A stretch of 64,000 nucleotides of DNA from Larkinella soli (GTDB lineage: Bacteria > Bacteroidota > Bacteroidia > Cytophagales > Spirosomataceae), in contig NZ_QTJY01000017.1 of assembly GCF_003703975.1 (NCBI RefSeq), positions 62,001-126,000 on the forward strand. The letters run 5' to 3'. How positions within the stretch are numbered: the first letter of the stretch is position 1; every line of letters begins with the position of its first letter. Shown here one piece after another: positions 1 to 64,000 of the stretch. Both the position numbers and the translations under genes were made by a program. The notes under the pieces were generated by a model that saw only the letters and a list, made by a program, of their open reading frames with translations, searched no databases and was not told the origin of the DNA.

Positions 1-1097
1 TCCTCTTACTGCAACTCGACTTTGAGAATCCGGTTTTTTTGACCCGACACCTTTGCAATACCTTCACTTATATAAGCCTATTTTATTTAGTTTATTATCG
101 AGTGGCAGTATCTGTTTTTTTGCCAACTAAAGTCCGCTTTATTGGTCAATTATCAGGCTGTCTGGCCCTTTTTATTTCCTTTCAATACCTTATCGACCTA
201 TTATTCCATCAGTTAAGTACGGCAAATGGCCATAAAAATGATTTAATATTACAAAGTTTCTCCCTTTCAATGCTCGTGGATAAAACCCCACAAAGTTTAC
301 CTTTTGAGGGATTTAAACCCTATTCCTATAGCTTTTCTCAAACTTCTTTTTTATTAGGCCATTTTATAGCAGGGCCAATCTTGCTATTTTCTGTAATTGT
401 CTGCATTGCTTTATTTAGTTATACATTCCGCCGTCACCAGGAAAAAGAGAATCAAATTGTTTTCCTTGAAAAGGAAAAACTTGAGGCTGAACTCGAGTCT
501 TTAAAGTCTCAGATTAGTCCTCATTTTATTTTTAACCTCCTCCACAGTATCTGTTTCCTGGCCCGTCAGCAACCGGAACGGATCGAGCCCGTTTTGGTAA
601 GCTTTTCGAAGCTGTTGCGCTTTTCGATTTATGACGCTTCTCATGCATCAATCCCTCTAACCAGAGAAGTTGCTTATATTCAAAGTTACATCAAGCTCCA
701 GCAGCTTAGGTTTCCCAACACTGCCGTTCACTTTTACCTGGACGGGCCTTATGATCTTTTAAGCATTCAACCCATGCTCCTGATTCCGTTGGTAGAAAAT
801 GCCTTTAAGCATGGGGCTGGTGTCAGTAGAGATTCGTTTGTTGAAATTCGCTTAACGGCTCATCAGGACCGGTTACACTTCTTTGTAAAAAATCGCTATT
901 TAGCTGATTCACACCAACGGCTTAAGCTGGTAGGGGGGATTGGTTTATTGAATGTGAAGAAGCGTTTGGACCTACTCTATCCGGACCGGCATTACCTTCA
1001 TTTCAAGAAAGACCTCGACTTTTTTTTGGTTGAACTCCAACTCGCACTGCAAATTAAGGAAAGGCAATTTAACCATGGATTCGAGGACGCGAATTAG
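1..1097 (+). CDS. LytS/YehU-type membrane sensor histidine kinase, 5' end outside the window
   Basis: The reading frame is open back to the first bases, so the true start lies off the left edge; a TTG at 39 is only the first start-like codon visible. About three hydrophobic segments (DNA about 45-130, 140-215 and 345-425) are followed by a charged coiled coil. The His_kinase (PF06580-type) phosphoacceptor box reads SPHFIFN near 515-535, where the family usually has NPHFIFN. The N box (PLVENAFKHG) and a GGIGLLNV glycine motif then mark the GHKL ATPase domain. Family members autophosphorylate and pass phosphate to LytTR response regulators. No such regulator follows here; a partner could lie upstream of the window. 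Family assignment is strong, the signal unknown. Confidence 0.9.
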   Translation, partial: LLLQLDFENPVFLTRHLCNTFTYISLFYLVYYRVAVSVFLPTKVRFIGQLSGCLALFISFQYLIDLLFHQLSTANGHKNDLILQSFSLSMLVDKTPQSLPFEGFKPYSYSFSQTSFLLGHFIAGPILLFSVIVCIALFSYTFRRHQEKENQIVFLEKEKLEAELESLKSQISPHFIFNLLHSICFLARQQPERIEPVLVSFSKLLRFSIYDASHASIPLTREVAYIQSYIKLQQLRFPNTAVHFYLDGPYDLLSIQPMLLIPLVENAFKHGAGVSRDSFVEIRLTAHQDRLHFFVKNRYLADSHQRLKLVGGIGLLNVKKRLDLLYPDRHYLHFKKDLDFFLVELQLALQIKERQFNHGFEDAN

Positions 1098-1271
1098 CGA
1101 AGAATGTAACAGTTCCTTTTTTAGACTTTCCCCAAAAGCTTTCAGATGAGGCTTTTAGAGTTAATACATCTAAAATTTTAACAGGCACTTCGAACTATGA
1201 ATGGTCCTTACTTTTCTATTTCTAACCAGTTGCAGCCAACATCCGCCTGAGTTGCTCAGAAGGTTTTCCAA

Positions 1272-1865
1272 TTGTTGAAGAGGTTCTTAGTTGTAGCTTG
1301 GGTTGCTATGTTATCCTGGAGTGGCATCATTGACTGTTATGGACAAGCCTCGCCCCCGAACCCCAGATTAACTAACGCCAATCTAAGCCAAATTATAACA
1401 GATAATTACCTTCCTCCAAAAGAGAAGGTGTTTTCCGCCAGACCACCGGGACCTGTCACCTTATCAATGCCTGAGGCACGAGGCGATTCAGCGGAAGCAC
1501 TTATTTCGCGAGTAGCCCGCCTACGGGATCCAGCCGTCCGCCTGCTTACAGCCGACGAATTTAATCTTTTCTTCGACGAGTTTTTGGGTAAGCCTCACTT
1601 TGGAGTTGGTTTCCGTGAAGTTCTATCCATAGATATACTTTCTGATGGCTCAGTTGAATTTATAACCGCTCCAGAAGGATCTCCTGCTGATCAGGGCGGC
1701 CTCCAAGCAGTCGATCTCCTGCTTGCCATAAACCAGACCAATGTCCGGGGCCTTCCCCTTCAACAGGTGGTAAGCCTCACTCGGCTTGGCGCCGGTCAAC
1801 GGGTTGGGCTTTTGATTGAACGCAATGGTCGTTCCTTAAAACGTACATTCAAAGCCCAACGGTAA
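1272..1865 (+). CDS. Exported PDZ-domain protein
   Basis: 197 residues. The N-terminus is a typical signal peptide (basic start, hydrophobic core, CYGQA near the cleavage site). The C-terminal half (about residues 105-195) is a PDZ domain with a GVGF carboxylate-binding-loop-like motif, a GSPADQGGL segment and a final basic strand. There is no protease domain, so it is probably a periplasmic or surface-anchored binding protein. No ATG is available; the start is one of two adjacent TTG codons (1272 or 1275), preceded by AGAAGG, which resembles a Shine-Dalgarno site. The 174 bases after the kinase gene suggest a separate unit. Ligand unknown. Confidence 0.7.
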   Translation: MLKRFLVVAWVAMLSWSGIIDCYGQASPPNPRLTNANLSQIITDNYLPPKEKVFSARPPGPVTLSMPEARGDSAEALISRVARLRDPAVRLLTADEFNLFFDEFLGKPHFGVGFREVLSIDILSDGSVEFITAPEGSPADQGGLQAVDLLLAINQTNVRGLPLQQVVSLTRLGAGQRVGLLIERNGRSLKRTFKAQR

Positions 1866-1869
1866 CCGG

Positions 1870-3036
1870 TTAAGACTTGAGGGAAGCAGTCTGATTTTTG
1901 AGGGTTTCTGTTGAAGGATTTTTGCGGTATTCTGAGGGGGTTTGGCCTGTTACTTTCTTGAAGACAGCATTAAAGCTGGCTTTGGAGTTGAACCCCGCGT
2001 CCAACCCAATACTTAAGATAGTTAAGTGCGATTTCCTAGGATTGGTCAGTTCCCGTTTGGCCTCTTCCACCCGGTAGTGGTTAATGAAGTCATAGAACGT
2101 TAGCCCAGACACCGTATTTAACACCTGGGAGACGTGGTAGGCTGGTGCATTCAGGTGGCTAGCTAGCTGCGTGAGGGTGATTTCCGGTTCTAAAAAAAGC
2201 TTCTGGTTCTCCATTAACTGGATTAAGGCCTGCTGATAAATGGCGGCCTGCTCCGGCGTCAGGTTAGATTTCTCATATTTAGGCGGGGTTGCCGGTAGGT
2301 CTTCCGGTTCAGTTAGCACCTGAGCGGCACCAGACGGTTGAAGGAAATGGAGGTAGGCCACCGTATAGGTATACATCATCAGCAGAACTTCCATGGCCGT
2401 GTAGAGTTTCGCTGATTGATAATACAATACCAGTGCCCACAGCACCCACAGGGCAGTAAGCCCCAGGAGAAAATTGCGTAGCCAGCGTAGACTCCGGGGA
2501 TTCAAGGCTGAAAAGAAGTGCTTTAAGCGTCCGGTATGCCGCGTCAGGGCCAGGATGGCGGCTAGTAAATAAATAACCGTGTACACCGCTAGTAAAACCG
2601 CTCCCGCATCTGCAAAATAGGGATCTTCGCTGGTATACATCGCTTCAACGGCCTGGCGTTGCTGGGTTGCATCTAAAAAATAGAAAGGCAGCTGTGTCCC
2701 GGCTAACAATAGGGCCGGTAGTCCGTGCAGCCAATCTCGCTTGCGGAAGTGGAGATCAGGCTGGATCTGCAAGCGGGTATAAAAATATAAGAAGGGCGGC
2801 AATACGAAGAACAGGGGCGCAGTGAGCCCGTTTAACCAGGGGAAGGTGAGCAGCCATTTCGACTGATACGCAAAATCGCTGACATTGGCTCCGGCGAACA
2901 CCCACACAAAAAGGGCCAACCACCGATTCAGCCGTCGACTTGCCACTGGCCGAAACCATAATACCGCTCCCAGCAGAATGCCCTGAACGATAATCAATAG
3001 GGCAATTATCGATAAGGCATTAAAAGAAAGGTTCAT
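1870..3036 (-). CDS. Membrane-anchored AraC-family transcriptional regulator
   Basis: 388 residues from the ATG at 3036; an upstream in-frame extension to 3075 would place charged residues before the first membrane segment and was not chosen. Residues about 1-235 form a series of hydrophobic helices (six or seven). A short linker then leads to the C-terminal AraC/XylS helix-turn-helix (about 265-375), ending in the typical signature with GFNSKASFNAVFKKVTGQTP. This 7TM-plus-AraC layout is common in Bacteroidota and is thought to sense a ligand at the membrane. It is transcribed divergently from the alpha/beta hydrolase lipoprotein at 3277, which is a reasonable candidate target. Confidence 0.9.
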   Translation of the reverse strand: MNLSFNALSIIALLIIVQGILLGAVLWFRPVASRRLNRWLALFVWVFAGANVSDFAYQSKWLLTFPWLNGLTAPLFFVLPPFLYFYTRLQIQPDLHFRKRDWLHGLPALLLAGTQLPFYFLDATQQRQAVEAMYTSEDPYFADAGAVLLAVYTVIYLLAAILALTRHTGRLKHFFSALNPRSLRWLRNFLLGLTALWVLWALVLYYQSAKLYTAMEVLLMMYTYTVAYLHFLQPSGAAQVLTEPEDLPATPPKYEKSNLTPEQAAIYQQALIQLMENQKLFLEPEITLTQLASHLNAPAYHVSQVLNTVSGLTFYDFINHYRVEEAKRELTNPRKSHLTILSIGLDAGFNSKASFNAVFKKVTGQTPSEYRKNPSTETLKNQTASLKS

Positions 3037-3276
3037 TCTCTCAAGCATAGATCCTGTAAGGCACATTCTTGCCAATAATCATGCCATTGGAACCATCTAC
3101 TTGAATATAAGCAGGTTGTAACATTTAGCCTACTTTAAGATGTTCGTAAATGGACAAGTTTTGTCCTGTAACGTACACTTTGATAAGGAGAGAAAAAGGT
3201 CCACTCCGTTTGGATAAGTCGACTCTGTTGCTCTCCGGCCATTGTTTTGAGCCGAAATCAAACCACAGCAGAAACC

Positions 3277-4323
3277 ATGAACAAACGGAATCTATTGAAC
3301 TTCGTCCTACTCACCTTTTACCTCTGTGCCTGCGAAAAGCCGTCTACCTCCCCTAAGCCTTCCTATCCGGGAAAAAAAATCGACATTGGCGGATATCAGC
3401 TGCATTATATCCTGCAAAACCCCTCAGCGGATAATCGTCCGGCGGTGGTCATGGACGCTGGCTTAGGGGGCATTTCACTGGACTGGCACTTGGTGCAGCA
3501 AGCCTTAGGAACTGAGCTTACTACCTTGTCCTATGACCGCAGCGGTATGGGGTGGAGTGATGCGGGTCCTTATCCGGGCAATCTGGAACAGAACGTCCTG
3601 GAACTTCATACGTTGCTAGACCGGCTGCACCTGAAAAAACCCATTTTGTTGGTGGGTCACTCTAGTGGTGCTTTACGGGTGCTGGCTTACGCCCGTAAAT
3701 ATCCTGACGAGATCTATGGTGTAGTGCTGGTCGATCCTACCGTGGAAACGAATCAGGCAAAAGTAACCCAGTATTTATCCGAGTCCGAGCAGCAGGCGAT
3801 TGAACGGGCCGGTGGTGTACCAACCGATCCCACGAAAGAAGAACTCAATGCATTTCGTCAGCAGGTAGCCTCACTTGACAAAATGGGGAAGCTGAAAGAA
3901 ACCCTGAAGCAGCAGGAAGTGGGACGGTCTGTACGGGACTTTTTGCCTGCTGATTTAGCTAAACAGTACGAAGAGGTCAGCTATGCCGCCCGTTCGATTT
4001 ACACGTTATTGGATGAACTCGAACAAACGCCAACGGCCGTTAAGCAGGTTTATGACCATCCCTTCCCCATGGGTAAGAAACCTATAGTAATCTTATCAGC
4101 TACCCAGATGCAGAATTTTGCCAGTGACGGCCCGCCGGCCGGCATTCCGACTGAGATCGTTCCCTTAATTATAAAATTAAAAAACCGGACTCAAAAGGAG
4201 CTGGTGTCCTATTCAACTCACCCGGCCAGCCAGCAGGTCATTATAGAGAATGCTGGACACTACATACAAATTGACAAGGTTGACGAAGTGGCTAAAGGTA
4301 TAAAATCAATCCTTGGATTATGA
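3277..4323 (+). CDS. Alpha/beta hydrolase lipoprotein
   Basis: 348 residues. The ATG at 3277 was chosen because it begins directly with a lipoprotein signal peptide (hydrophobic core, then CAC, lipid on the first or second Cys). The fold is alpha/beta hydrolase: an oxyanion-type segment (DAGLGG), YDRSGMGWSD, the nucleophile elbow GHSSG at about residue 125, VLVDPT, and a late catalytic His in ENAGHYIQ. Such enzymes hydrolyse esters or amides; the substrate cannot be told. It is exported and probably anchored facing the periplasm or the cell surface. Divergent from the AraC regulator, 240 bases away. Confidence 0.88.
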   Translation: MNKRNLLNFVLLTFYLCACEKPSTSPKPSYPGKKIDIGGYQLHYILQNPSADNRPAVVMDAGLGGISLDWHLVQQALGTELTTLSYDRSGMGWSDAGPYPGNLEQNVLELHTLLDRLHLKKPILLVGHSSGALRVLAYARKYPDEIYGVVLVDPTVETNQAKVTQYLSESEQQAIERAGGVPTDPTKEELNAFRQQVASLDKMGKLKETLKQQEVGRSVRDFLPADLAKQYEEVSYAARSIYTLLDELEQTPTAVKQVYDHPFPMGKKPIVILSATQMQNFASDGPPAGIPTEIVPLIIKLKNRTQKELVSYSTHPASQQVIIENAGHYIQIDKVDEVAKGIKSILGL

Positions 4324-4562
4324 TTTTGGGCGTGAAAGCATAGGCGATTCAGACCTTCTATTGCTAGGTCTATTTCGTATTTACCTGACGCTATCTTCTT
4401 TTTAAACCCCTGCCCTCCAGCATGTTGAACCTTCGTTACAACATTTTTGAGGTCAGCTATTATTTCCATCATTTGAAAAGTTTTACTGATTACGTTGCCA
4501 CAGAAGCAAGCCATTTCAGCGATCTGATTGATTGATTGGAGCATTTTTGGCTTTTTTCTCAA
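4260..4562 (-). CDS. Possible small hypothetical protein
   Basis: A 100-codon open frame on the minus strand that overlaps the end of the hydrolase gene by 64 bases and the end of the membrane-protein gene upstream by 47 bases. The predicted protein is helical with several Cys residues and no recognisable domain. The double overlap makes it weak, but otherwise nearly 200 bases would be left without a gene. It may be a chance frame. Confidence 0.2.
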   Translation of the reverse strand: MRKKPKMLQSINQIAEMACFCGNVISKTFQMMEIIADLKNVVTKVQHAGGQGFKKKIASGKYEIDLAIEGLNRLCFHAQNHNPRIDFIPLATSSTLSICM

Positions 4563-4953
4563 ATGCGCAAATCAGGTAAGGTAGTGCTTGGATAGCAAGC
4601 CAAAAGCGCCAACCTAATCCAATCAGTAGGATGTTCCAATTAATAGTAAGATTTAACAAATATAACCCAATTAACATCAGAGGTAGTGCGGACAGATATT
4701 CAGAAACTTTTCTAGCCTTGTCCAGCGAAGACTGACCAAGTTGGTCAGCAGGAGGATGCCTTTTGAGTGCGATAAACAGCAGAAGGAAGGCAAGAGCTAG
4801 GCTTACGTCCACGATCCCTGCGGTTGGCATAACCTTTCCTGCTTGGTTAACAATTGAGCCAACAATGGGAAACAGGCAAGAAATAAGCATCAGAATTATA
4901 AAGAGAAGGGCTAGCCTGGAAAGGGAAGAGCTGAGTTGATTGATGTTGCTCAT
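4516..4953 (-). CDS. Four-helix hypothetical membrane protein
   Basis: 145 residues with four hydrophobic segments (about residues 13-35, 45-65, 90-108, 112-130), a basic loop between the second and third, and a hydrophilic C-terminus. The start is the ATG at 4953. No family recognised; it is most likely an inner-membrane protein. Base composition is AT-rich, like its neighbours in this accessory stretch. Confidence 0.55.
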   Translation of the reverse strand: MSNINQLSSSLSRLALLFIILMLISCLFPIVGSIVNQAGKVMPTAGIVDVSLALAFLLLFIALKRHPPADQLGQSSLDKARKVSEYLSALPLMLIGLYLLNLTINWNILLIGLGWRFWLAIQALPYLICAFEKKAKNAPINQSDR

Positions 4954-5230
4954 AGACGCTACGTGAAGTGCCTTTCCTCAAAGGTATGCCTAGAGGAAGT
5001 AGAACAAAACAGCATTTTACAAACGGTTGAGGCATCTCAATTTCCTTCGTTCGTTTGGGAATCGAAAACGTCTCTAAATCAAATAAGCCCAGATACGAGA
5101 TCAGAATGGCAGCTTAAACCGAATCTAGCCGGCAGTTAACTCTAATTAAATATATTTAACAATGCTTAACACTGGCATAACCCATTTTTGTGGCTCGAAT
5201 GAATAGTCATCAATTTTAATCACTTCAAGT

Positions 5231-5623
5231 ATGCTCAATTTCTTAAAATTTGCTTTTGTCAATACTCTCCAATCGCATGTTTGGACGGTCTTACTTGGTC
5301 TTTCTCTTTTAAGCGGGTGTAAACAGGAATCCATAAACGACTCCAAAGTCGACCCCTTAACTGTTATACCAACCTTCAACGCGCAGGTTTCGAAGTTAAA
5401 AATTGGCACTCATTTGGTGAGTTGGCCTGTGCATGATCAGTTGACAAACTATTTGACACAGATTCAGTTTAGGCTAGGGGTTAGACATTGGCCTGCAGTT
5501 TTAATCCCTTATAAATTGAAACCAGATAACCTGTTTAGGCCAATCCAGTTAGGTAGTTTGATTCACTTCCTCTACCCGGCCGTTGCACCTGGTCTTGAAG
5601 GCCGTCTTTTGACAGCCTTCTAA
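5231..5623 (+). CDS. Possible lipoprotein, probably truncated or degraded
   Basis: 130 codons. The first 30 residues are a convincing lipoprotein signal (hydrophobic stretch ending LLSGC, then KQES). The next 40 residues look normal for a mature lipoprotein, but the rest has no recognisable pattern and stops early, before about 400 bases without a clear gene. I read this as a short lipoprotein or the broken 5' part of a longer one. No domain recognised. Confidence 0.4.
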   Translation: MLNFLKFAFVNTLQSHVWTVLLGLSLLSGCKQESINDSKVDPLTVIPTFNAQVSKLKIGTHLVSWPVHDQLTNYLTQIQFRLGVRHWPAVLIPYKLKPDNLFRPIQLGSLIHFLYPAVAPGLEGRLLTAF

Positions 5624-6031
5624 ACAAAGGGTCCGCAACTAGCAAGGGCGACTCTTTCCACCGGGGTTGACCGTGGAGTTATAGCTAAATGATAAAGTCG
5701 TTTTGTAAATTCAGTCCGCCGAGTACTGGATCCAGCCAGCTTTTCAGAAGGTAAGCACCTATTGGTCTAACTGCCTGTAAATTGGTTTATAATTTCATAG
5801 TGCTCCTGTCCCAATCCTCTATCAGAAAGGTCAAAATCAATTTTAAGTAGTTCGTATCTTAAATTGAGATGAATTGCTTTGGGAGTACTATATCATCAGA
5901 TCAGAAAATAACCACTCATTTAAGGAATACCGAGACTGAAGTTTGCCTGATTTAATAGCATGGCTAACATCAGAGGCAACTCCTTGTTCGGTAATTACCA
6001 GCTCACTTTCTCAGATAATTAATTCTTTTTT
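5624..6031. other. Gap with no confident gene
   Basis: About 400 AT-rich bases. On the minus strand there is a stretch of about 40 codons (near 5775-5900) whose translation looks protein-like (KIDFDLSDRGLG and neighbours) but which lacks a start codon and is bounded by stops. This may be a remnant of a decayed gene. No RNA gene or repeat was seen. Confidence 0.4.
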
Positions 6032-6646
6032 ATGAGCCTCACCATCATGTCACTAGTAGCTTTGTGTTTTTTAGACAGCTTTGCTTCTCAAGCAGATAAG
6101 CCCCTGCGGTCCTTAAAAGAATATCGTTTTTTTTCGGTTTCCACTTATAACCACACGTATAATCTGCCTATGTCAAATCCATTTGAGATGCCCTATAACC
6201 CGGGGATAGCCGCAGACTATAACTTTCCACTCCGGAAACGAGCTAAAACACTCTGGTACCAGAGCTTAGGGCTTAATTATTATCATCATAAAAGTGTGAA
6301 TCAAGGCGTTCAATTGTATATGGGCTTAAACTTTCGACATGCATTTCACAATGGTTTGCAGGCTAGCCTCGGCTTAAATCTCGGTGCACTAACTACCTAT
6401 GATACAAAACCAAATTACCGGATAAATTCTGAAGGAGAGGCGGAGCGCATTAAGAAAACAGGACGAAGATCGTACCAAGGTACCATTAACGTGATGCTTG
6501 GTTACAGTCTTCATAAACGGTTGAATCTACCATTCGATGTTTACTTCCGTTACGCATGGGGCTTACAAGCTCCTTTTACTAACGAGATTCCACTTATCCC
6601 CCACAACAACTTGCATGTGGGTGTCAATTATTATCCTTTCCGTTAG
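6032..6646 (+). CDS. Probable outer-membrane beta-barrel protein
   Basis: 204 residues with an N-terminal signal-like segment, then alternating aromatic and glycine-rich strands (LGLNYYHH, GLNFRHAF, ASLGLNLG, GVNYYPFR) ending in an aromatic C-terminal residue pattern typical of small outer-membrane barrels. The start is the ATG at 6032; the signal peptide is short and its cleavage site is uncertain. No specific family. It lies 60 bases upstream of the serine hydrolase and may share its transcript. Confidence 0.6.
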   Translation: MSLTIMSLVALCFLDSFASQADKPLRSLKEYRFFSVSTYNHTYNLPMSNPFEMPYNPGIAADYNFPLRKRAKTLWYQSLGLNYYHHKSVNQGVQLYMGLNFRHAFHNGLQASLGLNLGALTTYDTKPNYRINSEGEAERIKKTGRRSYQGTINVMLGYSLHKRLNLPFDVYFRYAWGLQAPFTNEIPLIPHNNLHVGVNYYPFR

Positions 6647-6706
6647 GACAAATCCTTTAATAATTACTTTCAAAGCTCATTGGGGCAAGTTAAAATTAGA
6701 AAATTC

Positions 6707-7924
6707 ATGAAGAGAGCCTCTCTTGTATTTGTTTACGCATTCTTTTTGACGGGTTGTAGTGAAAATATTCCAGTTGTATCGCCGCCAAATTGTGACCCTG
6801 CCTTAATCGAGACCAGCGCCAAGCATCCAAAAAACAGTCGGTACAAGGCCGTTCTCCAGAAGTACATTAATATGGGTATACCGGGCCTTTCCGCCTTGAT
6901 CTATTCTCCTTCGGAGGGTGTTTGGGTGGGAGCCGCCGGATACTCGCAGCTCGAAAGCAAAACGGCGATGCATCCCTGCAATGTCTTTATGTCCGCCAGC
7001 GTTGCTAAATTATACCATGCGGTGGCTGTTCTAAAGTTACAAGAGGCTGGGCGGCTCAATATCAATGATAAAATTGATAAATACATTCCTTCTTCCTTGT
7101 GTGATCAGGTACCGAATGGGCATGAAGTAACTATTAAAAGCTTACTAAATCATACCTCGGGCATTCCTAATCCTACCAGCCAATTGAAATTTTTAATTGA
7201 TTATATACAAAACTTTAAAAAACACTACTCATCACACGAGTACATTAGCTTTATATTTAACAAAAAGCCGTTTGGCACAGTAGGTCAAACCTATCATTAT
7301 TCCGACGCCAATTATATTTTAGTGGCGCTGATTCTTGATCAAGTATATGGAAGTCATGCCCAGGCCATCTCGGATTTGATTATTCGTCCGTTGGGCTTAA
7401 GAAATACCTATTATAAACAGGAGGCTAATTTCGACCACCCTGCAGGGCTTGTTAACTCCTATGCCGATTTTTACGGCGACAAAACCCTTCAGAATATGTC
7501 AGAAGAAGAGCAGATCTTCAATAAATCTAATGAAGGGCACGATGGGATGAAATTCTCGGTGCACGATAATTATTTGTTTTTAAAAGCTTTATTTATTGAC
7601 CAGACCTTGTTGACTACTGCCTCTCTTCAACTCCTTCAAACTGAAGAAAAGGTAGCTGGATTAACCGGACGTCGACCTTTACTGGGTTGCTTTGTGAACA
7701 ATACTTCTTCTTATACCCAAATCTATCATCCAGGTGGAACCATAGGCTCAGCGAACTATTCCGGTTATTTACCGGAGCAAAAAGCCATTATTATTATTTG
7801 CTCTAATTTTGGAGCTGCGGTTTCATCCGATTTTAGTAAAGCATTTCTAGGACCTGATCAAGGGGCTAAAAAAGGGACACCTTATCTGGTCGATGATTTA
7901 ATAAAAACCTTTATGGAACCTTAG
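6707..7924 (+). CDS. Serine hydrolase lipoprotein (class C beta-lactamase/DD-peptidase fold)
   Basis: 405 residues from the ATG at 6707, chosen because it directly precedes a lipoprotein signal ending LTGC. The active-site motifs of the beta-lactamase-related family are present in order: SVAK (SxxK, about residue 95), HTSGIP, the tyrosine motif YSD in YHYSDANY, and HPGGT in place of KTG near the C-terminus. Members act as D-alanyl-D-alanine peptidases, esterases or beta-lactamases in the periplasm; the substrate cannot be assigned. A second enzyme of this family is at 14707, but its tyrosine and KTG motifs differ, so they are not recent duplicates. Confidence 0.9.
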   Translation: MKRASLVFVYAFFLTGCSENIPVVSPPNCDPALIETSAKHPKNSRYKAVLQKYINMGIPGLSALIYSPSEGVWVGAAGYSQLESKTAMHPCNVFMSASVAKLYHAVAVLKLQEAGRLNINDKIDKYIPSSLCDQVPNGHEVTIKSLLNHTSGIPNPTSQLKFLIDYIQNFKKHYSSHEYISFIFNKKPFGTVGQTYHYSDANYILVALILDQVYGSHAQAISDLIIRPLGLRNTYYKQEANFDHPAGLVNSYADFYGDKTLQNMSEEEQIFNKSNEGHDGMKFSVHDNYLFLKALFIDQTLLTTASLQLLQTEEKVAGLTGRRPLLGCFVNNTSSYTQIYHPGGTIGSANYSGYLPEQKAIIIICSNFGAAVSSDFSKAFLGPDQGAKKGTPYLVDDLIKTFMEP

Positions 7925-8335
7925 GGAAGATTTGAGGCTCTAATGATTGTAAAAACTATTCTCAAGAGTCTTAAATCGTTATCTCATAGATCAACCTCTC
8001 GTTTTCTCATAATCAACCGAGTTCATAAGACTTCTTTATAAATGCTTTTACAGTTTTCTAGCTAGTAAGACGGCAGGGATTTGGTGGTCAATGTATTTCA
8101 CCACTAAGTGTACTCTAGCGGTATATCATGTAAAAACCTGTTGGGATGTGTTGATGCTTTGGCAGATCAGCTTCTCCAACTCACTGCCGACAATGGAACT
8201 GCTCGCGAAACGGTGCGCAGCCCCTCTTCAAAAATAAGCATAGGTTTAAGAACAATGATCAGGATACGCAGTCAGGCCGGTCCGGTGGGCTGCCTCCAAT
8301 GGCTTTGAGGCTGGAGAATGGGTTCCTCAACCAGG
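7925..8335. other. Gap with no confident gene
   Basis: About 410 bases between the serine hydrolase and the converging M23 peptidase. A 66-codon plus-strand frame at 8108-8308 has no recognisable content and is rejected as a gene. A small inverted repeat (TGGTG ... CACCA, about 8079-8105) is present. No RNA gene seen. Confidence 0.4.
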
Positions 8336-9400
8336 TTAATTGGATTGAATATCACCGGTATCCATAAACAACTTTCGCCTTTGCAAAATAAAACTACTGG
8401 GTAGGCCTTCCGCCTGCCAGGCATGCGACGTGTTGCGTAATTCGAAGTGGAGATGAACCGCGTTGCCCGTGGATCCTGAAAAGCCCACTTGCCCCAGAAT
8501 TTGTCCGGTTTTAACCAGTTGACCGGGCTTGACCGAAATCGTACCTTTGGCCAAATGAGCCAGTAAACTATATTCCCCATTTTGATGATCGATGATCAGG
8601 TAATTGCCGTTGAAGGAGGCAGGATTTTCTAACGAGAGCTGCCCTCCCTGAATGACATTGCCCTTCTTGTCGATGTAATTATCCGCCACCGAATCGACTA
8701 CGGCAATGACCCACCCACTGGCTGGGGCTTTCACGGGTTTTCCGTAGGCATACCACTCCTTGATGTTGTTGCGGTTAGAAGCGTAGGGCTTCCCCTGCTG
8801 ATCGACCAGAGTAAAGTCATAGGCATAACGGCTAGCATTTTGGGTTAGCCCTAAGCGCTTAGCCACTGGGTGGGTGAAGTCAATGCGTCGGTGGTGCGAA
8901 TAAAAATCATGCCCGTCATATACCAACAGCCTGCCGCTTAAGGGGAGTTGAAGATGCGTTTTGGTTTCGTACAGTTTTGGCCTGATTTCACAGCGAACCA
9001 GTTCAATATGACCCGTCGAATCAGCAAAGCTGAATTCATACACCAGCCTGGTGGCCTGTTTATCCTTGGTAAGTGCATAGAACGGGTTAAAGACCAATAG
9101 AGTTGACCGTGGGCTCGCCCTTCGTTGAGGTGAGGTAGCGATGGAAGGGGCCAGCGCACTGGCATCAAGGTGTTTAATAGCGTGGCATTGATTATCAGGC
9201 CCATAAAGCCAGGCCCAGATTGCCAGTAAGTTGAACGATTTATCAGAGACATTTTCAAATAAGAAATCGCAGTGCAGCGAGAAGCCATTGATCTGTTGTG
9301 CAAGGAGGGGCGTCTTGGGTTGAAGGGTCACTTGAATATCCTGTGCCTGGACTAAATGAAGTGACAGAAAAGCAATCGATATATATAAACTTAGTTTCAT
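8336..9400 (-). CDS. Exported M23-family metallopeptidase (LytM domain)
   Basis: 354 residues from the ATG at 9400, which opens directly on a signal peptide ending VQAQ. An N-terminal beta-rich region of about 170 residues precedes the peptidase domain (about 175-345). The metal-binding HLHFEL motif and an upstream catalytic-type His in LLAHLAKG are clear. The usual first zinc motif, a His three residues before an Asp, reads RYAYD here, so that His is replaced by Arg. Family members cut peptidoglycan cross-links; the changed motif means activity is uncertain. Confidence 0.85.
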   Translation of the reverse strand: MKLSLYISIAFLSLHLVQAQDIQVTLQPKTPLLAQQINGFSLHCDFLFENVSDKSFNLLAIWAWLYGPDNQCHAIKHLDASALAPSIATSPQRRASPRSTLLVFNPFYALTKDKQATRLVYEFSFADSTGHIELVRCEIRPKLYETKTHLQLPLSGRLLVYDGHDFYSHHRRIDFTHPVAKRLGLTQNASRYAYDFTLVDQQGKPYASNRNNIKEWYAYGKPVKAPASGWVIAVVDSVADNYIDKKGNVIQGGQLSLENPASFNGNYLIIDHQNGEYSLLAHLAKGTISVKPGQLVKTGQILGQVGFSGSTGNAVHLHFELRNTSHAWQAEGLPSSFILQRRKLFMDTGDIQSN

Positions 9401-9562
9401 AGGGAAGTCTAAGTGGTAAATTCCCACGCCAATGTATCGTTCATTTTAACTAAAATGTATATAGCTAAGAACAGTACTGATTGGAAGGACAAGGCTTTTT
9501 ATTCTTGGTGTTTTGTTAAGCGCATATCTTTTCCATTTTAGTTTTAAATGTGATTAAAAACT

Positions 9563-9835
9563 TCAACTTTTCAGACCATTTAGTCGTTCTAATAACTCCC
9601 GCTGGATGTCTAAGACCCGTCCCTCGCTGCCAGGCAGCATCACCCGATTGAGCAATTCTTCTGCAATGCGGAGCGCCGCCCGGATTTGCTCGGGCGTAGT
9701 AGCCTGAGCGGCCGCTCGTTCCAACAAATCTACATGCTCAACTTCCCGCAGATTGCTGCGATGCACCCAGCGAAGGGCATAGTACACTCCTACCCCAGCC
9801 GGTAGCAGCAGAAGGTAAGGATAAAGGGTTTTCAT
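9563..9835 (-). CDS. Small membrane-anchored hypothetical protein
   Basis: 90 residues: one N-terminal hydrophobic segment (about 4-20) then an amphipathic, Glu/Arg-rich helical region. Start ATG at 9835. It lies 32 bases downstream of the methyltransferase gene on the same strand, so the two are probably cotranscribed. Composition is richer in GC than the flanking genes. No family recognised. Confidence 0.55.
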   Translation of the reverse strand: MKTLYPYLLLLPAGVGVYYALRWVHRSNLREVEHVDLLERAAAQATTPEQIRAALRIAEELLNRVMLPGSEGRVLDIQRELLERLNGLKS

Positions 9836-9867
9836 GGTGTGGAGCTGGTATCGAACTTCTTAACTTG

Positions 9868-10572
9868 TCATTTCCTGTAAACCATCGTTATCCCCGGCTT
9901 CAACTGCCCGGGCAAAAACCGGAACAGCCAGTTGATAGCCCCTAGCTTCTCGGCCGGCTTCATGGGATGATGCCCGTCCACCGGTCGGTACCGGTAATCA
10001 AAGTAGTTCCCAAAGACCATCTCCACCACCTTCAACCCTAAATCCGATCCGATCTGACGCAGCTCGGCCGCCGTGTACTCCCGAAAGTGGCCAGGATTCA
10101 CCAGCACTGTCCGGATCTGCTCATAGGGATTACGGCCGGCCACCATCTTAATCCGCTTGTGGAGAGCGACCGCATTGGGTGTTTGCACGATAAGGATCCC
10201 GCCGTCTTTCAAAAGGGATCTTAGATAATTTAGAACCAGTAACGGGGAGGTATACAGGTGCTCAATGACCTCGGCCATGATTATGGTGTCGTATTGGGGC
10301 AAATCCTTCCGCCATCGCTCCAGATATTGACTATCATTCAGATTATACCTGTAGTGAAACCCTTCCGGATACTGCCCTTCCGGTTCAAAACCCATCGTAT
10401 CGACACTGCGCCCCAACCGCTCGTGAAGCAAAGTGACGAACGGCGATCGACCGATGTCGAGGATCCGGGCTTCGGGAACCGAGTGCCGGTCAATCAGTTC
10501 CAATAGGGTTTTATAACGTTGTGCGTGATAGGCAAAATAGCCGTCATGGGTGGGCGGTACAAAGGCGGACAT
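9868..10572 (-). CDS. Class I SAM-dependent methyltransferase
   Basis: 234 residues. The SAM-binding core is clear: ILDIGRSP (motif I, about 37-44), an acidic residue after the second strand in GFEPEG, YDTIIMAEVIEHL (motif III), and the LLKDGGILIVQTPN strand with a following PGHFREY segment. This Methyltransf_23-like pattern fits small-molecule, quinone or sugar/lipid methylation, but the substrate cannot be assigned. It is in a probable two-gene unit with the small membrane protein at 9563. Confidence 0.82.
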   Translation of the reverse strand: MSAFVPPTHDGYFAYHAQRYKTLLELIDRHSVPEARILDIGRSPFVTLLHERLGRSVDTMGFEPEGQYPEGFHYRYNLNDSQYLERWRKDLPQYDTIIMAEVIEHLYTSPLLVLNYLRSLLKDGGILIVQTPNAVALHKRIKMVAGRNPYEQIRTVLVNPGHFREYTAAELRQIGSDLGLKVVEMVFGNYFDYRYRPVDGHHPMKPAEKLGAINWLFRFLPGQLKPGITMVYRK

Positions 10573-11195
10573 GGGTTGGACAGGTTTAAGCCCGGAAAAT
10601 ACCTGGTCTAACCGGTTAGTTACTATTTCATTTGGGACATATGTTATCAGATTTGGGACACTTTTTATCCAGACTTATCTCACCTTGATTCCCCTTCACC
10701 GGGCAGGTGCCCCACTACCACTTTTGGAAAAACAATAGGTTCTTAAGGGTGTCTATATCAGTGGATACCATTCACCACATAGAAGGATATTTTACACCTC
10801 TGCAGAATGCGTAAAGATTTGGCCCTGAATCTTTACAGGTGGAAGGTGTAACAAATCGTTACAGGTTGCTGCAAAGGGGTGATGAGATTTATCATCCTTT
10901 CTGGAAGTCGGCTCTATAGCAATCCAGAAAATCGAGACTCGAAAAAGTGTAGGAAGTGTAGCTTGTGCAGTCAGGAAAACAACTTATTTTTTCGCTAACT
11001 CCTACTAATTGTCTTCCGCCTAGGCTTCAGCCGGCCTTCTTTCGGCAAATTAGAGGGCTTGTAAGAAGTTTGAAAAGAGTAAGAAGAAAAGTCCCGGCTT
11101 TATCCAAAATAGAAAGAACAGCCTATAGTGATGGTTGACATTCTGGCATGAACATTGGTACATTGTCCGGCAAATCCTTTGCCTTTCACTGTCCT
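10573..11195. repeat. Gene-free region with short direct and inverted repeats
   Basis: No confident gene in about 620 bases. It holds an exact 10-bp direct repeat ATTTGGGACA at 10630-10639 and 10651-10660 (21-base period). It also holds a perfect 9-bp inverted repeat GTAAAGATT/AATCTTTAC at 10811-10836 (loop 8), and a small inverted repeat GATGA/TCATC at 10881-10896. The paired ATTTGGGACA copies resemble the repeated binding sites at ends of IS21-type elements, but no transposase remains nearby. Confidence 0.45.
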
Positions 11196-11825
11196 ATGGA
11201 GAATCAACCTTTACAGCCTGAACGCAGATTTAAATGGTGGTATCTGGTCTTGGCCGCCGTCCTTTTAAACCTCATTATTTTGTTAGTGCATCAATTGACC
11301 CGGGAAGAATACAAATCTCCTGCAAGAAGAAGTGCAAAACCTGATACGGCTACAGGCGCTAAACATCGGCTGGAAGCGGAGCGCCTGAATGGAGTTGATG
11401 TTAACGCTGTCTCCAACTGGGACTACAGCAACGATGAAGACAAGATGGGGACGCGGATTAAAACCGCTACATCAACTGCTAAGGAGGTACTGGAGTTTGA
11501 TTTTCCGTACCAAGGGGGTTCAATTGCCTACTTTACCATACGCCGAAAAGGGGGGCAAACAGATATGTACCTTCGTGTCAGCAAAGGGCAGTTTATTGCC
11601 AATACATACGACGAAAGCACCTGTCGCATTCGCTTTGACCAAGGCAAACCGGTTACATTCGGCATCCTACCAGCAGCAGACTACAGCTCTGATATTATTT
11701 TCTTCGAATCTGAGCAGGCGATTTTAAAACGCATCAGAAAGGCCAAAAAGATTGTCGTTGAAGTAGAGTTTTACAAAGAGGGGAAACGGCAGATTGAATT
11801 TGACGTTAACGGGCTTAAGTGGTAA
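11196..11825 (+). CDS. Hypothetical protein with one membrane anchor
   Basis: 209 residues from the ATG at 11196; an in-frame ATG at 11148 would add 16 residues before the anchor. A basic cytoplasmic start is followed by one transmembrane helix (about residues 12-32), then a soluble domain of about 170 residues, presumably periplasmic. The latter half has regular beta-strands and ends in an alternating KKIVVEVEFY pattern. No family recognised. A monocistronic unit by position. Confidence 0.6.
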   Translation: MENQPLQPERRFKWWYLVLAAVLLNLIILLVHQLTREEYKSPARRSAKPDTATGAKHRLEAERLNGVDVNAVSNWDYSNDEDKMGTRIKTATSTAKEVLEFDFPYQGGSIAYFTIRRKGGQTDMYLRVSKGQFIANTYDESTCRIRFDQGKPVTFGILPAADYSSDIIFFESEQAILKRIRKAKKIVVEVEFYKEGKRQIEFDVNGLKW

Positions 11826-11910
11826 TGCGAAAGCTTTGTTCGTCCAACCTTCTTAAATAAAAGTAGTAAAACTGAAGTTCTAATAATTTTGACTGAGCCA
11901 TGTTTTGGAA

Positions 11911-12689
11911 TCACCCACGCTTGCTAAACGCACGGTTTAACGTAATATCCAGGTCGTCGTATGTTCTTACTGTGCGGTAGCCACTGAAAAACGGTTGTTT
12001 AATAGCGAGACTCTTACGGATATACGTATCAAAAGCGAGGTCCCCTCTTTTTAGAGTCATCACTGAAAACACGTGCCCCAGTAACTCGAACTCAAAGAAT
12101 CCGTAATCTTCCAAGAGGTATTGCTGCTTCTCATTCATCAAGATCTGAGGCGAGATGATCAGCTCATTTACAATAGGCATCGCGCTGAAATCTCTCTCAA
12201 AATGAAACAAGGGGTAATCTCCCAGATCGTATCGGGCAAACTCCCGAATAAAGTTGTAACGGTCGTCGAGTGCACCCCACGCTGGCGCTCTGTTTCCTCT
12301 AAAAAGACTTTGTACAGGCCTTGTTTGAACCGCCGGGTGAGTGTTTGCTGAAAAGAACCTAATACAAAATACTTCGCTTTTAACTTCAATTCATGCTTCT
12401 CCTTAGTGAAGTCTACGTCGAAATAGGTGGATTTGTAGCGGCCGGCCCGGTGGCCTCGGCCCACAGTTCCTACAGAATTTAAAATATGGAATCGTGAAAG
12501 GTTCAAGCCCTCTTTTAGTGCGGCCTCAATCGAAGGCTTCCCACTTGTAGCCGAACCGAAGTAGGCATTACAACCATCGCATACGTTCGTACAGATGTGG
12601 ATTCCTCCCAACGATTGCGGGATGGTGTGAGCCTTTTTTAGAAATGACGTCTGTTCTTCTGTTCGCCGACACCAAATGCAGATTTTCAT
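11911..12689 (-). pseudogene. HNH endonuclease-like gene split by a frameshift
   Basis: Two overlapping minus-strand frames form one gene. The first (from ATG 12689) encodes a zinc/HNH-like N-terminus: CIWC, KAHTIPQSLGG and VCDGCN. It runs to about 12305, after which its translation loses sense. The next frame is open without stops from there to 11911 and continues naturally (ALDDRYNFIREFARYDLG). The switch falls near an A5 run at 12301-12305. Rejoined length would be about 259 residues. Alternatives are a sequencing error or programmed frameshifting. HNH proteins of this type are often nucleases in mobile or defence regions. Confidence 0.7.
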
Positions 12690-12993
12690 GTGGATGAAAA
12701 AGGTTTACCACTCTTCAGGATGCCAGATCGTTCTCCTACAGGTCATCCGCATCTCTTGGGAGGGTGGAACACAAGGCTGCGAGGTATTTTGAAGCCGTAC
12801 GCATTCGACTTAGCAGCAATCTCGACGTAGCTTTTGCCCCAACCTTTCTATTCGCTGATCAGGTCGGAGGTCGCCTGGCGCTTGTTGGAAAGAGCGAAGC
12901 GGAACCTGTGTTTGAATTAAATTCTCGACAACGCCCCTTTTCAAATAATTAATGGCACTATATTGATAGCAATTCAAAATCAGCATTATTCAT
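12690..12993. other. Gap with no confident gene
   Basis: About 300 bases upstream of the HNH gene. A 62-codon plus-strand frame (12764-12952) and short minus-strand stretches are open, but none has a recognisable motif. The region may carry promoters for the divergent neighbours. Confidence 0.35.
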
Positions 12994-13311
12994 ATGGAAG
13001 CAGAACAATTAGCGAGAGTACATAATTGGGTATGGATCTGGATTGGTGAAATGAGAGATAAAGATGCCGAAGGTAAACATCCTATGGAAGGCAGAAGACT
13101 ATATGTTGAGAAAGATTTTGCCAATGAGCTAAGAATTGGAGATTATTTGGTCATTAAGGACTTTAAGCAGTTGCCGAGTTGGATTAAAGCAGTCGATGAT
13201 AATAAGTTAGAAGAAATCGATGATTTAATTTTACGTATAACACAAAGAGCTTATTATGATGACCTAGTTATGCACACCAAAATTGTTGGCAAGCACAGTG
13301 AAATGCCATAA
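12994..13311 (+). CDS. Small hypothetical protein
   Basis: 105 residues, ATG at 12994, AT-rich. The sequence looks like a genuine soluble protein: a tryptophan-rich start (WVWIWIGEM), a GDYLVIKDF strand and acidic helices. No family recognised. It lies between the broken HNH gene and the glycosylase-like gene, close to the tRNA boundary, so an accessory or defence-related role is possible but unproven. Confidence 0.6.
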   Translation: MEAEQLARVHNWVWIWIGEMRDKDAEGKHPMEGRRLYVEKDFANELRIGDYLVIKDFKQLPSWIKAVDDNKLEEIDDLILRITQRAYYDDLVMHTKIVGKHSEMP

Positions 13312-13437
13312 AAAAATTTAATCAAGATAAAAAGGATTGATTTATAATTTGCCTTGATACCCAAAGTATTTACCCTAAAATAGGGGAAAAATAATTTAGA
13401 ATACAGTAATTATATACCCAAATTAAACATTTGCCCA

Positions 13438-14178
13438 ATGACTAATAAAATCTTAAATCGACTTGGCCAAAGTATACCTCCTAATTTGTCAATTACCCCA
13501 CACACCACTCCAGTAGCTTTCTTTGGAGATTTTGACAATGCATCTGCCTGTACCATTTCAATTAACCCAAGCCACTGCGAGTTCTACAACAAGACCACAA
13601 TTTTGACTGGAGGCAAAAAACGGCTAATCTCAAGAAAAGAACTAAACAGGCATGATTCTGAGGAACTAAGTCAGGCAGAGGCCAAGCTAGTCTTTGACTT
13701 TTGCAAAAACTATTTCAAGACCAGGCCCTACAAAGGTTGGTTCAATAAATATGATGAGTTTCTTAAGCTGTTCGGGTTGTCCTACTACAATGGCTCAACA
13801 GTTCATTTAGATGTGGTACAGTGGGCAACTACTCCACTGTGGAGTTCCTTAACCGAAACTCAGCGGCAGATTTTACTAAAAAACGATTTACCGTTTTTAA
13901 TCTCTTTACTTGAAAAAGACTTCAATTTAATTTTCTTAAATGGCAATACTGTTGTAAGTGCTCTACAAGACTTTTTAGGTATTCAGTTAGTAAAAAAAGT
14001 GGCTTTCTTTAAACCAAACAGTCAGAGCCATGCATTCAGATTTAACATCTATCTTGGCAATTACAATAATTCTAAGGTGATTGGCTGGTCTCCTTACCTT
14101 CAATCTAAAGCGATTCCCAGTTACGAGGACGCCAGGCAATTTGCTCAAGCCATCAAGGATGTGGTAGAAGCCTCATAG
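13438..14178 (+). CDS. Possible uracil-DNA-glycosylase-like superfamily protein
   Basis: 246 residues. Three conserved-looking blocks recall a poorly described family with a UDG-like layout: FFGDFDNA followed by SINPSHCEF near residues 30-48 (possible active-site loop, compare the xNPS/xNPG of Mug-type enzymes), the HLDVVQWATTPLW block (about 123-135), and LIFLNGNTVVSAL (about 172-184), where UDGs have the second active-site motif. No HPSPLS-type motif is present, so function is inferred, and it could be inactive or act on another substrate. AT-rich composition suggests recent acquisition. Confidence 0.5.
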   Translation: MTNKILNRLGQSIPPNLSITPHTTPVAFFGDFDNASACTISINPSHCEFYNKTTILTGGKKRLISRKELNRHDSEELSQAEAKLVFDFCKNYFKTRPYKGWFNKYDEFLKLFGLSYYNGSTVHLDVVQWATTPLWSSLTETQRQILLKNDLPFLISLLEKDFNLIFLNGNTVVSALQDFLGIQLVKKVAFFKPNSQSHAFRFNIYLGNYNNSKVIGWSPYLQSKAIPSYEDARQFAQAIKDVVEAS

Positions 14179-14348
14179 TCAGAGAGCCAAGTTTCCGGTT
14201 TCGCCACAGTTAGAACTCCGAATCTTCTTAGTTAAAAGAGAGAAGTAGTGAAGACTAATAAATATTATACATGTAACTTACTAGGTCTATAAGCCAAAAG
14301 ATAGACTGCAAGCAGTGGGGGCACAAAAATTGTGTCTCAAAAGGTGTA

Positions 14349-14393
14349 TCAAACAAAACAGCCACCTGCCATTTTAAAAGGCTAAGTGGCTGT
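14349..14393 (-). terminator. Rho-independent terminator of the tRNA-Lys gene
   Basis: An 8-bp perfect stem, ACAGCCAC (14358-14365) with GTGGCTGT (14386-14393), followed on the minus strand by TTTTGTTTG. It sits 9 bases beyond the tRNA 3' end. Confidence 0.7.
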
Positions 14394-14401
14394 CTTTCAA
14401 G

Positions 14402-14474
14402 TGACCCCGGACAGGTTCGAACTGTCGACCCACTGATTAAGAGTCAGTTGCTCTACCAACTGAGCTACGGAGTC
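14402..14474 (-). tRNA. tRNA-Lys (anticodon CTT)
   Basis: 73 bases on the minus strand. The 7-bp acceptor stem (GACTCCG with CGGGGTC) tolerates one G-T pair. The D arm has AGCTCAGTTGGTAGAGC, the anticodon stem is ACTGA/TCAGT around loop CTCTTAA (anticodon CTT), and the T loop has GTTCGAAC. The 3' CCA is not encoded. The 3' end faces the AT-rich accessory region, the usual orientation for an integration target. Confidence 0.95.
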
Positions 14475-14706
14475 AATATTCCCTAAACCGAAATGTGAAT
14501 GTAATCGGTTTACGGCTTCCAACAAAATTTTCTCCTCCCCGGAAAGGTTCCTCCCCGTCCCTCCGTTCATTGAGTCCATCGACCACCGGTCAAAAACCCG
14601 GGGGTGAAGCCGCTTTTTAGCGGTCATTTTCCAAAATCCCTGTTCGGTATCTCCGCCGGCGAAAGCCGGATCAAGACAGCGGACAATCAGACCAACCTTC
14701 CAATGT

Positions 14707-15843
14707 ATGTTTAAACAGCTTGTTTGCGCCTTCCTCCTGCTGGCCATCTGGGCCGGATGCCGGGAAAAAGAGACGACCCGCCCGGATGTAAAAACCGACA
14801 ATCCCCTTCAGTCCGACCTCGACAGAACCGTCGATAACCGGCTCCGCCCCCTCATGAAAACGGCCGGCAGCGTCGGTGCCGTCGTGGGAATTTATCAGGA
14901 CGGGAAAACCACCTTTTACGGTTACGGCGAAACGGCCCGGGGTTCCGGCCAGTTGCCCGGCCGGAACCATATCTTCGAAATCGGCTCCATCACCAAAACG
15001 TTTACGGCCGCCCTCGTGGCGACCTGGCTTCGGGAAAAAGGCCTCTCCCCCGACAGCCCAACAGCCCCGTTTCTGCCCAAAGACCTGGGCGGCGGACTAA
15101 CCCGGGACGGCCGTCCCCTGACCTTCCGCCAACTGCTCGATTACTCCAGCGGCCTGCCCGAAGACCAGGACATCGGTGACCTGACTTTCGGGCCGGGCTT
15201 CGACAAAAATCAGCCCTATCGGCATTACGACAGCACCCGCATTTACAATTTCATTAAAACAAACGGTCTGAAAACCGCGCCCGGAACCACCTATATCTAT
15301 TCCAACATGGCTTTCGGGCTGGCCGGACTCCTGCTGGAACGATCCACCGGGAAGCCCTTCGCGCAACTGATGACCGAAAAAATCCTGAAGCCGATGGGCC
15401 TCAACGATACGGGCGTGACCCTCTCCGCCGACCAACAGGCCCGCCGGGTGAAAGGCTATGACGAAAAGGGAAATGAAATGCCGTATTGGGACGATCTGGG
15501 CGGCTTTGACGGCGCCGGCGTCCTGACGGCTTCGCCCGATGATATGCTGAAATTTGCTCAGGCTCACCTGCGCCCCCCGCAGTCCGATCTGGAAAAGACC
15601 CTACTGCTCACGCGCCGGGAGTCGTTTCGTTCCGGCTCGACCGTCACCGGCCTGGGCTGGCAGCTGACCGACCCGGCCTATGAAGGTGTGCTGAAAACCG
15701 GCGGCACCGGCGGGTTCTCCTCCATTCTCTGTCTTTCGGAAAAAAAGAATCTGGCTGTCGTGGTGCTGTTCAACCATCATGATCCGCAGGAGAACCCTCT
15801 CACGGCCGCCGGCTATCTGATCGCCGACCTGCTCAACAAATAA
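14707..15843 (+). CDS. Serine hydrolase lipoprotein (beta-lactamase/AmpC-AmpH fold)
   Basis: 378 residues with a lipoprotein signal ending IWAGC. Active-site motifs are in order: SITK (SxxK, about residue 96), the tyrosine motif YSN in IYSNMAFG, and a canonical KTGGTGG near residue 335. The YSSGLP segment is typical of the family. The protein probably acts as a DD-peptidase, esterase or beta-lactamase in the periplasm; which one cannot be told. First gene of the GC-rich section, followed directly by a strong terminator. Confidence 0.93.
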   Translation: MFKQLVCAFLLLAIWAGCREKETTRPDVKTDNPLQSDLDRTVDNRLRPLMKTAGSVGAVVGIYQDGKTTFYGYGETARGSGQLPGRNHIFEIGSITKTFTAALVATWLREKGLSPDSPTAPFLPKDLGGGLTRDGRPLTFRQLLDYSSGLPEDQDIGDLTFGPGFDKNQPYRHYDSTRIYNFIKTNGLKTAPGTTYIYSNMAFGLAGLLLERSTGKPFAQLMTEKILKPMGLNDTGVTLSADQQARRVKGYDEKGNEMPYWDDLGGFDGAGVLTASPDDMLKFAQAHLRPPQSDLEKTLLLTRRESFRSGSTVTGLGWQLTDPAYEGVLKTGGTGGFSSILCLSEKKNLAVVVLFNHHDPQENPLTAAGYLIADLLNK

Positions 15844-15873
15844 AAAAGCCGGCCTGATGGCCGGCTTTTTTTT
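15843..15873 (+). terminator. Bidirectional Rho-independent terminator
   Basis: GCCGGCC-tgat-GGCCGGC hairpin flanked by A6 on the left and T8 on the right. It can stop both the serine hydrolase (plus) and the converging small secreted protein (minus). Confidence 0.9.
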
Positions 15874-15890
15874 GGGTTACGGAATCCGTC

Positions 15891-16286
15891 TTAATTCATG
15901 CTTACCAGGCGGGTGGTTTCAACCTGCGGGGTGCTGGTCTGCACCTTGACCGTTTTTACCTCTTTCGTATGGCCGTCCGATACCTCGACCTTGTACACAC
16001 CGTCTTCCAGGTGTTGCAGGTCGAATTTTACACTGTTGACCTCATCCGACTTCGGCAGCCGCTGTACCGCCATCGTCTGACCGTTCAGGTCCATGACCCG
16101 GATGACCACCCGACTGTCTTTAGGTTTGCTGACGTTGACGCTCACCTTCATAGTGTTCTTCACCGGATAAATCACGGACCGGAAAGTCGATTTGGTTTCG
16201 GCGGTCTCTTTGTTGTCGCCGGCAAAGCTGCTGGAAGAAGTACCAAGCGTCAGGGCGATCAGGGCGGAAGCGAGTAAGGTTTTCAT
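15891..16286 (-). CDS. Small secreted protein resembling a stand-alone sorting-tail (Por/DUF3244-like) domain
   Basis: 131 residues from the ATG at 16286, with a signal peptide ending SSFAG. The mature part is one beta-sandwich-like domain of about 85 residues with the pattern of type IX secretion C-terminal tails: YPVKN, RVMDLNGQ, then LEDGVYKVEVSDG. Here it is the whole protein, with no cargo domain. A paralog at 46772 shares the layout, and the two share promoter and leader. The role is unknown, but abundance and envelope localisation are plausible. It ends at the shared terminator at 15843-15873. Confidence 0.75.
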   Translation of the reverse strand: MKTLLASALIALTLGTSSSSFAGDNKETAETKSTFRSVIYPVKNTMKVSVNVSKPKDSRVVIRVMDLNGQTMAVQRLPKSDEVNSVKFDLQHLEDGVYKVEVSDGHTKEVKTVKVQTSTPQVETTRLVSMN

Positions 16287-16355
16287 CGTATTGTTGTTTT
16301 GTGTTGTTTGTGTGTTCGTTCGGCTGTTTCGGCTTTTTTCGTCCGATTGATGAAT

Positions 16356-16363
16356 CAAAGGTA
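16356..16363 (-). promoter_or_regulatory. Bacteroidota -7 element of the small secreted protein gene
   Basis: TACCTTTG on the minus strand matches TAnnTTTG. Sequence on both sides is shared with the paralog promoter at 47232-47239: ATCAATC just downstream, then an A-rich leader containing ACACAAACAACA. Confidence 0.65.
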
Positions 16364-16522
16364 ATAGCATTCTAAGGTACCTTGCTATACATAGTACTTT
16401 AGCGGCAAAAAACGGGGGTCGAGTGGTAAAGGGAAAGGACGGCTTCCGGTTTCTGCCGGTGCGGCCGGACAAACAACCCCTCCCGGACAGTAGTTTACAG
16501 CCTGACCGAACTCCCGACCGCC

Positions 16523-17482
16523 ATGCGTACTCTCCTGTTTCTCCTGCTTCTTTCCTGCCTCCTGCCCTTCCGGACCCATGCTCAGGCCGGAAATGAAGTC
16601 ACCTACCCATTTCCGGTTCGGTATCTGGCGTTGACCATTGAGAACAAACCAGCCCGGATGGCCTATATGGACGTCCGGCCAGAACGACCCAACGGAAGGA
16701 CGGTGCTGCTTCTGCACGGCAAGAACTTCAACGGGTATTACTGGAAAGCCGTGATCCGGTGGCTGACCGACCGCGGCTTCCGGGCGGTGGTGCCCGATCA
16801 GGTCGGCTGGGGGAAATCCTCTCATCCCGACATTCACTACAGCTTTCATCGGCTGGCCTTCAACACCCGGAAACTGCTCGACACGCTCGGCATCCCGAAA
16901 GTCACGGTCCTGGCCCATTCGATGGGCGGTATGCTCGGCACCCGGTTTTCGCTTCTCTACCCGGAAACCGTCGAACAACTGATTCTGGAAAATCCCATCG
17001 GGCTGGAGGATTACAAAACGTTTGTGCCGTACCAGACCATCGAGCAGCAGTACGGGAAGGAGAAAGCCGCCACCTACGAATCCTATCTGCAATACCAGAA
17101 GACCTATTATCCGGTCTGGAAACCTGAATACGAGGACCTGGCCCGGGTGCAGGCCGCCGACCTGAAATCGCCCGACTTCGAGGCCGTCGCCTGGAGCAAT
17201 GCGGTTACCTATCAGATGATTTATGAACAGCCGGTGGTGTACGAGTTCGACCGGCTCGTTCCGCCGACCGTGCTGATCATCGGCCAGGAAGACCGGACCG
17301 TCGTCGGCAAAGGACTGCTGCCGAAAGCGGAGCAGGCACGGCACGGAAACTATCCGGAACTGGGCCGGCAAACGGCGAAAAGAATAAAGTCCGCCCGGCT
17401 GATCGAACTGGAAGGCGTGGGCCATATCCCGCACATCCAGACGCCGGACCGGTTTTTCAAGGCGTTAGAAGGTGTTCTCTGA
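16523..17482 (+). CDS. Exported alpha/beta hydrolase
   Basis: 319 residues with a cleavable signal peptide ending THAQA. The fold shows LLLHGKNFNG (oxyanion hole), PDQVGWGKS, the nucleophile elbow AHSMGG (about residue 134), an acid in IIGQEDRT (about 255) and the late His in GVGHIPH (about 305). This is typical of esterase/peroxidase-like alpha/beta hydrolases; the substrate is unknown. Its 3' end overlaps the converging phosphoribosyltransferase gene by 18 bases. Confidence 0.9.
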   Translation: MRTLLFLLLLSCLLPFRTHAQAGNEVTYPFPVRYLALTIENKPARMAYMDVRPERPNGRTVLLLHGKNFNGYYWKAVIRWLTDRGFRAVVPDQVGWGKSSHPDIHYSFHRLAFNTRKLLDTLGIPKVTVLAHSMGGMLGTRFSLLYPETVEQLILENPIGLEDYKTFVPYQTIEQQYGKEKAATYESYLQYQKTYYPVWKPEYEDLARVQAADLKSPDFEAVAWSNAVTYQMIYEQPVVYEFDRLVPPTVLIIGQEDRTVVGKGLLPKAEQARHGNYPELGRQTAKRIKSARLIELEGVGHIPHIQTPDRFFKALEGVL

Positions 17483-18133
17483 ACCGGCTTCGGCCTGTTT
17501 CAACAGCGCCCGGACCTCTTCGTCGGTCGTCTGTCCGAACTGCTTATACCACATCCCCACCCCATAGAAGGGTTCGGGCGTGACCAGGCAGACGACCGCG
17601 TCGGCCAGCCGCCGGAAGTCGCGGCAGACATCCGCAGCCCCGACCGGCACCGCCACGACTACTTTGGCCGGGGCCGACTTTCGGACGGCTTCGACGGCCG
17701 CCCGCATAGTAGCCCCGGTCGCCAGCCCGTCGTCGATCAGAAGAATGGTCTTACCGGTGATCTGCACCGGCGGGCGGCCGCTCCGGTAGGCCAGCTCCCG
17801 CCGGTGCAGTTCGCGCTGTTCGTGTGCCGCAATCTGTTCGATCTGGTCCGGACGGATGTTCATCGACCGGAGTACGGAGCGGTTCAGCACCCGTACCCCA
17901 CCCGTCGCGATGGCCCCCAGCGCCAGTTCTTCCTGACCCGGAACGCCCAGCTTCCTGACCAGAAAAACATCCAGCGGCACCGCCAGCCGGACCGCCACCT
18001 CATAAGCCACCGGAACTCCGCCCCGGGGCAGGGCCAGCACCCGGACTTCCGGCCCTCCGGCATAGGCGGCCAGCCGCTCCGCCAGCTGCCGGCCGGCGTC
18101 CGTTCGGTCGAAAAAATACGGCGTTCCTTTCAT
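17465..18133 (-). CDS. Phosphoribosyltransferase-family protein
   Basis: 222 residues. The type I PRTase fold is recognised by ALPRGGVPVAYEVA near residue 40 and by the PRPP-binding loop ILLIDDGLATGATM at about 130-143. Related proteins are predicted PRTases of unknown substrate. No partner enzyme of nucleotide salvage lies beside it. Start ATG at 18133; the 3' end overlaps the hydrolase gene tail to tail. Confidence 0.88.
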   Translation of the reverse strand: MKGTPYFFDRTDAGRQLAERLAAYAGGPEVRVLALPRGGVPVAYEVAVRLAVPLDVFLVRKLGVPGQEELALGAIATGGVRVLNRSVLRSMNIRPDQIEQIAAHEQRELHRRELAYRSGRPPVQITGKTILLIDDGLATGATMRAAVEAVRKSAPAKVVVAVPVGAADVCRDFRRLADAVVCLVTPEPFYGVGMWYKQFGQTTDEEVRALLKQAEAGSENTF

Positions 18134-18225
18134 TCTGGGCGCTCATTGATCGCTTTATGAGCCAAAATCGACAACCTTCCGGCCCTTTGCGCAGTTAATT
18201 TTTCGTCAATCAATCATTCAACGCT

Positions 18226-19248
18226 ATGAACAACGGAAAAACGGCTCTGATTACCGGAGCCTCAAGCGGGATCGGCCAGGAACTGGCCCAACTGTTTGCC
18301 AGAGACGGTTTCAATCTCGTTCTGGTGGCCCGAAACACGGAAGCGCTGAACCAGCTGGCCGGCCGGCTGTGGGAACAGCACCAGGTGGAATCGGTGGTGA
18401 TCACGAAAGACCTCTCCGAAGAAGATGCCGCCGAAGAGGTGTATGATCAGGTAAAGGAGCGGGGCATTACGGTGGATGTGCTGGTCAACGATGCCGGTGC
18501 GGGTCTCTATGGGCATTTCGCCACGGAAACCGACTGGGAGCGCGAGAAGGCGTTGATTCACCTTAACGTACTGGCAACCACCCAAATGACGAAACTCTTT
18601 CTGAAGGACATGGTTGCCCGAAATGAAGGAAAAATTCTGAACCTGGCCTCGCTGGTTTCTATTACGCCCATGCCGCTGATGGCGGTCTATGCGGCTACCA
18701 AGGCGTACGTATACAATTTCACCCAGTCGCTGATCAACGAACTGAAGGACACGAAGGTGACGATAACGGCCCTGCTGCCGAACGCGACGGATACGCAGTT
18801 TTTCAACCGGGCCGGTGCACCGGACGTCAAGGTAACCGATCACCTCGACGACCCGGAAATGGTGGCCCGCGACGCCTATAAGGCGCTGATGAAGGGCGCC
18901 CACAAAGTCATTCCGGGCGGAATCGTCAACAAGGCGTATGAGGTGATGTCGTATGTGGCCCCGCAGGAAGCCCTGGCCGGCATGATGCGGTACAACATGA
19001 CGCCCAAAAATGATCTGAAGCCCGACGGCAGCGAAAAGTCGGCGGCCTGGGCCTGGGGGCTGGGCATTGCCGCCCTGGCCCTGGCGGGCGTGGCGCTGGC
19101 GGTGGCCTACAGTGATGACAAAGTGGCCGAACGGGTGCGGAACCGCGTCCACCCCGACAACTGGCTGCCCGAACTGGAAGGAGCGATCCGGAGTGCCCGG
19201 GAACTGGTCGGTAACGGCTGGGGAAAAGCCAGAGAAGCAGTCTCCTGA
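18226..19248 (+). CDS. Short-chain dehydrogenase with C-terminal membrane tail
   Basis: 340 residues. The Rossmann motif is TGASSGIG (about 10-17), followed by NDAG in place of NNAG, the strand ending LNLASL with the Ser position, and catalytic YAATK (about 156-160). About 90 residues beyond the normal SDR core include a hydrophobic segment (about 265-285) and a basic amphipathic end, which should anchor it to the membrane. A close paralog with the same tail is at 34437. Substrate unknown; fatty-acyl or lipid carbonyl reduction is a possibility for anchored SDRs. Confidence 0.9.
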   Translation: MNNGKTALITGASSGIGQELAQLFARDGFNLVLVARNTEALNQLAGRLWEQHQVESVVITKDLSEEDAAEEVYDQVKERGITVDVLVNDAGAGLYGHFATETDWEREKALIHLNVLATTQMTKLFLKDMVARNEGKILNLASLVSITPMPLMAVYAATKAYVYNFTQSLINELKDTKVTITALLPNATDTQFFNRAGAPDVKVTDHLDDPEMVARDAYKALMKGAHKVIPGGIVNKAYEVMSYVAPQEALAGMMRYNMTPKNDLKPDGSEKSAAWAWGLGIAALALAGVALAVAYSDDKVAERVRNRVHPDNWLPELEGAIRSARELVGNGWGKAREAVS

Positions 19249-19254
19249 CCGACC

Positions 19255-19289
19255 GGGGCCGTCCACTTCGGGCGGCCCCTTTGTTTTTC
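19255..19289 (+). terminator. Rho-independent terminator of the dehydrogenase gene
   Basis: GGGGCCG (19255-19261) pairs with CGGCCCC (19273-19279), followed by TTTGTTTTT. Confidence 0.75.
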
Positions 19290-19931
19290 TCAGAACAGTT
19301 CGCTCAGATTGACGATGATCCCGGCGGAAATCCGGAACGTCGACACGTCGGCTTTATCCCCCGACTCGGCCCCGTTCAGGTCGATGGCCGACTTCCCTCC
19401 CACCTGAAAAGCGCCGTTCACGGTGATCGCCACCGGCAGCGAGAGGAAATAGTTGAGCCCGGCCCCGAGGTGCGCCGACCCGCCCCGAAAAAGAATGTTG
19501 TCGTACGTGTTGCCGTTGATGACCTGATCGATCTTGCCGGTCCGCCGGGCATAGCCGGCTTCCACAAAAGGCCGAAGGGCATGGGTGGTGGCCGAAAAAT
19601 TGAAGCGGACACCGCCCGTCAGGGTTGTAAACCGGAAGGACTCGGCATCCACGTTGTCGATGTTCATTTTCGTGGCGTCATACTGCGCGAAGAGTTCAAG
19701 CCGCTGGGTCAGCCCGAAGCCCGCCCGCAGTCCGCCCCCCAATCCATTGCCGGAGTTTTCATCCAGAAACTGAAAATAATCCGATGACCAGCCGAGCATA
19801 TGGCCCTGAAGTCCGAGGCTGAACCCTTCGGTGGAAGAACGCTGCCGGATGGCGGTCTGGGCCGAAACCAAAGCCGGAAGGAGCAAAACAAGGTTCAGAA
19901 AAAAGGGAAGCGTAAATCGATGGAGTCGCAT
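19290..19931 (-). CDS. Outer-membrane beta-barrel protein (last gene of kinase operon)
   Basis: 213 residues with a signal peptide ending VSAQ. The remainder alternates strands of aromatic and small residues (GFSLGLQGH, RLELFAQYD, TGGVRFNF, PFVEAGYA, AHLGAGLNYFLS) and ends in a terminal F, fitting an eight-stranded OmpA/OmpX-like barrel. It begins 20 bases after the second kinase gene on the same strand, so it is most likely the last gene of the operon. A structural or sensing link to the kinases is inferred from position only. Confidence 0.75.
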   Translation of the reverse strand: MRLHRFTLPFFLNLVLLLPALVSAQTAIRQRSSTEGFSLGLQGHMLGWSSDYFQFLDENSGNGLGGGLRAGFGLTQRLELFAQYDATKMNIDNVDAESFRFTTLTGGVRFNFSATTHALRPFVEAGYARRTGKIDQVINGNTYDNILFRGGSAHLGAGLNYFLSLPVAITVNGAFQVGGKSAIDLNGAESGDKADVSTFRISAGIIVNLSELF

Positions 19932-19951
19932 GGGAGAAAAGAGTTGAAGGG

Positions 19952-21742
19952 TTAAAACGTGATGATGCCGTCGCCGGTCCGGACTTCGAACGACTGACCG
20001 GCCCGAAACACCACCGGCTGCCCTTTGGATTCCTCGCTGATCGTGGCCGACCGCAGGGGAAGGGGCTGCCCGTTGACGGCATCGACCGTCAGAATGCGAA
20101 ATTCCAGCAGGTCTTTTTTTCGGAACAGCTCATTGCCGGCCCGCCGGATCCGGGTCACTTCCCCGTAGGCGGTGGCGCCTGAGGCAATGACCACCTCTCC
20201 CCCGCTCATCACCGGCCCGGCCACCCGGAAGCGGATGGCCTGCCCTTCACGGGCGTCGGCAGACGACAGATTGTCGAGCAGGGTCAGGCTGACCGGCAGC
20301 CGCCGGACGGCCACCGACCGCCGGGATGTCTCCGGCCGCGTCGGCTCGGCCACAACGGGCTCGTTTTGAACAGGTTCAGTCGGCGAAGAAACGGGCGGTT
20401 CGAGGGGCTGCGACCCGGACTGCGGCCGCCCGGCGGAGCGAGTTCCGGAGGCCGGGCCGGGGGCCGCGGGTTTCTGTGGTACGGTTTTTTTCGTCGGCGG
20501 TTCGGCGGGCGATTCTTCCGGTACCGGACGATCATTCGGCCCGGAAGCCGGTTTTTCGGCGGGCAGAGTGGCCGTAAAAGTTGGGGTTTCGCGCTTTTCT
20601 TCGGGTTTCCGGTATTTCAAAACCGGCTGTGCAGCGGTTTTGCCCTTGTTCGAAACGGCGTCGCCTTCGGAAGTGCGGTCGGTCAATAGTAATCCGAGAA
20701 ATAGCAGCGCCACGAGGGTGAGGGCGCCCGCCAGGACCAACTCCCAGCTATTCCGAAACCGGGTTCGGGCCGCTTCCATGACCTGCCGGGCCTGGGTGAG
20801 CGGGACGGCTTTTTTCCGGATCTCATCCAGTTGCCGGCGGGGTTTCATATCCAGCACCTCCGTGACCGGAACGGACGGAACGATGCGGGTCGGGTCCAGA
20901 ACGGGCGCCTGCGAGTAGAACGGCTGGAGAGCCCGCTGAAACTCTTTGGCGTCGGCAAACCGCTTTTCCGGATTTTTCTCCAGCGCCTTCTGCACGATGG
21001 CCTCCAGTTCTTTCGGGACCTGTCCGTTCAGTTTCCGGAGCGGGATGGGTTTGTGCCGCAGAATGGCCTGCATCAGTTCATAGTCGGTCCGGCTGGCAAA
21101 AGGGAGTTTCCCGCAAAGGAGTTCATACAGCAGCACCCCCATGGCGTACAGATCCGAAGCCGCCGACGGTTCCTGGCCGTCGATGAGTTCGGGGGCCATG
21201 TATTCGAGCGTTCCGACGATGCGGTTGGCCTGCGTCAGCCGCTGTTCGCCCTTGACGCGGGCGATGCCGAAGTCCATCAGTTTAATCACCCCTTCGGGCG
21301 TCAGCATCAGGTTGGCAGGTTTGATATCGCGGTGCAGGATACTTTTCCGATGGGCGTGCGCCAGTCCCTCCAGCCCCTGCCGGACGATTTCGGCCGCCAC
21401 CGGTGCCGGCAGCGAACCCGCCCGGCGGAGGAGCGATTCCAGACTTTCGCCTTCCACGTACTCCATCGCCATGAAGTAGTCGGAACCGTCCTGAAGGAAG
21501 TTGTAAACCACCGCGATATTGGGGTGATTGAGCCGGGCCAGAATCAGGGCTTCATTGCGGAATCGCTCCATAAACGACCCCTGGCTCACCAGGTGCGTAT
21601 GCAGCATCTTAACGGCTACCGGGCGTTCGAGCAGGGTGTCGGTCGCCTGGTAGACGGTGCCCATGCCGCCCTCACCCAGCAGGGATTCAACGCGGTAATG
21701 GTGGATCAGTCGGCCCTTCATGGCTGGTTTCAGAGATTGCAT
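19952..21742 (-). CDS. Hanks-type Ser/Thr protein kinase with periplasmic domain
   Basis: 596 residues. Kinase domain about 16-275: GEGGMGTV loop, K45, HRDIKPAN with catalytic D139, DFG at 157-159, then GTLEYMAPE. All catalytic residues are present. A basic juxtamembrane segment leads to one transmembrane helix (about 333-353), a long Pro/Glu/Thr-rich linker and a C-terminal domain of about 110 residues with beta pattern, expected in the periplasm. That domain is not PASTA and was not recognised. Its ATG overlaps the phosphatase stop by one base (TGATG), so they are translationally coupled. Confidence 0.93.
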   Translation of the reverse strand: MQSLKPAMKGRLIHHYRVESLLGEGGMGTVYQATDTLLERPVAVKMLHTHLVSQGSFMERFRNEALILARLNHPNIAVVYNFLQDGSDYFMAMEYVEGESLESLLRRAGSLPAPVAAEIVRQGLEGLAHAHRKSILHRDIKPANLMLTPEGVIKLMDFGIARVKGEQRLTQANRIVGTLEYMAPELIDGQEPSAASDLYAMGVLLYELLCGKLPFASRTDYELMQAILRHKPIPLRKLNGQVPKELEAIVQKALEKNPEKRFADAKEFQRALQPFYSQAPVLDPTRIVPSVPVTEVLDMKPRRQLDEIRKKAVPLTQARQVMEAARTRFRNSWELVLAGALTLVALLFLGLLLTDRTSEGDAVSNKGKTAAQPVLKYRKPEEKRETPTFTATLPAEKPASGPNDRPVPEESPAEPPTKKTVPQKPAAPGPASGTRSAGRPQSGSQPLEPPVSSPTEPVQNEPVVAEPTRPETSRRSVAVRRLPVSLTLLDNLSSADAREGQAIRFRVAGPVMSGGEVVIASGATAYGEVTRIRRAGNELFRKKDLLEFRILTVDAVNGQPLPLRSATISEESKGQPVVFRAGQSFEVRTGDGIITF

Positions 21743-22674
21743 CAGGGTAATTCGATATCACGGGTAAACGGAAGTTCGATTTCCCGGGTCTCGCTGGGCG
21801 GGGTGTCGTTCCCCGTTAGGGTGCGCTCGGCCACGACCACCGTAATGTTGTCATGACCGCCCCGGCTTTTGGCCGTCCTGACCAGTTCCTCGGCAGCTTC
21901 CGGCAGGCTGACCTGGCCCAGAATCCGGACCAGGTCTTCGTCACGGCAATATTCGTAGAGCCCGTCGGAGCAGAGGAGCAGGCGGTCGCCCGGATCGAAG
22001 GGCAGGACACAGCGCCCAAGGTCGATCCGGATGTCGGCTTTGGTTCCCATTGCATGGGTCAGGACGTTGCGTTCGGGATGGGTGATGGCGGCCTGTTCGG
22101 TGATCTCCCCCATCCGCAGCAGCTCCTGAACGTAGGTATGATCCTCGGTCAGCTGAACGATCTGGCCGTTCTTGAACAGGTAGGCCCGGCTGTCGCCCAC
22201 GTGGGCGAAAAAGAGCTGCTGGTCCTGCACCACCACGGCGGTGCAGGTGGTGCCCATCCCGCGAAAGGTCTCGTGGGTGCGTGATTCCTCGAAAATCTGC
22301 CGGTTGGCCATCTGAAAGGCCCGCATCAGGCACTTTTCGGTCGTATCACGGTGCTGAAAATATTCCCGGCTGACGATCTCGGCAGCCATCTGGCTGGCGA
22401 CCTCTCCGGCCAGGTGCCCGCCCATGCCGTCGGCCACCAGGAGCAGATAGCCCTTGAACCGGCGGAGACCCTCGTCGGCCAGCCGGACAAACAGTCCGGT
22501 ATCCTCGTTGTTCCGGCGCACGTTGCCGAGGTCGGAAACCACCACCGCGTTGAGATCCGCAGCCGACGGAGAGCCCATGGTGTCGGAATCGGCCGGAAGG
22601 ACCATTTCGTCTTTCGTTTCGGAAAGTCCCGCCTGGGTTCTGGCTCCGAAAAGGCGTTTTAAAAAATCTCTCAT
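21742..22674 (-). CDS. PP2C-family Ser/Thr protein phosphatase (Stp/PstP type)
   Basis: 310 residues from the ATG at 22674; a longer in-frame form to 22716 would overlap the upstream kinase gene. The metal-binding PP2C motifs are in order: RRNNED, VADGMGGH, VGDSRAYL, CSDGLYEY and GGHDNITVVV. The protein lacks a membrane segment and is cytoplasmic. It lies between two kinase genes and presumably removes their phosphates and those of their targets, as in other bacterial kinase-phosphatase pairs. The 50 residues before the domain are charged and of unknown role. Confidence 0.95.
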   Translation of the reverse strand: MRDFLKRLFGARTQAGLSETKDEMVLPADSDTMGSPSAADLNAVVVSDLGNVRRNNEDTGLFVRLADEGLRRFKGYLLLVADGMGGHLAGEVASQMAAEIVSREYFQHRDTTEKCLMRAFQMANRQIFEESRTHETFRGMGTTCTAVVVQDQQLFFAHVGDSRAYLFKNGQIVQLTEDHTYVQELLRMGEITEQAAITHPERNVLTHAMGTKADIRIDLGRCVLPFDPGDRLLLCSDGLYEYCRDEDLVRILGQVSLPEAAEELVRTAKSRGGHDNITVVVAERTLTGNDTPPSETREIELPFTRDIELP

Positions 22675-22697
22675 ACGATTATGGGGGTCGGATCGGG

Positions 22698-23894
22698 CTA
22701 CCGGTCGAAAAAACACTTGTATAACTGCCTGACTTCAGGATCGATGACAAACTGCTGCTCAGCTCCCCGGTGACGGATGGTAATCGGCACGGCGCGGCCG
22801 GGTATTCTCCTGACGATGAACGGTTCCCGGGTTTGCACCGAACCGTCGGGCAGGATCATCTGAAGATCAAAATCGGCATTGACCACCTCCACCTCGATTT
22901 GCTCATACCGCGTGGCCGGTCCGGTTTCCGTAGTGTTCGTCCCGTCCGGCTTTTTACCCCAGCCGATCAGGAACAGGACGGCCAACACCAGGCCCGCTCC
23001 CGCCGGCAGGTAAGAGAGCCGAACCGGAACCTGATCCAGCAACCTTCTCGCCCTCAGAACGATACCCGACTCCCGGTGGGGGGTCGTTCCGCCCGCATCC
23101 CCGCCCGAAAGCCTTTCCACGATCGCTTCGGCGGTGGGTCGGCGGGCGGGATTGTTTTGCAGGCAATCGACCATCAGCGCAGCCAGTTGCGGGGAGAGGG
23201 CCGGATTCAGAAGCCGGGGATTCGTAAACTGTCCGCGCTCGATAGACCGGCGCAGAGCGGCCGGGTGAGCCGCATCGAACGGCAGATGACCGGTAGTCAT
23301 TTCATACAGCAGCACCCCCATCGACCAGACATCCGACGGCAGTCCGCCCTGATTGCGAAACTGCTCTGGCGCCATGTATTCGGAGGTTCCCACCACGTGA
23401 CCGACCTGCGTCAGCCGGGGAGAATACTGGCTGCGGGCAATTCCGAAATCGAGCAGCTTCACCTGGCCGTTCGGGCGGACCCGAATGTTGGAGGGTTTCA
23501 GATCGCGGTGGACAATGCCCGACCGGTGCAGGAAGGCCACCGCCCCGGCGATCTGGCTCAGAATCTGCCGGGCATCGTTGTTGCCAAGCCGTTCCTTCCG
23601 CCGGATGAGATCGTCGAGCTGTTGTCCGTCCACCCATTCCATGACCAGCGCCGGGCGGTCGCCCGCGAGAGCGTATTCATACAGGGCGGCAATGTTCGGA
23701 TGCGAAATCGATGCCTGAACATAAGCTTCATTCCGGAACCGGGCCACAAACTCCGGCCGGTACAGTACCTTGACTGCAGCCGTCCCGTTCACCGGATGCT
23801 GCGCCCGAAACACCTCTCCCATGCCCCCCGCCCCGACAAACTCGGTCAGCCGGAAGCCGGAGACGGATGTGTGGAGGAGTGGATGCGGGGCCAT
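22698..23894 (-). CDS. Hanks-type Ser/Thr protein kinase, single-pass membrane
   Basis: 398 residues. Kinase domain about 14-262: GAGGMGEV loop, K42, HRDLKPSN with D131, DFG at 149-151, GTSEYMAPEQ. One transmembrane helix (about 294-312) is followed by a short periplasmic domain of about 85 residues that looks like a small beta fold. Second gene of the operon, 23 bases before the phosphatase gene. It is similar to the kinase at 19952 only in the catalytic domain, so the two probably receive different outer signals. Confidence 0.93.
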   Translation of the reverse strand: MAPHPLLHTSVSGFRLTEFVGAGGMGEVFRAQHPVNGTAAVKVLYRPEFVARFRNEAYVQASISHPNIAALYEYALAGDRPALVMEWVDGQQLDDLIRRKERLGNNDARQILSQIAGAVAFLHRSGIVHRDLKPSNIRVRPNGQVKLLDFGIARSQYSPRLTQVGHVVGTSEYMAPEQFRNQGGLPSDVWSMGVLLYEMTTGHLPFDAAHPAALRRSIERGQFTNPRLLNPALSPQLAALMVDCLQNNPARRPTAEAIVERLSGGDAGGTTPHRESGIVLRARRLLDQVPVRLSYLPAGAGLVLAVLFLIGWGKKPDGTNTTETGPATRYEQIEVEVVNADFDLQMILPDGSVQTREPFIVRRIPGRAVPITIRHRGAEQQFVIDPEVRQLYKCFFDR

Positions 23895-23903
23895 TGGGGG
23901 ACG

Positions 23904-24000
23904 GGGAGTTTAGGAGTTAAGGGGTTGGGGAGTTAAGGGGTTGGGGGGTTGGGGGAGTTTCAATTTAAATCCTCCACTCCCCAACTCCTTAATTCCCAAA
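23904..24000. repeat. G-rich direct repeats with quadruplex potential inside the operon
   Basis: The plus strand carries repeated units GAGTTAAGGGGTTGGGG with five G-runs of four or more within about 23921-23955. Downstream (23971-23997) lies an imperfect complementary copy (CCCCAACTCCTTAATTCCC). It occupies the 112-base gap between the FHA-protease gene and the first kinase, on the transcript as C-rich RNA. Confidence 0.6.
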
Positions 24001-24006
24001 TTGACT

Positions 24007-25707
24007 TCAGTCGACCACCTGCCGGCGGCCCATGAGTTCGAGGCCGTAGCGGATCGGGACCGCGAAGGTGATGCGGGTGGCGTCCTCGCGGCTGGTGCCG
24101 GCCGTGAAGATGCCGATGACGTTCCCTTCCCGGTCGAACACCGGCCCACCGCTGTTTCCGGCGCCCGTTGCATTGACCGTCAACTGGTAGTAGTCGCCGA
24201 ATTCACTGTAGTAGGCGGCCGCTTTGCCGGTGGCCTGCCCGCGGAGAATTTTACCGATGTTTCCCGGAGTTACCGTTACGTCGGGTACCTTGACGACCTG
24301 CGGGTTACGGTTTCCGAAATCGGACGAGTATTCGCCCACGAACACGTCGGGGGAGATGCCGGGGTAACCCATAACCGTCACCGCCTGACCCGGAGCCACT
24401 TCCTTATCGGCGTCCTTCAGTTTAACCGGCGTCAGGGTTTCGGTCAGGTCGATGCGGAACAGGGCCACGTCATGTTTCGGCGAAACGATGGGCTTGCCCA
24501 GCGCCGGAAACCGCTGCTCGTTCTTGTTGAAAGTCACGTCGAGGTAGGTGTTGACCCCTTCGATGAGCTTACCGGACATCGGCTTTTTACCGAAGAACTG
24601 CGTTTCGGCCGGCACCCAGCGGAAGGGCTGCACCGGTGTCGGGCTGACCTCCCATCCGTTGGCTCCCTGCACGAGCAGGGCACCGGGGAAGGCATCTTCC
24701 GGAAAGGCATAGTACGAATGCCAGGCGGCCGCCACGTGCCGGTTGGTCATGATGTGGCCCTGCGAGGAGACGACGAAACCCGTCCCGCTGGCGCCGGCCA
24801 TGGCAATCGGTTTCCCGACCTGCACGTCCCTTTTAAGGCCCAGAAGCGGCTCGATCCGGCCGGGTTCCGCTTCAATGTACATCGGGACGTTTTTGACCTG
24901 GCCGTTACTCTGCCGGACAGGCATATACTGGTGATAAATGTCGTCGCCCGTGGGGGTGTAGATCAGCTTGTAGCCGAACTCGATGAAAACCACCTTGCTG
25001 GTGTTGGCGGATGCGATCTGCTCGACGCTCAGGGCGTTATCGGTCTTCGTGACGGGCACGACCGGCTTGTTATTGATGATGACGGTTTTCTGTTCACCGA
25101 TCTTATCCCGGAACAGATAGGCCAGGGCGGAAACGGAAACCAGCACCACGGCGGCCCCCAGCAGCAGGGAGCGGGTGGTTTTCCGCCGTTCGGTGACCAT
25201 CATGCGCTCGACGGTCTGCTTTCCCAGCCCCACTTTATGCGGCAGCGCGTTCTGGTCGGCATCCTCGGATTCGGCCTGGGTTTCGGCGAGGCTGATTTCG
25301 CTGGTGGGCTTCGCCGTGATCGGCACTTCGACCACCCGCGTGCTGAGCATGAGATCGGCCGGGCGGGGGTTCAGATCGAACTGAAACACCGGTCCGCCCT
25401 GCCCCAGCTGGACCTCGTCGCCGGGTTGCAGTACCGCCGACCCGTGGACGCGGTTTTTGTTGACGAAGATGCCGTTGCGGGAGTTGTTGTCGATCACCTG
25501 GAAAACCGGCGTGCGGCCGGGTTCCTTCACAATCTTGCCGTGTTCGCGCGAAACGGTGGTGTCGCGCTCGGGGTCGAACCGGAGGTCGTTGGTGACGGCC
25601 CGCCCGAAGGTGAGTTCGGTGTATTTTTTGTAATCGAACTCTTCCACCTGGTTGGCTTTCGTGCCGGTCAGGTGACGGATTACGTAACGCTCTGTTATCG
25701 TTGCCAT
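24007..25707 (-). CDS. Membrane fusion of FHA domain and trypsin-like serine protease
   Basis: 566 residues. An FHA domain fills about 30-110, with the phosphothreonine-binding marks GR (35-36), SREH (53-56) and NNSRNG (74-79). One transmembrane helix follows (about 181-199). The rest (about 225-560) is a trypsin/HtrA-like protease with a full triad: H324 in TNRHV, D413 in HDVALF and S519 in GAGNSGGP. The N-terminus should be cytoplasmic and the protease periplasmic. No PDZ domain is seen. As first gene of the kinase-phosphatase operon it is the likely phospho-controlled effector; this link is inferred. Confidence 0.9.
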   Translation of the reverse strand: MATITERYVIRHLTGTKANQVEEFDYKKYTELTFGRAVTNDLRFDPERDTTVSREHGKIVKEPGRTPVFQVIDNNSRNGIFVNKNRVHGSAVLQPGDEVQLGQGGPVFQFDLNPRPADLMLSTRVVEVPITAKPTSEISLAETQAESEDADQNALPHKVGLGKQTVERMMVTERRKTTRSLLLGAAVVLVSVSALAYLFRDKIGEQKTVIINNKPVVPVTKTDNALSVEQIASANTSKVVFIEFGYKLIYTPTGDDIYHQYMPVRQSNGQVKNVPMYIEAEPGRIEPLLGLKRDVQVGKPIAMAGASGTGFVVSSQGHIMTNRHVAAAWHSYYAFPEDAFPGALLVQGANGWEVSPTPVQPFRWVPAETQFFGKKPMSGKLIEGVNTYLDVTFNKNEQRFPALGKPIVSPKHDVALFRIDLTETLTPVKLKDADKEVAPGQAVTVMGYPGISPDVFVGEYSSDFGNRNPQVVKVPDVTVTPGNIGKILRGQATGKAAAYYSEFGDYYQLTVNATGAGNSGGPVFDREGNVIGIFTAGTSREDATRITFAVPIRYGLELMGRRQVVD

Positions 25708-25795
25708 AAGTGAAATAGTTTTCGGGTTGGAAAGTTGTGCCCATCGGACTCTGCAAAGTTGGGAAATGGGCCGACGCCGGGGTATCGGGAAATGC

Positions 25796-25861
25796 CCGTA
25801 TTCCTACCCTTTGAAAACCTGTATTTTCGCGCTATAGGAAAACCTGTATTTTAGAATACGG
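25796..25861. promoter_or_regulatory. Nested repeats in the divergent control region
   Basis: GAAAACCTGTATTTT occurs exactly twice (25813-25827 and 25838-25852, 25-base period), enclosed by a perfect inverted repeat CCGTATTC (25796-25803)/GAATACGG (25854-25861). It lies between the FHA-protease operon and the sensor kinase gene, and is a good candidate operator for one or both. Confidence 0.55.
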
Positions 25862-25919
25862 CATTGGAATTGAGGAGCTTGAATCCGTACATTAGCCTAA
25901 TCACTCTGGCCGGAAAATC

Positions 25920-27995
25920 ATGCGATACCTTTTCCTCTTTTCTCTGTTCACTTTGTCGGTTGCAGCCCAGAACCCCGTTATCGATTCGCTTCACACCCGC
26001 CTGAAGACCCTTCCGGCAGACAGCAACCGGGTCAATACCCTGCATGAACTGGCCACCAATTACTGGTGGAACGGCTTCGACTCCCTCGCCCGCGCGACGC
26101 TGTCGGAGGCCGTCCAACTGGCCGGAAAGATTCCTTTTCAGAAAGGGGACATCCGCGCCCGGCTCGCCCTGGCCCGGATCGAAGCCGATTACCTTTCCGA
26201 TACCCGATCGGCCCACGCCCAGCTCGACACGGCCGAGCGCCTGGCCCGAACCATCGGGGATCTCTCGCTTCAGGGGCAGGTGTGCCTCCGCCGGGCGCAG
26301 CTTTACGAAAACATCATGGAGAAGCTCCCCGCATCCCGCGAGCTTCTGCAGCAAGCCCTCACCCTGGTCAGGAAGGCCGGTGACAAACGGTGGGAAGGGC
26401 AGGTGTACAATGAAATGGCGATCATGAAAATGGGCGAAGGGCAGTACGTCGAAGCGATCAATCTCTGGCTGCAGGCCCGGCGGCTTCAGGAGTCGATAAA
26501 CGATCTGAAAAGCCTGCGGGGTACCCTGCCGAACCTGGGAGCCGCCTATCTGAAACTGAACCGGTACGACGATGCACTGGCCTGCTTTGCGGAAGCCGAA
26601 AAAGTGGCCGAAAAGCTGAACGACGCGATGGTTAAGCTGTTCATCGTGGGCCGAAAAGGGGAAATTCTGGAGAAAAAAGGCCGTTTTGCCGACGCACTGG
26701 CCCTGTATCAGCAGCAGGTAAAAGCCTATAAGGACCCCTACGTTCCGGCCAGCCTGGCCCGGGCCTACGGTGCTGTAGGACGGGTGTACATCCAGTTGAA
26801 ACAATACGACAAAGCCCTCGAATTCAGCCGGCTGTCGCAGGAGACCTACCGAAAGACCGTTGAAAAAACACAGGAAGCGCTGGAACATAACGCTCAGGCC
26901 AACTTCGGCAAAATCCACCTGGCCCTGAAACAATACGACCAGGTGATTCGCTACGCCCGGGAAGGGTTGTCCTGGACGAAAGGAGTGTCCGAAATGCGGC
27001 CCGAACGGACCGAATACATCCGCCAGCTCGCCGAAGCCTATGAACACCTGCACCAGCCCGCCCGGGCGCTGTTCTATTACAAGTGGTACAAAGCCGAAGC
27101 CGACACCATGCTGAACGAACAGGCCATCCAGAAAGCAACCGTTGCCAGCATGACGTATGATTTCGAGAAAAAGCAGCAGGGGGTAAAGCTTCAGCAGGCC
27201 CGGCAGCAGGCGCTCATTCAGTCGCTGGAAAATGAAAAGCTGGAACAGTCCCGGAACTTCCTGATCGCCCTGCTGCTGCTGAGTTCGGCCACGCTCGGTT
27301 ACGTTTTCTGGAGCAACCGGCGGCTGCGGCTCAACAACGAAGAACTCTTCCGGAAGAATGCGGAAATCGAAGCGGCCCTCTTCCGGGGTCAGACCATTGA
27401 ACGCAAGCGGGTCGCAACGGAACTTCACGACAGCGTGGCCGCCAAGGTATCGGCCCTGAAATGGCGGTTCGAAGCGCTGGACACCTCCCGGTTCGACCAG
27501 GAACTTCAGCGGGAACACGCCCGCCTGCTGGATCACATGGGCGAGGTGTACGACGACATCCGGGCCATCTCGCACAACCTCATGCCGGAAATTCTGGAAA
27601 AACAGGGGCTTCAGGCGGCCCTCATCAAGCTAACGGATACCCTGAACGTTCAGAACCGGACGCAGTTTCTGCTCGAAGTGGAGGAGTCGGGGGAGGACGT
27701 CCGGGGCCGAACGGCTTATGAACTCTACGCCATCACGCTGGAACTGGTCAACAACATCCTGAAGCACGCCAATGCCCGGCAGGCCGGCATTGCGCTCCAG
27801 CGTTCGAACGGGTTTCTGACCCTGACCGTGCAGGACAACGGCCGGGGCATGTCCGAACCCAGGGCAGACCCGGGCATCGGGCTTCAGAACCTGCAGGCGC
27901 GTCTGGACCGCCTGGGCGGCACTTTCTTCATCTCCACCCCTGAACCGGGCGGAACGCGCATCAACGTCCGGGTGCCTATAGCAGCCCGTGCCTGA
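25920..27995 (+). CDS. TPR-containing sensor histidine kinase (NarL type)
   Basis: 691 residues. Signal peptide (ends VAAQ), about nine TPR-like helical pairs (about 30-410) in the periplasm, coiled coil, one transmembrane helix (about 446-464), then a HisKA_3 dimerisation domain with phosphoacceptor H503 (ELHDSV). The HATPase domain has ELVNNILKHA and GRGMSEP followed by GIGLQNL. This layout is common in Bacteroidota and pairs with NarL/LuxR regulators; the converging regulator at 27976 is the obvious partner, overlapping at the 3' end by 20 bases. Divergent from the FHA-protease operon. Confidence 0.95.
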   Translation: MRYLFLFSLFTLSVAAQNPVIDSLHTRLKTLPADSNRVNTLHELATNYWWNGFDSLARATLSEAVQLAGKIPFQKGDIRARLALARIEADYLSDTRSAHAQLDTAERLARTIGDLSLQGQVCLRRAQLYENIMEKLPASRELLQQALTLVRKAGDKRWEGQVYNEMAIMKMGEGQYVEAINLWLQARRLQESINDLKSLRGTLPNLGAAYLKLNRYDDALACFAEAEKVAEKLNDAMVKLFIVGRKGEILEKKGRFADALALYQQQVKAYKDPYVPASLARAYGAVGRVYIQLKQYDKALEFSRLSQETYRKTVEKTQEALEHNAQANFGKIHLALKQYDQVIRYAREGLSWTKGVSEMRPERTEYIRQLAEAYEHLHQPARALFYYKWYKAEADTMLNEQAIQKATVASMTYDFEKKQQGVKLQQARQQALIQSLENEKLEQSRNFLIALLLLSSATLGYVFWSNRRLRLNNEELFRKNAEIEAALFRGQTIERKRVATELHDSVAAKVSALKWRFEALDTSRFDQELQREHARLLDHMGEVYDDIRAISHNLMPEILEKQGLQAALIKLTDTLNVQNRTQFLLEVEESGEDVRGRTAYELYAITLELVNNILKHANARQAGIALQRSNGFLTLTVQDNGRGMSEPRADPGIGLQNLQARLDRLGGTFFISTPEPGGTRINVRVPIAARA

Positions 27996-28626
27996 CGGCG
28001 TATTTGATGATGCCGATGGAGTTTTTCACCCCCAGCTTGCGGAGAATATTGTGCCGGTGGGTTTCGACGGTGCCGGGGCTGATGAACAGCTTGTCGGCAA
28101 TGGCGTTGGTCGATAATTCCTGAGCAATCAGGCGGATGATCTCGATCTCGCGGTCGGTGAGCGGAGCCAGCGGGGCAGGTGCCTCGTCCGACGCCCGAAC
28201 GGCGGTCATGGGAAGGGCCACCAACTGGGTCATGACGGATTCGGAGAAGTATTTCTCCCCCCGGGCGATGGTTTTAATGGCTTTTTCCAGCTCGTTCTTG
28301 CCGGCTTTTTTCATGACGTAGCCGGAAATGCCGGCCCGGAAGGCTTCCCGGATATTGTCGGCGTCCTCCGAGACGGTCAGCATCAGCACTTTGACCATCG
28401 GAAACTGCTGCCGGATTTTGAGGGTGAGGTTGATCCCGTCGAGGTCGGGCATATTCATATCGGAAAGAACGATATCGACTTCGTTATTCTTCAGAAACTC
28501 CAGCACTTTCCGGCTGTCGTTCAGGGTACCGACCACCTCCACACTCTCGATGCGGCTTAGAAGCAGGGACAGGCTATCCAGAATAATTTCGTGATCGTCG
28601 GTGATCAGGACACGAATGGGTGACAT
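27976..28626 (-). CDS. NarL/LuxR-family response regulator
   Basis: 216 residues from the ATG at 28626. Receiver domain about 1-120 with acidic pair D10/D11, phosphoacceptor D56 (SDMNMP) and a Lys near 107. The LuxR-type helix-turn-helix (about 150-213) has LTDREIEIIRL and SPGTVETHRHNI. Likely partner of the TPR sensor kinase. Candidate targets include the neighbouring repeat-bearing control region at 25796-25861, but this is unproven. Confidence 0.95.
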   Translation of the reverse strand: MSPIRVLITDDHEIILDSLSLLLSRIESVEVVGTLNDSRKVLEFLKNNEVDIVLSDMNMPDLDGINLTLKIRQQFPMVKVLMLTVSEDADNIREAFRAGISGYVMKKAGKNELEKAIKTIARGEKYFSESVMTQLVALPMTAVRASDEAPAPLAPLTDREIEIIRLIAQELSTNAIADKLFISPGTVETHRHNILRKLGVKNSIGIIKYAVRHGLL

Positions 28627-28656
28627 AGAAATCAGGTTCGGAGGGTAGGCAAGAAT

Positions 28657-28664
28657 CAAATATA
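28657..28664 (-). promoter_or_regulatory. -7 element of the response regulator gene
   Basis: TATATTTG on the minus strand, about 31 bases before the start codon. It lies only 12 bases from the divergent -7 element at 28677. Confidence 0.5.
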
Positions 28665-28676
28665 AAAATTCTCCTT

Positions 28677-28684
28677 TATTTTTG
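28677..28684 (+). promoter_or_regulatory. -7 element of the DUF3592 gene
   Basis: TATTTTTG on the plus strand, 19 bases before the ATG at 28704, implying a very short leader. Confidence 0.5.
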
Positions 28685-28703
28685 TCCTGTCACCGTAAAA
28701 AGC

Positions 28704-29129
28704 ATGAAATCGATTGTTCCTGAGTTAATTATGCTGGTCTTCCTGACCGCCGGTCTGGTGCTCTCCGCAGCCGCACTTCATACGTATCTGGAGAAAAAGA
28801 AATTAATCGAGGAAGGCGTTGCTACTCAGGGTATTGTGATTGCGCTGAACAGGACGTCCTCCAAATCCTATACCCGGGCGCCCTCCATTCAATACCGTAC
28901 GCAGGACGGGCGTGTGCTGGTTCACCACAGCAGCGAAGGCCGGAACCCGCCGGCATATCAGGTCGGGGAAGTAGTCACGGTGTATTATCATCCGGACCGG
29001 CCCGAGGATGTACACCTGGAAGGTAACTACCTGATGGTATATGTTTTGGGGGCGTTTGGGGGCGGCTTCCTCCTCCTTTCCATCTGGAGTCTGCCGGCCA
29101 TCGTCCGGGCGCTGATCTCCCTGTTCTGA
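28704..29129 (+). CDS. DUF3592-family membrane protein
   Basis: 141 residues: an N-terminal membrane helix (about 6-26), a beta-rich loop domain with the DUF3592 pattern (GIVIALN near the start, RVLVHHSSEG, VGEVVTVYYHPDRPEDV) and a second helix (about 110-135). The function of the family is unknown. Own promoter, divergent from the response regulator. Confidence 0.8.
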   Translation: MKSIVPELIMLVFLTAGLVLSAAALHTYLEKKKLIEEGVATQGIVIALNRTSSKSYTRAPSIQYRTQDGRVLVHHSSEGRNPPAYQVGEVVTVYYHPDRPEDVHLEGNYLMVYVLGAFGGGFLLLSIWSLPAIVRALISLF

Positions 29130-29140
29130 ATGCCGGCCTA

Positions 29141-29467
29141 TCAATACCGCAGCACCCAGGCCTTCAGGTCCGGCAGAAAGCCGGTATAGGTATCGGTGCC
29201 GCAGGCCGCACGCCCGGTTTGGGCCGCCAGATCCAGGGTCAGGGTGCAGGAAACCCGGCCGGGGTACTTTCGCACCTGCATCTCCACCACCGAGTCGGAA
29301 TGCCAGACGATCCGGTCGGCACTCCAGACATCACCCTTCAGGTCAAACAGCAAGGCCCCGTCGGCTACGCGGTAAATGCTGGGTTCCTCGATCCAGTGAC
29401 TCATCCGGACTTCAAAAACATCGAACACGATCCGGTAGGTACAGGCCGGGGAAAGATTCTCTTCCAT
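29141..29467 (-). CDS. Hypothetical soluble protein
   Basis: 108 residues, ATG at 29467. A beta-rich sequence with no signal peptide or membrane segment and a WSADRIVWHSDS stretch. No family recognised. Codon use matches the GC-rich neighbours, which supports it as a real gene. Confidence 0.6.
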   Translation of the reverse strand: MEENLSPACTYRIVFDVFEVRMSHWIEEPSIYRVADGALLFDLKGDVWSADRIVWHSDSVVEMQVRKYPGRVSCTLTLDLAAQTGRAACGTDTYTGFLPDLKAWVLRY

Positions 29468-29523
29468 GTGAAAAATGTATAGCTTTCGGATTGATTAACC
29501 TTCCCATTACCTGTAACTTACAA

Positions 29524-29988
29524 ATGCCAAACAGTTACGCCCAACTTTACATTCATCTGGTTTTTGCAGTCAAATACCGTTCCGGTCTGATTCGGCCCGC
29601 CTGGAAGGAGGACCTGTACCGGTATATCACCGGCATCATCCGAAACCAGGGCCACCAGCTGATTGCCATCAACGGCATGCCCGATCATCTGCATATCCTG
29701 ATCGGTCTGAATCCCCGACAATCCCTTTCCGATCCGATGCAGGGCATCAAAGGCGATTCCTCGCGCTGGATCAATCAGAACCGGTTCACCCCCGGCCGAT
29801 TTGAATGGCAGCAGGGCTACGGCGCCTTTTCCTACAGTCGCTCCCAGATCGATACGGTCGTCAAATATATTGAACGGTAGGAAGCGCACCATCGCAAAAC
29901 TACGTTTCTGGAGGAATACACCGCGTTTTTGACTCGTTTCGGGATCGATTTCGATGAACGGTATTTATTTCAACCGCCGGCGGAGTAA
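29524..29988 (+). pseudogene. REP-associated tyrosine transposase (IS200-like Y1), stop-interrupted
   Basis: From ATG 29524 the frame encodes a Y1 transposase: HLVFAVKYR, the metal-binding HUH as DHLHIL, GDSSRWIN, WQQGYGAFSYS, and IDTVVKYIER. A TAG at 29878-29880 then interrupts it, where relatives usually have a Gln or Lys codon. The frame resumes with EAHHRKTTFLEEY and continues to the TAA at 29986-29988, giving a normal length of about 154 residues. It is most likely inactivated by one point mutation. Hairpin repeats follow directly. Confidence 0.85.
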
Positions 29989-29996
29989 CCGGATTC

Positions 29997-30131
29997 GGGT
30001 AAGTCGCTAAAGCGACTAATTCGGAAGCATATGGTTGCAGGCATCTACAGACATTAGGTCGCATAGCGACCCAATGCTTGTAGAATACCAGGACTTTGGT
30101 TACCCGCCCCAGTCGCTAAAGCGACTTACCC
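29997..30131. repeat. REP-like palindromes downstream of the transposase
   Basis: A 21-bp perfect inverted repeat, 29997-30017 and 30111-30131. Each arm has the self-complementary core AGTCGCTAAAGCGACT. Between them a third hairpin (about 30045-30084) has core GGTCGC-ATA-GCGACC with longer imperfect arms (TCTACA ... TGTAGA). This matches the REP/BIME arrangement expected for a RAYT. Confidence 0.8.
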
Positions 30132-30141
30132 CTCTGGGAAC

Positions 30142-30170
30142 AAAAAAGGCGGGGTTTCAACCCCGCCTTT
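30142..30170 (-). terminator. Rho-independent terminator of clpB
   Basis: AAAGGCGGGG-tttcaa-CCCCGCCTTT hairpin with a T6 run on the minus strand, 14 bases past the clpB stop. Confidence 0.9.
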
Positions 30171-30183
30171 CAATTGATTTCGA

Positions 30184-32814
30184 TTACTGAATTTCCACCG
30201 GCCCGACGTTGTAGAAGAGGATTTCTTCCTGTCCGTCCTCGTTTTCGTTCATCATCATGCCGACCACCGCATTTTTCTGAATCCGCCCGGCCAGAATTTC
30301 CTTGGACAGAGCGTTCAGGATGCGCCGTTGCAGCACCCGCTTCAGCGGCCTAGCCCCAAACTGCGGGTCGAACCCTTCTTCGCCCAGCCTGTCGAGCACC
30401 TCCTTGTCGGCTTCGAGGGTAATGCCCTGCTCGGCCAGCCGGTCCTGAATCTGTTTAAACTGGATACCGACGATCTTGCGGAGTTCACGCCTGGTCAGCG
30501 GCTGGAACATCACGATCTCGTCGATACGGTTCAGGAACTCGGGGCGCACGGTCTGTTTCAGCAATTCGAACACCTCCTCTTTCGCATCTTCGATGACCTT
30601 CTCCCGGTTCCAGTCTTCCATAGCGGCAAACCGCTCCCGGATGATCTGCGACCCGATGTTGGAAGTCATGATGATGATCGTATTCTTGAAGTTGGCAACC
30701 CGGCCCTTGTTATCGGTCAGGCGGCCGTCGTCCAGCACCTGGAGCAGGATGTTGAACACGTCGGGGTGCGCCTTTTCGATCTCATCGAGCAGGATCACGC
30801 TGTACGGCTTCCGGCGGACGGCCTCCGTCAACTGCCCTCCTTCGTCGTAGCCTACATAGCCCGGAGGAGCCCCGATCAGACGGCTGACGGCGTGGCGCTC
30901 CTGGTATTCGGACATATCGATCCGGACCATGGCGTTGTCGTCATTGAACAGGTACTCGGCGAGCGCCTTGGCCAGTTCGGTTTTCCCGACGCCCGTGGTG
31001 CCCAGGAAGATAAACGAACCGATCGGCCGTTTGGGATCCTGCATTCCGGCCCGGCTCCGGCGGACGGCGTCGGCCACCACCTGAATGGCTTCCTCCTGCC
31101 CGGCTACCCGCTTGGCCAGTTCGTCTTCGAGGTGCAGGAGTTTTTCCCGTTCCGACTGCATCATCCGGCTGACCGGGATGCCCGTCCATTTGGCGACTAC
31201 TTCGGCGATGTCGTCGGCGGTCACTTCTTCCTGAAGCATGGCCTTTCCGCCCTGCATCTCTTTACTTTGTTCCTGAAACTCCTTCAGCTTGTTCTGACTT
31301 TCCAGAATCTTGCCGTAGCGGAGTTCGGCCACCCGGCCGTAGTCACCGGCCCGTTCGGCCTGCTCGGCTTCGAGTTTATACTGGTCGATTTTTTCCTTTT
31401 CCTGCCGGATGGCGTCGAGCGTCGATTTTTCGTTCTGCCACTTGGCTTTCAGGTCGTCGCGTTTCTCGTTGAGGTCGGCGATTTCCCGGCTCAGAACGGA
31501 TTCCTTGTCGCGATTTTCTTCCCGGCGGATGGCCTCCCGCTCGATCTCCAGTTGCATGATCCGGCGATTCAGTTCGTCAAGTTCTTCCGGGACCGAGTCG
31601 ATTTCCAGACGGAGTTTGGCGGCCGCTTCGTCCATCAGGTCGATGGCTTTGTCGGGCAGGAAGCGGTCGGAAATATACCGGTTTGAGAGTTCGACGGCCG
31701 AGATGACGGCGTCGTCCTGGATGCGGACCCCGTGGTGCAGTTCGTATTTTTCCTTGATGCCCCGCAGGATCGAGATGGCGTCCGGCACATCCGGCTCATC
31801 CACCAGCACCGACTGGAACCGGCGTTCGAGCGCTTTATCCTTCTCGATGTATTTCTGGTATTCCTTCAGCGTGGTGGCTCCGATGGCGTGGAGTTCACCC
31901 CGGGCCAGCGCCGGTTTCAGCAGGTTGGCCGCATCCATAGCGCCTTCTCCCCCGCCCGCACCCGCGCCGATGAGCGTATGGATTTCGTCGATGAACAGGA
32001 CGATTTCGCCTTCCGAGTCGGTCACTTCCTTGATGACGGCTTTCAGACGCTCTTCAAATTCACCTTTATATTTCGCCCCGGCTACGAGCAGCCCCATGTC
32101 CAGCGACACGATGGTCTTGGATTTCAGATTTTCGGGAACGTCGCCCTGCACGATCCGCTGGGCGAGTCCTTCCACAATGGCGGTTTTCCCGACGCCCGGT
32201 TCACCGAGCAGAATCGGGTTGTTTTTCGTCCGGCGGCTCAGGATCTGAAGCACGCGCCGGATTTCCTCATCCCGGCCGATGACGGGGTCGATTTTCCCTG
32301 CCCTGGCCAGTTCGTTCAGGTTTTTGCTGTACCGTTCGAGCGAGCGGTATTTTGCTTCGGCATTCTGATCTTTCACGCTCTCGTTTCCTCTCAATTCGCG
32401 GATGGCGGTTTTCAGCAACTTTTCGCTGAAACCGAGGTCTTTCAACAAGGTCGCCACGGCGTCTTTGCCGGCCAGAAGCCCCAGCAGCATCAGTTCGACG
32501 CTGACGAACTCGTCGTTAAATTCTTTCAGAAAGCCGCCGGCCTTTTGCAGGGCCGCGGCCAGTTCGTTGCTCAGGTACGGTGAGCCGCCGGATACTTTCG
32601 GGTATCCGTTGACGATGGTGTCGAGCCGGCTGGTCAGTTGCTGCCGGTTTACGTTGAGTTTCTTCAGCAGAAAGTTGGCCGTATTGGGGTCCTCATCCAG
32701 GATGGCCTTCAGAGCGTGGCCGGTTTCGATGGCCTGCTGGCCGTTGCCGAGGGCAATCATCGAAGCCTGCTGGATCACTTCCTGCGCCTTAATGGTGTAA
32801 TTATTAAAGTTCAT
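30184..32814 (-). CDS. clpB: ATP-dependent disaggregase ClpB
   Basis: 876 residues, the usual length. Clp N-domain about 1-145, first AAA module with Walker A GEPGVGKT (about 206), an inserted coiled-coil middle domain (about 410-520), second AAA module with GTTGVGKT (about 606) and Walker B LLDEIEKA, then the C-terminal domain. It works with DnaK to pull apart aggregated proteins in the cytoplasm. The 5' region lacks an obvious -7 box but holds a palindrome at 32968-32985 that resembles a sigma-54 site. Confidence 0.98.
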
Positions 32815-32967
32815 GGCTTTAGGTTCGTTTTCGGTCCGTCGCCGGGTGGTGCCGCAGCAACGGCCTCTTCCTTTTTCAGACTTGTTGTTCCTGTTCTACG
32901 CCGGATATTTAACAAATGCCGGGCCATAGGGTTTATTCGGCCATTTTGTCGCAAATACTTGCAGAAA

Positions 32968-32985
32968 TGGCAATTTTCTTGCCAA
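32968..32985. promoter_or_regulatory. Palindrome resembling a sigma-54 -24/-12 site between clpB and a lipoprotein gene
   Basis: On the minus strand TGGCAAG-N4-TTGC lies about 155 bases before clpB, close to the consensus TGGCACG-N4-TTGC. Because it is palindromic, the plus strand also reads TGGCAAT-N4-TTGC towards the gene at 33099. It could equally be an operator. Confidence 0.35.
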
Positions 32986-33098
32986 TTTGACACATGCAGC
33001 TTCGTCAGCCGGCCGCCTGATTTTCCTGATGCCGGTCGTTATGAATTGACGAAATTCTTGGCGAATTTTACATACCACGAACCTTTGACTTTTAGAAT

Positions 33099-33899
33099 AT
33101 GTCGATAAAATCCTTCCTATCCGTGAGTGTCACCGCCTTCCTGCTGCTTTGCTGCGGAAAAGAGAACGGTGGCCCGGACCCAATACCCGGTCCGGCCTGT
33201 GTGGTCAATGAGTTCCCGGACACCTATTTCGACTCAGGTTCCTACACCGTTACGTATGACGAGAATGGGCGGGTGGCCGCCATCAAACAGTTTTCGTTCA
33301 ATCTGTTTACGTTCACCTACGACGCCAACGGGCGAGTCAGCAAATTCAAAGCCGGGGTTTCTCAACTGGAGGGACTTGGCGGTGAGGAACATACCGTCAC
33401 CTATGATGCCTCCGGCCGGATCGCCACCATCGAGGCTTCCACGGAAGACGGCCTGAACGGAACCTACAAGATCACCGCCACGCCGACCTACGATGCCCAG
33501 AACCGGGTGACGAAAATGACCGTAACCGACCCCAAAGGCACCGTATATGATTATACCAAACGCATGGAATACGACAATGCCGGCAACGTAACGAAGGTGT
33601 ATCTGGCCCGGGAAGGCGAGGCTGAAAAGCTGGTTGCCGAATATACCTACGACGCCAAAAAATCGCCTTTCGCCGAGCAGAAGGCTTTTCAGTTCATTCC
33701 GCTGATCTCCTCGCAGGCCGATAAGAGCCACTACCTGAGTCCTAACAATCCGGCCGTCTTCACCGGAACGAGTTACAACTATTCGGCTTCGTACCAGTAT
33801 ACGAACGACCTGCCGGCCCAGATGACGCTCGCCCTGAAAAAAACCGGCGATCCGGCTCCGACGAGCAAACAGAAGGAATATAAGTACACCTGCAAATAG
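33099..33899 (+). CDS. Lipoprotein with YD-like (RHS-type) repeats
   Basis: 266 residues. The lipoprotein signal ends LLLCCG. The mature protein consists of repeated strands of the form tYDxxGRv (YDENGRVAAI, YDANGRVSKF, YDASGRIATI, YDAQNRVTKM, YDNAGNVTKV), which is the YD/RHS pattern, and ends in a Cys. It is short and lacks any toxin or RHS core, so it is probably a surface lipoprotein of unknown role. Starts 284 bases from divergent clpB. Confidence 0.75.
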   Translation: MSIKSFLSVSVTAFLLLCCGKENGGPDPIPGPACVVNEFPDTYFDSGSYTVTYDENGRVAAIKQFSFNLFTFTYDANGRVSKFKAGVSQLEGLGGEEHTVTYDASGRIATIEASTEDGLNGTYKITATPTYDAQNRVTKMTVTDPKGTVYDYTKRMEYDNAGNVTKVYLAREGEAEKLVAEYTYDAKKSPFAEQKAFQFIPLISSQADKSHYLSPNNPAVFTGTSYNYSASYQYTNDLPAQMTLALKKTGDPAPTSKQKEYKYTCK

Positions 33900-33909
33900 A
33901 ACCGGAGTA

Positions 33910-34362
33910 TTAAAGCGAGGTGTAGGAATACGTTTCCCGGTCCTCGTTCCGACCCTCGTTCTCCCACCAGGGCAGCGCTTCCTCCTCGTCATATTCAAGA
34001 TCGGCCACCTCCGTCGGAAGCGGCCTGAACCGAACCTCCCAAACCCACCGGGCGGCCACCGCAGCGGCAGCGATCGCCAGCGCCCCGGTAAGGGCGGTAT
34101 TTTTGCCGTACTGCCGGGTGGCGATACCGGCAAATCCGGCCACGAACGGCAGCAGAAAATAAGGGCCGTTCGCAAAAGTCCAGCCGGCCGGAACGATGGG
34201 ATTCTGATCGAACGTCTCTTTATATTCAGGCAGGAGGTCGTCGTATTCGTCAGCCGGAATACTCGGCGAGTCCGACCGGCGCCGGCCGGCGCGCATGGTA
34301 TAAAGGATGCTTCCAACAACCAGAACCGCAGTTCCGATTCGCCAAAACGAAGTCTTCTTCAT
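33910..34362 (-). CDS. Hypothetical membrane protein
   Basis: 150 residues with an N-terminal membrane segment (about 8-24), an acidic loop, and hydrophobic segments at about 66-82 and 90-108. The C-terminal tail is strongly acidic (EYDEEEALPWWENEG). No family recognised. It converges with the YD lipoprotein with 10 bases between stops. Confidence 0.6.
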   Translation of the reverse strand: MKKTSFWRIGTAVLVVGSILYTMRAGRRRSDSPSIPADEYDDLLPEYKETFDQNPIVPAGWTFANGPYFLLPFVAGFAGIATRQYGKNTALTGALAIAAAAVAARWVWEVRFRPLPTEVADLEYDEEEALPWWENEGRNEDRETYSYTSL

Positions 34363-34394
34363 GGAAGGATGACGTATTAATCCGAATGAACCGC

Positions 34395-34420
34395 AAAAGC
34401 CGCCCGAATGGGCGGCTTTT
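34395..34420 (-). terminator. Terminator of the second dehydrogenase gene
   Basis: AAAAGCCGCCC-gaat-GGGCGGCTTTT, directly after the stop on the minus strand. Confidence 0.85.
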
Positions 34421-34436
34421 GTCGGACAACAATCAG

Positions 34437-35420
34437 TTAATTCAGGGACAGGGAATCGAAGAGGGAATCTTTGGCGGCCCTGGCTTTGCGGCTGAGGTTC
34501 CAGCCGTCATACCAGTTGCCCCGGTCTCCGCCGAAGGCCCACAGCAGCGCCGTAGCCGCCACTACGCCGACCGCCACGGCCGTGATCAGCAGCGCCTGAT
34601 CCTGTTTCTCCTGCTCCGCTTCGTTCGGGCGTTCGAGCAGCTTCCGCATATTTCCGGAGACGGCCTGATCCGGCAGCACGTGCGACATGGCCACCTGGGC
34701 TTTGTTCATCATTCCGGAAACGACCTTGTCCTTGCCTTTCATCAGGGCATCGTACCCGTCTTTGGCCACTTTGGCCGGATCGCCGGTTTCCTGGGCCAGT
34801 TTGTGTGCGCGGGTGCCTTCGGCCCCGGCCTTGTGGAAGAAGTCGGTATTGGTGGCACCCGGCATCAGGGCCGTTACCGTAATGTTGGTGTCCTTCAATT
34901 CATTGCGGAGCGCTTCCGTAAATGACAGAATGAACGATTTGGTGGCGCCGTACACGGCCATCAGCGGGTGGGGCATCACGGAGGCAATCGAACCCAGCAT
35001 CAGGATTTTGCCCTCGTTCCGCTGGACCATATCCTTCAGGAAAAGCTTGCTCAGGTGAACCAGGGCGCTCACATTCAACTGGATGATGCCCAGCTCTTTA
35101 TGAATGTCCGTTTCACTGGCGAACATACCGTATTCACCCATTCCGGCATTGTTGACGAGCACGTTGACCTCCATGCCGCTTCGTTTGACCTCGTCGTAGA
35201 TTTCCTCCGGCGATTTGGGATCCATCAGGTCCCGGGCGATCGGGGTGGCTTTGATCCCGAACTGCTCCTCGTATTCGTGGGCAATCTGGGTCAGGCTTTC
35301 GCTGCTCCGGGCCACCAGAATCAGATTGTAGCCGTCTTTGGCAAACAGATTGGCCAGTTCGCGGCCAATACCGCTCGTTGCCCCGGTTACCAGGGCAGTT
35401 TTTCCCGTTTGTGATTCCAT
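34437..35420 (-). CDS. Short-chain dehydrogenase with C-terminal membrane tail (paralog)
   Basis: 327 residues. TGATSGIG near the start, NNAGMGEYG, LMLGSIAS with the catalytic Ser, and YGATK as YxxxK. As in the copy at 18226, a tail beyond the SDR core has a hydrophobic helix (about 278-297) and a short amphipathic end. The two proteins share many blocks (GLAVYxATK region, FLKDMVxRNEGKIL), so they are duplicates, but this one keeps the standard NNAG where the other has NDAG. Substrate unknown. Confidence 0.9.
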   Translation of the reverse strand: MESQTGKTALVTGATSGIGRELANLFAKDGYNLILVARSSESLTQIAHEYEEQFGIKATPIARDLMDPKSPEEIYDEVKRSGMEVNVLVNNAGMGEYGMFASETDIHKELGIIQLNVSALVHLSKLFLKDMVQRNEGKILMLGSIASVMPHPLMAVYGATKSFILSFTEALRNELKDTNITVTALMPGATNTDFFHKAGAEGTRAHKLAQETGDPAKVAKDGYDALMKGKDKVVSGMMNKAQVAMSHVLPDQAVSGNMRKLLERPNEAEQEKQDQALLITAVAVGVVAATALLWAFGGDRGNWYDGWNLSRKARAAKDSLFDSLSLN

Positions 35421-35541
35421 CGTTGCTTGTTGGTTAGCAAGTGAATAAAAGGTTCACCACTCTATCTGTCTGCTAACAAGCGGGACCGGGAGATGTTGAA
35501 AAAATCTTGTATGTGGGAAGAATGCCGGTTCAGCCCCGGCC

Positions 35542-36822
35542 TTATTTGATAACGACCTTTACGTCGATCTGCTTTCGGGCCGCCTGCTTCACCGCCGTGG
35601 AGTCCCCCGGTTTGAAACCGGACCCCAGCCCGACGGCATCCACGCGGATGTAATTGATGCCGGCCTGGATGAGCTGGTTTTTGATGGCCAGCACCCGCGT
35701 CACCGATAACTCCTTGTTTTTCATCGGAGCCACGGCATCGTTGGCGTACCCGACAATTCGGATTTGTACCGACGGATTGGACTTCATGATCGTGGTCAGT
35801 TCATTGACGGCGGCCGTCCCGGCAGGTTTCAGCCGCGCGGTTCCCGGCTCAAAGTCGAAGGCGGGGATCATGAAGCTCTTTCCGGCGGGCAGAGCCGGGT
35901 TGGTCAGGTACGTCTGGAGATTGGCCAGCGCCGAGCCGGCGGCCGGGGTGGTCGACTGCGGACCGGTTTTCAGGGCCGAGTCGGGTCGGGAAGGGCGGGC
36001 TGCGGTCGTCTCCCGGACATAAACCGTCGTATCCTCGAAATCGGTCGAGGTGGCGCCTTCCTCATTGGCCGAGGAATAACTCCGGGTGTTGTTCCAGATG
36101 TAGTAACCTCCGCCGGCCAGCGCCACCAGAATCAGGGCCCCGACGCCCCATTTCACCAGCGAGCCGTTGCCTTCTTCCTCCGGCTCCGGCACGAACCGCT
36201 GCCGTTCCTGAACGCTGCGCTGCGGGCGGTCGATGGCCGCCGACCGTTTGGCCGGAGTCACACCGACTGCGAGAAGATGCTGAATATTAAGCCCTTCGGC
36301 AATTCGATCCAATAACCTTTCGGGTGTTGATTCAATCAGATGATCCCGCTGGTCGGCCAGCAGGGAAGCCAGGGCGTCGGCGTCGAGCTTTTTTTCCAGC
36401 ACCAGCTGGTTCAGCGTACCGAGTACCATGGGAGTGACCAGTCCCAAAAGGGTAATAGCCGCCGAGTTCTTAATATTGGCATACCCGGAAATGGCCAGCC
36501 CGATGGAGCTTTTCATGGCCGGGAGAAGGTGGCTGATGCTGTTGCTTCCGGCTTCGGCCAGGCGGTTGATCTGTTCAGGATCACGGAGCAGGTCCGGGAA
36601 GGAAGCGACCAGTGCCCCATCGAACTTGCCTTTCTGAATTGAACTATATAGTTGATTTACCCCAATTTCGGTAGTCGTCCGCTTCATCAGTCCGGCCACA
36701 ACCGTATGCACAAGCCCTTCCAGGGCCAGACGAGTCTTTTCCGGATTTTCATCGACGTAATAGGCAGCGCGGGAAACAACCGAATCGGATAAATTTTCTT
36801 TCAGTACGGTTAATAAATTCAT
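35542..36822 (-). CDS. DUF937-OmpA fusion membrane protein
   Basis: 426 residues from the ATG at 36822; an in-frame TTG at 36837 is less likely. An N-terminal helical DUF937-like domain (about 1-175) is followed by a polar linker, one transmembrane helix (about 225-243), a Thr/Pro linker and an OmpA-like domain (about 310-426) with the peptidoglycan-binding pattern (FEPGTARLKP, IRIVGYAND, LSVTRVLAIKNQL). There is no signal peptide, so the DUF937 part should be cytoplasmic and the OmpA part periplasmic. Role unknown. Confidence 0.85.
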   Translation of the reverse strand: MNLLTVLKENLSDSVVSRAAYYVDENPEKTRLALEGLVHTVVAGLMKRTTTEIGVNQLYSSIQKGKFDGALVASFPDLLRDPEQINRLAEAGSNSISHLLPAMKSSIGLAISGYANIKNSAAITLLGLVTPMVLGTLNQLVLEKKLDADALASLLADQRDHLIESTPERLLDRIAEGLNIQHLLAVGVTPAKRSAAIDRPQRSVQERQRFVPEPEEEGNGSLVKWGVGALILVALAGGGYYIWNNTRSYSSANEEGATSTDFEDTTVYVRETTAARPSRPDSALKTGPQSTTPAAGSALANLQTYLTNPALPAGKSFMIPAFDFEPGTARLKPAGTAAVNELTTIMKSNPSVQIRIVGYANDAVAPMKNKELSVTRVLAIKNQLIQAGINYIRVDAVGLGSGFKPGDSTAVKQAARKQIDVKVVIK

Positions 36823-37025
36823 AAACGAATATTGCAAAAGACTGACACATCACCAGAATGACCACATCCGCTCACACGAAGCCGACGAATGCAATACGAG
36901 TGATAAAGTTAGTAAGCTTTAAGTAGACAAAAAGGAATCGGGGGTAAAAGTTATGTACCAGCGAAAAATTTCGCCGGCCGGACGCTTTCCGGCCGAATGG
37001 ATCGCTTTTTTCCCCGAAAGCCTCC

Positions 37026-38063
37026 TCAGGCTCCCTGAAACTGCCGAAGAAACCGGACGTCGTTTTCGGTATAAAGGCGAAGGTCATTCACTCCGTAGCG
37101 TAACTGGGTAATTCGTTCCACACCCATACCGAAGGCGAAACCGGTAAATTCCTCGGGGTCAATCCCGCAATTTTTCAGCACGTTAGGGTCGACCATACCG
37201 GAGCCGGCAATTTCGACCCAACCCGTATGCTTACAGATATTACAGCCTTTCCCGTGGCAGATCTGACAGGAGATGTCGATCTCGGCGCTCGGCTCGGTAA
37301 AAGGAAAATAGGACGGCCGGAAACGGATTTTTACATCTTTGGCAAACATCTCCTTCACGAAGTGGTACAGCGTGTCTTTCAGGTCCCTGAAGCCGACGTT
37401 CCGGTCGACGTACAGGCCCTCGACCTGGTGGAACATGCAGTGGGCGCGGGCGGAGATGGCTTCGTTCCGGTAGACCCGGCCGGGCATGATCGATCGGATC
37501 GGCGGCTTCCGGTGTTCCATCAGACGGATCTGAACGTTGGAAGTATGTGTCCGGAGCAGCATGTCGGAGGGCGCCCCGGCGCTTTTCTTTTCCACGAAAA
37601 ACGTATCCTGCATATCCCGGGCCGGGTGGTTGTCCGGAAAATTCAGGGCACCAAAGTTATACCAGTCGGACTCGATTTCCGGCCCGTCGGCCACGCTGAA
37701 GCCGATCCGTTCGAAAACCGTAATCACCTGCCGAAGAACGATATTCAGGGGGTGAAGGGCTCCGTAGGGGCCGGGGGCGACGGGCAGCGTGAGATCAACG
37801 GCGGAAGCTTCTTCCTGACCATCGCCGTTCTCCAGCGAGGTGCTGTACTCCTTAAAACGCTGCTGGGCAAAATCCTTCAGGCTGTTGAGTTCCTGACCGA
37901 CGGCCCGGCGGTCTTCCTGGGGCACCTGTTTCAGGCCCTCGAACAACTCGGCTACCACGCCCTTTCGGCCGACGTACCGAAGCCGGAACTGTTCCAGTTG
38001 TTCTCTGGACTGAACTTCAAACTGCTCAATCTCCTGATATATCTCTTTAACCTTGTCCAGCAT
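37026..38063 (-). CDS. pheS: Phenylalanyl-tRNA synthetase alpha subunit
   Basis: 345 residues from the ATG at 38063 (MLDKVKEI); upstream in-frame sequence is non-coding leader. N-terminal coiled coil, then the class II aminoacylation core: motif 2 with RVYRNEAISARH-type sequence (here ARAHCMFHQVEGLYVD) and motif 3 with GFAFGMGVERI. A four-cysteine cluster (CQICHGKGCNICK) is inserted near residue 280, as in many Bacteroidota. It charges tRNA-Phe together with PheT, which is not adjacent. Confidence 0.97.
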   Translation of the reverse strand: MLDKVKEIYQEIEQFEVQSREQLEQFRLRYVGRKGVVAELFEGLKQVPQEDRRAVGQELNSLKDFAQQRFKEYSTSLENGDGQEEASAVDLTLPVAPGPYGALHPLNIVLRQVITVFERIGFSVADGPEIESDWYNFGALNFPDNHPARDMQDTFFVEKKSAGAPSDMLLRTHTSNVQIRLMEHRKPPIRSIMPGRVYRNEAISARAHCMFHQVEGLYVDRNVGFRDLKDTLYHFVKEMFAKDVKIRFRPSYFPFTEPSAEIDISCQICHGKGCNICKHTGWVEIAGSGMVDPNVLKNCGIDPEEFTGFAFGMGVERITQLRYGVNDLRLYTENDVRFLRQFQGA

Positions 38064-38091
38064 AGTAATCCCAACGTTCCATGAAATGATG

Positions 38092-38099
38092 CAAAGATA
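38092..38099 (-). promoter_or_regulatory. -7 element of pheS
   Basis: TATCTTTG on the minus strand about 30 bases before the pheS start, matching TAnnTTTG. Confidence 0.6.
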
Positions 38100-38280
38100 A
38101 CCAAATTCCCTCCGCCGTCGAACAGCGTTTATTGCCGTTCGACCTGCGTAACGGTACGGTTCTTGGGCACTGATATGGCAGTAGGTGGTATGGGGAAACA
38201 CCTAAAAACCCTGCACAATAAGAGGTAAATCACTTACAATCAACGCTTAGTCATTGTTCCACTATCTTACTCGATCTACT

Positions 38281-38712
38281 ATGGAAACACTCCTGAAAGA
38301 AAACCTTTTCGACCAAGTGTCCACAAATTTCCCCAAAAGTGTGGAAAAAAAGTCCACCTCCTCCGCCCTCCAGAAGCTGCTCATTCCCTTTTATGATCGG
38401 AAACGCACCGTATCACTCGAAGAAATCGTACGCCTTGAAGGATCGGGTAATTATACCAATTTCTTTTTGAAGGACGGCACCCGGATGCTGGTGTCGCGTA
38501 CCCTGAAAGAATATGAAGAACTGCTGGACGGCCAGGCGTTCGTACGGGTTCACAAATCCTGCATCGTCAACCTGGGTTATGTTCGCCGGTTTTATGTGAA
38601 GAAAGAGGGAGAACTTGAACTGACCGACGGGCAGCAGGTGAAAATTTCACGACGCCGGGCACAGACCTTTATGGATCGAATTCGGAACTTTCTTCCCGGA
38701 AACGGCCGGTAA
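38281..38712 (+). CDS. Stand-alone LytTR DNA-binding protein
   Basis: 143 residues from the ATG at 38281. About 40 residues of low complexity precede a LytTR domain (about 48-143): IVRLEGSGNYTNFFL, FVRVHKSCIVNLGYV, LTDGQQVKISRRR. There is no receiver domain. Stand-alone LytTR proteins bind direct repeats and are often autoregulated. A second one follows at 38977. Confidence 0.88.
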   Translation: METLLKENLFDQVSTNFPKSVEKKSTSSALQKLLIPFYDRKRTVSLEEIVRLEGSGNYTNFFLKDGTRMLVSRTLKEYEELLDGQAFVRVHKSCIVNLGYVRRFYVKKEGELELTDGQQVKISRRRAQTFMDRIRNFLPGNGR

Positions 38713-38833
38713 GATGACCGGAACTACTTAAAAGAACGTATCGGACCGTGTAGAACCCGCAACGGCCCACTGCGTAGAAATACGTAATCGGTCAAGGAGA
38801 TATACGGAATGTAGGAGTAAAAAATTTAACATA

Positions 38834-38889
38834 AAAGCTTGACATTCAGCCTGTTACCTGAGAACACAGGCCGCTGAGTGTCAAGCTTT
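38834..38889. repeat. Long hairpin between the two LytTR genes
   Basis: AAAGCTTGACA (38834-38844) pairs with TGTCAAGCTTT (38879-38889), followed inwards by CAGC/GCTG and CTG/CAG. The T tract after the stem is poor (CTTATTTAG), so it may be a terminator or a regulatory RNA element. Confidence 0.6.
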
Positions 38890-38915
38890 CTTATTTAGTG
38901 AACGGCGATTAAGCG

Positions 38916-38923
38916 TAGTTTTG
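38916..38923 (+). promoter_or_regulatory. -7 element of the second LytTR gene
   Basis: TAGTTTTG matches TAnnTTTG, 54 bases before the ATG at 38977. Confidence 0.55.
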
Positions 38924-38976
38924 TCATGTCAGTTAACAACAAATCGCAACATTAATCACTCTTATCGCCAGAAACT

Positions 38977-39390
38977 ATGGAATCGCTCGTTTATCCTGCT
39001 CCCACGACTCTCCAGCCGCTGTTTCCCCGTATGTACCAGCGCAACGCCCACCGCATCGCGCTGCCGTACCTGAACCGGAATATCATGATCTCGGTAGACG
39101 ACGTCGTCAGTCTGCACGGGGAGGGTAACTATACGTTTATCACCACCCGTGACAAAAAGCGCTACCTGGTTTCCAAAACCCTGAAAGCGTTCGAACAGCT
39201 TCTGGACCCGTCGATGTTCCTCCGGATTCACAAGTCCACGATCATCAACCTGGCGTATGTTCAGTTCAGCGTCTTTGCTTCCGAGCGGATCGTTCGTCTG
39301 ACCGACGGCCAGGAAGTAACGATCTCACGTCGGCGGATGAAAGAGATCAGCCTGCGGCTGAATCAGTTCATGCAATCGCTCTTTAACTGA
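38977..39390 (+). CDS. Stand-alone LytTR DNA-binding protein (second copy)
   Basis: 137 residues, ATG at 38977. LytTR domain about 38-130: DVVSLHGEGNYTFITT, MFLRIHKSTIINLAYV, LTDGQEVTISRRRMKEI. The first 35 residues are a variable leader. It shares the domain core with the gene at 38281 but not the N-terminal part. Separate promoter and a long hairpin between them suggest two transcription units that may cross-regulate. Confidence 0.88.
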   Translation: MESLVYPAPTTLQPLFPRMYQRNAHRIALPYLNRNIMISVDDVVSLHGEGNYTFITTRDKKRYLVSKTLKAFEQLLDPSMFLRIHKSTIINLAYVQFSVFASERIVRLTDGQEVTISRRRMKEISLRLNQFMQSLFN

Positions 39391-39569
39391 GATTGAGTTC
39401 GATTCCACAGGCTTCTCCGGTCTCTGGCCGGCAATTTTCGATCCTTCCCGGACCCTGGCGTCCGGAACAGATATAAATACGGTTTATTTTGGGTTAGTTG
39501 AGCGGAACAGCCGTTGCCGGCTCCCTGACGGGACGTGGCAACGGTTTGTTTTTTTCCGCCGAAGTGACG

Positions 39570-40262
39570 TTAAAACGCAAAGCCGATGGTGATCTGCCAG
39601 AGGCTGGTTTTTGTCGTGAACCGGGTATCGTTGTTTGGCGTCTTGATCCCAACCTCGTTCAGGTCCGACAGATTGCCTTCATACCGCACATCGAGGTTAA
39701 TCCCCGACAGACTGATGCCGGCCCCGGCCTGATACCCGAAAACCGCCTGTTTGAAGGTATCGTCGATGGATTGGGTGGTATACTGTTTAAAGGAATCCTT
39801 CAGGTTTTTGTCTTCCGAGATCGTCAGCGACATCATCGGCCCGGCGTTCAGCCGCAGCGGCCCTAGCTTCACCCCCAGCAGTACCGGCACATCAAAAGTT
39901 GTAAATTTAACGTCGATCGACTGCGTGGCCAGCCCCGTCTGGATCAGGTCGAACTTCCCTCCTTTTGCCGACACCAGCACCTCCGGCTGAATGTACAGTT
40001 TCCGGCCGAACCGGAAAAAGGCTCCGCCGACGATCCCGGTCGTGCGGGCATCGTTGTTCCGGAAAAAGTCGTAGACGATCTGACCGCCCGAGGTGACCGG
40101 AATGCCCCCGGCCGTTAGTCGTGGAGTCTTGACTTCCAACGTTTTGAGTTGGGAGAAATTGGCGCCGACTTTCAGGCCGAACGTGAAAAATTTGCCGCCC
40201 CCGCCGAACTGGGCAAAACTGACGCCGGGCAACAGGCACAGGAGCAATAAAAATCGTTTCAT
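39570..40262 (-). CDS. Outer-membrane beta-barrel protein (porin-family, PF13568-like)
   Basis: 230 residues from the ATG at 40262, with a signal peptide ending VSFAQF. Strand pattern of OMP_b-brl_2 proteins: FGLKVGANFSQL, KLYIQPEVLVSAKGG, FDVPVLLGVKLGPLRLNAGPMM, and a final ITIGFAF with terminal F. The same length and blocks as the gene at 40469, so this is a tandem duplicate. Ligand or function unknown. Confidence 0.85.
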   Translation of the reverse strand: MKRFLLLLCLLPGVSFAQFGGGGKFFTFGLKVGANFSQLKTLEVKTPRLTAGGIPVTSGGQIVYDFFRNNDARTTGIVGGAFFRFGRKLYIQPEVLVSAKGGKFDLIQTGLATQSIDVKFTTFDVPVLLGVKLGPLRLNAGPMMSLTISEDKNLKDSFKQYTTQSIDDTFKQAVFGYQAGAGISLSGINLDVRYEGNLSDLNEVGIKTPNNDTRFTTKTSLWQITIGFAF

Positions 40263-40363
40263 TAGTAGATGCATTTAAGAATTTGAAAAAACGGACAGCA
40301 ATTTAACGGAAAGCCCTGCATTTTCAGTAACCATACTGTGCAAACGGCAACAAAAAGGGAGGC

Positions 40364-40405
40364 AAAAAAAACAGCCCGGTCCGGAATCGGAATCCGGACC
40401 GGGCT
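40364..40405 (-). terminator. Terminator between the two beta-barrel genes
   Basis: AGCCCGGTCCGG (40373-40384) pairs with CCGGACCGGGCT (40394-40405), followed on the minus strand by a T-rich run. The paralogs are therefore separate units. Confidence 0.85.
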
Positions 40406-40468
40406 ATGGCCTTTTGTTTTGTGAAAGCTAAAAATGGAACCGGGGACGCATTCCCCTCACCGGGCGGA

Positions 40469-41161
40469 TCAGAACAGCTTGAGTGCCAGCGTCACCTGCC
40501 AGGACTTTAGCCGCTGGCTGAACTGGGAGGAGTTGGCGTCGGTGCCCAGATTCACGGCCGTCACGTCGGAGAGGCTGCCCTCCCGCCGGACGTCGATACC
40601 GAAACGTCCCAGATCCAGGCCGACGCCCAGCTGGTAGCCGTAGGTAGCCCGGGCCAGGGCATCGTTGAGACTGCCGCTGGTGTAATCCTGGAGGGCACTG
40701 CGCAGACGCTGGTCGTCGCTGATCCGGAAGGAAACGATCGGGCCGGCCACCACCCGGATGGGTCCACCTTTCAGACCGAGCAGCACCGGGACATCGAAGT
40801 TGGTGGTTTTGATGGATACCGTTTCCGAACGGGGCTGCCCGTTGATGTCGCGCACGATCTCGAACGAACCGCCTTTGGTAGACACGAGTAATTCGGGCTG
40901 GATAAACAGATTTTTCCCAAACCGGGTATATACCCCCCAGGCCCATCCGGTCCGGCTGTCGAAACTCTCCCGCAGATTATCCCGGACGACCTGCCCGCTC
41001 ACGCTCACCTGCGGAGTTCCGTTGGCGTTCAACCGGGTGGTAACAAATTCTCCCATCGTGAACCGGGACAGGTTTACCCCTCCTTTGATTCCGATCGAAA
41101 ACTGGGCGAAACTCAGGGACGGCATCAGCAGGACCAGCCCGAAAAACAGGATTTTTTTCAT
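40469..41161 (-). CDS. Outer-membrane beta-barrel protein (tandem paralog)
   Basis: 230 residues from the ATG at 41161. Signal peptide ending LSFAQF, then IGIKGGVNLSRF, NLFIQPELLVSTKGG, TTNFDVPVLLGLKGGP, and a terminal strand ending VTLALKLF. Close in layout to the gene at 39570, with divergence in the loop after the first strand. Upstream 300 bases hold no gene. Confidence 0.85.
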   Translation of the reverse strand: MKKILFFGLVLLMPSLSFAQFSIGIKGGVNLSRFTMGEFVTTRLNANGTPQVSVSGQVVRDNLRESFDSRTGWAWGVYTRFGKNLFIQPELLVSTKGGSFEIVRDINGQPRSETVSIKTTNFDVPVLLGLKGGPIRVVAGPIVSFRISDDQRLRSALQDYTSGSLNDALARATYGYQLGVGLDLGRFGIDVRREGSLSDVTAVNLGTDANSSQFSQRLKSWQVTLALKLF

Positions 41162-41477
41162 GAGAAGCAAAGGTTGATTGTAAAGTGGCTGCATTCTTTT
41201 CTGGTTAAAATCGATCAGCCACTAAGCTATCTTAACCATTTTACCGCAATTGACACTATAACGCGAATCTCTGAAAAGGTGCTATGCGAAGTCGGCTTTT
41301 TTTAGTATATTGTACGATTCCAACTGCGTCGCAGGCTCCGTATTGCCGGATGTTCAGGCTTATGACACGCTGGACGACCTTTCCCCCTACGGCGGCCGGC
41401 TTCTTCTGATTTACCGGTGACGGGGGTGGTCCCGATTCAATACTCCGCTTAGAGAAACGACGATAACGAAAGGTTTA
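41162..41477. other. Gap with no confident gene
   Basis: 316 bases between the barrel gene and radA. A 36-codon plus-strand frame from a TTG at 41310 to a TGA at 41418-41420 reads convincingly (CVAGSVLPDV, YDTLDDLSPY) but lacks a good start; it may be a relic or small peptide. No RNA gene seen. Confidence 0.35.
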
Positions 41478-42851
41478 ATGGCGAAAACGAAAACAACTTA
41501 TTTCTGTCAGAACTGCGGCCAGCAGGCGCCCAAATGGCTGGGCCGGTGCCCGTCCTGCGGGGAATGGAATTCCTTTGTCGAAGAGCTGATCACCAAAGAA
41601 GAACCGGACCGCGGTAACTGGCGGCCCTCCTCCACCACCAAAGTGGCCGCCAAACCGAAAGCCATCCATGCCATCAATTATGAGGAGCAGGAACGGCTCC
41701 CCACGCCCGACGGCGAACTGAACCGCGTTCTGGGCGGGGGCATCGTTCCGGGCTCTCTGGTGCTGATCGGGGGCGAACCCGGTATCGGCAAATCGACTCT
41801 TCTCCTTCAGATCGCCCTGGGACTCAACGGCCTGCGGGTGCTGTATGTTTCCGGGGAAGAAAGCGAGCAGCAGATCAAGATGCGGGCCGAGCGGCTTCCG
41901 GTTCCGGTCAGCGACTGTTACATCATGACCGAAACCTCCACTCAGAACATTTTCCGGACCGTCGAGCATTTCGAGCCGGAGGTGCTCATCATCGACTCCA
42001 TCCAGACCATGCAGTCGAGCCTGGTCGAGTCGGGGGCGGGCAGCGTCTCCCAGGTGCGGGAGTGTGCGGCCGAATTTATGAAATATGCGAAGGAAAGCGG
42101 GGTACCGGTGTTCATGATCGGCCACATCACCAAGGAAGGCTCGCTGGCCGGGCCGAAAGTGCTGGAACATATGGTCGATACGGTCCTGACCTTCGAGGGC
42201 GACCGCCACACGACCTACCGGATTCTTCGGACCACCAAAAACCGCTTCGGCAGTACCTCCGAGCTGGGCATCTATGAAATGCAGGGATCGGGTCTGCGTC
42301 AGGTCACCAACCCGTCGGAGATTCTGATCTCCCAGCGCGACGAGGCCCTCAGCGGCATTGCCATCGGCTCCATGATGGAAGGCAACCGGCCTCTTCTCAT
42401 CGAAATACAATCGCTGGTGAGCGTGGCGAACTACGGCACCCCGCAGCGGAGCAGCACCGGTTTCGACAATAAGCGCCTTCAGATGCTGCTGGCGGTGCTC
42501 GAAAAGCGGGGCGGGTTCCGGCTGGGCCAGCAGGATGTGTTCCTGAACGTGGCCGGCGGCCTGAAAGTCGAAGACCCGGCCATCGACCTGGCGGTCTGCT
42601 CGGCCATCGTGTCCAGTTATGAGGACATTGCCATCCCGACCAACGTTGCCTTTGCCGCCGAGGTCGGGCTGGGCGGGGAAGTCCGGGCCGTCAACCGGAT
42701 CGAGGCCCGGATCTCCGAAGCCGAAAAACTGGGTTTCAAGCAGATATTTATTTCGAAATACAATACGAAAGGGCTGGACCTGACGGGTTCCAAGATAAAA
42801 ATCCGGCCGGTCGCCCGCCTGGATGAGGTGTTCCAGGGCGTATTAATGTAA
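41478..42851 (+). CDS. radA: DNA repair protein RadA (Sms)
   Basis: 457 residues. Zinc finger C10, C13, C24, C27; Walker A GGEPGIGKST (about 98-107); RadA-specific KNRFGS motif (about 254-259); C-terminal Lon-protease-like domain with no expected catalytic activity. A RecA-like ATPase that drives branch migration during recombination. Its stop overlaps the converging OsmC gene by 9 bases. Confidence 0.98.
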   Translation: MAKTKTTYFCQNCGQQAPKWLGRCPSCGEWNSFVEELITKEEPDRGNWRPSSTTKVAAKPKAIHAINYEEQERLPTPDGELNRVLGGGIVPGSLVLIGGEPGIGKSTLLLQIALGLNGLRVLYVSGEESEQQIKMRAERLPVPVSDCYIMTETSTQNIFRTVEHFEPEVLIIDSIQTMQSSLVESGAGSVSQVRECAAEFMKYAKESGVPVFMIGHITKEGSLAGPKVLEHMVDTVLTFEGDRHTTYRILRTTKNRFGSTSELGIYEMQGSGLRQVTNPSEILISQRDEALSGIAIGSMMEGNRPLLIEIQSLVSVANYGTPQRSSTGFDNKRLQMLLAVLEKRGGFRLGQQDVFLNVAGGLKVEDPAIDLAVCSAIVSSYEDIAIPTNVAFAAEVGLGGEVRAVNRIEARISEAEKLGFKQIFISKYNTKGLDLTGSKIKIRPVARLDEVFQGVLM

Positions 42852-43355
42852 CTCTTTCAACCGGGTTTCGATCTGAGGAGGCATCCGGAGGGTTTGCAAT
42901 ACCACGCAATACCGTTCCGTCAGCTTCAGCAAGGTGGCTTTTTCGTCATCGGACGCGTCGGTATCCAGCTCGAACGTAAGCCGGATGGCCTGAAAACCGA
43001 CGGGTGCCTCCTTCGAAACCCCCAGCGTTCCCCGAAAATCGAGGTCGCCCTCCGCCGAAATCCGGGCCTGCCGGAGGTGAATACCGGTAGCCGTCGCCAC
43101 TGCCCGCAGCGTCACCCCGGCGCAGGCTACCAGCGCTTCCAGCAGCATATCCCCCGAACAGGCCAGAGTGCCGTCTCCGCCCGTGGCCGGATGCAGGCCC
43201 GCCGAAACCAGCCCCTTCCCCGTCTCCAGTTTACAGGAAATGCCCTCGCCCGCCATGCCCTGCGCCGAAAGTGTGATCAGGGCAGAACCGGGGTCCTGCC
43301 GGTACTGATTTTTCAGAGGTTCCTGAATGGCTTTAAGGTCTGCCGCTTCCATCAT
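42843..43355 (-). CDS. OsmC-family protein
   Basis: 170 residues. OsmC/Ohr fold: GGDGTLACSGDMLLEALVACAGVTLRAVA in the middle, with the family's first Cys in VACAG and a second in ERYCVV near residue 148. Members reduce organic peroxides with active-site cysteines; YhfA-like members lack a clear substrate. Cytoplasmic. Start either ATG at 43355 or the next codon. Confidence 0.85.
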   Translation of the reverse strand: MMEAADLKAIQEPLKNQYRQDPGSALITLSAQGMAGEGISCKLETGKGLVSAGLHPATGGDGTLACSGDMLLEALVACAGVTLRAVATATGIHLRQARISAEGDLDFRGTLGVSKEAPVGFQAIRLTFELDTDASDDEKATLLKLTERYCVVLQTLRMPPQIETRLKELH

Positions 43356-43475
43356 TTTCCTTCTTTCTGGTTTAAAGTTTGCCTTCGCAAAGATCCGTTA
43401 CGATCGATACCTGTCTCCGTTTTCGACAAAATATTTCCAAAAAAATTATATTGCAATTCCTCAACTCCGTCGATC

Positions 43476-44861
43476 ATGTCCAACAAAACGGTCCTCCTCT
43501 ATACGATTGCCGCCGTAGCCGCCACCGGTGGTCTGTTGTTCGGCTTCGATACCGGTGTCATCAATGTGGCCCTGCCCTTCATCAAGCAGGAGTGGAACCT
43601 GTCCGAAACCGCCGAGGCCTGGTCGGTCAGCGCCGTGCTGGTGGGTGGCATGGTCGGGTCGTTGCTGAGCGGACGGCTTGCGGACGGGCTGGGGCGCAAG
43701 CGCATTAACATCCTGGCCGCCCTGGTATTTACGGCCGGGTCGGTCCTGACGGCCGTGGCCTCTTCGGAGGAGATTCTGATTGCCGGGCGGCTTTTGCTTG
43801 GTCTGGCCATCGGCGTCGTTTCGTTTTCCGTTCCCTTATATATTGCCGAGATCGCTCCGGGTGAGATCCGGGGGCGACTGGTTACTTTCTTTCAGCTGGC
43901 GATCACCATCGGCATTCTCATCTCCTATCTGGTCGGTTTTTCCTTCGCGGAGGCCGAGAACGGCTGGCGGCTTATGTTCGGGGTAGGGTTTGTGCCGGCG
44001 GCCATCCTGCTCGCCGGGATGTTTTTCGTGCCCGAAAGCCCGCGCTGGCTGGTCAGCAAAGGCCGGGATGAAGAAGCCCGGCAGGTACTGAACCGGCTCC
44101 ATGAAACCGACCGCGTCGATACGGAATACCAGCAGATCAAGCGCGTCAACGACGAGGAAAAAGCCCGGAAGGTCGACTGGCGGGAGCTGTTCACGAAACG
44201 CCTTCGGATTCCGTTTCTGATCGGCATCGGCATTTTTCTGATTCAGCAGTTCAGCGGGATCAATGCGGTCATTTATTACTCGACCAAAATATTCAATATG
44301 TCCGGCTTCGGCTCCAACACGACCTCCATCATGGCGACCGTCGGCGTGGGGGTCGTCAATACGCTCAGCACCCTGGTGGCCGTGCGGTTCCTCGACCAGT
44401 GGGGCCGCAAACCGCTCCTTTTCGTTGGGCTGATCGGAACGGCCGTCTCCCTGGCGACGATCAGCTTTGCCTTTTTCTTCCGCGAATCGCTGGGGGCTGA
44501 TCTGCTCCGCATTCTGTCGGTCGGTGGGGTTTATGTATACATCTTCTTTTTTGCCATCAGCCTCGGTCCGCTGGGCTGGCTGCTGATTTCCGAGGTGTAT
44601 CCGCTCCGAATTCGCGGTTTTGCCACCAGCCTGGGCAGTTTTTATCACTGGTTTTTCGATTTCTGGGTTAGTTTTACCTTTCCGATCCTGGCCGCAAGCA
44701 GTCTGGGAACCAACGGCGGTATTTTCATGATTTACACGGCCGTCTGTCTGCTCGGGTTGCTGTTTGCGCGGTATATCGTCTTTGAAACGAAAGGCATGAG
44801 TCTGGAAGACATTGAGAGAAAATGGCAGAAGAACCCCGAAACCAGCGTGTCCCGAACCTGA
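43476..44861 (+). CDS. Sugar porter family MFS transporter
   Basis: 461 residues from the ATG at 43476. Twelve membrane helices with the sugar porter signatures: GFDTGVINVA in helix 1, GRLADGLGRKR between helices 2 and 3, PLYIAEIAPGEIRGR, VPESPRWL before the central loop, QQFSGINAVIYYS in helix 7 and DQWGRKPLLF. A proton-coupled sugar symporter like XylE/GalP is likely; the sugar is unknown. Its last 40 bases overlap the start of the tryptophan dioxygenase gene. Confidence 0.95.
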   Translation: MSNKTVLLYTIAAVAATGGLLFGFDTGVINVALPFIKQEWNLSETAEAWSVSAVLVGGMVGSLLSGRLADGLGRKRINILAALVFTAGSVLTAVASSEEILIAGRLLLGLAIGVVSFSVPLYIAEIAPGEIRGRLVTFFQLAITIGILISYLVGFSFAEAENGWRLMFGVGFVPAAILLAGMFFVPESPRWLVSKGRDEEARQVLNRLHETDRVDTEYQQIKRVNDEEKARKVDWRELFTKRLRIPFLIGIGIFLIQQFSGINAVIYYSTKIFNMSGFGSNTTSIMATVGVGVVNTLSTLVAVRFLDQWGRKPLLFVGLIGTAVSLATISFAFFFRESLGADLLRILSVGGVYVYIFFFAISLGPLGWLLISEVYPLRIRGFATSLGSFYHWFFDFWVSFTFPILAASSLGTNGGIFMIYTAVCLLGLLFARYIVFETKGMSLEDIERKWQKNPETSVSRT

Positions 44862-45799
44862 CCGATCCCCTGCCTCTTTCGCCGGAACTGATCGATAAGC
44901 TGCACCGGCTCTCGGAAAAGTATGCGGCTATGGGTCAGGACATGGGATCTTATCTGGAGGGCCTGCTTCAGGCCGATTACCTCACCTATTGGGATTATAT
45001 TCATCTGGAAACCCTGTTGTCGCTCCAGAACCCGCGGACGCCCTACCTCGACGAGTTCATATTCATCACCTATCACCAGACCACCGAGCTGTATTTCAAG
45101 CTGGTGCTTCACGAAATTCGCCAGATTGCTTCCCATCCTTCCCTGACGGCGGGCTTTTTTACGGAGCGGATGGGCCGGGTGAACCGGTATTTCGGCATCC
45201 TGGAACACTCCTATCAGGTGATGGTGGAAGGCATGGACCGCGACCAGTTTCTGAGCTTCCGGATGGCCCTCCTGCCGTCGAGCGGGTTTCAGTCGGTCCA
45301 GTTCCGGGAAATCGAGATCGTCTCAACCGAGTTTTCCCGGCTCCTGCTGAACGTACCGGCGGAACTGGGTTCAGAGGCTTCTGCCGAACAGCTCTACGAC
45401 TACATCTACTGGAAACAGGGCGCCACGGAACTGGCTACACAGCAGAAAACCCTAACCCTCAGGCAATTCGAGAACCGCTACAGCCAGGAACTGATCCGTC
45501 TGGCCGGGGAGTTCCGCGACCGGAACCTCTGGCGACGCTTTCTTGACGTACAAAAAACCGGAGCACCCACCGACGACCTTGTCGTTCAGCTTCGGGAGTT
45601 CGACCACCGGATCAACGTCCGGTGGAGGCTGGTTCACCTGCGGTCGGCGGTGAGGTATCTGCACAAAGACCCGGACGACATTAAAGCCACCGGCGGCACC
45701 AACTGGCAGAAATACCTGCCTCCGAGGGAACAGCAGCGCATCTTCTATCCCGACCTCTGGAGTGAATCCGAGCGGAATCAATGGGGGAAACAGGCCTGA
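44822..45799 (+). CDS. kynA: Tryptophan 2,3-dioxygenase
   Basis: 325 residues. The family is recognised from ADYLTYWDYIHLETLLSLQ, FITYHQTTELYFKLVLHEI with the distal His, ALLPSSGFQSVQFREIE, and the RWRLVHLRSAVRYL segment with the heme-ligand His. It opens the indole ring of tryptophan to N-formylkynurenine using heme and O2. The ATG at 44822 lies within the sugar porter gene; the next Met (about residue 37) would remove little conserved sequence. No other kynurenine genes are in the window. Confidence 0.93.
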   Translation: MAEEPRNQRVPNLTDPLPLSPELIDKLHRLSEKYAAMGQDMGSYLEGLLQADYLTYWDYIHLETLLSLQNPRTPYLDEFIFITYHQTTELYFKLVLHEIRQIASHPSLTAGFFTERMGRVNRYFGILEHSYQVMVEGMDRDQFLSFRMALLPSSGFQSVQFREIEIVSTEFSRLLLNVPAELGSEASAEQLYDYIYWKQGATELATQQKTLTLRQFENRYSQELIRLAGEFRDRNLWRRFLDVQKTGAPTDDLVVQLREFDHRINVRWRLVHLRSAVRYLHKDPDDIKATGGTNWQKYLPPREQQRIFYPDLWSESERNQWGKQA

Positions 45800-45849
45800 G
45801 CCGTCCGGTTTTTGTTACCTTTATGCTCAGGTTCCAAATCCCTTTTCCC

Positions 45850-46701
45850 ATGAAACAAGTCAAAGCCCTTCTGGTGGCGGCCGGTCTGCTGGCCACCGTA
45901 TCGCTGCCCGGTTTCGCGCAACGCAGCCATCCCGAAGACAAAGCCGGCTGGAAGCTCGGCGCTCAGTCCTACTCCTTCCGCCTGTTTCCCTTCGCCGACG
46001 CCATTCGAAAAATCGACAGCTGCGGTCTGAAATACATCGAAGCCTTCCCGGGGCAGGACCTCGGGGGCGGATTGACCGGCAAGATGGATTTCAAAATGGA
46101 TGCAGCCGCCCGGCAAGCCGTTAAAAAACTGGTGAAAGACCGGGGAATGACCATCGTCGCCTTCGGGGTCGTCAATGCGAAAGACGAAGCTGAGTGGAAG
46201 GCGCTGTTGGAGTTTGCGAAAGAGATGGGCATTCAGAACATCAATACCGAACCCAAAGTCGAGCAGATTCCCTACATCGCCCGCCTGGCCGACGAGTACA
46301 AAATCAACGTCGCCATGCACAACCACCCGAAGCCGTCGCATTACTGGCACCCTGATTCGGTGCTGGCGGTGATCGGAACCAGCAAATACCTGGGAGCCTG
46401 CGCCGACATCGGCCACTGGGTCCGGTCCGGGCTCGACCCGGTCGAATGTCTCAAAAAGCTTCAGGGCCACGTTCTGGGGATGCACTTCAAGGACGTCAAA
46501 AAAGATTCACCCGACGGCAAGCACCATGATGTCGTCTGGGGCAACGGCGAGAGCAAGGTGGACGCGGTCATTGCGGAAATGAAGCGGCAAAAATTTAAGG
46601 GGCCGATTTCGGTGGAGTACGAATACCACTGGGAGAACAACGGCCCGGAAATCGCCGAGAGCGTCAACTATTTCAGAAAAGCCTACAGCCGGATTCAATA
46701 G
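45850..46701 (+). CDS. Exported sugar phosphate isomerase/epimerase-like TIM barrel
   Basis: 283 residues from the ATG at 45850, which opens on a signal peptide ending PGFAQ. The AP-endonuclease-2/xylose-isomerase-like barrel has metal-binding patterns: GLKYIEAFPG, NVAMHNHP, ADIGHWVRSG, GMHFKDVK and ISVEYEYHW. Family members act on sugars or sugar acids; periplasmic forms are common in Bacteroidota sugar-use loci. Substrate unknown. Confidence 0.9.
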   Translation: MKQVKALLVAAGLLATVSLPGFAQRSHPEDKAGWKLGAQSYSFRLFPFADAIRKIDSCGLKYIEAFPGQDLGGGLTGKMDFKMDAAARQAVKKLVKDRGMTIVAFGVVNAKDEAEWKALLEFAKEMGIQNINTEPKVEQIPYIARLADEYKINVAMHNHPKPSHYWHPDSVLAVIGTSKYLGACADIGHWVRSGLDPVECLKKLQGHVLGMHFKDVKKDSPDGKHHDVVWGNGESKVDAVIAEMKRQKFKGPISVEYEYHWENNGPEIAESVNYFRKAYSRIQ

Positions 46702-46714
46702 CCGGTAAAAAACG

Positions 46715-46742
46715 AAAGGCCTCCCGACGGGAGGCCTTTTTT
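46715..46742 (+). terminator. Rho-independent terminator
   Basis: AAAGGCCTCCC-gac-GGGAGGCCTTT followed by a T run, between converging genes; can act both ways. Confidence 0.88.
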
Positions 46743-46771
46743 CTATCTGGTGTGGAAAGAATCGTTTATGA

Positions 46772-47158
46772 TTAGCGTACGGAGATGAAACGCTCGGGCT
46801 GTACGGGTCTCTTGGTCTGAAGATTCACTTCCTTAACCGTTTTTGAAGAACCGTCCGTGACGACGACCGTGTATTTACCATCTTCCAGTTCGCTCAGATC
46901 GAAGCGGGTGCGAACGCTGGTGTCATGCTTGGACAGCCGCTGGATGGCCAGAACCTGACCGTTTTCGCCGAGCAGCTGAACGCTGACCTGAGTACCTTTT
47001 TCTTTGGCTACCATGACGTTCAGTTTGGCGGCTTCTGAAGAAGCATACATACCAACCTGATAAGAGCCGGAAACTTTTTCACCATCGACATTGGCGAGGG
47101 CTACGGTGGAGGCGCTAACTGAGAGCGCAACGAGCAATGAAGAAATGAACGTTTTCAT
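46772..47158 (-). CDS. Small secreted protein, paralog of the one at 15891
   Basis: 128 residues with a signal peptide ending VALA. The single domain has the same late pattern as its paralog: VLAIQRLSK, then LSELEDGKYTVVVTDG and VKEVNLQT. The front of the domain is diverged. Both are preceded by a near-identical promoter and A-rich leader, so they may be coregulated. It fits the fold of a Por-type tail or DUF3244 but without a cargo domain. Function unknown. Confidence 0.75.
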   Translation of the reverse strand: MKTFISSLLVALSVSASTVALANVDGEKVSGSYQVGMYASSEAAKLNVMVAKEKGTQVSVQLLGENGQVLAIQRLSKHDTSVRTRFDLSELEDGKYTVVVTDGSSKTVKEVNLQTKRPVQPERFISVR

Positions 47159-47501
47159 GATGTGTGTGAATGGATCGTTAATATTTGTTGTTTGTGTGGT
47201 CGCTCAGGACTTTTTTGCCTGATTGATGTTTCAAAGGTAGTTCACTTGGAAAAATCCCAAAAAACATAGTATGCAAGTGGTCGAAACCATTAGGCGAACG
47301 GCATGAATCCTTGACGAGCAATTAAACGGTAAATACCAGCCATATCGATCTAAAGCACACGTTTTCAACATTTTAACTTTTGTTAATATTTGGTAATTAC
47401 AACTTTCTGAACCCCCTTGCAAATACCTCCTCCCTTTACCGGAAAATTTTATTGATGCAAAACCGAATAATTCAGAATTTTGAGTAACCAAATAAATATT
47501 T
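47159..47501. other. Intergenic region between divergent genes
   Basis: About 340 AT-rich bases. The left part is the leader and promoter of the small secreted protein. The right part, towards pgeF, contains only AT-rich sequence with no visible gene or repeat. Confidence 0.5.
47232..47239 (-). promoter_or_regulatory. -7 element of the second small secreted protein gene
   Basis: TACCTTTG on the minus strand, with a TTTTG candidate -33 box about 18 bases upstream. The surrounding bases resemble those at 16356-16363. Confidence 0.7.
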
Positions 47502-48263
47502 ATGGTAGCTTCCGAGCCTCTATACCGAACCGTCACCCTGTTCAGGGCATTTCCTGATCTGGTGGCGGCCGAAAGCACCCGGCACGGCGGTGTCAGCCCG
47601 TCGCCTTTTGCTTCGCTGAATGTCGGCCTGAACACGGAAGATGATCCGGAGAACGTGGAGGAGAACCGCCGGCGGTTCTTTGCCGGCCTGGGGATCGACG
47701 GCTCCCGGGTTGCCTCCTCCCATCAGGTACACGGCGATCTGATCCTGGTGGCCGAAGAACCGGGGCGCTACAGCGGTTACGATGCCCTGATCACCAACCG
47801 ACCGGAGTTGTTTCTCACCGTGACGGTGGCGGATTGCACGCCCATCCTGATCTGGGACCCCGTCCGGAAGGCGGTGGCCGCCGTTCATGCCGGCTGGCGG
47901 GGCACGGTGGCCGGACTCGTTGAGAAAACCGTCCGGGCCATGCAGGAAGTCTTCGGCACGCACCCGGCCGACTGTTACGGTTTTGTCGGCACCTGTATCG
48001 ATCGGAATTCATTTGAGGTTGGGCTGGAGGTGGCGGAACAGTTCGGCCCGGCATTCAGGACATTGGACCCCGAACGCGGCCGGTTTCTGGTTGACCTGAA
48101 AGCCGCCAATGCCGCTCAGCTCACCGCAGCCGGCTTTCGCAGCGACCGGATCGAAATCTCGCCGTATTCGACCGTGGGTACTTCCCAGGATTACTTCTCC
48201 TATCGCCGGGAAAATGGCCGGACCGGCCGGATGCTGGCCCTGATCGGTTTTCGAACTCCTTAA
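47502..48263 (+). CDS. pgeF: Laccase-domain purine nucleoside phosphorylase/deaminase (PgeF/YlmD)
   Basis: 253 residues. The multicopper polyphenol-oxidase-like domain has its metal ligands: SSHQVHG, ADCTPIL, HAGWRGT (about residues 75, 110, 127), and the family end pattern FSYRRENGRTGR. Recent work assigns these to purine nucleoside phosphorylase/adenosine deaminase activity and peptidoglycan repair. Start ATG 47502. Confidence 0.9.
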   Translation: MVASEPLYRTVTLFRAFPDLVAAESTRHGGVSPSPFASLNVGLNTEDDPENVEENRRRFFAGLGIDGSRVASSHQVHGDLILVAEEPGRYSGYDALITNRPELFLTVTVADCTPILIWDPVRKAVAAVHAGWRGTVAGLVEKTVRAMQEVFGTHPADCYGFVGTCIDRNSFEVGLEVAEQFGPAFRTLDPERGRFLVDLKAANAAQLTAAGFRSDRIEISPYSTVGTSQDYFSYRRENGRTGRMLALIGFRTP

Positions 48264-48361
48264 AATATTTGGTCTCCACGAGCGGCCCTGCAAACAATCT
48301 GTTCCTTATCCGAGTTTTTATTGCATTCACACACCTGAATCGGAGGAACCGATACAAAGCA

Positions 48362-48619
48362 ATGGGACTCTTAGTGACAATTTTAGTAGGTGCCATAGCC
48401 GGCTGGCTGGCCGACCTCGTTTTCAAACGGTTTTCGTTCTCGCTCTTTACGGAAATCCTGCTGGGTATCGCAGGAGCATTCGTGGGCGGCTGGATTTTCG
48501 GTAGCACGTTTGCCACCGGCGCCGGTGGTCTGCTGGACCGGGTTCTGACAGCCTTTGTCGGAGCCGTCATCATTCTCGGGATTGCCGCCTTGATCAAAGG
48601 CTCACGCAGAACCACATAA
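48362..48619 (+). CDS. GlsB/YeaQ/YmgE-type stress membrane protein
   Basis: 85 residues from the ATG at 48362. Three small hydrophobic helices rich in Gly/Ala (GAIAGWLADLV, GIAGAFVGGWIFG, AFVGAVIILGIAAL) match this family of small membrane proteins linked to stress response. Exact role not known. Confidence 0.85.
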   Translation: MGLLVTILVGAIAGWLADLVFKRFSFSLFTEILLGIAGAFVGGWIFGSTFATGAGGLLDRVLTAFVGAVIILGIAALIKGSRRTT

Positions 48620-48644
48620 AGAAAGTTTTTTTGAACCAGATCGG

Positions 48645-48680
48645 AGGGCTGTGCGTCAGGTTGACCACAGCCTTCTTTTA
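48645..48680 (+). terminator. Rho-independent terminator of the GlsB-like gene
   Basis: AGGGCTGTG pairs with CACAGCCT, followed by TCTTTTATT. Confidence 0.7.
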
Positions 48681-49445
48681 TTGGATCACGAACTCAACTT
48701 CCTTGAAGTCGAACAGCCGCAACCGGGTATCCACCTGAACGGCCAGCCGGCCGGCCTCATCCACGCCGACAATATACCCTTCGAACCGCTGTCCTCCGGC
48801 CTGATATTCATGTTTTTCCTGGTACCGGAACAATCGCTGTAAATACGTCGTTTTCAACAGGTCCCGTTGCCCGGCCCGGAGAGCCAGGTACCGGCGCTCG
48901 ATGGCTTCCAAGAGATCAGGAAATAATTCCGGCAGAACGAAATTACCCTCATTTGGTGTTTCATTAAGGAGGGAAGTCGCCGTCGGATACTGAAACCGGG
49001 TTTGGTTGATATTCAGTCCGATTCCGACCACCGACCAGGCAATCGTATACCCCTGAAGGGTGTTCTCGATCAGAATTCCACCAATTTTGCGTTGTTCTAC
49101 GTATAGGTCATTCGGCCATTTGATTGTCAGCCGGTTACCGAGATAGGTTGCGAGCCAGTCGCTGATGCCGAGCGACAGGGCGATATTGAGCCAGAACTGT
49201 TCGCCGGCCTGAAGGAACGAAGGCTGGAGAAGGATTGAAAAGGTGAGATTCCGACCGGTCTGGGCCTCCCACTGATTCCCGCGCTGGCCTCGTCCGGCCG
49301 TCTGGTGATCCGTAATCACGACGGTTCCCTCTACGGTATCCGGCTGTGAGATCAGCTCAGCCGCCACATCGTTGGTTGACTGACAACTTGGCAGGTAATT
49401 AATTTTTTGACCGAGAAATAAGGTTTTGGGTCGAAACTTGTACAA
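48678..49445 (-). CDS. birA: Biotin-protein ligase (BirA, no DNA-binding domain)
   Basis: 255 residues. The catalytic core has CQSTND, the biotin-binding GRGQRGN loop, IKWPNDLY and GIGLNIN. The N-terminal helix-turn-helix of repressor-type BirA is absent, so it is a ligase only. It joins biotin to carboxylase carriers such as the BCCP at 61531. The only possible start is a TTG at 49445; no upstream ATG fits. Confidence 0.93.
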   Translation of the reverse strand: MYKFRPKTLFLGQKINYLPSCQSTNDVAAELISQPDTVEGTVVITDHQTAGRGQRGNQWEAQTGRNLTFSILLQPSFLQAGEQFWLNIALSLGISDWLATYLGNRLTIKWPNDLYVEQRKIGGILIENTLQGYTIAWSVVGIGLNINQTRFQYPTATSLLNETPNEGNFVLPELFPDLLEAIERRYLALRAGQRDLLKTTYLQRLFRYQEKHEYQAGGQRFEGYIVGVDEAGRLAVQVDTRLRLFDFKEVEFVIQ

Positions 49446-49548
49446 AATTTTTATACTTTTAGTTGGATGAACACCCGTATTACGGTAGAGATCACTCTCC
49501 GGAGGACCTACCCGCTGATTCCGGGCATGTGCAATTTAAACCAGTAGC

Positions 49549-49932
49549 ATGAGAATAAACAAACCAAAGGATATATCATCCGAAGAGTTGTGCAACCTTG
49601 TCGTGAAGGGAATGCAGGAAAAGAAGGCTGTGGACATTGTGGTCATGGATCTTCGCGACGTAAAAAATGCCATCGCCGACTTCTTTGTCATCTGCTCAGG
49701 TAACTCCGATACACAGATCGACGCCATTGCCGATTCCGTTTCTGAAGAAGTCTTCAAAGACAGCCAGATCAATCCCTGGCATCAGGAAGGGAAAATGAAC
49801 CGGGAATGGATTTTACTGGACTACGTGGATGTAGTCGCCCATGTTTTCAAGAAGGAACGCCGGTCCTTTTACGACCTGGAACAACTTTGGGGTGATGCGG
49901 AAATCCGGGTAGTGGAGGAAACCTTTGCCTGA
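49549..49932 (+). CDS. rsfS: Ribosome silencing factor RsfS
   Basis: 127 residues, with the family pattern AVDIVVMDLRDVKNAIADFFVICSGNSDTQIDAI and a late EGKMNREWILLDYVDVVAHVF. It binds uL14 on the large subunit and blocks subunit joining when nutrients run low. Divergent from birA by 103 bases; 181 bases before ftsH. Confidence 0.96.
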   Translation: MRINKPKDISSEELCNLVVKGMQEKKAVDIVVMDLRDVKNAIADFFVICSGNSDTQIDAIADSVSEEVFKDSQINPWHQEGKMNREWILLDYVDVVAHVFKKERRSFYDLEQLWGDAEIRVVEETFA

Positions 49933-50113
49933 TTCCGGGCACCGGCCCGCCGGTTCGGTTCCGATGCCGGCCCGCGGGCCGAAGCTTATCCGCCCATATG
50001 ACCACCCGACGCGATAATCCTTCCGTCTGTCGAAACAAAATTCCCGCAGAAACAATCCATTGTAAAATGGTGTTTTCCTTTTGACTTTTTAGCCGTAATT
50101 CTGTTGCAAACAA

Positions 50114-52147
50114 ATGCCTGAAAAAAATAGAAATCCGCTTTCACCCAGAACTCCCCGTCGGCCAAACTTCCAGGGCTGGATAGTGGCGCTCCTGATTGCA
50201 GCGATCCTTGGGATAACCTTCTTCAATCGGAGCAGCGCCGTTCGTGATACCACGATCAAGCGGTTCGAGAAGATGGTTAAGGATCGGGAGGTTGCTGAGG
50301 TTGTCATTGTCAACAATGATGTGGTCGAAGTAACGCTGACTCAACAGGCGTTGCAGAGTCCTAAATACAGAAATCTTTTCCAGGACAAACCGTATTTCAA
50401 CTCCGGTTCCGGTCCGCATTATACGTTCCGGGTCTCCTCGGCCGAATCGTTTAAAAAAGACCTCGACCGCATTCAGGACGGGGTTCCGGATAACGAGAAG
50501 ATCGATTATAAAATTGAACAGAGGAGCGACTGGAGCGGTTTTCTACAAACCTGGGGCTTCTTTATCGTCATGATCCTGGCTATGTATTTCCTGCTCGGGC
50601 GAATGTCCGGAGGAGCCGGGCCGGGGGGTCAGATCTTCAATATCGGTAAATCCCGCGCTGCCCTCTTCGACGCCGAGAACCGCGTCAAGATCACGTTCAA
50701 CGACGTAGCCGGTCTGGATGAAGCCAAAGAGGAAATCAAGGAAATCGTCGACTACCTGAAGAGTCCGACCAAGTTTACCAAACTCGGTGCCAAAATACCG
50801 AAAGGAGCATTGCTGGTCGGCCCTCCGGGTACGGGTAAAACCCTGCTGGCAAAGGCCGTTGCCGGAGAAGCCGGGGTGCCGTTCTTCTCACTTTCAGGTT
50901 CCGACTTTGTCGAAATGTTTGTCGGTGTCGGTGCCGCCCGGGTGCGTGACCTCTTCAAACAGGCCAAGGAAAAAGCGCCGTGTATCATCTTTATCGATGA
51001 AATCGATGCCGTTGGTCGTTCCCGTGGCCGGGGTTCCCTGCCGGGCGCCAACGACGAGCGCGAAAATACGCTGAACTCCCTGCTGGTGGAAATGGACGGT
51101 TTTGCTACCGACTCCGGGATCATCATCATGGCTGCCACCAACCGCCCTGACGTTCTGGACCCCGCCCTGCTGCGGCCGGGCCGTTTCGACCGCCAGATCA
51201 GCATCGATAAACCGGATATCGTCGGCCGGGAAGCCATCTTCCGGGTTCACCTGAAACCGATCAAGCTGGCACCGGACATCGATCCGCGCGAACTGGCCGC
51301 CCAGACTCCCGGTTTTGCCGGGGCCGAAATCGCCAACGTCTGTAACGAAGCCGCCCTGATCGCTGCCCGGCGGAACAAGGAAGCCGTCGATATGCAGGAC
51401 TTTCAATATGCCATGGACCGCGTGATCGGTGGTCTTGAAAAGAAAAATAAGCTTATTGCCCCGGAGGAAAAGGAAATCGTCGCCTACCATGAAGCCGGCC
51501 ACGCCGTTGCCGGATGGTACCTCGAACACGCCGATCCGCTGGTGAAGGTGACCATCGTACCTCGGGGTGTTGCCGCCCTCGGCTATGCCCAGTATCTGCC
51601 CCGTGAACAGTATCTGTACCGGACCGAACAGCTACTTGACGAAATGTGCATGACGCTCGGGGGCAGGGCCGCCGAAGATAACGTTTTCGGTAAGATCTCG
51701 ACCGGCGCTCTGAGCGATCTGGAGCGGATTACGAAACTGGCTTACAGCATGGTGACCATGTACGGGATGAACGACAAGATCGGAAACGTCTCGTTCTACG
51801 ACTCCAAGCAGAGCGAATATCAGTTCAACAAACCGTATTCGGAAGCCACTGCCGAAGCGATCGACGACGAAGTACGGAAGATCATCGACCAGGCTTACCA
51901 GCGGACAAAAGCACTGCTGGCCGGCCAGCGGGAAGGTCTGGAAGCCGTAGCGAAGGAGTTGCTTGAGAAGGAAATTCTGTTCCAGAGCGATCTGGAGCGG
52001 ATTCTGGGCAAGCGTCCCTTCCATAAGGAGACGACCTATCAGGCTTACAAGAACAAGAGCGAAGTGGTCGAGGAAGAAATCGGGAAGAACAGCAAACCCG
52101 AAGAAACCCAGCCGCTGCCGGCACCGGATCTCCCGGCGCTGTCATAA
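50114..52147 (+). CDS. ftsH: ATP-dependent zinc metalloprotease FtsH
   Basis: 677 residues. Two membrane helices (about 21-38 and 143-160) enclose a periplasmic loop. The AAA module has Walker A GPPGTGKT (about 236-243), Walker [10 protein letters not shown], and the SRH arginine region RPGRFDRQ. The M41 protease has HEAGH at about 459. It degrades short-lived and misassembled membrane and cytoplasmic proteins. A terminator follows. Confidence 0.98.
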
Positions 52148-52150
52148 AGA

Positions 52151-52178
52151 AAAAAAAGGGCCTTGCGGCCCTTTTTTT
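52151..52178 (+). terminator. Terminator after ftsH
   Basis: AAAAAAAGGGCC-ttgc-GGCCCTTTTTTT. Confidence 0.92.
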
Positions 52179-52185
52179 ATATCCT

Positions 52186-52953
52186 TTATCGCCTTGCCCT
52201 GTACCCGGTTGCGTCGAACGTGTGCCGGATGGGGCCGAAAAAAATAAGTTTCAGGGTGCTGGTGGCCGGTTTTCCGTTGACCAACTCGGAGTAGTACTCC
52301 TTTTTTGACTGAACGATCAGTTCGTTGTGCGCCAGATAGCTCGAAAGATTGATGGAGTGCGCATCGGGCAGTTTGGCCTCCAGCGCCAGTTCGTTGAAGA
52401 GGTACAGCGGATAGGGGTTAAACGGCACCTCGGCCACCCACAACGACTCCGTATCCCGACGACCCAGACTGGCTTTATACTCGCTGGCCGTCAGCCCATA
52501 CTGGCTTCCTTCGCGGCCCGTAGCGTGGTAGCGCTTCCGAAACCTAACCTGGCAGGAATTGCCCCGGCTGGGCGAATAATACGCCTTGCCGGCATAATAG
52601 GGCACAATTACCTTACCATCAATCCGGTCGTTGACGTAGATCCGGTAGGTGCCGTCGGGCTGGCCGATGGCGAAGGTGAAACTGTTGCCCATACCCGGCA
52701 GGCTAAGATTTGCCAGTTTTTTGTCAAAACCGAACTCTCCGGTTTTCGTGTTCAAAAGGACCTGATACCGAACCACCGACCCGTTATAGTCGGTCTGTTC
52801 ATACACCAGCACCCGATCGAACGTCAGCAGCTGCGGAGCTGCCGCCCGTTTGGGAGTGGCCATCGCCAACGCTCCCGACTGCGCATAAACAGGATTCCCT
52901 GCCATCGTCACCATCATACCCGCCAGAACGGCAAGAATCATTCGTCTTTTCAT
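52186..52953 (-). CDS. Hypothetical exported protein
   Basis: 255 residues, ATG at 52953, with a signal peptide ending PVYAQ. The mature protein is mixed alpha/beta and shows no recognised domain; it has a KAYYSPSRGNSCQVRFRKRYH stretch (basic) and ends RARR. It converges with ftsH. Function unknown. Confidence 0.7.
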   Translation of the reverse strand: MKRRMILAVLAGMMVTMAGNPVYAQSGALAMATPKRAAAPQLLTFDRVLVYEQTDYNGSVVRYQVLLNTKTGEFGFDKKLANLSLPGMGNSFTFAIGQPDGTYRIYVNDRIDGKVIVPYYAGKAYYSPSRGNSCQVRFRKRYHATGREGSQYGLTASEYKASLGRRDTESLWVAEVPFNPYPLYLFNELALEAKLPDAHSINLSSYLAHNELIVQSKKEYYSELVNGKPATSTLKLIFFGPIRHTFDATGYRARR

Positions 52954-53041
52954 TCTAAATTTTTGTACACCCGGTGCGCCGGATACCGGCTTCCCAATCC
53001 GGATGCAATATGGTAGTTTCGGTGGTAAAGTTGCAATGTAT

Positions 53042-53049
53042 TACCTTTG
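53042..53049 (+). promoter_or_regulatory. -7 element of lpxH
   Basis: TACCTTTG, 20 bases before the ATG at 53069. This supports that ATG over the upstream in-frame ones. Confidence 0.6.
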
Positions 53050-53068
53050 CAATTCTGAAAATTACTGC

Positions 53069-53845
53069 ATGTTTCCAATCGAACACCTGTCGCTCCCACC
53101 CGACCGCGCCGTCTATTTCGCTTCCGACTTTCATTTAGGAACGCCAACCCCCGAAATCAGCCGGGATCGGGAACGCCGGATCGTCCGGTGGCTCGATTCG
53201 ATCGAGGCCGATGCCGGAACCATCTTTCTGGTGGGCGACGTCTTCGACTTCTGGTTCGAATACCGGAAATCCATCCCGAAGGGCTTCATCCGACTCCAGG
53301 GCAAGCTGGCCCAGTTGACCGATGCCGGTATTCCCATCGTCCTCTTCTCCGGCAACCACGACATGTGGATGTCCAGTTATTTTACCGACGAAATGGGCAT
53401 TCCCGTCCATCGGAATCCCCGCAGCTACCAGATCGCCGGCAAACTGTTCCACATCGGTCACGGCGACGGCCTCGGCCCGGGTGACCAAACCTACAAACGG
53501 CTCAAGAAACTATTCGAGAACCCGCTGGCGCAGACGATGTTCCGGTGGCTGCACCCGGACATCGGGATCGGGATCGCCGACCGATGGTCGCGGCACAGCC
53601 GGGCCAGTCATCAGGGAAAGTTCGAGGAATTTATGGGGGAAGACAACGAATGGATCATGCAATACTGCCGGGAAGTCGAGGCCCGGCAGCATCACGACTT
53701 TTACATCTTCGGGCACCGGCACCTGCCGCTGGACCTGAGCGTGGGAAAAACCAGCCGCTACATCAATCTCGGCGAATGGCTCAATTATAATACCTATGCC
53801 CGGTTTGACCGCAATACCGTGACCCTGAGCACCTTTGAATCCTGA
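53069..53845 (+). CDS. lpxH: UDP-2,3-diacylglucosamine diphosphatase (LpxH)
   Basis: 258 residues from the ATG at 53069. Calcineurin-like metal motifs: ASDFHLG, GDVFDFWFE, SGNHDMW, IGHGDG, FGHRHLP. These match LpxH, which makes lipid X in lipid A synthesis at the inner membrane. An in-frame ATG at 53036 would lie within the promoter element. Confidence 0.92.
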   Translation: MFPIEHLSLPPDRAVYFASDFHLGTPTPEISRDRERRIVRWLDSIEADAGTIFLVGDVFDFWFEYRKSIPKGFIRLQGKLAQLTDAGIPIVLFSGNHDMWMSSYFTDEMGIPVHRNPRSYQIAGKLFHIGHGDGLGPGDQTYKRLKKLFENPLAQTMFRWLHPDIGIGIADRWSRHSRASHQGKFEEFMGEDNEWIMQYCREVEARQHHDFYIFGHRHLPLDLSVGKTSRYINLGEWLNYNTYARFDRNTVTLSTFES

Positions 53846-53865
53846 TTGCCGGACCGCACCGTGGA

Positions 53866-54591
53866 TCAGTTCTTTAATAGCTCCTGTCGGGAGAGATTCT
53901 CTTTCGGGGTAGCGTTCAGTTCCTGCCGGTAATCCTTCTTCTTGAGTTCTCCGTTTTTGACCGATTTGATAAAATTAGCCCAGGCAAACGGATTCAGGAA
54001 CGGGATGGCGGTCAGCTGGCTTCGGTTGGCCACCGACTCCCGTCCGAACCACTGCTGATTCAGATAATACCGGTAATTGGCGGCCGCGCTCATAGGGGTG
54101 ACGGCGGCCAGGCGCTGCATGGCTTCCGCACTGGTGTTTCGCTCCAGATTGGCCCGCTCCCGCTCGTCGGGCAGTTTCATGTTCACAAACGCCTGCTTGA
54201 AGAGCTCTTCGGTCGGATACGGATAGACCTTGACCTCCGTCAGCATCTGCACGTCTTCCTGCATGGCGATAACGGCCGAGTAAGACTGTTCGGCCAGCCG
54301 GCGCGGGATGATGTGAAACTGTTTCTTATAACCGACGTAACTGAAGATGATGCTGTCGCCCGGCAGAACCGGCAGGGCAAAGTAACCGACGTTGTTCGAC
54401 AGAACGCCCCGGCCGGCATTGGGAATATAGATATAGGCGCCGGGCAGCGGCTCGGAGGTCTTTCCGGCGGTGATGATTCCAGTGAACATGATCAGTTTCT
54501 CCTGCCCCTGGGCATGGGCCGGAACCTGAAGCAGTAACGTCAACCCTACCAACGCCACTACAGTTAATGCTTTCGTTATCACTGTTTTCAT
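53866..54591 (-). CDS. Exported protein with a carboxypeptidase-regulatory-like domain
   Basis: 241 residues from the ATG at 54591, with a signal peptide ending AHAQG. A CarboxypepD_reg-like beta domain (about 30-110) has the pattern FTGIITAGKTSEPLPGAYIYIP and GVLSNNVGYFALPV. It is followed by a helical segment of unknown type. Such domains often occur at the start of TonB receptors, but no barrel follows. Possibly an envelope protein. Confidence 0.75.
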   Translation of the reverse strand: MKTVITKALTVVALVGLTLLLQVPAHAQGQEKLIMFTGIITAGKTSEPLPGAYIYIPNAGRGVLSNNVGYFALPVLPGDSIIFSYVGYKKQFHIIPRRLAEQSYSAVIAMQEDVQMLTEVKVYPYPTEELFKQAFVNMKLPDERERANLERNTSAEAMQRLAAVTPMSAAANYRYYLNQQWFGRESVANRSQLTAIPFLNPFAWANFIKSVKNGELKKKDYRQELNATPKENLSRQELLKN

Positions 54592-54669
54592 AATCGTCAT
54601 TCAAAGAAAACGACTGCTGCGGAAACCTATTGCCTTCCGGCAGCCGGGGTTCAGGCCGGGATGGTCCGG

Positions 54670-55482
54670 CTACGAAAAAATTTTTAAGAACGTAATGATA
54701 AAGGGGGCTGCCAGCAGCAGCCCGTCGAAACGGTCCAGAAAGCCGCCGTGGCCCGGGATGGTTGATCCGGAATCCTTGATGGCGATGCTCCGCTTGAACA
54801 GAGACTCGACCAGATCGCCGTAGGTGCCGGTGACGACGATGATCGCGCCGACACAGTACCATTCCCACGGCCGGAGGTCTTCGACGTAAAACGCCAGAAA
54901 GAAGGCCATGACCGCAGCGGCAATCGCCCCGCCCAAAGCCCCTTCCCACGACTTTTTTGGCGACACTCGTGCAAATAACTTTCTCCGGCCGAATTTAGTG
55001 CCGGCAAAGTAGGCACCGATGTCGCTGGCCCAGAGCAAAATCAGACAACCCAGAACCAAGCCCGGATGGTAGGTACCTCCCCGGAGGGCCAGCACGTTCA
55101 GCAAAGCGAACGGCACCGCCACATAGATAACCCCCAGAAAGGTAAACCCGATATTCGTAAAAGGTTTTAAATCCCTTTTTTTATATAATTTAATTAAAAA
55201 AATCATGGAAGCCGCCGGACATATGAGGAAATAGTTGTCGAAGGGAATGATCCCCTTTTCGATGAGGTAGGTCAGCACACAGATAAAGCATCCAACCAGC
55301 GTTCCGTAATAGGTCAGCGGCTGGTTGCCGTCCAGTCCGAGCAGTTTGTAAAATTCCAGCTGCGTCAGGGCGCTGATGGCGCAGAACAGGAGCACAAAGG
55401 TCCAGTCACTATACCAGATGGCGGATAGGATGACGATGACGCCGATCGCAGCAGCAATGACCCGCTGTTGCAGGTTCGACAT
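54670..55482 (-). CDS. cdsA: Phosphatidate cytidylyltransferase
   Basis: 270 residues from the ATG at 55482; upstream in-frame ATGs (55503, 55575) are possible but add a non-conserved leader. About eight membrane helices. The CTP-transferase signature SLFKRSIAIKDSG followed by PGHGGFLDRFDG is intact. Makes CDP-diacylglycerol in phospholipid synthesis at the inner membrane. Confidence 0.95.
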   Translation of the reverse strand: MSNLQQRVIAAAIGVIVILSAIWYSDWTFVLLFCAISALTQLEFYKLLGLDGNQPLTYYGTLVGCFICVLTYLIEKGIIPFDNYFLICPAASMIFLIKLYKKRDLKPFTNIGFTFLGVIYVAVPFALLNVLALRGGTYHPGLVLGCLILLWASDIGAYFAGTKFGRRKLFARVSPKKSWEGALGGAIAAAVMAFFLAFYVEDLRPWEWYCVGAIIVVTGTYGDLVESLFKRSIAIKDSGSTIPGHGGFLDRFDGLLLAAPFIITFLKIFS

Positions 55483-55664
55483 CTGATTTAAGCGAGCTCT
55501 CATGTAGGAAGACAACGACAAACCGGGTTGGTTCTTCCGGCGAAAATAACAAAATACGGACAGGCCTCCCCACATTCATACGACTTTCCGCCGATTTTCC
55601 CTTATTTTACGAAACTCATTCGTAACACCTGACATTTTAACCGGTTTCCCTGCCGACCCCCTTT

Positions 55665-56195
55665 ATGGTTTTATACCTGCTCGGCTTTTTGCTGAACCTT
55701 TTCAGTCCGGGCCAGCCAACCGAAGCCGACCTGCGCTCGCTGCGCTGGGGAATGCACAGCCAGGAAGTCAGAACCCTGGAGCGGTTGGCGCCGATCCGGG
55801 TTACGGATACCACCCAGATCTATCGCCAGCGGTGGTTTTACAATTATCCCGCCACGCTTCACCTCGATTTCATAGACGACCGGCTCGCCGGCGCCCGTTA
55901 CATTCTGACGGAAAAACACATCCGGGCCATCGACCACTGGAAGGACTATCACGACATCGTTAAAATCCTGTCCGACCGCTACGGCACCCCGCCCGGCGAC
56001 TACTGGACCTGGAATGTTCCGCTGTACAAAGACCGGCCGGAGCGGTTCGGCGATGCGGTGCTGCTCGGCCACCTCCGGCGTTCCAGTGTCTGGGAAACCG
56101 GCCGGAGCATTATCACGCTGGAAATGTCGGGAACCCCCAGAGACGGCATTTATACCGTGCTGTCGTATACCAGCAAGGGGCGGCCCACCGAATAG
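55665..56195 (+). CDS. Hypothetical exported protein
   Basis: 176 residues. A short hydrophobic N-terminus (about 2-14) may be a signal peptide. The rest is soluble, with a RWGMHSQEV motif near residue 28, and Trp/Tyr-rich strands (YHDIVKILSDRYGTPPGDYWTW). It looks like a genuine single-domain protein but no family was recognised. Confidence 0.65.
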   Translation: MVLYLLGFLLNLFSPGQPTEADLRSLRWGMHSQEVRTLERLAPIRVTDTTQIYRQRWFYNYPATLHLDFIDDRLAGARYILTEKHIRAIDHWKDYHDIVKILSDRYGTPPGDYWTWNVPLYKDRPERFGDAVLLGHLRRSSVWETGRSIITLEMSGTPRDGIYTVLSYTSKGRPTE

Positions 56196-56198
56196 AGG

Positions 56199-56417
56199 CT
56201 ACAGGCGGGTTTCATCAAAGTCGGCGGAGATCAGATGGATCTTCGCCATGGTAGCATCCCGGCTCGGGACATACACTTCGCAGTTTCCGAGAAGATAATT
56301 GCTGTCCTTTTTATTGACCACGACGGCATTGATCTGATGACCCTCCAACAACACTTTGGCAAGTTCGGCCCGGTAGCTGACCGGCGTTACCATCACTTTC
56401 TCCCAGTTTTCAGACAT
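56199..56417 (-). CDS. DUF2007-type putative signal-transducing protein
   Basis: 72 residues. A PII-like small fold: VMVTPVSYRAELAKVLLEGHQINAVVVNKKDSNYLLGNCEVYV matches the DUF2007 family, whose function is unknown. It overlaps the CPBP protease gene by 8 bases, so the two are probably cotranscribed and coupled. Confidence 0.85.
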   Translation of the reverse strand: MSENWEKVMVTPVSYRAELAKVLLEGHQINAVVVNKKDSNYLLGNCEVYVPSRDATMAKIHLISADFDETRL

Positions 56418-57363
56418 ACGGATGGGACGGCAATTGATTTGATCTTCGGAAATAAATTAAAAAGCCTACCGTTAAAAGTAACGAAAAAAGGGCTCCGGTC
56501 AAAGGAACGGAATCCGTATTTTCAATATCGATCGAGACCATCTGCCGGCGGTACAGCCAGACCATCAGCACCGTAAAGCCGTTGTTGACGAAGTGGGCCA
56601 GGATCGGTACCCAGAGATTTCCGGACCAGACATACAGGTATCCAAACAACGCCCCGAGCAGCGTCCGGGGGATGAATCCGTAGAACTGCACGTGGATGGC
56701 GCTGAAGATCAGGGCCGCTATCCAGACGGCCAGATGCGGGTTTCCGAACCACTGCTGAAGTTTGCGCTGCACCAGCCCCCGAAACAGCACTTCCTCCCCG
56801 ATGGCCGGAATGACCCCGATGACGAAAATGGCGATGGCGAGCTGCCAGGGCGTCGTGAACGTGGTCAGGAAGGTGGTCAGTTCCGACAGTTGATCTTCCT
56901 TCTGCCGCATCCAGTTTTCCAGACCGGAGAGGGAATCAGGAAGGCTCATATTCCGGTTCCACTCAATGATCAGGCCGTCGAAGGGCATGAAGGCGATGGT
57001 CAGCAGCACCACCACCCCCAGAGCCTGAACGGTCGATAAGGGCCGGTCGTTGAGGTCACCGGCCGGGCGGTGTTCGATAAACCGCAGATACAGCAGGCAG
57101 GGCACCAGAAACGAAAACAGGTGGCTGATTCCCTGCACGAACATCAGCAGATACCAGCTGCCGGCAAAATCCTTCGGATGATTGAGCAGATCGAAGGCGT
57201 TCGTCACCGTATTGCCTCCGGCGGCCGCCCAGGCGACGATCACCGCCCCCGCAATCATGCTGCCGATCGACATGCCGAGTAAGATAAATCCCAGTAAAAT
57301 CAGCAGGCTGCGTAAGGGGTGCAATCGGTTGGTATTCGGTGCGGTCGCGCGGAAATCTTCCAT
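56410..57363 (-). CDS. CPBP-family intramembrane metalloprotease
   Basis: 317 residues from the ATG at 57363. About eight membrane helices. The family motifs are GEEVLFRGL (EExxxR), FSAIHVQF with metal-binding His, and HFVNNG at the end. Members cleave prenylated or membrane proteins in the inner membrane (CaaX-like); bacterial substrates are mostly unknown. Confidence 0.92.
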   Translation of the reverse strand: MEDFRATAPNTNRLHPLRSLLILLGFILLGMSIGSMIAGAVIVAWAAAGGNTVTNAFDLLNHPKDFAGSWYLLMFVQGISHLFSFLVPCLLYLRFIEHRPAGDLNDRPLSTVQALGVVVLLTIAFMPFDGLIIEWNRNMSLPDSLSGLENWMRQKEDQLSELTTFLTTFTTPWQLAIAIFVIGVIPAIGEEVLFRGLVQRKLQQWFGNPHLAVWIAALIFSAIHVQFYGFIPRTLLGALFGYLYVWSGNLWVPILAHFVNNGFTVLMVWLYRRQMVSIDIENTDSVPLTGALFSLLLTVGFLIYFRRSNQLPSHPYV

Positions 57364-57462
57364 ATTAAGCGTAAATTTACGGCAAACCGGCAAGGCTATC
57401 AAAACCTTACCGGTTTTTTACTCGATTAGAACATCTTTGAAACCCGCGTTGTTAGCGGATAT

Positions 57463-58452
57463 ATGGTAAAAATTGGTAACATAGAGCTGGGCGGTTTTCC
57501 GCTACTCCTGGCCCCGATGGAAGATGTCAGCGATCCGCCGTTCCGGGCGGTATGCAAAGCCAACGGAGCCGACCTGATGTATACGGAATTCATCTCCTCC
57601 GAAGGTCTCATCCGGGATGCCGCCAAGAGCGTTCAGAAACTGGACATCTTCGAATACGAACGCCCGATCGGGATTCAGCTTTTCGGCTCGGACGTACAGA
57701 CCATGGGCGCCTGCGCCGAAATCGCCACCCGCGTCAGCCCCGACCTGATCGACATCAACTACGGCTGTCCGGTAAAAAACGTGGCCTGCCGGGGTGCCGG
57801 GGCGGCCCTGCTTCAGGACATTCCCAAAATGGTCCGGATGACCGAGGCCGTCGTCAAGTCCACCCACCTGCCCGTAACCGTGAAAACCCGGCTCGGCTGG
57901 GACGATGCCACCAAAAACATTCTGGAAGTGGCCGAACGGCTGCAGGACATCGGGATCCAGGCCCTGACCATCCACGGCCGCACCCGCGTTCAGATGTACA
58001 AGGGCGAGGCCGACTGGACGCTCATCGGCCGCGTCCGGGAAAACCCCCGCATCCGCATTCCGATTTTCGGAAACGGCGATATCGACAGTCCGGAAAAAGC
58101 ACTGGAATACAAAAACCGCTACGGCGTCGACGGCATTATGATCGGCCGGGCCAGCATCGGGTATCCGTGGGTGTTCAACGAGATCAAACACTACCTGCAT
58201 ACCGGAGAACACCTGCCCGCCCCCACCCTGGCCGACCGCGTGGCCGTGTGCAAACAGCACCTGACGTTCTCGATCCGCTGGAAAGGAGAAAAAACCGGCA
58301 TCTTCGAAATGCGCCGGCATTATACCAACTACTTCAAAGGGCTGGAAAACTTCAAGCCGTTCCGCCAGCGGCTCGTCCAGGCCGACACCTTCGCCGAACT
58401 TTCGGAGATTCTGGACGAGATCGCCGAGTCCTACGCGCTGACCTTAGCGTGA
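57463..58452 (+). CDS. dusB: tRNA-dihydrouridine synthase
   Basis: 329 residues. FMN-binding TIM barrel with LAPMEDVSDPPFR, INYGCPVKNVACRGAGAALL including the catalytic Cys, VTVKTRLGWDD, and IHGRTRVQMYKG. It reduces uridines in the tRNA D loop with NADPH. A CATCTTTG at 57429-57436 is near the -7 consensus. The end overlaps the converging glycosyltransferase by 9 bases. Confidence 0.94.
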   Translation: MVKIGNIELGGFPLLLAPMEDVSDPPFRAVCKANGADLMYTEFISSEGLIRDAAKSVQKLDIFEYERPIGIQLFGSDVQTMGACAEIATRVSPDLIDINYGCPVKNVACRGAGAALLQDIPKMVRMTEAVVKSTHLPVTVKTRLGWDDATKNILEVAERLQDIGIQALTIHGRTRVQMYKGEADWTLIGRVRENPRIRIPIFGNGDIDSPEKALEYKNRYGVDGIMIGRASIGYPWVFNEIKHYLHTGEHLPAPTLADRVAVCKQHLTFSIRWKGEKTGIFEMRRHYTNYFKGLENFKPFRQRLVQADTFAELSEILDEIAESYALTLA

Positions 58453-59253
58453 AAAGGCCAGTGCCGGCTCCACCCTGTCATGGGCTTTGGCGTCCTGGAT
58501 TTCATGAAGCTTCGTGTATTTGATGACCGGATACACGGCCGACAGCAGCGCCCAGACGAAGCCGGGATACCCGTCGAGGACGCCCCGCCTGAAAATATAT
58601 ATCTTCAGAAAGGTGAACAGAAACCGCAGCCCCTGCAGCGGTAGGTTCGCCTTTTTTTGTCGGGCGGCCATTTCCCCCGCGCTCAGGGTAGTATACTGGT
58701 TCATTTTGACGACATATTCGTGCAACGACCCGTAGCTGTCGTGAATCAGCGGGGCCGAAAACCGCCCCACCGGACCCGCCACCTGGACCGATTCGTGAAC
58801 GCGCGTGGGCGAAATGCAGCCCTGCCGCCGGTCGAACAGGCGAAGGATAGGCTGGCGGTGCTGCCCGCTGTAACGCAGGACGCGTCCCAGGAAAACCAGG
58901 TTCCGGGGCAGCGCATAGCCGTCCATGATCGGGGTCCCTTTCGTAAACAGCTCCCTGATTTCCAGCGCCAGCGGCTTTGAAACGATCTCGTCGGCATCCA
59001 GCACCAGCACCCAGTCGTGAGTAGCCTGTTCGACGGCATACTGCTTCTGTGTTCCGAAGCCGTCGAACTCCCGGTGATACACCCGGCATTCGAACTTCCG
59101 GGCAATGGAAAGCGTAGCGTCCGTACTTCCGGAATCCACAAGGATGATTTCGTCCGCCCAGTCTGCGACCGACGCCAGCGACTTCGCCAGCGTCCGCTCC
59201 GCATTCAGGGTGATGATCACGACGGAGAGAGGTACTCTTGCGGGTAGCGTCAT
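58444..59253 (-). CDS. Family 2 glycosyltransferase (WaaE/KdtX-like)
   Basis: 269 residues. GT-A core with SVVIITLNAERTL, DEIILVDSGSTDAT, VLVLDADEIV (DxD-like), and a later AE-type acid. This resembles WaaE-like enzymes of the lipopolysaccharide core, but many GT2 members look alike. Second gene of a two-gene unit with the GT2 at 59250 (4-base overlap, ATGA). Confidence 0.85.
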   Translation of the reverse strand: MTLPARVPLSVVIITLNAERTLAKSLASVADWADEIILVDSGSTDATLSIARKFECRVYHREFDGFGTQKQYAVEQATHDWVLVLDADEIVSKPLALEIRELFTKGTPIMDGYALPRNLVFLGRVLRYSGQHRQPILRLFDRRQGCISPTRVHESVQVAGPVGRFSAPLIHDSYGSLHEYVVKMNQYTTLSAGEMAARQKKANLPLQGLRFLFTFLKIYIFRRGVLDGYPGFVWALLSAVYPVIKYTKLHEIQDAKAHDRVEPALAFSR

Positions 59254-60212
59254 ACGGTTTCAAAGGTTATGGCGTGAGACTTTTTCAATAAATTCCGGGC
59301 GATGACGGCCAGCCCCTGCTGATAACGCAGACTCTCCCGAACGGGCGCCCCCCGCAGCAGAAACCAGACCAGTTCCCTATACCGCCGGTTGCCGACCGAC
59401 TTCCGGCCCACCTTCACCAGATAAAAGAGCTGTAAGGCCAGCCGCGTCGGATTGCTCTCGTACTTCCGGAAGTAGTAAAACAGCGACAGGTAATACTCCT
59501 TTTCGATCAGAAGGTTCCGGTTCGTGCTGCCGCCCCCGATGTGTCGGAACCGGACATCCGGCACCAGAACGGCCGACCATCCGGCCCGGTTGAGACGCCG
59601 GCAGATGTCCTCTTCTTCACAAAAAAGAAAATAGGCCGGATCAAAGCCGCCGACCTGCCAGAAGGCCGTCGCCCGGACGAACATGGCGCTGCCCGTGACG
59701 ACCGGCACCGGCACCGGCTCGCGGTAGGCGTCCTTTCTGGGCGGGTAATGCGCCGGCCGGAGTTTCCGAACCACCGCGTGCCCCAGCAGTTTAGCGCTCA
59801 GACGAGGAAAATAACCAAAGGACGGTTCCGGCTGATCGGCCCGGTTGATAGCCTGGGCCGTACAGACCCCCACGTTCCGGTGGGCCTCCATGTAGGCATA
59901 CAGCCGGGTGCAGACGTCATCGAGGAGGAGGCAGTCGTTGTTGAGAAAAAAATAATAGGCCGAAGAGGGATCGGTAAACTGAAGGCCGAACGAATGGCCG
60001 CCGGAAAAGCCCAGGTTCAGGCGGCTGCGGACCAGCCGGACCGAAGGCAGACCGTTGAGCGAATGAAGGGCTTCGAAATCATCCTCCCGGGAGCCGTTGT
60101 CGACCACAATAATTTCCGTTTCGGCCATACGGGTATGCCGGCGGATGGATGCCACGCAGTCGAGCGTATATCCACTTGAATTATAATTCAGAATGATCAA
60201 AGAAACTCTCAT
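59250..60212 (-). CDS. Family 2 glycosyltransferase (rhamnosyltransferase-like)
   Basis: 320 residues from the ATG at 60212. GT-A fold with SLIILNYNSSGYT, IIVVDNGSRED, NLGFSGGHSFG, FLNNDCLL (NDD-like metal site) and a late EEEDICRRLNRAGW segment. Looks like WbbL/RfbF-type enzymes that extend surface polysaccharide; donor and acceptor unknown. Confidence 0.88.
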   Translation of the reverse strand: MRVSLIILNYNSSGYTLDCVASIRRHTRMAETEIIVVDNGSREDDFEALHSLNGLPSVRLVRSRLNLGFSGGHSFGLQFTDPSSAYYFFLNNDCLLLDDVCTRLYAYMEAHRNVGVCTAQAINRADQPEPSFGYFPRLSAKLLGHAVVRKLRPAHYPPRKDAYREPVPVPVVTGSAMFVRATAFWQVGGFDPAYFLFCEEEDICRRLNRAGWSAVLVPDVRFRHIGGGSTNRNLLIEKEYYLSLFYYFRKYESNPTRLALQLFYLVKVGRKSVGNRRYRELVWFLLRGAPVRESLRYQQGLAVIARNLLKKSHAITFETV

Positions 60213-60606
60213 GCACAAGTGGGAGCATATAACACCTAACAATCAACCAGTTGCGATCAGGATTATTAGAACTGCCGCCAGGAAACTCCCCGGGCTGCCT
60301 TCATCGGAAGGGACCCGACTGTGGGGAATGCGACAAGCTTGAGCTATAGAGATGGGTTCTAATCGCAGGACAGGAATCCGTTACCGACCGTTGCATGCCC
60401 GTACGGCATTTGTTGCCGAACCGTTGCATTTCGAAGCCCAAACCGGGCAGCAGCCCTATTGTATCAACTCCGAAATAGGTAAAATAGTATAATCCGCAGG
60501 ATCGGAAAAAGTTTGCCTTTCGGTAAAAAAGGGCCCGAAAAATGAGCAAAAACGGCTTCCGGCGGCCGGAAAGGAACCAAAAAACGCGCCGGTCCGTCAA
60601 TCCGGT
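60213..60606. other. Gap with a 10-bp direct repeat, no gene
   Basis: About 390 bases between divergent genes. An exact direct repeat ACCGTTGCAT occurs at 60387-60396 and 60420-60429 (33-base period). No coding frame or RNA gene recognised. Confidence 0.45.
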
Positions 60607-61521
60607 ATGACAAGACCGATTCCCCTCAAAACCGATGAACCGCCGGCCGCTTCCCCCCCGAAACCGCGGGCGCTGGCCTGGTTTCTTCTGATTTCGGTGG
60701 CGCTCATCTGGGGCACATCCTTCATTCTGATCAAACGGAGCCTTCTGGTTTTCACCCCCTTTGAAGTGGGAACGGGCCGCATCTTTCTGGCTTTCCTCTT
60801 CTTTCTCCCCTATCTGATCCTCCGCCGACGGGATTTCCCGCGTGACCGCTGGCTTCCCCTGCTCGGGTCCGGTATGCTCGGTTATCTGATTCCGGCCGTT
60901 CTCTTTGCCACGGCCGGCGCCCACCTCAACAGTTCCCTTTCCGGTGCACTGAACGCCCTCAGCCCGCTTTTTACCTTTCTGGTGGGCGTACTGGTGTTTG
61001 GCAACCAGGCCCGTTTGCTGCAGATCGTCGGTATTCTCCTGGGCTTTGCCGGGTCTGTTTTCCTGGTCTTTTTCAGTACGACCGGATCCTTCGCCTTCAA
61101 CGGTTACGCGTTTCTGATCGTGGTGGCCACCATCTGCTACGGTTTCAATATCAACATCGTTGCGCGGTATCTGACCGGAATGCCGGCCCTGACCTCGACG
61201 GCCTTTACCTTCGCCATGATCGGACCGATTGCCCTTATCGGCTTGGGAACCACCGATTTCCCCGCCCGGGCCTTCGCCCCCGGCTCCGGTACGGCCGTAG
61301 TATTCATGTTCATTCTGGGCATGATCGGCTCCGGCTTCGCAACCATTCTCTTTAACCGGGTCATCCAGCTGACGTCCGGCGTTTTTGCCTCCACCGTCAC
61401 CTACCTGATCCCGATGGTGGCGCTGCTCTGGGGGCTGTTCGACGGAGAACCGCTGTTCTGGCCGCAGATGACCGGTATGGGAATTTGCCTGCTCGGTGTA
61501 TATTTGATGAACCGAAAATAA
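60607..61521 (+). CDS. DMT-superfamily (EamA) transporter
   Basis: 304 residues with ten hydrophobic helices in two EamA halves (about 25-155 and 165-300). LIWGTSFILIK and TVTYLIPMVALLWG are typical. Such proteins usually export metabolites or amino acids across the inner membrane; substrate unknown. Ends 9 bases before the biotin carrier gene. Confidence 0.9.
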   Translation: MTRPIPLKTDEPPAASPPKPRALAWFLLISVALIWGTSFILIKRSLLVFTPFEVGTGRIFLAFLFFLPYLILRRRDFPRDRWLPLLGSGMLGYLIPAVLFATAGAHLNSSLSGALNALSPLFTFLVGVLVFGNQARLLQIVGILLGFAGSVFLVFFSTTGSFAFNGYAFLIVVATICYGFNINIVARYLTGMPALTSTAFTFAMIGPIALIGLGTTDFPARAFAPGSGTAVVFMFILGMIGSGFATILFNRVIQLTSGVFASTVTYLIPMVALLWGLFDGEPLFWPQMTGMGICLLGVYLMNRK

Positions 61522-61530
61522 CCCGATCCC

Positions 61531-62031
61531 ATGTACAAGGCCTCCGTCAATGACCGGTTCTCCTTCGAAATCACGTTTTCCGGAAATCAGCCTCTGCTGA
61601 ACGGCGACCCTGTCGACTGGAACCTGGTCCGGCTGGACGACCGGACGTTTCACCTCCTGCACCAAAACCGTTCCTATACGGCGGAACTGCTCTCGCTGGA
61701 TGCCGAAGCAAAAACCATCTCCCTGAAAATCAACCAGTCGGTTTACGAGGTATCGCTGAAAGACCGCTTCGACCTCCTGCTCGAACAGATGGGAATGAGT
61801 CAGGCCGGTCAGAGCCGGGTCAACGATATCCGGGCCCCGATGCCCGGGCTGATCCTGAGCGTAAGCATCCAGCCGGGCGACGTCGTGAGGAAAGGAGACA
61901 GCGTTCTGATCCTGGAAGCCATGAAGATGGAAAACGTCATCAAGGCCCCCGGCGACGGCACCGTCAGGGCCGTTCGGGTCGGAAACGGTGACCGGGTCGA
62001 GAAGAATCAGGTGCTCGTCGAATTCGCCTAA
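61531..62031 (+). CDS. Biotin carboxyl carrier protein (acyl-CoA carboxylase subunit)
   Basis: 166 residues. The C-terminal biotinyl domain (about 95-166) has the attachment motif EAMKMEN with the Lys near residue 131, and GDVVRKGDSVLILEAMKMEN before it. The N-terminal 90 residues are the extra domain seen in propionyl/methylmalonyl-type carriers. No carboxylase subunit is adjacent. The BirA at 48678 would biotinylate it. Confidence 0.9.
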   Translation: MYKASVNDRFSFEITFSGNQPLLNGDPVDWNLVRLDDRTFHLLHQNRSYTAELLSLDAEAKTISLKINQSVYEVSLKDRFDLLLEQMGMSQAGQSRVNDIRAPMPGLILSVSIQPGDVVRKGDSVLILEAMKMENVIKAPGDGTVRAVRVGNGDRVEKNQVLVEFA

Positions 62032-62067
62032 TTAAGGAACAGGCTTCCTCCCTTTGCGGTTTTGTCT

Positions 62068-62075
62068 TATCTTTG
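62068..62075 (+). promoter_or_regulatory. -7 element of pyrH
   Basis: TATCTTTG, 17 bases before the ATG at 62093, matching TAnnTTTG. Confidence 0.6.
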
Positions 62076-62092
62076 CCGCTAAACTCTTCTTC

Positions 62093-62830
62093 ATGGCTCA
62101 ACTCAGGTATAAAAGAATTCTGCTCAAACTCAGCGGTGAGGCTTTGAGCGGAGAAAAAGGGTACGGAATCGATCCGGAAGTTCTGGAACAGTACAGCCGC
62201 GAAATCAAACGGGTGGTCGATATGGGGGTTCAGGTCGCCATCGTCATCGGCGGAGGAAACATCTTCCGCGGAGTACAGGGCGAACGGACCGGCATCGACC
62301 GGGTTCAGGGTGACTACATGGGTATGCTGGCTACCGTCATCAACGCCATGGCCATTCAGAGTTCGCTCGAACAGCACGGCCTTTTTACCCGCGTCATGTC
62401 GGCCATCAAAATGGAGCAGGTCTGTGAACCGTACGTCCGCCGTCGGGCCGTGCGTCACCTGGAAAAAGGCCGTGTGGTCATTTTCGGGGCCGGAACCGGC
62501 AGCCCTTACTTCACGACCGATACCACTGCGAGCCTGCGGGCCATCGAAATCGAGGCTGACGTGGTACTGAAAGGAACCCGCGTCGACGGCGTCTATACGG
62601 CCGACCCCTTCAAGGACAAAACCGCCACCCGGTATACCACCATTACGTTTCAGGACGTTTACGAGAAGAAACTGAGCGTCATGGATCTGACGGCTTTCAC
62701 GCTGTGCAAGGAAAACAATCTGCCGATTATCGTCTTCGATATGAATCAATCCGACAACCTGATTCGGCTCGTGCAGGGCGAGGAAGTAGGTACGCTCATT
62801 ACCGTGGACGTGCCGTCGGAGTCGGTTTAA
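62093..62830 (+). CDS. pyrH: UMP kinase
   Basis: 245 residues from the ATG at 62093. Amino-acid-kinase fold with [25 protein letters not shown]-type loop ([12 protein letters not shown]), [12 protein letters not shown] and [12 protein letters not shown]. Converts UMP to UDP. Followed by frr, the common arrangement. Confidence 0.97.
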
Positions 62831-62875
62831 CCCCCTCCCGGAAGGGATCTTCTCAATCAAAGTTCAAAAACGACA

Positions 62876-63436
62876 ATGGAAGAGATTGAACTCTATCTTG
62901 ACGACGCCCGGGAAACCATGGAAAAGGCGTTGAAACACCTGAATATCGAGTTAGGTAAAATCCGGGCCGGGAAAGCGTCTCCCTCCATGCTCGACGGCCT
63001 TCAGGTAGAATACTACGGCATGATGTCGCCGATCAACAACGTCGCTTCCGTGACCACCCCCGACGCCCGGACCATCGCCGTCAAGCCGTTTGAAAAAAAA
63101 CTGATCGGTGAGATCGAAAAGGCCATCCGCAACAGCAACCTCGGCCTCGCTCCCACCAACGACGGCGAACTGATCCGGCTCAACATTCCGCCCCTGACCG
63201 AAGAACGCCGGCGGGACTTGGTCAAGAAGGTCAAACAGGAAATCGAAGTCGCCAAGGTGAACGTGCGCAATATCCGCAAGGACACCAACGACGGGATCCG
63301 GAAACTGACCAAGGAAGGCGTTTCCGAAGACGACGTCAAGAAGGGTGAAGACCGGGTTCAGAAACTGACCGACAGCTATATCGCCAAAATCGAAACCATC
63401 TTTACCACCAAGGAACAGGACATCATGTCCGTCTGA
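62876..63436 (+). CDS. frr: Ribosome recycling factor
   Basis: 186 residues, the standard length. Long coiled-coil arms with GKASPSMLDGLQVEYYG, PFEKKLIGEIEKAI and IRKDTNDGIRKL. It splits post-termination ribosomes with EF-G. Starts 45 bases after pyrH, followed by a strong terminator. Confidence 0.97.
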   Translation: MEEIELYLDDARETMEKALKHLNIELGKIRAGKASPSMLDGLQVEYYGMMSPINNVASVTTPDARTIAVKPFEKKLIGEIEKAIRNSNLGLAPTNDGELIRLNIPPLTEERRRDLVKKVKQEIEVAKVNVRNIRKDTNDGIRKLTKEGVSEDDVKKGEDRVQKLTDSYIAKIETIFTTKEQDIMSV

Positions 63437-63454
63437 CCGTGGTCCTACTTCCTG

Positions 63455-63488
63455 CCGGACCCGGACCCTTGCCGGGTCCGGTTTTTTT
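63455..63488 (+). terminator. Terminator after frr
   Basis: CCGGACCCGG (63455-63464) with CCGGGTCCGG (63472-63481), then T7. Confidence 0.9.
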
Positions 63489-63591
63489 GTGCCTGCCACA
63501 ACCGAATCCCGGCAATTTGTTAACCAGTTCGTGTAAAACCATCATTTGTCCCTATATTGTAGAAAGTTCCAGACCTGACCTCATCCTGAAC

Positions 63592-64000
63592 GTGTTACAG
63601 ACTGTCGGACGACTGCTGTCCATCGGTGCGCTCTCCCTGCTCCTGGGCATATCCGCCCGGGCACAGGCCCTCCTCACCCGCGTGATTTCCGGTTATGTCC
63701 GGGAAGCAGGCACGAACAAACCCATCGGGGGCGCCACCCTCTTCATTCAGGAAACCCGGCGCGGCACCACCACCGACCGCGACGGCTTCTACACCCTGAC
63801 GGTTTCCGACGGCAGATATACCCTACTGATCACGCACCTCGGCTATATCCGTACCGAACAGAAAATCAGCGTCCCGCCCAGCCGGACGCTCAACAACATC
63901 ACCCTCGAACCCGACACCAAACTGCTCGACGAGGTCACGGTCAAAACCGAGTCGCCGGACCGGAACGTGAAGAAGGTGGAACTGGGCGTCACGCAGCTGC
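63592..64000 (+). CDS. TonB-dependent receptor, N-terminal part, cut by window edge
   Basis: The frame from a GTG at 63592 encodes a signal peptide (ends ARAQA), then a CarboxypepD_reg-like domain (SGYVREAGTNKPIGGATLF, GTTTDRDGFYTLTV, HLGYIRTEQ) and the start of a plug (LLDEVTVKTESPD). This arrangement is typical of TonB-dependent receptors, including SusC-like ones. The barrel lies beyond the window. The GTG start is the best candidate but not certain. Confidence 0.8.
   Translation, partial: MLQTVGRLLSIGALSLLLGISARAQALLTRVISGYVREAGTNKPIGGATLFIQETRRGTTTDRDGFYTLTVSDGRYTLLITHLGYIRTEQKISVPPSRTLNNITLEPDTKLLDEVTVKTESPDRNVKKVELGVTQL

Follow-up and report, generated by a model that had tools for sequence, protein, structure and literature searches.

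The genome of Larkinella (Spirosomaceae) carries, at positions 19290-25707 of the window (the 64,000-nucleotide stretch of DNA analysed here), a conserved five-gene operon that shares a palindrome with a histidine kinase gene and with an exporter-kinase operon. Going by this shared operator, the regulon is bigger than five genes, comprising in addition a NarL-type pair and, at a second operator, an operon for a membrane protein (X), an ABC exporter and a third kinase. We tentatively read the whole as a dedicated envelope-response regulon that combines two-component control with an FHA phospho-switch of a periplasmic protease, a reading that may well be right but to which we give slightly less than an even chance. 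All five genes of the operon lie on the minus strand (Table 1).

Table 1. Window positions of the operon genes and of the features in and beyond the divergent promoter region.
Feature	Position	Strand	Description
Small outer-membrane beta-barrel	19290..19931	-	213 aa; OMP_b-brl; signal-like N-terminus
Hanks kinase K2	19952..21742	-	596 aa; Pkinase; kinase domain 16-263, TM 335-353, disordered Pro-rich linker ~358-472, C-terminal beta domain 473-596 (unnamed)
PP2C phosphatase, Stp1/IreP family	21742..22716	-	324 aa; C-terminal tail
Hanks kinase K1	22698..23894	-	398 aa; Pkinase; TM 293-311, short tail beyond
112-base gap with strong hairpin	23895..24006	-	hairpin is a dispersed genomic repeat
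FHA-TM-HtrA/trypsin-like protease	24007..25707	-	566 aa; Pfam FHA and Trypsin_2; FHA 33-102, linker ~122-182, TM 181-199, protease 308-553
Extra half-site AAAATACAGG adjoining operator	25818..25827	-
Palindromic operator TATAGG-AAAA-CCTGTA (7-2-7)	25833..25848		divergent promoter region
TPR-HisKA_3-HATPase histidine kinase	25920..27995	+	divergent neighbour of operon
NarL/LuxR-type response regulator	27976..28659	-	receiver and GerE HTH; candidate operator-binding protein

An earlier note on this DNA had described five same-strand genes with a single 112-base gap, and the coordinates of the open reading frames match that description, with no other long gap. The Pfam domain calls for all five proteins score above their gathering scores. 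The catalytic residues that the note had described as present in both kinases, the phosphatase and the protease are also kept in relatives, in alignments that are selections out of 45 loci: Lys/Asp/Asn/Asp in 16/16 rows for K1 and 22/22 rows for K2, the catalytic Asp residues of PP2C in 17/17 rows, and the protease triad H324/D413/S519 in all 21 trypsin-type sequences of the FHA-protein alignment (A1), which has 23 rows. The topology proposed there, with kinase domains, PP2C and FHA in the cytoplasm, the protease in the periplasm and the barrel in the outer membrane, agrees with a simple hydropathy scan, which predicts one TM helix each in the FHA protein, K1 and K2 of the window and none in PP2C. 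Across eight loci, the FHA-protein helix was above threshold in six (the exceptions being L065 and the 136-aa FHA protein of L103), the K2 helix in all eight, and a hydrophobic barrel N-terminus in four. The hairpin in the 112-base gap is possibly a terminator, an attenuator or a REP-like element. An operon-specific element was rejected here, as the repeat is dispersed over the genome (29 matches versus 13 for a control pattern).

Co-occurrence in relatives had been set beforehand as a test of the five-gene set. Across 45 loci, which are related and unequal in length (22 remain at <80% FHA-protein identity and 14 at <65%), the genes for the FHA protein, PP2C and K2 occur together in 45/45, including loci in which K2 is cut at a contig end (L048), PP2C is frame-split (L007) or the FHA protein is cut (L102). 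The barrel gene comes next in 41/45, with no barrel match in 4/45. In contrast, the interval between the FHA and PP2C genes is kinase-free in 16/45 loci, in a comparison that for L065 and L066 covers this interval apart from some 700-800 bases. In this comparison, the operon core is the FHA protein, PP2C, K2 and the barrel, and the middle kinase, at the position of K1, is a variable and optional member of two kinds. The set of five thus stands for its four core genes but is not a closed unit, since the middle kinase is optional and the operator occurs elsewhere too. The distances computed for each of the four core proteins are correlated with one another (r 0.87-0.97 in 37/45 loci, with 0/2000 permutations as high), a pattern that either co-inheritance or a common species history could produce.

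The distribution of the system is conserved but patchy, with the FHA protein found in 38/222 genomes of the family. Outside the family, the gene order recurs in 7 genomes that belong to other orders or classes of the Bacteroidota. In a 395-genome sample of the phylum, the protease-bearing FHA protein (E < 1e-100) occurs in 8 genomes, and the same 8 have the K2 beta domain (E < 1e-25). A 390-genome sample of the order gave 16 matches, 15 of them inside the family and the last (G415) to the replacement domain only, described below, which indicates that the system is rare and scattered outside the family.

In the FHA domain, residues G35, R36, R54, H56, N78 and G79 are identical in 23/23 rows and S53 in 22/23, with Gly in the remaining row; we take these GR, SRxH and NG residues to be the phosphothreonine contacts. 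Among the solved-structure sequence matches listed for this part, GarA/OdhI are with the best, and the protein scores 32.5 against the NCBIfam OdhI model (cut-off 200). Linker 122-182 is disordered in the structure model (pLDDT < 50), and its residues T123 and T135 are invariant (23/23 rows). GarA and OdhI have a conserved Thr segment N-terminal to the FHA domain, and the present protein resembles them in having conserved Thr in a disordered segment beside it; unlike them, it also carries a TM helix and a protease. After deduplication, 19/22 FHA linkers contain TR-x-hydrophobic (shuffle mean 1.1), as do 11/22 PP2C tails (shuffle mean 0.8), with the Thr motifs picked post hoc from the alignments and relatedness persisting in the shuffles. 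T-x-x-hydrophobic shows no enrichment in the K2 juxtamembrane segment (15/22 versus a shuffle mean of 15.9) and is missing from the PP2C tail in L058, L066 and L101. PP2C-tail residue T310 is present in 17/17 rows.

The protease half is less constant than the FHA half. L103 has FHA alone (136 aa) with PP2C, kinase and barrel and no protease, while in L065 and L066 FHA is fused to a different domain in place of the protease; proteolysis therefore cannot be the sole output. Judged from these loci, the protease is the commonest yet exchangeable partner of the FHA domain.

PP2C exceeds the NCBIfam Stp1/IreP cut-off (256.6 versus 230). Since the match in close relatives begins at residue 15, translation probably initiates at the ATG at 22674. 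K2 scores 324 against the NCBIfam Stk1/PknB PASTA kinase model (cut-off 450), with the match stopping at residue 355 and no Pfam match to a PASTA domain. The pair therefore resembles Stk1/PknB and Stp1 in placing a TM-bearing Hanks kinase beside an Stp1-type PP2C, and differs in that K2 continues beyond the TM helix into a disordered, Pro-rich linker of ~115 residues and an unnamed beta domain. For this C-terminal domain, the window protein has no Pfam family, only scattered weak matches occur among 25 members, and no PDB sequence is better than E 0.5. We rejected its assignment to a known fold, as neither the Pfam nor the PDB sequence comparison gave a convincing match.

The consensus TAYAGG-N4-CCTRTA occurs upstream of the FHA operon, of the TPR histidine kinase gene and of the operon encoding X, an MsbA-like exporter and the third kinase (K3). 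In the 45 loci, 47/48 palindromes precede FHA-protease, histidine kinase or X genes (X genes in 12/48), whereas shuffled palindromes occur 0.16 times on average, at any position. The palindrome is present in 33/36 loci with the histidine kinase and in 0/9 without it. The exact form is missing from 12/45 loci, L065 and L048 having copies with one mismatch (no histidine kinase is seen on the L048 contig), and is retained in 13 of the 22 loci at <80% FHA-protein identity. The 6.9 Mb own genome holds two palindromes, at the FHA operon and 80 bases before the X-ABC-kinase operon, a number close to chance level (control, 1). When viral contigs were scanned for this pattern, at least 120 stretches matched, which is uninformative in a collection of that size.

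The concentration of palindromes before the FHA operon, the histidine kinase and the X genes makes it probable that a NarL-type two-component system controls the operon. Based on its neighbourhood, the adjacent response regulator is the candidate protein for the operator. The histidine kinase has no close paralogue in its own genome (1513 versus 160 bits). The 7-2-7 inverted operator geometry is described in the literature for NarX/NarL-type systems, and the resemblance covers the HisKA_3 kinase, the regulator with receiver and GerE domains, and the conserved 7-2-7 palindrome as putative regulator site. Unlike NarX/NarL, the system here has a TPR sensor, the half-site TAYAGG and, as apparent targets, a Ser/Thr-kinase/protease operon and an exporter-kinase operon.

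The most likely mechanism appears to be one in which phosphothreonine binding by FHA switches the periplasmic protease. The TPR histidine kinase would phosphorylate the adjacent NarL-type response regulator, which would bind the palindromes and set expression. K2 would act as a sensor for the condition of the cell wall or the outer membrane, a task in which the barrel of the operon would probably take part; the K2 linker could span much of the periplasm, with the beta domain at its end. K2, and K1 or K3, would then phosphorylate threonines in disordered cytoplasmic segments, with T123/T135 of the FHA protein, T310 of the PP2C tail and the K2 juxtamembrane segment as proposed sites. The FHA domain might bind these phosphothreonines in cis or in trans; in GarA, the FHA domain binds the protein's own phosphothreonine in cis. 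Binding would alter the assembly or exposure of the protein's own protease domain across the membrane, periplasmic proteolysis would be raised or lowered, and PP2C would reset the switch. On this reading, the wiring would run from inside to outside. It is conceivable, although we lean against it, that the system is a transmembrane phospho-switch in which cytoplasmic kinases phosphorylate the FHA ligands and FHA binding acts via the single TM helix to toggle an exchangeable periplasmic enzyme, within a small dedicated regulon that joins two-component control to Ser/Thr phosphorylation, and with K2 bridging from the inner membrane to the barrel. The enzyme would be the HtrA-like protease or, perhaps, a transglutaminase-like domain instead.

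The opposite wiring, in which the protease is a DegS-like sensor that, once activated by damage to the envelope, cleaves the barrel or the K2 or K1 tails in the periplasm, so that the kinases signal to the cytoplasm, seems unlikely to us. DegS and AlgW are membrane-anchored HtrA proteases of envelope stress, and the present protein shares with them a TM anchor, an HtrA-like fold, an intact triad and an outer-membrane protein in the picture. Among the fold matches listed for the protease, HtrA proteases such as HtrA, AlgW, DegP and DegS are the best; the exposure of the disordered K2 linker past the TM helix and the barrel gene in the same operon would suit this direction as well. However, the regulatory domain is here a cytoplasmic FHA domain, and no PDZ domain, the sensing part of DegS, was found among Pfam matches of the FHA-protease up to E 0.1. 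Its NCBIfam scores lie under the cut-offs for DegS (27.9 versus 422.95) and Do (47.2 versus 416.2). Furthermore, a sensor acting purely in the periplasm would have no need of a cytoplasmic FHA domain, but L065, L066 and L103 show this domain to be more constant than the protease.

We also regard as improbable a scaffold in which phosphothreonine binding by FHA-TM brings the protease or another partner to the MsbA-like X-ABC exporter, so that a complex arises that exports or processes a peptide, a lipid or an envelope protein, with the kinases only timing assembly. X-ABC stands immediately before the FHA-protease gene in 13/45 loci and after the barrel gene in another 2, X genes are among those that follow palindromes, and K3, at the end of the own-genome X-ABC-K3 operon, clusters with the short kinases of the middle position (support 90/89). 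However, the fetched loci contain no X in 30/45 cases, the copy in the window genome lies on a different contig from the FHA operon, and no recognised domain was found in X.

It is very improbable that the system serves in defence against phages or in conflict between bacteria, with a kinase-gated protease that kills the cell or guards the envelope. PMC7159879 describes other conflict systems with kinase, PP2C, FHA and trypsin domains. Patchy distribution would fit such a role, as would PADLOC matches of both kinases (strong, to PD-T4-6 and mad6 models), of the protease half (RT-Protease_XI, E 2.4e-10, and PDC-M35A) and of PP2C (PDC-M21C, E 4e-11), and a weak match of the L065 replacement domain to the anti-phage protein ProA. 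These PADLOC matches are unspecific, covering common kinase, protease and phosphatase domains, and the barrel has none; in addition, some genes flanking the operon are conserved in other Larkinella. Phage or plasmid cargo was rejected, as the pattern-based search of viral contigs confirmed 0/34 stretches and plasmid tblastn was without match, neither search yielding a relative of the FHA-protease.

A T6SS control module working by PpkA/PppA/Fha-like threonine phosphorylation was rejected as extremely unlikely. A T6SS does exist in the own genome, and TssC occurs in 22/38 carriers versus 59/184 non-carriers (Fisher p 0.005, kinship ignored). However, a TssC match (E 1e-10) is lacking in 16/38 carriers, among them each of the five other Larkinella carriers, the only TssC match of the own genome lies on contig C32 within a cluster that has a kinase, a PP2C and two FHA proteins of its own, and neither of the two stretches that cover this contig contains the palindrome. 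In PMC4348357 and PMC3953482, the T6SS threonine phosphorylation pathway combines a Hanks kinase, a PP2C phosphatase and an FHA protein in one module, for which signals from the membrane or the surface are proposed as input. These three signalling parts, called PpkA, PppA and Fha1 in that pathway, which also has TagQRST as partner proteins, are co-encoded here too, but FHA is joined through a TM helix to a periplasmic protease, and a barrel and two-component control are added.

Literature searches, partly at title or abstract level, found no published description of this gene combination. What appears to be new is the larger regulon, with a palindrome common to the operon, the TPR histidine kinase gene and the X-ABC-kinase operon.

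To our knowledge, it is mostly open which signals the Hanks kinases of environmental Gram-negative bacteria respond to and which processes they govern. Here, one small regulon holds a candidate input (the outer domain of K2 with the barrel), an eraser (PP2C), a reader (FHA) and an output (the protease), together with transcriptional control by a two-component system and a defined palindrome, so that a single organism would suffice to test the whole chain. Should the inside-to-outside reading be true, a phosphorylation signal would be converted into proteolysis on the far side of the membrane.

The operon is real and conserved. Five open reading frames lie on the minus strand of the window, itself part of contig C16 of the 6.92-Mb genome of this Larkinella, a genus whose family we take to be Spirosomaceae. 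As the earlier note had described, they are separated by small overlaps or gaps and a single 112-base gap. In gene order, Pfam identifies FHA plus Trypsin_2, Pkinase (the middle kinase, K1), PP2C, Pkinase (K2, with a C-terminal beta domain) and OMP_b-brl, every match being over the cut-off. The catalytic residues, previously read as intact, are conserved in aligned same-type relatives selected from 45 loci: the protease triad in 21/21, K1 in 16/16, K2 in 22/22 and PP2C in 17/17. A hydropathy scan of the window counts one transmembrane (TM) segment each in the FHA protein, K1 and K2, and none in PP2C. Among eight loci scanned, K2 has a TM segment in 8/8 and the FHA protein in 6/8, the exceptions being the short FHA protein of L103 and that of L065, where a hydrophobic stretch after the FHA domain falls under the threshold; the barrel N-terminus is hydrophobic above threshold in four. 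The 112-base gap contains a hairpin (z -3.8) made of a repeat, GGAGTTAAGGGGTTGGGG, that is dispersed in the genome and may be a REP-like element. Near the system, another open reading frame resembles, as judged by eye, a small Y1/REP-type transposase.

Coordinates of the operon, its neighbours and the compared features (window positions unless a locus or contig is named)
Feature	Position	Strand or detail
FHA-protease	24007-25707	minus
K1	22698-23894	minus
PP2C	21742-22716	minus
K2	19952-21742	minus
Barrel	19290-19931	minus
Gap with hairpin	23895-24006	
Palindrome before the operon	25833-25848	
TPR histidine kinase	25920-27995	plus
Response regulator	27976-28659	minus
Transposase-like ORF	29491-29880	
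FHA fusion	L065:8541-10235	
FHA fusion	L066:9792-11486	
Protease-free system	L103:5968-10187	
PP2C gene in two frames	L007:13017-13948	
48th palindrome	L058:1914	
X-ABC-K3 operon	L111:10037-14212, contig C5	palindrome C5:346196 80 bases before it

The FHA-protease query matched 72/222 family genomes at E 1e-3, 38 of them at E <= 1e-30 (nearly full-length in 36, confined to the FHA part in 2); the remaining 34 matches were short and weak and were not counted as carriers. The surroundings of the 38 carriers (12 records, 25 fetched stretches and the window, with the duplicates L072 and L073 excluded), together with seven genomes from a 395-genome phylum sample, make up the 45 loci. We ran the check proposed in the earlier note, a comparison of gene order in Bacteroidota relatives: 45/45 loci have PP2C and K2 after the FHA protein, including L048, whose contig ends within K2, L102, whose FHA protein is cut, and L056 and L057, whose K2 was assigned by position. 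Also included is L007, where PP2C occupies two overlapping frames, either a sequencing error or a broken gene. Co-occurrence also held for the barrel, which follows in 41/45 loci (no match in L048, L058, L063 and L101; weak by BLAST in L103, with the Pfam domain present), but not for the kinase between FHA and PP2C, found in 29/45. The five other Larkinella carriers do not have this middle kinase, their FHA and PP2C genes being almost contiguous, and 3/9 Larkinella genomes are without the system.

Searching 390 genomes sampled from the order with an FHA-protease profile at E 1e-20 gave 16 matches, 15 of them within the family. The sixteenth (genome G415, locus L105) is a domain that replaces the protease in some FHA proteins, here alone and with no kinase match nearby; the system was not seen in the other families of this sample. 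In the phylum sample, 8/395 genomes match the FHA-protease at E < 1e-100, and the same eight match the K2 C-terminal domain at E < 1e-25; among the weaker matches, L103 has only the FHA part and L104 only the replacement domain. Absence from the order's other sampled families and presence in other classes or orders of the phylum argue that the system jumps. For FHA-protease, PP2C, K2 and barrel, the pairwise distances are correlated (r = 0.87-0.97) across 37/45 loci; the comparison omits L048, L058, L063, L065, L066, L101, L102 and L103, in which a gene is absent, cut short or of a different type. The correlation fits joint inheritance, although plain species history may also account for it.

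The predicted structure of the FHA-protease (mean pLDDT 72.9, pTM 0.54) comprises a confident FHA domain, a disordered segment (122-182), a helix covering the TM segment (164-198) and the protease domain. Among the best 50 of 962 matches, the closest solved folds are the HtrA proteases AlgW, Deg1, DegP, DegS and HtrA1; a Pfam search found no PDZ domain in the protein. GarA and OdhI are among the FHA-domain sequence matches of solved structures (best 60 of 94). The K2 model (pLDDT 70.5) shows the kinase, a TM helix, about 115 disordered residues and the beta domain (473-596), for which the window sequence gave neither a Pfam family nor a solved relative and which apparently represents an unnamed domain family. 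Elsewhere, this domain occurs in stand-alone proteins (L128-L131), some of which begin like exported proteins as judged by eye, and in a kinase (L127) without an FHA match nearby.

The FHA half of the L065 and L066 proteins can be aligned to the FHA-protease; their C-terminal half cannot, and it has no trypsin domain. This C-terminal half gives a weak transglutaminase-like Pfam match below cut-off (E 0.2), and that of L065 scores 53 bits against the N-terminal part of anti-phage ProA, for which the cut-off is 1500. The fused domain also exists without FHA in L104 and L105. The protease-free L103 encodes a 136-aa FHA-only protein, PP2C, a kinase with a PEGA domain, and a barrel. The replacement in L065 and L066 and the lone FHA of L103 thus leave FHA, PP2C and kinase (plus the barrel) as the constant part, and the protease appears to be the usual, not the obligatory, output of the system.

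Threonine motifs in the disordered segments were first noticed on family-level alignments. T123 and T135 of the FHA-TM linker are kept in 23/23 aligned proteins, and T310 of the PP2C tail in 17/17. After deduplication, TR-x-hydrophobic is present in 19/22 FHA linkers (shuffle mean 1.1) and 11/22 PP2C tails (shuffle mean 0.8). In the 22 deduplicated K2 juxtamembrane stretches, TR occurs in 11 (shuffle mean 4.8), and no enrichment of T-x-x-hydrophobic over shuffles was found. Among six trypsin-type loci outside the family, the FHA linkers of L097, L098, L099 and L101 carry TR-x-hydrophobic, that of L100 does not, and L102 is cut. We infer that the linker and tail threonines are candidate phospho-acceptors and FHA ligands.

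Alignment of 15 upstream regions from Larkinella, Spirosoma and a close MAG revealed a strongly conserved block whose core is the palindrome TAYAGG-N4-CCTRTA, a pair of inverted 7-base elements with a 2-base spacer. PMC7419079 describes many E. coli NarL sites in the same terms. The 45 loci, 923,570 bases in all, contain 48 palindromes; 47 of these precede FHA-protease, TPR-histidine-kinase or X genes (X is introduced below), and the last another TPR histidine-kinase-like ORF. By comparison, 199 control palindromes obtained from 200 draws of shuffled half-sites occurred 0.16 times on average, with a maximum of 3. Where FHA-protease and X or histidine kinase lie kilobases apart, each has its own palindrome (L049-L051, L056-L058, L060-L062). 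The palindrome precedes the FHA-protease in 31/45 loci and occurs anywhere in 33/45. It is present in 33/36 loci with the histidine kinase versus 0/9 without (Fisher p 2.5e-7, ignoring relatedness and unequal locus length); L048, 8.2 kb long and without the histidine kinase on it, has a version with one mismatch. In L100, which lies outside the family, the palindrome precedes the FHA-protease, and immediately after the barrel come a response regulator and a TPR histidine kinase. In the window, the response regulator has receiver and GerE domains and the histidine kinase TPR, HisKA_3 and HATPase; by neighbourhood, we assign the palindrome to this regulator as its candidate binder. The Larkinella soli genome has only two sites, a number by itself no more than chance, so the evidence lies in their positions: the operon promoter and the X-ABC-K3 operon.

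X is a 441-aa membrane protein in which no known domain was found, followed by an ABC exporter (best NCBIfam match MsbA, with 327 bits where 602 are required) and a third Hanks kinase, K3. In 13/45 loci X-ABC is the immediate upstream neighbour of the FHA-protease, and in L067 and L068 it comes just after the barrel. In a kinase tree of 56 rows after thinning, K3 clusters with the short kinases that occupy the middle position in other genera and is separate from K1, which bears a TM segment; support for this (90/89) is under the tool's mark of 95/80.

We also considered the operon as a type VI secretion module. The genome has matches to four Hanks kinases, two PP2C (PP2C_2 model) and three FHA proteins. 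Contig C32 (L109, L110) encodes TssC, a VgrG-like protein and a ClpB-like AAA protein alongside a WG-repeat Hanks kinase, PP2C and two FHA proteins, and this cluster is predicted to hold a second, separate threonine-phosphorylation module. TssC is present in 22/38 carriers versus 59/184 non-carriers. We rejected this reading because the C32 cluster has its own kinase, PP2C and FHA proteins and because 16/38 carriers have no TssC match.

The earlier note had proposed phosphorylation inside the cell controlling periplasmic proteolysis, or the reverse. Since the FHA half is kept in 45/45 loci (cut off in L102) and the protease is not, we favour inside-to-outside signalling, within a mechanism that we infer throughout. 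The individual parts are of known kinds, and the combination is new; as the first reading had supposed, no such set was found in the literature searched, mostly listings. What is novel is an FHA-bearing periplasmic protease joined with Ser/Thr kinases, a phosphatase and a barrel, sharing a palindrome with a NarL-type two-component system.
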